DNA of 21,017 bases, taken from positions 1 to 21,017 of the IMG/VR virus record IMGVR_UViG_3300031974_002773. One strand, written 5' to 3'. Shown here piece by piece: positions 1 to 21,017 of the stretch (position 1 is the first letter of the stretch; the number at the start of each line of letters is the position of its first letter). A model generated the notes under the pieces. The model was not told where the DNA came from. It ran no database searches and saw nothing but the letters and a program-made list of their open reading frames with translations. Position numbers and translations under genes: made by a program. Source of the stretch: a virus.

Positions 1-3000
1 TAATTTCACCTTTTATTTGTTCAAATATTAAATCAGATTGCTTTTCATATACATTTGCATCAAATGCTAATTTTGAAGGAACAACAACATTGTATCTTTC
101 AGCATCATATATATTTTCTTGCTTTATAACATTAGGATTTAATTTAACAACTTCATTATATAATCTTATCTTAGAGCTTGGTACTTCTTTCCAAGATATT
201 TTTCCGTCAATAGCTTCTTGTATTTTTTGTTCTAAAAATGGGTGTAGCTCTGATTTAGATTTATACTTTTTACCATTTAAATCATATGTTAAATCAACTT
301 TATAATGGCTATCTGTTCTGTTTTTTCCTTCACCACTTTTTAATGCAATTTGTATATAGTTATTAGCTAACCAATTTGCCATTACTGTTTTAGTATTAGC
401 ATTTTTAATTTTAGAATATACACCAACTAATTTTGCAAATTGACCATGCTGTAACACATGCTCTTCTAATATTTTTGTTGCACCTACTTCTAGCCCAATC
501 AACTGCGCCATATTCCTAGTTGCAGCACCATTAGCGTTTTGATTATAAACAATTAGACCAGTAGCTTTCTTATTAATATTGTACATGCCGGCTAAAACAT
601 CTAATGCAGTTTTAAAATTCTTTTTAAAATCTTTTCTAATAGCCAAGTTTTTATTTAAATTTTTTGTTTTTTGGCTTTTAATTACCATTGCCCAAGGAAA
701 TGCTTCTTCAACTTTTTTACCCTTAGTGGTCAAAGGTAGTCCTAATTCTTCTTTTATTTTTTGTAAAGCAATGACCTCTAATAATTCGCCTTTGTCTCTA
801 GCTTTAATAGCAGCTTCATCTATTGCTCGACTTACAAAAATGCCATCTCGCATGTTTTTAAATTTATTACCACCAGGTGCTAAATTACTTGGCGTCATAA
901 AAAGCGCTGAATCAGGTAATTGATCAATCATTTTTACATAACCTCTAAATATACTTTGTAATTCTGATTGACTTTCTTTATTTATTTTTCCTCCAAATTC
1001 ATTTGCAACTTCTTCATTTATTTTAAGTTTTTTAACTTTACTAAACATTACATCAGCTTTTCCCGCCGCTATATCTTGTTTAGCTTGTAATGATAAATCG
1101 CTTTCAGCTCTTACAATTTCATTGGTAATTAACTTACCTGTAAGATTCATTATACCTTTAATTCTTTGTGCTTCAGGTGATCTTGGTGATAAACCTTCTC
1201 TTAGTTTTCCATCAACTATACCCAAACCTTCTAAAAACTGTTGTCTATTGATTGAATTAAGCTTATATGGGCTTAAACCGGCTCCTCTGGTTAATCTTTC
1301 TTGTTTTGTATAAAAAACATCTAGCAATGATTTTGGAACTCCTGTAGACGTACCTAATAATTTTTCGCTTGCAGCTTCAACAACTGCACCTTTAGGCAAT
1401 AATCTTAATAATTTATCTGCATTTTTATTTATATTTCTTGCGGCATTACTTAAATCGCCTTTATTCAAGTTAGCTTTTGGATCTGTAACTTTTTTAGCGG
1501 GTACTTCAAATATTTCAGCCGTAGTTTCTGGTGATAAATCTTTTAGTCTTTTAAATGTTAAATCTTTTTCAGAAACATTTTTAAGACCCTGCATTATTTT
1601 AGATTTTGCAGCTTCAATATTTTTTAATAATGAACTTGGTTTTATTTTTTTACTTACTGGTTTTTCAGTAATAGTTTCAGTTTCTTGTGCTACAACACCT
1701 TTTGCTTCAGTTACATCAACCGTAAATTCTTCACCTAATATTTTATTAGATGCTTCAATCATTCTTGAAGGTAAAAATTTATTTATATATGCAGCTAATG
1801 GGACGCCTGAATTGGGGTCATAGCTTCTTATTAATCCAAGTATTCCTCTATCGGAATATTTTATTTCACTTGTTAAATCTTCTCTATTAAAATTAGGCGC
1901 TTCTCTTCTTTTATCTACTAGCTTATTAATTATAGGATTAAATGCTTCGATAATATCAAATGATCCGTCAATACCTTTTTCATTGTAGATATTTTGTACA
2001 TTATCCGATGCTTGTTTTGAAAGTGCTACTTCAGCTGGACCAACTTTACCAATGCCTTTAGCTAAACCTTCGGATAATCTACCTTTGTTTATACTATTTG
2101 TATATTCACGCATAAAAGTATAAACATCTTGAGCATTATTAAATTCAATCTTTTTATAAGGTGTAAACCTTCTAATCATTTCAACTAGCCAATCTCTTAC
2201 TTTAGTAAATACTGTTTGATTATATTTTATATCACCATTTTGGCTTAAATCGGAAAATACACTAAAAAATTCTTTAGCATGCTCAGAAGGATCATATCTT
2301 TTATTTAATGCATCTTGTAATAATTGTCTTTCGGTAGGTGGTAATAATTCTAAAAAGTCATTTTGTAATTGTTGTAATTGTTCAGGGTTAAGTGCTTTTA
2401 ATTTTTCAGCCACAACGCCGTGCATTACTTCGTGACCACCAACATTTAAGTTATTTGTTTCAGCAGCAACTTGTTCATTAATATATATTTTATTACCTGA
2501 TATAAAACCTCCAACCTCGCCTAATTCAGATCTTTGTTCATCATTTAATTTAATACCATCTGCCTCAATACCTGCTTCAAAATCTTGTGTGCTTTTAAAT
2601 ACCTTAGTTTCTAATCCGATACTTTCTGCAGATTCTGCAAATTCAGTTGATTTTTTAACATCACCTTCTATAACTTGATTTTTCTTTGCATTAAATATTT
2701 CATCAAGTGCAGACTCTTGATTTTGTATTGAATTTTCAATAAGTTTTCTTGTTTCAGGGTCAGTTATATCTTTTAAACCTTCTTTAGCTTGTGATACAGC
2801 AACTTTACCTGCTGCATACTGAGCTAATTCATTATCATCAAATAACTCTAAAGTTCTTTCGTTTATTTTTTTATTATCTAATATTTGTTTTTTTAATTTA
2901 AATATTTGTGTTTCAATAATTGGATTAGGTGCTTTTTGATATTGTGCCTCTAGCTTACCTATTTGTTTTGTTAATAATAAATTTTCTTTCTTCATTAATG

Positions 3001-4183
3001 TAGGAGAAAGCCTTTCATTTACATATGATTTTGCAGCATCAGTTTTACTAGCACTTCCTAACCCTCCCCCTATGATGGCGCTTATCATGAACGTATCGAA
3101 ACTTCTTTGTGCTATATTTCCCCAATCATATTTAAAATCACCACTTTCATATGTTTCATCTTTTCTATAACCAAATACATTTTCATCATCCCACATTGCA
3201 TCAATAAACCTATTTGTTTCTTGAGCACCAACTTCTGATATTCCCTCTAATGTTGCTCCAGTAAATACTCTACCAGTTAAAGTTTTTGTAAGGTTTTTAT
3301 AAACATTTTTAGCTGTTTGAGGCGCTAATTTACTAGCAACAGTACCTCCAAAACCTTTAAGAATACCTCTTGTTACCATTTCACTAACAAGTTCAATACC
3401 ACCTTGAGCAACAGACATTGTGAAAGCTTCTAAATCACCTTTTTGTGCACCTGCTTCAACTTTTCTTTTATAAGCATCTCCCGCTGCTGATCCAAATAAA
3501 GCTGCATACCCTGCCGGACCAGATAAAGCTGCTAAAACACTTGGTGTAGCTTCAACAACACCATTAAGTATTTTTTTAATACCATCAGCGGCATTGCCTT
3601 CATCACTAAAAAATTCTTCATATGCTGTTCTTTCAACATCTTCATAAGTAGCAGTATCAATAGCTTCTTTAGTAAAACTTAATTCTTTAGCTATTTTGCC
3701 TCCTCCAACAGTATCTACTATTGGTTGGAATACTTGATCTGAAATAATATCTATTACTTGATTCTGTTGGTCTTCTGTAAAATCAGGGCGAAAAACTTGT
3801 ATTAAATCTGTTGCTGTTCTTAATTTTGTTTCTGCTACTCCTTTCAAGTATTCAGCTGTATCATTATACATTTTAGCGAATGCACTACTTAGCCTAACGC
3901 CAGTTCCCATTCCTCCAACCCCAGGTAATTGTATATTTTTTAATGCACTACCTATTGCCTTTTTTTGTAAATCCGAAGAAGTATCCACCAAATTGGAATC
4001 CATATCGGGTGCTGCAGTTTTCTCCACAACCGCACCCGGTGTTGTGGGAGTTTGAAAATCCGGCTGTTGTATTTCTTTAACTCCTGGATTTTTTTCTAAA
4101 TATTCATTTAACGTTAAACCTAAATCATTTGCTATTTGCAAAACTTGGTCTAAAGTAAATTGTTGTCCATTATATTCAAACAT
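1..4183 (-). CDS. Giant ejection/polyvalent-type protein with HExxH metallopeptidase motif (partial, C-terminus off left edge)
   Basis: The frame starts at an ATG at 4183-4181 and stays open to the window edge, giving at least 1394 residues. Residues 584-588 read HEVMH after two glycines, a classic zincin zinc-binding motif, and an acidic/aromatic EFFSVFSD segment with Glu638 follows about 50 residues later as a possible third ligand. Gly/Ala-rich hydrophobic stretches lie near residues 205-235 and 355-375. The remainder is mostly charged, Lys/Glu-rich and helical in composition. A conserved-looking MFSK sits at 1046-1049, and an EHVLQH segment lies around 1241-1246. The gene begins 4 bases after the 442-residue gene stops and is last in the virion block. 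Size, position and domain style suggest either an injected internal virion protein (like T7 gp16) or a polyvalent protein carried into the host with the DNA. The peptidase motif is seen directly. The role is inferred, and substrate and full length are unknown. Confidence 0.8.
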   Translation of the reverse strand, partial: MFEYNGQQFTLDQVLQIANDLGLTLNEYLEKNPGVKEIQQPDFQTPTTPGAVVEKTAAPDMDSNLVDTSSDLQKKAIGSALKNIQLPGVGGMGTGVRLSSAFAKMYNDTAEYLKGVAETKLRTATDLIQVFRPDFTEDQQNQVIDIISDQVFQPIVDTVGGGKIAKELSFTKEAIDTATYEDVERTAYEEFFSDEGNAADGIKKILNGVVEATPSVLAALSGPAGYAALFGSAAGDAYKRKVEAGAQKGDLEAFTMSVAQGGIELVSEMVTRGILKGFGGTVASKLAPQTAKNVYKNLTKTLTGRVFTGATLEGISEVGAQETNRFIDAMWDDENVFGYRKDETYESGDFKYDWGNIAQRSFDTFMISAIIGGGLGSASKTDAAKSYVNERLSPTLMKKENLLLTKQIGKLEAQYQKAPNPIIETQIFKLKKQILDNKKINERTLELFDDNELAQYAAGKVAVSQAKEGLKDITDPETRKLIENSIQNQESALDEIFNAKKNQVIEGDVKKSTEFAESAESIGLETKVFKSTQDFEAGIEADGIKLNDEQRSELGEVGGFISGNKIYINEQVAAETNNLNVGGHEVMHGVVAEKLKALNPEQLQQLQNDFLELLPPTERQLLQDALNKRYDPSEHAKEFFSVFSDLSQNGDIKYNQTVFTKVRDWLVEMIRRFTPYKKIEFNNAQDVYTFMREYTNSINKGRLSEGLAKGIGKVGPAEVALSKQASDNVQNIYNEKGIDGSFDIIEAFNPIINKLVDKRREAPNFNREDLTSEIKYSDRGILGLIRSYDPNSGVPLAAYINKFLPSRMIEASNKILGEEFTVDVTEAKGVVAQETETITEKPVSKKIKPSSLLKNIEAAKSKIMQGLKNVSEKDLTFKRLKDLSPETTAEIFEVPAKKVTDPKANLNKGDLSNAARNINKNADKLLRLLPKGAVVEAASEKLLGTSTGVPKSLLDVFYTKQERLTRGAGLSPYKLNSINRQQFLEGLGIVDGKLREGLSPRSPEAQRIKGIMNLTGKLITNEIVRAESDLSLQAKQDIAAGKADVMFSKVKKLKINEEVANEFGGKINKESQSELQSIFRGYVKMIDQLPDSALFMTPSNLAPGGNKFKNMRDGIFVSRAIDEAAIKARDKGELLEVIALQKIKEELGLPLTTKGKKVEEAFPWAMVIKSQKTKNLNKNLAIRKDFKKNFKTALDVLAGMYNINKKATGLIVYNQNANGAATRNMAQLIGLEVGATKILEEHVLQHGQFAKLVGVYSKIKNANTKTVMANWLANNYIQIALKSGEGKNRTDSHYKVDLTYDLNGKKYKSKSELHPFLEQKIQEAIDGKISWKEVPSSKIRLYNEVVKLNPNVIKQENIYDAERYNVVVPSKLAFDANVYEKQSDLIFEQIKGEI

Positions 4184-4187
4184 GATT

Positions 4188-5516
4188 TTATTTATTTTTA
4201 GGTAAGCCTGATGTATTATAATATTTTATACCTGCTTTTCCAACTATTGTACTCAAAGCAGCCTGCCTTAATTCTTCTAAATTAAATATATTTACTTGCA
4301 TTTTACTTAATTCACCACCGTAGGATTCTCCAGTCCTATAAATATAATATTTACCATCTTCAGGATCTTTTTGTATTGCACTTTTAGCCATATTTAAAAT
4401 CCTATTATATGATTTTATTAAACCTTCTACATCTTTTATTCTTGATGGCGTTTTACCTGCTGGATATGGCCCACCTGGTCCACTCTTATCTATTTGTGTA
4501 GGTTTAAATTTATTATTTATTACTAATAATTGATTGTTAATTAATTTAGCTGTTTCTTCTGCACCTGTTAAATTTTCATCTTCATCTTCATCATTATCTT
4601 TTGGCTTAACATTTATTGTATATATTCTTTCTTCTAATTCTTCAGTATAAACATCTTGAATTAGTTTATCTTGCGCTGCCCAAATTTCTTTTCTTACTTC
4701 TTCATCTAATTTATTACCTTCTGGATCTTCCGTAGGATGCCATTCTAGTACACCTCCTTTTTTATCATCAGATATTTTTTCATAAAATAAATATGATGAA
4801 GTATCTGCATCTAATGTACCTTTTCTATTTAAATGCTCCGCAATTCTTATTGCTCTTAAATCACCTTCTATACCTTTTCTTGCATCATCTTCAATTAAAG
4901 CTTGAATTATTTTACTATCAGCGCCTATATTTTTTTCCCAATCTGCTTCATCATCTGCTATTGATTTATAAGTTGGTAAATATTTGCTCATATCTCTAAG
5001 GCTAACATTATATGTTTTACCATCTTCTGTTGTTGTTGTGAATTTAACATCTAATGAAGTTTGGTCACCAGATATTTTCACTTTATTAGGGTCTGATTTT
5101 AATTGAGTTAATATTGCGTCTAATTCTGGATTAGCTAATTTACTTTTATTACTTAATTCATCTAAATCAATACCATATAATTGAACAAAAGCCTCAGAGC
5201 CGGCTTTGATTTTTGCTACATCGTTTAAAACTTTTTGCCTTTCAACAGCTGTCATTTTTGCAAAAGCTGCGCTATCAATCATAGAATTAATACTTTGCTG
5301 TATACCATTATTAACAGAAGTGTTTACACCTTCTAAATCTCCTATATTTGTATACTTAATTAATTCAGCTTGTATAAGATCATCTCTTTCTCTTTGTTTT
5401 TTAATATCTTCTGATACTTTTTGAAAAGCATTAAAAGTATTTTGAAAACTTTGCATAAAGCTTTGTGAAAAAGCTAAAGGATCTGCAGCATAAATTTTTG
5501 GATTTCTATAACTCAT
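4188..5516 (-). CDS. Hypothetical virion protein, probable ejection protein
   Basis: This is a 442-residue acidic protein that I do not recognise by sequence. The first 50 residues are Phe/Gln-rich and look helical (SFMQSFQNTFNAFQK). The middle is charged, with a DNDEDEDEN acidic run at 308-315, and a Pro/Gly linker (SGPGGPYPAGK) lies near 345-355. There is no signal peptide and no membrane segment. It is the middle of three consecutive genes between the tail proteins and the giant peptidase-bearing protein, which is where T7-like podoviruses encode their three internal virion (ejection) proteins. A gp15-like role is therefore plausible, but on context only. The start at 5516 follows an A/T-only leader (TAAAAAATAAATT), like the neighbouring genes. 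A predicted frameshift extension of the upstream gene ends 10 bases before this start. Confidence 0.75.
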   Translation of the reverse strand: MSYRNPKIYAADPLAFSQSFMQSFQNTFNAFQKVSEDIKKQRERDDLIQAELIKYTNIGDLEGVNTSVNNGIQQSINSMIDSAAFAKMTAVERQKVLNDVAKIKAGSEAFVQLYGIDLDELSNKSKLANPELDAILTQLKSDPNKVKISGDQTSLDVKFTTTTEDGKTYNVSLRDMSKYLPTYKSIADDEADWEKNIGADSKIIQALIEDDARKGIEGDLRAIRIAEHLNRKGTLDADTSSYLFYEKISDDKKGGVLEWHPTEDPEGNKLDEEVRKEIWAAQDKLIQDVYTEELEERIYTINVKPKDNDEDEDENLTGAEETAKLINNQLLVINNKFKPTQIDKSGPGGPYPAGKTPSRIKDVEGLIKSYNRILNMAKSAIQKDPEDGKYYIYRTGESYGGELSKMQVNIFNLEELRQAALSTIVGKAGIKYYNTSGLPKNK

Positions 5517-5526
5517 AATTTATTTT

Positions 5527-5652
5527 TTACATTCCCCCATACTGGGCTTTTCTTGCAGCGTTAGCTAAAACGCCAGTTAAATCATTTGATTTATATTGAT
5601 AATTATAATTTGATGGCCCCGGCGTATTATTTTGCCCCGTCGGGCTTTTTAC
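5527..5652 (-). other. Predicted -1 frameshift extension (41 codons) of the 243-residue ejection protein
   Basis: In the -1 frame relative to the gene above, reading is open from the slippery site to a TAA at 5529-5527. It adds 41 residues, beginning VKSPTGQNNTPGP and ending AARKAQYGGM. The frame has no ATG except the penultimate codon, and no GTG or TTG, so it is unlikely to be an independent gene. Codon choice after the first dozen codons (AAT, TAT, TTA, AGA) matches the real genes here, and the peptide reads like protein: a Pro/Gly/Asn linker followed by a short Ala-rich helix. It fills the only gap larger than about 70 bases in the window. The fused product would be 284 residues. The alternatives are a one-base sequencing error or an untranslated remnant. 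Confidence 0.65.
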
Positions 5653-5658
5653 TTTCCC
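5634..5658 (-). promoter_or_regulatory. Programmed -1 frameshift site: slippery heptamer GGGAAAG plus downstream hairpin
   Basis: On the minus strand the gene ends TTG GGA AAG TAA. Bases 5658-5652 read G GGA AAG in the zero frame, which fits the X XXY YYZ slippery rule and is identical to the site used by phage lambda for gpG/gpGT. A spacer of 6 bases (TAAAAA) separates it from a hairpin GCCC-GACG-GGGC at 5645-5634 (four G/C pairs, four-base loop). A second GGGGC-containing segment at 5615-5623 offers an alternative pairing partner. The shifted frame then continues for 41 codons. Heptamer, spacing, hairpin and open frame all coincide. Efficiency cannot be judged from sequence. Confidence 0.65.
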
Positions 5659-6380
5659 AAATCACCAGCTGCACCAATTAATGCCCCACCTATTGAGCCA
5701 AACGCGCTGCCTATTGCGGATTGCTGTGCTGTTCTTGATTGAGCAGCTAATCCCATATATTGGCTTGTCAATGCAGATAATCTGTCTAGTTTTTGCATTT
5801 CTCTTTGTTCTTTTGCTGTGAACATAAATTGTTTACCTTGAATATCTGCTTGTTGTAATCTTTGTGCTTCAGCCATTCTTGCCTGTTGCATTTGTATTTC
5901 GCCTTCTGCTCTTGCTCTTGCATTTGCAGCTTCTTGCTGTTCAATACTTGCAGCAATACCTTGTTTACTTCTTGCAGCCGCTTGCGCTAATGCTGTTGCA
6001 CCGCCTGCTCCTGCACCCGTTGCTAATAATGTATCCAATGTAGTAGCTAATGATAAATCAGTTTGTGCAGCTTGAATATCTGCGGCTTTAGTAGCAACCT
6101 GTAAATTAGCATATGGATTAGTGATCATGGAACTTAAATCTCTAACGTTTGCATATGGATTTACAATAGCTTGTCTATTTGCTTCAGCTGCTTTTAATTT
6201 CCCTTCATATTCTCTTTGCTTAGCTTCCATTCTTCTAGCTTGTCTTCTCGCTTTACCTGCGCCAAATAAGCCCCCAATAAGATTTATTCCAGCGCCAATA
6301 CCAGCAATAGCTAGAGGCCCCAACGCCCCTAATGTTACACCATCTGGTGCCCCGATTAATATTTCTAATAATTGTTCCAT
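5649..6380 (-). CDS. Internal virion (gp14-like ejection) protein, zero-frame form
   Basis: This is a 243-residue Ala/Gln-rich protein. Residues about 16-41 form a Gly/Ile/Leu hydrophobic segment followed by a basic Arg/Lys cluster at 44-50. Residues 44-70 and 140-200 are Ala/Gln/Glu/Arg-rich and look like long helices or coiled coils. A second Gly/Ala hydrophobic segment covers 220-240. The motif NPYAN occurs twice, at 74-78 and 88-92. Small helical proteins with hydrophobic ends, encoded just after the tail genes, are typical of podoviral ejection proteins that form a channel through the cell envelope. The family assignment rests on this architecture and position, not on a recognised signature. 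The gene starts 5 bases after the 428-residue gene ends. Its final codons GGA AAG TAA sit on a slippery heptamer, so this is probably the short form of a frameshifted pair. Confidence 0.75.
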   Translation of the reverse strand: MEQLLEILIGAPDGVTLGALGPLAIAGIGAGINLIGGLFGAGKARRQARRMEAKQREYEGKLKAAEANRQAIVNPYANVRDLSSMITNPYANLQVATKAADIQAAQTDLSLATTLDTLLATGAGAGGATALAQAAARSKQGIAASIEQQEAANARARAEGEIQMQQARMAEAQRLQQADIQGKQFMFTAKEQREMQKLDRLSALTSQYMGLAAQSRTAQQSAIGSAFGSIGGALIGAAGDLGK

Positions 6381-6385
6381 TTTTT

Positions 6386-7672
6386 TTAATTTGATGATTG
6401 TGCAACCTCACTTGAGACCGCAAATAATTCTTGTTTATTTGTTGCGTTAGTGTCAGTTTTAAAAGTTAATGAAGCATACATTCCTTTTACACCTGACATT
6501 TCTTGACCAAATAATATTTCATTTTCATTTATTGATGAATTATTTTTAATAATACTAAAATATTTGTTTTCTTTTTTATTAAATATATTACCACCAATTA
6601 AATTATTTGTATCTAAATTTTTAAAATATTGATTGTCATATTTATCAATATTAAAAGCTTGATCAGTATAATCATTAACATTATCTAAATCTGTTTTTAT
6701 ATCTTGCACGCTCCAACCAGATGTTCCTTCATAATTTACAGTATGAAAAGTTTTAACTAATGAAGTTTCATTATTCATTATTAATTGTACATAAGAATTT
6801 TCTTGTGTACCATAAAAACTATTATAATTGGTTGTCTGATAGTGCTTCCAAATATTAGGTCCTTCATTTAATGTAGTTTTTAATGTATAAAAATCACTAC
6901 CTAAACTAAATCCGCCTTCCGGATAATATTTATAAAAACTTGTCCAACCATTAGCCGGTTCGTCAAACCCTAATGTATAATCTGTAGAAGATGTATCTAA
7001 ATGTATTATATATTGATCTTTAACCGAATCATACATGCCATAAACATGATTAGATATTTTTAAATTATCTTTAAACCAATCATGCATACCATAATAAGAT
7101 ATTTCAGTCAACCCATCTCTTGATAATCTTAATACTACATTTCTTTTATTATCTGCAAAATATTTTCTACCGCCTTTATGTGCAAAACTTTCGGGGACTG
7201 TTCCAATACCATATCTTCCCAAATAAGGAACTATAGCCCCAATAAATAAATTTGATGTTGCTGCCAATGGAGCACCTTCCGCTGTAAATATAAAATCTTT
7301 ATCTACAGGAGCAAAACTGACTTTATCTTCTTGTAATATAATTAATCTTTCGTCTTCAGCAAATAATTTTTGTATACTGCCATTAGATATATCAACTGCT
7401 TTAGTAATACTTGAACCAACAGGAAATTGGTTTAAATTATTTACACCTGTTTTTGAATTAAAAATACCAGAATATGTCATTGCATTTTTTCTTCTTTCGT
7501 TTGCATATGTTTCATCAACCGCGTATGCTCTTACACCAAAATCCATAAAAGTGTTATTAAAGCCACCTTTAATTCTAGATTCTTCTATATGCCATTGATA
7601 ATTAAGGCCAGGGCTTGGCTCAGTTCTTAAAAATATTGCATTAAAGTACGCTATTTGCTTTATAACTCCCAT
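6386..7672 (-). CDS. Tail/stabilisation-type structural protein, C-terminal-half family
   Basis: This is a 428-residue, Tyr/Asn/Phe-rich and probably beta-rich protein. Segments I recognise from large structural proteins of marine tailed phages include RRKNAMTYSGIFNSKTGVNN at 60-79 followed by an NQF at 81-83, GSIQKLFAEDERLI at 98-111, YGIGTVPESFA around 154-164 and LRLSRDGLTEISYYGMHDWF at 181-200. In the family as I remember it, these follow the N-terminal segments seen in the next gene upstream, on one chain. Here they start at their own ATG 31 bases after the upstream stop and in a different frame. A role in the tail hub or nozzle (P22 gp10-like stabilisation or muzzle-type protein) is inferred. 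The Met at 7672 is well placed after an A/T leader, and the family motifs begin within the first 40 residues. Confidence 0.75.
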   Translation of the reverse strand: MGVIKQIAYFNAIFLRTEPSPGLNYQWHIEESRIKGGFNNTFMDFGVRAYAVDETYANERRKNAMTYSGIFNSKTGVNNLNQFPVGSSITKAVDISNGSIQKLFAEDERLIILQEDKVSFAPVDKDFIFTAEGAPLAATSNLFIGAIVPYLGRYGIGTVPESFAHKGGRKYFADNKRNVVLRLSRDGLTEISYYGMHDWFKDNLKISNHVYGMYDSVKDQYIIHLDTSSTDYTLGFDEPANGWTSFYKYYPEGGFSLGSDFYTLKTTLNEGPNIWKHYQTTNYNSFYGTQENSYVQLIMNNETSLVKTFHTVNYEGTSGWSVQDIKTDLDNVNDYTDQAFNIDKYDNQYFKNLDTNNLIGGNIFNKKENKYFSIIKNNSSINENEILFGQEMSGVKGMYASLTFKTDTNATNKQELFAVSSEVAQSSN

Positions 7673-7703
7673 AATATATTTAATTACATATTTTTATAAT
7701 TCT

Positions 7704-10700
7704 CTAAGGACTACACTGAGAGTCAACATTTATGTCTTGTACTACTCCAGCTGTTCCAAATCCAACTCTAGCATGAAGACCTGAACCAGATGTAGAAGTC
7801 CTTATAAATCCTGCAAACGCATTGCTTAATGTTCCATTGCTATAAGTTGTATAAACAATATCTCCTATTTCAAATCCAGCAGATTGTGAAGAATTAGTAC
7901 TTGGATTTCTAGTAATAAAAAATTGTTGCGAGGTATTTGTTGAACAAATACCATTAAAAACTACACTGTACAAAAAGCTTGATGTAGCTTGTGGTGTGAT
8001 TTCAACATCAACATATCCAGTATCTTTAAAATTATTATCTAATGCTGCATCTAATACTTTAACATTTATTCTATAAATAGTTCCAATATCACTAATAGCA
8101 AAAGCGCTTGCATTAGATATAACACCTGTTGTTTGATTTATAGAAAATAAATTACTTGATGTAACATCTGTATTTGATCCGCTAGGATCTTCAAAAACAC
8201 TTACAATATAATAATTTAATCCCAAGGTATCTTGCGGAGTGGTATCATCATGGCTACCATTTTCTGCTTGGCATGTAAATACGCTACCTACTCTATAATG
8301 CGTATGTGTTGTAGTTGCATTTAAATTTGTAAAGAAAGGTGCTACATTATTTAAAGAAACTGTTATGGTATCATCTATATAATTGTTACTTGTATCTGTT
8401 GCGCGAATAGTTACGTTATATGTTTCACCGCTTGAACCATAATAAAATTTTGCTTGCGTAACTCTTAAATAATTATTATTTATATCAAATCTACTTGCAA
8501 TATTTGTTGATAAATCACTTTGTGCATATACAGATAATAATTGAAAAGTTATGGGTGATAATACACTACCGCCGGCATCTTTTGCTGTTAATGAACCAAT
8601 TTGATGTGGGATAGTAGCGTCTTCATTAAATGAATCTGTTGAGTTACCATCAATTTCAATACTATTAGGTCCACCTGAACTATTTGCAATTTCAGTATTT
8701 AATTCAACAACTAATCCGCTTGTAGAGGTTTCATAATATATATCTAAAGCACTTTGAACAGGATATGTTTCCCAAACACTTAAATTTGTTTTTAATGTTC
8801 CGTATGTGCTATCAGGTAATTCAGCTACTAAATGATTTTTTGCAGACTCATGCAAAGTATTTAATGGTTCTCCTGGTGTATGAGAAACTGTTGAACTTTC
8901 ATTAACTAAAGATTGTTCTCTATATGTGCCAACACTAATAACATCTATAGGGCCATCATTAGATATAAAATTTGTAGTATCTGCAATATTTGGAATTTTT
9001 GGATATAGCACTGTATTTGATGCACTAACCCCTGACTCCTGCGTATTCGTAGTTATATCTCTAGGCACTTTATTTATATTGTCACCATGCAAAGTTAACC
9101 ATGTTCTTTCATCATCAGCAGTATGATTTGTTGCGCCTATACCGTCTAAAACTTTTACACCTGTTGTTGGATAATTGCCTAATGCTCCAGGGGCATATAT
9201 TGTATAATATTCTTGCTCAGTTTGTTTAACAACAACTTTCCACGAATACCACCCTAATGGACGATCTGTTGCATGGTATGCATCGGGTATAGGAGTATTA
9301 AACACTATTTGTAAAGCATCCCCATTCCAACTTTGTGCATTTAAAGTAGTGTCTTTAGCTTCAACTCTAACTGAAGATTTTTCAATATCACTGGGTAAAA
9401 TTACACTTGATTGTCTACCATATATATCAGATAGAACTAATCCTACTTGATATGTTCTTCTTTGCTTTATAGTATGATAAGGGTATTGTATATGATAATT
9501 TTGTACAGGATTTGTTTGAGTAGTTGCAGTTTTTTGATCAACTCTTGCTTCAAAATCAATTGAAGGTAAATTATAGTTTTGTTCAAAATTACCGTATATT
9601 AATCTATTTCCAGTTATTTCTTGCGCTTTTGCTTTAATAGGAACATTATCGTATACTCTTGTTAATTGCTCTTCTGTTAAAGTTTTATATGGTAAAGTTG
9701 ATTTATAAATAAAACTATAATTAGTACCATTTATATTTGTTATATATGTAGGGGATAATGCATCAGGGTCTTGATAAACATGCTCTAATGAAACGGATTT
9801 TATAATTGATTCATCTGATTCTTTATATAATACTTCAATCTTTTCAATATCATGCGTATTATATACGTCATTAGAGGGTAATTGTATTTTTAATTGAACC
9901 TGCACAACATCATTTGTCATACTTTCTAATTCTGTACTTTTAATAGCTTCTTTTAATTGTGCAATATTTAATCCATTATCATTACCAGAAATTGCACTAT
10001 TATATGTCTTAGGTATAAAACAATGTTGTGTAAATGGCGATATTAAAGAATACTCGCCGTCTTTAAATTTAAATCTATAAGCAAATCTTACAAATTCTTC
10101 TTCTAAATATTTTTTTTCAGATGTAAAAGTTAAGGCTTCACTAGTTAAATTAACTGGATTTGTTAATACTATTGTTGTATCATTTGTTACACTATCTATA
10201 TATGTTGCAGCTGGTATATTTGTTCCTTCAACTAATTGCCCTGCAAATACGTCATAATTTGCTGCTGTTAATGTAACTGTTGTAGATGCTCCACTGGTAT
10301 TACCTGTTGCTGTAGTTTTAGAAATTTGCATACCTGTATGCGTTTCCGCATTATTAAAAACAAGTGGCGCACTATAAGGATAATATTTTGCTACAGATAT
10401 TTTTATTTCACTATCATAATGTGTGGGATCCAAGATAGCTGTTGAAACATTTATTTTTCTAGGTTGATTATTATTATCAGTCCAAAATAACAGATCATCA
10501 ATCATATTAACACCTGTTATTAAATTATTTTCATTAAATTTTAAAAATGAACCTGAAACAATAGCTTTTGGAGGGGAAGTTGTAAAATTATAAAAAGAAT
10601 TTTTTGGAGTTTCTATATTATAAGTTGAAGTATCATAATAATATATACCGTTATTAGCAGCGCTACTGCCGGCTACAAAATAAAATATTCTATTTGATTT

Positions 10701-10946
10701 ATCATTAGGTTCTTTTGAATTATTTTTAGATTCTTTTTCTACATAATATCCAATTATTTTTCCTTGTACATTTACGGAACCTATTGTAGAATTACCTTTG
10801 ATATTTTGTATAACACCAGTATCTGATCCTTCTGATTTAGTAATATGTATATTCTGCGCATCTCTATATTCACCATTTGGTAATAGTCGCGCGTCTAAAT
10901 CTTTATTCATTTTACCTTTTAAAAAGGTATTTTTAATTTCAGACAT
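7704..10946 (-). CDS. Large tail stabilisation/nozzle-type structural protein with Ig/cadherin-like domains
   Basis: This is a 1080-residue protein. Residues 8-31 carry FLKGKMNKDLDARLLPNGEY and then RDAQNI, and residues 285-306 carry FVRFAYRFKFKDGEYSLISP and then FT. I know both from marine phage tail structural proteins often compared with P22 gp10. Between them, residues about 206-278 form a Thr/Ser/Val-rich beta insert (VEGTNIPAATYIDSV at 239-253). Residues about 770-867 and 868-985 look like two cadherin/Ig-like repeats: FDINNNYLRV and LFSINQTTGVIS strand motifs, each with a DxxxNxxxDT- or VEIT-type ending. The C-terminal 90 residues are Ser/Gly-rich. The first gene after the ring-gene block, it starts 6 bases after the 385-residue gene ends. 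It probably sits at the distal end of a short tail and may contact the host surface through the Ig-like repeats. Function is inferred. Confidence 0.75.
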   Translation of the reverse strand: MSEIKNTFLKGKMNKDLDARLLPNGEYRDAQNIHITKSEGSDTGVIQNIKGNSTIGSVNVQGKIIGYYVEKESKNNSKEPNDKSNRIFYFVAGSSAANNGIYYYDTSTYNIETPKNSFYNFTTSPPKAIVSGSFLKFNENNLITGVNMIDDLLFWTDNNNQPRKINVSTAILDPTHYDSEIKISVAKYYPYSAPLVFNNAETHTGMQISKTTATGNTSGASTTVTLTAANYDVFAGQLVEGTNIPAATYIDSVTNDTTIVLTNPVNLTSEALTFTSEKKYLEEEFVRFAYRFKFKDGEYSLISPFTQHCFIPKTYNSAISGNDNGLNIAQLKEAIKSTELESMTNDVVQVQLKIQLPSNDVYNTHDIEKIEVLYKESDESIIKSVSLEHVYQDPDALSPTYITNINGTNYSFIYKSTLPYKTLTEEQLTRVYDNVPIKAKAQEITGNRLIYGNFEQNYNLPSIDFEARVDQKTATTQTNPVQNYHIQYPYHTIKQRRTYQVGLVLSDIYGRQSSVILPSDIEKSSVRVEAKDTTLNAQSWNGDALQIVFNTPIPDAYHATDRPLGWYSWKVVVKQTEQEYYTIYAPGALGNYPTTGVKVLDGIGATNHTADDERTWLTLHGDNINKVPRDITTNTQESGVSASNTVLYPKIPNIADTTNFISNDGPIDVISVGTYREQSLVNESSTVSHTPGEPLNTLHESAKNHLVAELPDSTYGTLKTNLSVWETYPVQSALDIYYETSTSGLVVELNTEIANSSGGPNSIEIDGNSTDSFNEDATIPHQIGSLTAKDAGGSVLSPITFQLLSVYAQSDLSTNIASRFDINNNYLRVTQAKFYYGSSGETYNVTIRATDTSNNYIDDTITVSLNNVAPFFTNLNATTTHTHYRVGSVFTCQAENGSHDDTTPQDTLGLNYYIVSVFEDPSGSNTDVTSSNLFSINQTTGVISNASAFAISDIGTIYRINVKVLDAALDNNFKDTGYVDVEITPQATSSFLYSVVFNGICSTNTSQQFFITRNPSTNSSQSAGFEIGDIVYTTYSNGTLSNAFAGFIRTSTSGSGLHARVGFGTAGVVQDINVDSQCSP

Positions 10947-10952
10947 GCAGTA

Positions 10953-12110
10953 TTATTTAATTTGTTTAGACTGACCTTTCATTACTTGTGTAAGTTCACC
11001 TAATTTTAAACTAGATAATCTTAACTTAGCATTTCGCATTGCAGCTCTTCTTTCTTTTCTAAATCTATTTATAATGTATTCAGGATAATCAACTCTTGAA
11101 CTAGCAACAGCATATGTTATATATTTATACATTGCCTCTTCGGCATATTTATGTACTTGCATTTCATCATCTGTTCCTAAGCCATCTGATATATATTTTA
11201 ATGTAATTATTTTATCTGCTAAATCGCTTGAAAATGATATTTTACCATTTAATTCATCAATAAGAAATACGCCATTTTCTTGCGCAATTTCAGGTTCTAA
11301 TCCATATCTTCCTCCAAATGCCATTAATCTATCTAAAGAATTATCAGCATCATAACTTGCAGAAACGCCATATTCGCCACCTGTTATTTTATCTGTATCA
11401 AAAATATCAAATCTTGTATTTGTAACCGGTGTGCCAGTTAATAAATTTCCGTTTGAATCAAATAAATAATTATAGTCATCATCTTGTAATATTGATTGTG
11501 ATGGTCTTGACGTATATCTTGCTGGATATATTATATTTTCAATTCCACCGTCATCAACATGTGAAATTCTTACATAATGTACATAATCTTGTGGCACAGG
11601 TATTGATAAACTTGGGCCTAATTGTATTTCTTGTATTTTTTCAATTCTTGAAATGTCATAGCTAAATTCCTGTATACCTCTTTTAGCGTGAAAAACAACA
11701 TCAGTTCTTTTTACACTTGGTATTAATTTACCTTCACCAACATAAGCAACTATAAAATTATTTACTATATCATTTAAAGATATATATCTATAGCCCCCAA
11801 ATCTTTCTGCTTTTGCAGTTTCTTTTACAATAATTATTAAATTAATATTTGGCCTATATTCAGAATTTGTAAAAGTAATTACGTCATTATTATTTGCATT
11901 GCCTATAAATTGTATTACTCCAGTTGAAGAATTATATGAGTAATTACCTGTATTTATTTCTTTACCTCCAATAAAAATTGCAATTGAACCTACGGCAGGT
12001 AATGTTGGGAAATAATTTGTATTTATTGTATACGTATCTGTTACACCTGTTGAAGTGAACTGCTGAGCCTGGCTATAGTAAGCTTGTTGTGTTACATTTA
12101 TTAATCCCAT
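10953..12110 (-). CDS. Connector/ring protein B2 (long paralogue)
   Basis: This is a 385-residue protein. The core from about residue 107 (YISLNDIVNNFI) to the end carries HAKRGIQEFSYD at 141-152, PVPQDYVHYVRISHVDD at 171-187, NGKISFSSDL at 288-297, EEAMYKYITYA at 324-334 and a basic C-terminus ending MKGQSKQIK. I know this core from marine phage neck/connector proteins. It is paralogous to the 191-residue gene at 12820-13395: the stretch starting at ISLNDIVNNF matches about 29 of 46 positions. Residues 1-90 are an additional beta-rich domain (TDTYTINTNYFP, GSIAIFIGGKEINTG, GVIQFIG) resembling small phage-fibre adaptor domains, and the short paralogue lacks it. Four bases or fewer separate it from the preceding gene. 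A role in the head-to-tail connector rings is inferred from family memory and from position between the capsid and tail genes. Confidence 0.8.
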   Translation of the reverse strand: MGLINVTQQAYYSQAQQFTSTGVTDTYTINTNYFPTLPAVGSIAIFIGGKEINTGNYSYNSSTGVIQFIGNANNNDVITFTNSEYRPNINLIIIVKETAKAERFGGYRYISLNDIVNNFIVAYVGEGKLIPSVKRTDVVFHAKRGIQEFSYDISRIEKIQEIQLGPSLSIPVPQDYVHYVRISHVDDGGIENIIYPARYTSRPSQSILQDDDYNYLFDSNGNLLTGTPVTNTRFDIFDTDKITGGEYGVSASYDADNSLDRLMAFGGRYGLEPEIAQENGVFLIDELNGKISFSSDLADKIITLKYISDGLGTDDEMQVHKYAEEAMYKYITYAVASSRVDYPEYIINRFRKERRAAMRNAKLRLSSLKLGELTQVMKGQSKQIK

Positions 12111-12113
12111 TTA

Positions 12114-12809
12114 TTATGAATTTTCAAGTTGAATAATTTTACTTTCTTCTGAACTAGCTGCTTGTACTACTGTTGGATCTTTTATTACAATACCAGCATA
12201 ACCTAATATTTTTATTGTTAAATCTATTTCGTCTGATTCATGTAATTCAAAATTTTGTGAACTGTTTGAATCCCATTGATACGAGCCGCTAGCTCCTGCC
12301 GTATATGCCCAAATTGGATCTTGTGGAATTTTTATATAATCTATGCTTGCTGCCGATAATGTTATTGGAAATAATTTTATATTGCTACCTTCTTTATAAT
12401 AAACAGGAAAAGATGCTGATGGTGCAGTTAAATCGGATGCATTAATTTGTGCTAACTCAGATTTAGTGACTTCTTGTACATTTATTGTTCTATTTGAAGT
12501 ATGAACATTTATTATTCTATATAAATCCGACGGAGCTGGAGCAACACCTGTTGTTATAACTAATGCTGCTTCTTTAGAAAATACATCAATTTTTTCTTTT
12601 ATATTTTTTGGCAAATTAGAATAATCACTTTTTATTGTAGAAACTTTGTTATTTATAACTCTATTATAATCATAAAAAGCTCTTTCTAAAAGATCAAGCT
12701 GTACTTGTCTCCCAATTTTATTAAATTGATCAGGCGTTAAAAATCCTCTACCTTCTTTATTTAATATAGAAAGTACAGTCCTATATACTTTATTAATATT
12801 TATTGCCAT
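12114..12809 (-). CDS. Connector/ring protein A2 (paralogue of A1)
   Basis: This 231-residue protein begins MAININKVYRTVLSIL and continues with RGFLTPDQFNK at 21-31. It is clearly paralogous to the 232-residue gene at 13402-14100: about 24 of the first 53 positions are identical, and both share LTAP near 127, FPVY/YPVY, a DPIW/DPVW near 164, FELH/FEIH near 187 and KILGYAG near 200-206. The C-terminus (QAASSEESKIIQLENS) looks helical. The family is one I associate with phage head-to-tail connector or tail-tube-gate proteins next to the portal. It sits between B1 and B2, so the block is A1-B1-A2-B2. The start at 12809 is fixed by homology, since the paralogue begins with the identical six residues. 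Confidence 0.8.
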   Translation of the reverse strand: MAININKVYRTVLSILNKEGRGFLTPDQFNKIGRQVQLDLLERAFYDYNRVINNKVSTIKSDYSNLPKNIKEKIDVFSKEAALVITTGVAPAPSDLYRIINVHTSNRTINVQEVTKSELAQINASDLTAPSASFPVYYKEGSNIKLFPITLSAASIDYIKIPQDPIWAYTAGASGSYQWDSNSSQNFELHESDEIDLTIKILGYAGIVIKDPTVVQAASSEESKIIQLENS

Positions 12810-12819
12810 GTTTATTTAT

Positions 12820-13395
12820 TTAAGAAAAATTAGTAAATACTAGTCTTGATTTAGCTCTTTCTAATTTATCAGTTTTTTCTATTAATAATCTTTGTAAGGT
12901 ATTAATATTTGTGTTTTCTCTATTAGCTAATATTGCATATACCATACAAGCATACATTGCTTCTTCTGCTAATTTTGGAATAGCAGCTGTTTCATCTGTA
13001 GTAAGTGCATTTGACAAATAATCAAATACTAAAGCAGCCCCTGTATCATTTGAATTAAATTTTACTGTTTTAGCTGTATAATCTGGATAATATGTTCCTT
13101 GGGCAGGAGATGATGATGAAGATTCTGTAAATTCAACACTATTCACTGTAACTTTTATTATAGCTACTAAATCAGTTGGAAAATTATATACATACGGGCT
13201 ACCCGGCACAGTAGTTGTATCTGTCATTTGACTTTTTAAAGTTTCATAAGCAAATTCTTGCAGACATCTTCTAGCATGGAATACTACTTCTGTTCTTTTT
13301 GTATCAGGTATTATTTTACCCGGTCCAGTATATGATATTATAAAGTTATTTACAATGTCATTTACCGATATGAAAGCGTTACTTAAATTTGCCAT
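12820..13395 (-). CDS. Connector/ring protein B1 (short paralogue)
   Basis: This 191-residue protein's N-terminus (ISVNDIVNNFIISYTGPGK at about 10-28, HARRCLQEFAYETL at about 41-54) matches the core of the 385-residue gene at 10953-12110. Its C-terminal part also matches, with AEEAMYACMVYAILANR corresponding to AEEAMYKYITYAVASSR, followed by a charged helix. It lacks the long paralogue's N-terminal beta domain and the long arm between PVPQDY and NGKISF; a Ser run (TESSSSSP) lies in the middle instead. As a smaller member of the same ring-protein family, it presumably forms a separate ring in the neck. The gene starts 6 bases after A1 ends. Confidence 0.78.
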   Translation of the reverse strand: MANLSNAFISVNDIVNNFIISYTGPGKIIPDTKRTEVVFHARRCLQEFAYETLKSQMTDTTTVPGSPYVYNFPTDLVAIIKVTVNSVEFTESSSSSPAQGTYYPDYTAKTVKFNSNDTGAALVFDYLSNALTTDETAAIPKLAEEAMYACMVYAILANRENTNINTLQRLLIEKTDKLERAKSRLVFTNFS

Positions 13396-13401
13396 TATTT
13401 A

Positions 13402-14100
13402 TTATTTTTGATTGTCTACGATTATTTGTTGTTCTTTTTGCGCCGCTAATGATAACGCTAATTGATCTTTAGTCATTACACCTGCATATCCTAATATTTT
13501 ATTTACTAATAAAGGTTGATCAGATTTATGTATTTCAAAATCTGTAGATCTTGAACTATTGTAAACAAAATTTCCTAAATTAGGCTCTATGTCATATCCC
13601 CAAACTGGATCAGTTGGAAAAGCTAAATAGTTTACATCTATTGTTCCTGTTAAAGTTGTAGGATAAAGTTTTAATACACTGTTTTCATATGTATATACAG
13701 GATAATGTGCGGTTGGTGCTGTAAGAGGCGATTGATTTACAGTATAAACATCTTGTTTTTGTATTCTTTGTACTTCTCTATCAGTTGTTCCACCTGTGTA
13801 AATAACAGAGCCCAATTCATTAACATTACTAAGTGTTGCTGATGCTTGAGATAAACTTAATTGTGAAGTTCTTTTGAATATAGATATTTTTTCATCTAGC
13901 AATGCCATTCTATCTGCATAAGCCAATGATGTCTGAGGCATTCTTAACAATTGATTTAAATCATCAAAATATTGAGTATAAATTTCTTGTTGTGCTTGTG
14001 CAGCAAGTTTATCAAATTCAACTGGTGTAAGGACGCCTCTATTTTCCTGTTGTAAAACAACTAACACCGCTTTGTAAACTGAGTTTATATTTATTGCCAT
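13402..14100 (-). CDS. Connector/ring protein A1
   Basis: This 232-residue protein begins MAININSVYKAVLVVLQQEN, followed by RGVLTPVEFDKLA, LLDEKISIFKR at 67-77, EVQRIQKQDVY at 109-119, SPLTAPTAHYPVY at 124-136, STDFEIHKSDQ at 185-195 and KILGYAGVMTKD at 201-212. These blocks match a widespread marine phage structural family that I place at the head-to-tail connector. It is the first gene after the capsid block, and the upstream intergenic stretch holds a GC hairpin at 14122-14137. It is the closer of the two A paralogues to the family pattern I remember, so A2 is probably the derived copy. The leader is AAATAAAAATT directly before ATG, with no Shine-Dalgarno. Confidence 0.8.
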   Translation of the reverse strand: MAININSVYKAVLVVLQQENRGVLTPVEFDKLAAQAQQEIYTQYFDDLNQLLRMPQTSLAYADRMALLDEKISIFKRTSQLSLSQASATLSNVNELGSVIYTGGTTDREVQRIQKQDVYTVNQSPLTAPTAHYPVYTYENSVLKLYPTTLTGTIDVNYLAFPTDPVWGYDIEPNLGNFVYNSSRSTDFEIHKSDQPLLVNKILGYAGVMTKDQLALSLAAQKEQQIIVDNQK

Positions 14101-14121
14101 AATTTTTATTTATAATGATTA

Positions 14122-14137
14122 AGCCGCCGTAGCGGCT
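14122..14137 (-). other. GC hairpin between the 266-residue gene and connector A1
   Basis: AGCCGC-CGTA-GCGGCT is a perfect 6-bp stem with a 4-base loop in a very AT-rich gap of 51 bases. On the transcribed (minus) strand it is followed by TTAATCATTATAAATAAAAA, which has no real U run. It could be a weak terminator, an RNA-processing site or a 3'-end stabiliser. Confidence 0.5.
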
Positions 14138-14151
14138 CAACCACTACTAAC

Positions 14152-14952
14152 TTATTTTAGTCTTTTTTCAATTGTTTGGTAAACTTCAACACCTTCATCT
14201 GTTTTAAACCAAGCAGCTAATGCTGAATATGGATTTTCATCAAATGGTACTGTTAAAAGTTTTCTACCTGTTGAACCCCAAGTAAAAGTTCTTTGGTCAT
14301 TAGATAATTTAATAATACCCACTTCCGTAGCTTTTATACCTAAATTTCTAATATTTATGTTATCATCATTTACAAGTTCTAAGAATAAAACAGGATTGTT
14401 TCTTGCCATAACAAGTAAATCTCTTTTAAGCTCCTTAGAAGTCATGTTAGATACCTTAGAACCAACCTCAGTTCTTACTATTGCTTCAGCATGATCAACG
14501 TCTAATTGCATTGCAGCCGACATAGCTTCAAATTCTAAATTTAAAATATCTAAATCATCTTCAGCTACAGCTTCATTATCTAATTCTTCATATATTCTAC
14601 CTTTATCAGGGTGATATATTGATAATATTTGCTGTAAAATAGTTTTTTCTTTTGGTACAGTTAAAACGCCATCTCTAAAAATAATTTGATCAAGCCTCGC
14701 TGGTCCTACAAATTCATCAACAAATGGAGTTTTTTGATTTATGGTATTTGTAATTTCTCTTTCAAATCCTTTTTCTTCATCGTACCACATTATTCCCTTA
14801 GATTTTAACAATAATATTATAGGCTGTTTACTACCTTTTAAAAAATATTGTCTATCTTTTCTTTCCCATTTAAGGGTTTTATTTTCTTTTTTTAATGGAG
14901 AAGCCATTACTGGTTCTTCAGCAGCCATTACTGCTTTTTCTTTTTTTGCCAT
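14152..14952 (-). CDS. Conserved-looking head/neck-region protein of unknown function
   Basis: This 266-residue protein lies between the major capsid gene and the first connector gene. Residues 1-25 are Lys/Ala/Glu-rich and probably disordered. Residues 28-105 look like a mixed alpha/beta domain (RQYFLKG, GIMWYDEEKGFEREI, IIFRDGVLTVP). An acidic helix follows at 120-165, then a helix TSKELKRDLLVMARNNPVLF at 171-190 and a compact C-terminal unit with FTWGSTGRKLL at 223-233 and NPYSALAAWFKTDEGVEVYQ at 240-259. I have a sense of similar proteins next to capsid genes in other marine phages but cannot name a function. Candidates are a head-completion or portal-vertex auxiliary protein. The start at 14952 follows ATTATATTATATC with no Shine-Dalgarno. 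GC hairpins lie on both sides of the gene. Confidence 0.7.
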   Translation of the reverse strand: MAKKEKAVMAAEEPVMASPLKKENKTLKWERKDRQYFLKGSKQPIILLLKSKGIMWYDEEKGFEREITNTINQKTPFVDEFVGPARLDQIIFRDGVLTVPKEKTILQQILSIYHPDKGRIYEELDNEAVAEDDLDILNLEFEAMSAAMQLDVDHAEAIVRTEVGSKVSNMTSKELKRDLLVMARNNPVLFLELVNDDNINIRNLGIKATEVGIIKLSNDQRTFTWGSTGRKLLTVPFDENPYSALAAWFKTDEGVEVYQTIEKRLK

Positions 14953-14985
14953 GATATAATATAATAAAAATGTTAAAATAAAGGC

Positions 14986-15003
14986 TGGGCGCCGAAACGC
15001 CCA
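14986..15003 (-). terminator. Hairpin just after the major capsid gene, possible terminator or attenuator
   Basis: TGGGCG (14986-14991) pairs perfectly with CGCCCA (14998-15003) around a 6-base loop. On the minus strand it begins 15 bases after the capsid stop codon and is followed by GCC and then TTTATTTTA, an interrupted U-rich tail. Its place directly after the most highly expressed virion gene suggests partial termination or protection of the capsid mRNA 3' end. Confidence 0.55.
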
Positions 15004-15018
15004 AACCTATATTATGTA

Positions 15019-16461
15019 TTACTTAAATAATACGAAATTGTTAGCTGCTTGAGTAACTAAACATCTTTCAGATAAATAGTGAACTTGCATTGCATCAAGA
15101 TCGCTAGTAGAAGCTCCACCAACAGATCCAACAATCCAAGATTTCATTTTTCTATCATCAGCTTCAGAAGCTCTATATCTTACATGTAAGAAAGGTCTTC
15201 TGATGTTTTTACCTAAAATTTGATCATATACTGAAGAAGTACCAGCTGGAACTAATACACCTTTAATGTCAGTAATTGAACCTCTTGTAGATTTGTTATT
15301 CAAGTATTTCCAATCAGTCTTATAAAAGTCATAAGATCCTCTTCTAAATCCAGTAAATCCAAGATTTAATGCCATGTCTTCAGAGTTATTAAATACTCCG
15401 TAAGCAGTACCACCTTGCGATCCAGCAGAAATATTAGCAAGTGAGTCATCAAATTTTAAATTTGCATCTCTGTTTAAGAAAAGCATATTTTCTTCAATAG
15501 CTCCTTGTTTATCTAATTCTTTTAAGATTAAGTCAAAGTCAGAAATTACTTCTGGTAAAGTTTGAGAACCTGAAGTAGAAGTAAATGTAGCGCTATCAAA
15601 AGCATTTGTAGCCACGATACCTCTGCTTTCTAGAGCAGCAAATAAACCTTCAGTACCTTTAAGGCCTTCACCTTCAGCACCTGAAGAAGCAGCAGCTTTC
15701 TCAGCTTCTAACATTGACATTTCTAAATAGTCTTCAAATCTTGTTCTAGTATCACCTTCTGATTTTAAATACCATAAGTAACCTGATTGTCCTGATTCCC
15801 CAGATACTTCTACCCAACCAATTTGAGCAGCATCTGATCCAGATACTTCAAATTTATCTTTTAAGATAATTGGATTGTTTGTAAAAGTTTGGAATTCTGG
15901 CTTTAATGATCCAACCATTCCGTTAGTTCCTTTTTTGAATTCAGAACCAAAAACGAAAAGATTTACAACCTCAGCATTTGTATAAGCTGAATAATCAGCT
16001 GCTTCGTAGTTTTTAAGTAAAATTGTTGAGTCATTGTTTACACCACTTGCAGGGTCATTTACAGTTTTTACATAACCTTTAGTGATAACTCCTGAAGTTG
16101 CACCTTTAATTACTACTGTTTGTCCCGCTCTAATTGCATGGTTGTCGATACCACCTGTAATAGTAACTAAACCATCATTAGTACCAACTGCAATTGTACC
16201 TGAATATGATAGGTGTAGTCTACCTTGCTCAGACCAAATAACTTGATCAGAAGCCATAGGCATTTCTGCACCAACCATTCTTAAGAAAGATCCAATAGAT
16301 CTATTCCCATATTTTTCAACTTCAGCCTCATACAATTCTGGTAAGTATTGTTGAGCCCATCCGTTGTTTTGAATGTCTAAATAACTTCCAGCTAATACCG
16401 ACTTATTAACGCTAGGCGTTAAGTCTGTTGGTAATCCGCCAGAAAAATTAACTGTTGCCAT
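15019..16461 (-). CDS. Major capsid protein
   Basis: This is a 480-residue protein. Its size, its position after portal and scaffold-like genes, and its sequence style fit an HK97-fold major capsid protein of marine or crAss-like podoviruses. Visible blocks are an N-arm (residues 1-30), WAQQYLPELYEAEVEKYG at 35-52, a helix SIGSFLRMVGAEMPM at 55-69, a beta-rich insert at 85-160 (GTIAVGTNDGLVTITGG; RAGQTVVIKGATSG), a helix EDYLEMSMLEAEKAAASS at 243-260, and a C-terminal region with RRPFLHVRYRASEADDRKMK at 421-440 ending NNFVLFK. No N-terminal prohead-protease delta domain is evident. All 23 isoleucines are coded by ATT (17) or ATC (6) and none by ATA, unlike neighbouring genes, as expected of a very highly translated gene. 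A hairpin follows the stop codon. The fold was not tested. Confidence 0.85.
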   Translation of the reverse strand: MATVNFSGGLPTDLTPSVNKSVLAGSYLDIQNNGWAQQYLPELYEAEVEKYGNRSIGSFLRMVGAEMPMASDQVIWSEQGRLHLSYSGTIAVGTNDGLVTITGGIDNHAIRAGQTVVIKGATSGVITKGYVKTVNDPASGVNNDSTILLKNYEAADYSAYTNAEVVNLFVFGSEFKKGTNGMVGSLKPEFQTFTNNPIILKDKFEVSGSDAAQIGWVEVSGESGQSGYLWYLKSEGDTRTRFEDYLEMSMLEAEKAAASSGAEGEGLKGTEGLFAALESRGIVATNAFDSATFTSTSGSQTLPEVISDFDLILKELDKQGAIEENMLFLNRDANLKFDDSLANISAGSQGGTAYGVFNNSEDMALNLGFTGFRRGSYDFYKTDWKYLNNKSTRGSITDIKGVLVPAGTSSVYDQILGKNIRRPFLHVRYRASEADDRKMKSWIVGSVGGASTSDLDAMQVHYLSERCLVTQAANNFVLFK

Positions 16462-16481
16462 TTTTTAAAAGTTTTTTTAAA

Positions 16482-17705
16482 TTAATAATTTTTAAGTTTG
16501 AATTTTAGCTTAGAATTATTATCACCTGAAATAGCTCTTACTTTTACGCCTCCAGCATCAATAATACCATCCGATGTTTTTCTTGGATCCATATTAATGT
16601 TTTTAGCTTCTGCTGACATTTGTTTTATAGCATCTGCCTTGCCTTGTTCGTAAAAATGATTTGCTAATGCATCAGGATTTGAAGCAGCAAATAAAGATTT
16701 ATGAAAATCAGCAGCGTTATTAAGAAGATTATTCTCATTAACATATTTATCAAAAACATTTGATAAATTCTGTGATTTAACTTTATCAACATCTTTTACA
16801 TTAAACCTATATTTTTTGTTTCCAACATTAAAATTAAAACCTTTAAAATCATTATTGAAAACTTTTTTAGTTTCTTGTTCAAAATGCGATGCTTGCTTCG
16901 CTAATAGCTCATCAGCTTGTTTTTGCTCTTTATTGTATCGGTCAAAAAAATCTATTGCTTTTTGTTGCTCAGGAAGTAACTTAGAACCCAACTTGACTTC
17001 TTTGTAATATTGATCCTTGAGCCCTGTTAAAAAGTTTTTAGCATTTGCAACCTCTTCTTTAAGAGCTAATTTTTTTCTTTTTATATCTCTATCCTCATCT
17101 ACTTCTTCGTCAAATGAAAATTTATCTTCCATAAGGAATTGTATTTCATCATAACTTAAATGAGGTTTAGTTTGTTTATAATACTCAACTAATAATGTAT
17201 TCTCATCTACATTAGTATAGTCCGCATTTAATCTAACATAATCTTCTAAGCTTCCACCTGTTTCCTCCATAAATTTTACCAAATCTTGTATGTTTTCTGG
17301 TAAGTTTATTTCTGGTTCTTTGGTTTCAACTTTTGTTTCTTCAATTTGTTCAACTTGGCTTTCTTCTTGTTCTGCAACCACTGGAGCCTCGTCATTACTG
17401 GTTTCATCATCTACTACTTCTTCTAATACTGGTGTTTCTTCTACTTTTTCTTCTTGTTGTACTTCTTGCAATTCCACTTTGGTTTCTTGCCCAGTTTCTT
17501 CATTCTCGCTGCTTCCGCGTAACACGCCATCTTCTGCTTTTTGTTCTTGAACGGCATCTTCTTGTTGATTAATTTTTGTTAGATCTACTTTGTACGTGCC
17601 ATCATCGCTAACAGTAACGCCAGCGTTTTCAAGCACTTGTTCTTCTTTTTCAGCAATAGATGGTACTTCTTCATCTACCACTGAAGCTTTAATGTCTTCT
17701 GCCAT
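16482..17705 (-). CDS. Probable scaffolding protein
   Basis: This is a 407-residue protein. Residues 1-140 are extremely Glu/Val/Gln-rich and low in complexity, probably disordered. Residues 138-205 hold NIQDLVKFMEETGGSLEDYV, an ADYTNVDENTLLVEYYKQ segment and acidic FSFDEEVDEDRD. Residues 208-285 are strongly helical and charged (RKKLALKEEVANAKNFLTGL; QKQADELLAKQASHFEQETK). The C-terminus is basic, ending KLKFKLKNY. An acidic, coiled-coil protein with a small basic tail, encoded between portal and capsid genes, is the standard picture of a phage scaffold, whose basic end docks on capsid subunits. The assignment rests on composition and position. It starts 29 bases after the portal gene stops. 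Confidence 0.75.
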   Translation of the reverse strand: MAEDIKASVVDEEVPSIAEKEEQVLENAGVTVSDDGTYKVDLTKINQQEDAVQEQKAEDGVLRGSSENEETGQETKVELQEVQQEEKVEETPVLEEVVDDETSNDEAPVVAEQEESQVEQIEETKVETKEPEINLPENIQDLVKFMEETGGSLEDYVRLNADYTNVDENTLLVEYYKQTKPHLSYDEIQFLMEDKFSFDEEVDEDRDIKRKKLALKEEVANAKNFLTGLKDQYYKEVKLGSKLLPEQQKAIDFFDRYNKEQKQADELLAKQASHFEQETKKVFNNDFKGFNFNVGNKKYRFNVKDVDKVKSQNLSNVFDKYVNENNLLNNAADFHKSLFAASNPDALANHFYEQGKADAIKQMSAEAKNINMDPRKTSDGIIDAGGVKVRAISGDNNSKLKFKLKNY

Positions 17706-17734
17706 AATAAAATATTATATAATTGTTTAAAAAT

Positions 17735-20152
17735 TTATCTTGGTTCAAATTGCTCTAAACCAAAACCACCTAAGTTATCAAACCCTGCAGATTCAAAGTT
17801 TTTTGGTGGCTTACCAGATTTTCTCTGGTCTATAAGTTCACTTTGTTGTGAAGCTTGTATTTTTGTTCTTTCGTCTTTTCTATCTTCTTTATACTTCTCT
17901 TTATTTTTAATTACATCTGCTTCAGCCGTTTTAAGCTGCATATTCAATTGAAATTCAAATTCCATTAATTCTTTCTTAATCGCTGCTTCTCTTTCTAATT
18001 TTTGAATATCAAATTGTGTTTGTGCTTGTGCAATTTGGACTTTGCTTTCTGCAATCCCTTGTTGTTTTTGCATGTCTGCTTGAGCAGCAGCTTGCGCAGC
18101 CTGAGCATTAGATTGCGTTTGAGCTTGTATATTTTCTAATTGTATTTGTCTATCTCTTTCAAACTTTTGTTTTCTTCTTAGCTTTAATAATTGATTAGCT
18201 AATTTAAGATTTTTAATTTCTCTTACATCAATTGCATCTTCTAATTCAATTTGCTTTTGTGTAATAGCCATTTGAATATTATTTTCAAGTAACTGTTTTT
18301 CTTCATCATCTGGAGCTAATTCTAAAAATATACCAAAATCATGTAAAGGTAATTCTTGAATTTCTTTTAATGTACCTACATTAAACTTGCCTAATGATTG
18401 AATAAAATTATTTGTTGTATTTGAAAACTCTAAAACATCAGATATTCTTAAAGATATAGCTTCTGCTGTTTTTAATGTTACATATAAACCGCCTTGTAAT
18501 ATATGTCTTGTTGCTGTATTACTATTAGCTGCTGCTAATTTTTGTAAACCAACTAATGCATTTTTGTCAGGTGTACTTCCGTCTCTTGCTTCATTTAATC
18601 CCGTAACATCTCGCATCATTTGCAAATAATAATTATAAGATTGAATTAAACTTGCAATTTTTTGATTACCACCTGATGCTCTTAATTCTTGAATAGGCAC
18701 TCTACCATTATTAAATTCACCGTCTTGTGTCATTGATCTACCAATAACCGAACCTGTTTGGAAATACATATTCAATGCTTCTTGCGGATTATAATTTGTT
18801 CCATTACCTAAATCCACTTCAGCAATACCATCCGCATCTAAGAATACTCCGTCGGGAACCATTCTTGAGAGTACTTGTTGCAATTTAAGATGCGTTATTT
18901 GAATCATATCTGCAAAACTTGTCATTCTGCTAACTAATGATTCAGGCTTTCCTCTATAAATTCTTGGTGCTACTATATTATAACTCATCTGAACTTTTGT
19001 AATATCAGATTTAGGTCTTGTCATATTAATGCATTTTTGCCATTTTAATATTTTTTCAAGCCCTACTATTTTTGCACCTTCATATAATACTTCAATAGAA
19101 CGATTTACTTTTTCAAATCTTGACCTAGCATCTTTAGGTGGATTAAATTCATCTGTTTTTTGTATTGCTTTATCAGCGCCACTAGATGTTTGTTTTATTT
19201 TATAAACTTGATTTTCAAAAGTTTTGTATTCAAAATATAATACATATACATAATTTTTATCCTGATTATCACCAGTATAAAATTTATTATATAATTTAGA
19301 ACTACCAGTTCCAAATCCTTCTATATCTTTTAAATCTTCTTCTGTTAAATATGGAAATTGTTTTTTAAGTTCAACTATTGAAACTTTTCTTACTTCGCCT
19401 ACATAATATAAATCATCAAAATATGGCGATTCTGTATGCGAATAAACTAAATCAGCTGGGTCAACATATTCTATTTTAATACCTTCCGCTGTATTAAAAC
19501 TATTTTTTACGGCACCCATGCCAATTACAGCAATGTCATAATCAACCCTTTTCTTTAATAAATGATATTTATTTATATCAAATATGTTATTTATAGCTTC
19601 TTCTTCAGCAATTTCAATTGATTGTTTGTAATCTAATTGCATGTGTAAAGCTAGCTCTTCATCGGTTTCTGGTAATTTATCTTGATCTGTTTTAAATAAA
19701 TCTAAGTTTAATTGCATATCAACCGCTTCTAAAAGCTGTCTATTTTGCATATCACTAACAATGTCTTCAACGTACTTTGTTCTAGCTGCTATTGAAGCAG
19801 GATCTTGTGAATATGCTTTTATATCATACGTTCTTTCTCCAATACCATTAACAACTATATCTACAAACTTAGGTATAATTGGAACGGGTTTCCAATCTAA
19901 ATTTAAATATGACAAATCACCATTAATAGACAATTCATCTTTATATTTTTGAATGCTTTGTTCACCTCTTGCATATAGTCTTAATCTGTGAAAGTTATCT
20001 CTATTTGCAAAGTAACGTGTACTTCCCGATTCTTTTTTGAACCATTCAGACTCAATAGCTTTTGCTATTTGAAGTCCGTAAGGTAAACTAGCCTTTTCAG
20101 CATCCGGCACTGCTTGGCTTGGGAATGTACCTTGTGTTATTACTTTAGTCAT
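17735..20152 (-). CDS. Portal protein
   Basis: This is an 805-residue protein. The N-terminal and central parts (SLPYGLQIAKAIESEWF at 22-38, DWKPVPIIPKFVDIVVNGI at 86-104, MGAVKNSFNTAEGIKIEYVD at 212-231, GSTPDKNALVGLQKLAAANS at 525-544, TATRHILQGGLYVTLKTAEA at 546-565) look like the clip, stem and wing regions of the long portals of marine and crAss-like podoviruses. Residues about 615-770 are a long Gln/Ala/Lys/Glu helical stretch, fitting a barrel or crown, followed by a Gly/Phe-rich tail ending LGGFGLEQFEPR. The portal forms the dodecameric DNA gateway on which the terminase docks. The ATG at 20152-20150 directly abuts the terminase stop codon with no intervening base, implying translational coupling. 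Confidence 0.85.
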   Translation of the reverse strand: MTKVITQGTFPSQAVPDAEKASLPYGLQIAKAIESEWFKKESGSTRYFANRDNFHRLRLYARGEQSIQKYKDELSINGDLSYLNLDWKPVPIIPKFVDIVVNGIGERTYDIKAYSQDPASIAARTKYVEDIVSDMQNRQLLEAVDMQLNLDLFKTDQDKLPETDEELALHMQLDYKQSIEIAEEEAINNIFDINKYHLLKKRVDYDIAVIGMGAVKNSFNTAEGIKIEYVDPADLVYSHTESPYFDDLYYVGEVRKVSIVELKKQFPYLTEEDLKDIEGFGTGSSKLYNKFYTGDNQDKNYVYVLYFEYKTFENQVYKIKQTSSGADKAIQKTDEFNPPKDARSRFEKVNRSIEVLYEGAKIVGLEKILKWQKCINMTRPKSDITKVQMSYNIVAPRIYRGKPESLVSRMTSFADMIQITHLKLQQVLSRMVPDGVFLDADGIAEVDLGNGTNYNPQEALNMYFQTGSVIGRSMTQDGEFNNGRVPIQELRASGGNQKIASLIQSYNYYLQMMRDVTGLNEARDGSTPDKNALVGLQKLAAANSNTATRHILQGGLYVTLKTAEAISLRISDVLEFSNTTNNFIQSLGKFNVGTLKEIQELPLHDFGIFLELAPDDEEKQLLENNIQMAITQKQIELEDAIDVREIKNLKLANQLLKLRRKQKFERDRQIQLENIQAQTQSNAQAAQAAAQADMQKQQGIAESKVQIAQAQTQFDIQKLEREAAIKKELMEFEFQLNMQLKTAEADVIKNKEKYKEDRKDERTKIQASQQSELIDQRKSGKPPKNFESAGFDNLGGFGLEQFEPR

Positions 20153-21017
20153 TTATTGTATTATTTTTGAAAAATTGCCTTTATTATCGTATTTAGCAAA
20201 ACTAAAATTTACTTTATCATTTAGTTTTATATTAGCCCTTGGTGCATATAAATTTTTATTACATGCCATAATTGCTAAACCAGAACTTATCGCCGCATCA
20301 AATTTTGTTCTTCTGTTTATATCAAACTTAGCCCAATCATTTAATGTTTCATTAAAATATAAATCCCCATATTCACCGTTAGCATTTACACCTACATATG
20401 AATTTATATAACTTTCAATTGCGGCAGCATGCGCCTGTCTTATATCTTCGCTAGAGTTTGGTATACCACCTATTTCTTTTTCGGCAGCTGATAATTTATT
20501 CCAAACTTTATCAGGTCTATTCATTGAATAACCTCTATAACCTCTTCTTTTTAAATAGTATAATAATCTTGGTTTATTATTTTCTGCAAGTATTGGCATA
20601 CCATAAAAATGTATTGCCATAAGTATATCTTCAAAAAACATTTCCGCTGTCTGCGGTCTCGCTATATACTCCAGAAAAAACCTATTTGCTGGTACCTCTT
20701 CCATGCTGAACTTAGTGAGTCCATGAAGTGATCCTTTTGAACCCTTGCCATCTGTAGTTCCGGATATATCATAGCTATCACAGCCAAAAGCGCCAATATG
20801 TTCGTTTCCTGGATACTTGCTACCATTTTTTATAATTACTCTATTTTGTAAATTCTTACCTGGTACCCAACTTACATTAAATCTTCCGTTAGGGTTTGGT
20901 GTAAATTCTACTTCTGTGTCTTTGATCCCGTTTTTCCATTGAAAACTGCCACGAGTGACAAGAGCAGAGTATCTAGCTTCTTCATTAAAATCAATCTGTT
21001 CGTAAATCTTAGCAAGA
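20153..21017 (-). CDS. terL: Large terminase subunit, C-terminal nuclease part (partial, N-terminus off right edge)
   Basis: The frame is open from the window edge to a TAA at 20155-20153, giving 287 residues of an incomplete protein. An internal ATG at 20704 is not the true start, because coherent coding continues for another 104 codons upstream (NGIKDTEVEFTPN, IGAFGCDSYDISGTTDGKGS, LHGLTKFSMEEVP). The RNase H/RuvC-like nuclease motifs of large terminases are visible: Asp80 of the fragment in GCDSYD, Glu145 in MPILAENNK and Asp240 in TKFDAAISSGLAIMA. LLYYLKRRGYRGYSMNRPDK lies between the second and third. The ATPase domain would lie outside the window. The enzyme cuts concatemeric DNA and pumps it through the portal, which is encoded immediately downstream. 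Confidence 0.85.
   Translation of the reverse strand, partial: LAKIYEQIDFNEEARYSALVTRGSFQWKNGIKDTEVEFTPNPNGRFNVSWVPGKNLQNRVIIKNGSKYPGNEHIGAFGCDSYDISGTTDGKGSKGSLHGLTKFSMEEVPANRFFLEYIARPQTAEMFFEDILMAIHFYGMPILAENNKPRLLYYLKRRGYRGYSMNRPDKVWNKLSAAEKEIGGIPNSSEDIRQAHAAAIESYINSYVGVNANGEYGDLYFNETLNDWAKFDINRRTKFDAAISSGLAIMACNKNLYAPRANIKLNDKVNFSFAKYDNKGNFSKIIQ

Follow-up and report, generated by a model that had tools for sequence, protein, structure and literature searches.

A programmed -1 ribosomal frameshift is the most probable reading of the 3' end of a gene, likely encoding a DNA-ejection protein of a marine phage, in the window analyzed here, a 21,017-nucleotide stretch of viral DNA. This minus-strand gene (243 codons, 5649-6380) ends in GGT GAT TTG GGA AAG TAA, and slippage at the GGGAAAG heptamer would yield a second, longer form of the protein (probability of about 0.92). 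The original prediction of such a shift is supported by the recurrence of heptamer, open -1 frame and hairpin across lineages. The main evidence for a frameshift in the window is comparative, and we consider it strong; it does not lie in the open frame by itself.

Probable slip site, -1 frame and hairpin in the window

The 243-codon gene is defined by its open reading frame, by 523 homologous loci and by a helical structure model. Its heptamer, G_GGA_AAG (5658-5652, minus strand), follows the X_XXY_YYZ pattern of bacterial -1 sites, lies in the phase of the zero frame, abuts the stop codon TAA (5649-5651), and is found at the same place in other lineages; on re-reading the sequence, the G GGA AAG TAA end proved exact. 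The -1 frame (5527-5652, minus strand) stays open for 41 codons and encodes a tail running from VKSPTGQ to QYGGM, in full VKSPTGQNNTPGPSNYNYQYKSNDLTGVLANAARKAQYGGM, before a TAA at 5529-5527, so that the predicted product comprises 284 residues as compared with 243 for the zero frame. The only ATG of the -1 frame is its last codon and neither GTG nor TTG occurs in it, while the ATG of the downstream 442-residue gene lies at 5516, 10 nt past the -1 stop. The 132 nt that follow the 243-codon gene form the widest intergenic space of the module; a terminator-like site was sought in this gap and none was found, and Rfam returned no match. The codon usage of the tail (+0.22 log-odds per codon) falls inside the range of the window genes (mean 0.35, sd 0.11) and is not matched by any out-of-frame 41-codon chunk of these genes. 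Computation thus confirmed what had been claimed for the -1 frame, namely its 41 open codons, its lack of a usable start, its gene-like codons and its position in the largest gap of the module. Openness alone is not rare, since the frame survives open in 7% of dinucleotide shuffles.

The hairpin that had been described downstream is likewise present. Its predicted stem is formed by GCCC (5645-5642) and GGGC (5637-5634) on the minus strand, closed by a GACG loop, and it begins 6 nt past the heptamer, the spacer TAAAAA including the stop codon. Bacterial stimulators generally begin 5-8 nt downstream (PMC4066793). Scanning ~470 nt of the gene upstream of this fold revealed no segment of equal stability. 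The hairpin sequences vary among lineages; within the group formed by the window, L004 and L105 the stem is kept, as GCCC-GACG-GGGC here, GCCC-GGCG-GGGC in lineage L004 and, with a paired change, GCCA-GCGG-TGGC in L105. Over the 32 nt past the stop, the mean folding energy is -7.3 kcal/mol in lineages with the site versus -0.4 kcal/mol in those without it, a contrast partly due to the AT-rich spacers of the latter. Because these spacers inflate the comparison between lineages, stability was also scanned along the same genes; in site-bearing genes it peaks at the stop, where the median lineage exceeds ~97.5% of its own upstream segments. A hairpin just after the stop is therefore a property of most site-bearing lineages, the exceptions being L069, L177, L361 and L538, in which it does not clearly rise above the background of the gene. 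A pseudoknot pairing the hairpin loop with a CGCC further downstream can be drawn by eye for L004; it fails for the window and for L105, and is not claimed.

The sequence elements and their recurrence, like the coding character and homology of the tails, are direct observations; we infer the occurrence and efficiency of the shift, the role of the long form and the action of its tail in the virion. Most ribosomes reading G GGA AAG would stop at the adjacent TAA and release the 243-residue protein. In a fraction of cases, the hairpin located 6 nt downstream would stall the ribosome, so that tRNA-Gly and tRNA-Lys could slip back by one base and pair with GGG AAA; the shifted ribosomes would read 41 more codons to make the 284-residue protein. 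Both forms would be the same helical virion protein, probably a small ejection or inner-core protein. As the stop directly follows the heptamer, ribosomes that do not shift terminate, and the frameshift would thereby set the share of C-terminally tailed copies. The heptamers most used in this family, G_GGA_AAG and A_AAA_AAG, rank in the top three for efficiency in E. coli when a stimulator is present, and in the most efficient bacterial motifs the A-site tRNA re-pairs on ZZZ (PMC4066793); here, this re-pairing would be that of tRNA-Lys, from AAG to AAA.

Recurrence of the site among homologues

The homologue set comprises 523 loci (from IMG/VR, MAGs and one GTDB genome scan) having the family ORF and at least 150 nt of downstream sequence. 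They form 250 groups at ~90% DNA identity which, with L057 added, make ~251 lineages. A slippery heptamer is the last or next-to-last one in phase in 18 of these lineages: GGGAAAG in 12, GGGAAAT in two, GGGAAAC in one, and AAAAAAG in three (L034, L057, and L069). The GGGAAAC or GGGAAAT heptamers, those of L004, L320, and L538, are expected to be weaker in bacteria. In all 18, a -1 ORF of 15-44 codons extends beyond the stop. The original prediction proposed aligning homologues, and in this alignment the heptamer and the open -1 frame are kept at the same place in 18 of the ~251 lineages, or in 21 if three lineages with homologous tails and non-canonical sites are included. It also held that homologues devoid of both heptamer and -1 frame would speak against the shift. 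Such homologues are in fact the rule (~92% of the family have neither heptamer nor extension), but 18 lineages keep both, making the feature patchy and not universal. With ~92% of the family devoid of it, the site is dispensable. Conservation of the site and of its -1 frame is nevertheless documented by these 18 lineages, by five sets of homologous tails and by third-position divergence, even though most of the family lacks it.

The heptamer is strongly concentrated at this position. In-phase GGGAAAG occurs at the last or next-to-last codon of 12 of 240 family ends versus none of 575 control gene ends. The chance expectation is ~0.01 at 500 positions (P ~3e-33, assuming independent lineages, which they are only in part). 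Beyond the site, no in-phase GGGAAAG was found in ~285,000 codons of the loci, whereas codon frequencies predict 5.9; the three instances returned by this count (L121, L355, and L396) are the family's own sites, located one codon before the stop. The absence of GGGAAAG from gene bodies, where ~6 would be expected, hints that these phages avoid the slippery heptamer.

A reverse search considered any -1 or +1 extension of at least 12 codons not entering the next gene, without requiring a heptamer; "-1 open" ends that merely run into the next gene were left out of the final list. A -1 extension ending before the next gene was found in 22 lineages, 18 of which have the heptamer, and none of the six +1 extensions exhibits coding-like codons. 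Three lineages without a canonical heptamer (L311, L392, and L443) share a tail family (SVSP... or LADTFKVTNPLF) in the -1 frame and have T or G runs (T_TTT or G_GGG) at the stop or immediately ahead of it, reading TTTTTAA, GGGGAAGTAG, and GGGGTAA; P-site slippage at the stop codon is possible in these cases. L182 has an out-of-frame tail fragment devoid of any shift site, and resembles a plain broken tail. Of note, in L540, L541, and L543 the family gene lies in MAG contigs labelled Woesearchaeota or Ilumatobacteraceae, which are probably mis-binned phage contigs.

Tails, zero-frame relatives and rival explanations

The tails fall into five homologous sets: L034/L039/L069; L177/L180; L004/L320/L538; L008 with the zero-frame tail of L014; and the window with the zero-frame tail of L105 (E=4e-5). 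The -1 frame tail of L004 is also similar to that of the window. Over five pairs, the differences are distributed 18/20/41 among the three codon positions (p=0.002), the third position being favoured. Homology, third-position divergence and codon usage together argue that the tails are protein-coding. L105 has GGGAAAC in phase, yet its zero frame continues into the tail, and we interpret the zero-frame tails of both L105 and L014 as having arisen at the site by fusion or reversion.

According to the original prediction, homologues encoding the tail in the zero frame would point to a sequencing error. On this view, extended to errors of assembly, a single frame would encode all 284 residues. 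Such homologues do exist, namely L105 and L014, whose zero frames encode similar tails, but that conclusion does not follow from them: GGGAAAG recurs at this position in 12 lineages and nowhere else in ~285,000 codons. Counting all heptamers, the same kind of junction is present in 12-18 lineages from separate metagenomes, and contigs from different samples are concordant in the pairs L039/L040 and L047/L049. Moreover, GGGAAAG lacks the long homopolymer run that invites errors, and there is no reason for random errors to fall on it. The recurrence of the slippery site refutes error as a general explanation, and we regard it as very improbable for the window. A biological variant of this idea is somewhat less improbable, though still quite unlikely: a real one-base indel would have severed the tail and left a decaying remnant in the -1 frame. 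The repeated appearance and disappearance of tails on the tree, with 16 changes among 18 lineages, would suit it, and L182 resembles an instance of it. Random indels, however, are not expected to leave GGGAAAG or AAAAAAG and a hairpin at the junction, and the tails retain their codon usage and third-position divergence.

If the two frames are joined by slippage, the polymerase could in principle be the one to slip, and this might happen at the A6G sites of L034, L057, and L069. But most sites, including that of the window, are GGGAAAG, whose runs of three should not induce polymerase slippage, and a hairpin a few nt downstream suits a ribosome; we therefore give transcriptional slippage almost no weight. 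The same holds for the idea that ribosomes re-initiate at the stop codon, where the two frames overlap, and translate the tail as an independent small gene, because the -1 frame has no ATG, GTG, or TTG except at its last codon, and because the tail is fused to the upstream protein in L105 and L014.

A programmed -1 frameshift is thus our preferred reading, in a family where the state of the tail and site is labile: parsimony on the tree requires 16 changes to account for 18 lineages, a count that does not separate gains from losses. We tentatively suggest, without leaning towards it, that the C-terminus is a point of module exchange, at which tails (short peptides or Peptidase_S74) would be swapped repeatedly and frameshifts gained or lost, setting the number of tailed copies, while small indels would interconvert frameshifted, fused and reversed (dnaX-like) forms. 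In L035, L064, L281, and others, the zero-frame tail is a Peptidase_S74 (intramolecular chaperone) domain ending in ...YSLIDVEFKQI, an unusual addition to a presumed ejection protein, fibres being the more typical place for this domain. In-phase GGGAAAC or GGGAAAT also occurs inside the read-through genes of L105 and L111, 45 and 28 codons before the stop, respectively. A -1 slip there would meet a stop within 0-1 codon, possibly a dnaX-like reversal, although two cases are not significant alone.

Identity of the protein and comparison with known frameshifts

The 243-residue protein comprises a Gly-rich hydrophobic N-terminal segment, a helical core with the conserved motif NPYANL.VAT.AA...TLDTL.ATGA.AGGATALAQAA, and a Gly-rich end, GGALIGAAGDLGK. 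Its structure model is long and helical with low-confidence ends (mean pLDDT 75.7). A fold search of the PDB with this model returned no significant match, while in BFVD the top match carries the name 'Internal virion protein' (E=5e-5). Among 76 family members, one matches Pfam T7_gp14 (E=0.0099) and four match a PHROG annotated 'DNA ejection'. The next gene (4188-5516, minus strand, 442 residues) would by its order encode a gp15-like second ejection protein, phi38:1 gp100 and elemo gene 89 having the same position, and the third (2-4183, minus strand, at least 1394 residues), which runs off the window, would encode a gp16-like protein, in the position of phi38:1 gp101. This small/middle/giant order (243/442/at least 1394 residues) after the tail genes is that of phi38:1 gp99-gp101, annotated as structural, and of elemo 88-90; the 243-residue gene is the first and smallest of the run, as expected for a T7 gp14-like or P22 gp7-like ejection protein. 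In a ten-sequence search, phi38:1 gp99 matches the family profile (E=2e-7). The gp14-like label originally given to the protein is plausible but only moderately supported; a small ejection or core protein is, on balance, the likelier identity. Upstream (6386-10946), genes of 1080 and 428 residues match the two ends of PHROG 14478 (1474 positions), where phi38:1 and elemo have a single long structural gene; this split consists of a stop followed 31 nt later by a new ATG, and a frameshift signal is absent.

The portal and capsid proteins are 37-53% identical to those of Caudoviricetes MW202828, Maribacter phage Panino, the Flavobacterium elemo phages, and Cellulophaga phi38:1, which places the phage with the flavobacterial podoviruses; its host is probably flavobacterial. 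A tblastn search of 50,697 phage records with the 243-residue protein and two other family members returned no homologue. The isolates reached via portal and capsid (elemo, Panino, and phi38:1) have distant homologues devoid of the shift site.

In phage lambda, the gpG/gpGT site is G_GGA_AAG, and in E. coli dnaX a slippery heptamer and a downstream hairpin yield two proteins differing at their C-terminus, a -1 frameshift reportedly described by Larsen et al. in 1997. The heptamer, the hairpin and the C-terminally differing products predicted here resemble dnaX, except that the dnaX shift makes the short form and the window shift would make the long one; a shift in L105, giving GGG AAA CAA TAA, would have the dnaX polarity. 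Lambda shares with the window the G_GGA_AAG heptamer, the -1 direction and a minor C-terminally extended product. In contrast, its frameshift product is not part of the virion and the feature is widely conserved, whereas here it is patchy and concerns a different gene in a podovirus. The lambda frameshift serves a tail assembly chaperone (Xu et al. 2004, as cited in PMC9965538 and PMC10885494). Longer minor forms of structural proteins are made by a -1 shift in T7/T3 gene 10 (10A/10B) and in the major capsid protein of phiEco32-like phages (PMC7881722, PMC9965538, PMC5009743). As proposed for the window, these are podovirus structural genes with a -1 site near the stop, and the phiEco32-like site is also GGGAAAG, but they encode capsid proteins, whereas the present family is a small helical protein in the ejection position, with tails of 15-44 residues belonging to several families.

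The full-text literature searched contains no report of a -1 frameshift in genes for ejection or internal virion proteins, which is weak evidence for novelty as most subscription papers lie outside it. If real, the frameshift would add a class of phage genes to the short list of those using this mechanism. Two forms of one protein would then be expected in the ejection or core complex, the longer of which gene callers would miss. The share of tailed copies among relatives would be none where the tail is absent, all where it is in the zero frame, and some as in the window. Because relatives have the site, lack it or carry an in-frame fusion, the family would constitute a natural experiment on the gain and loss of frameshifting and on the role of a minor extended form in the virion.
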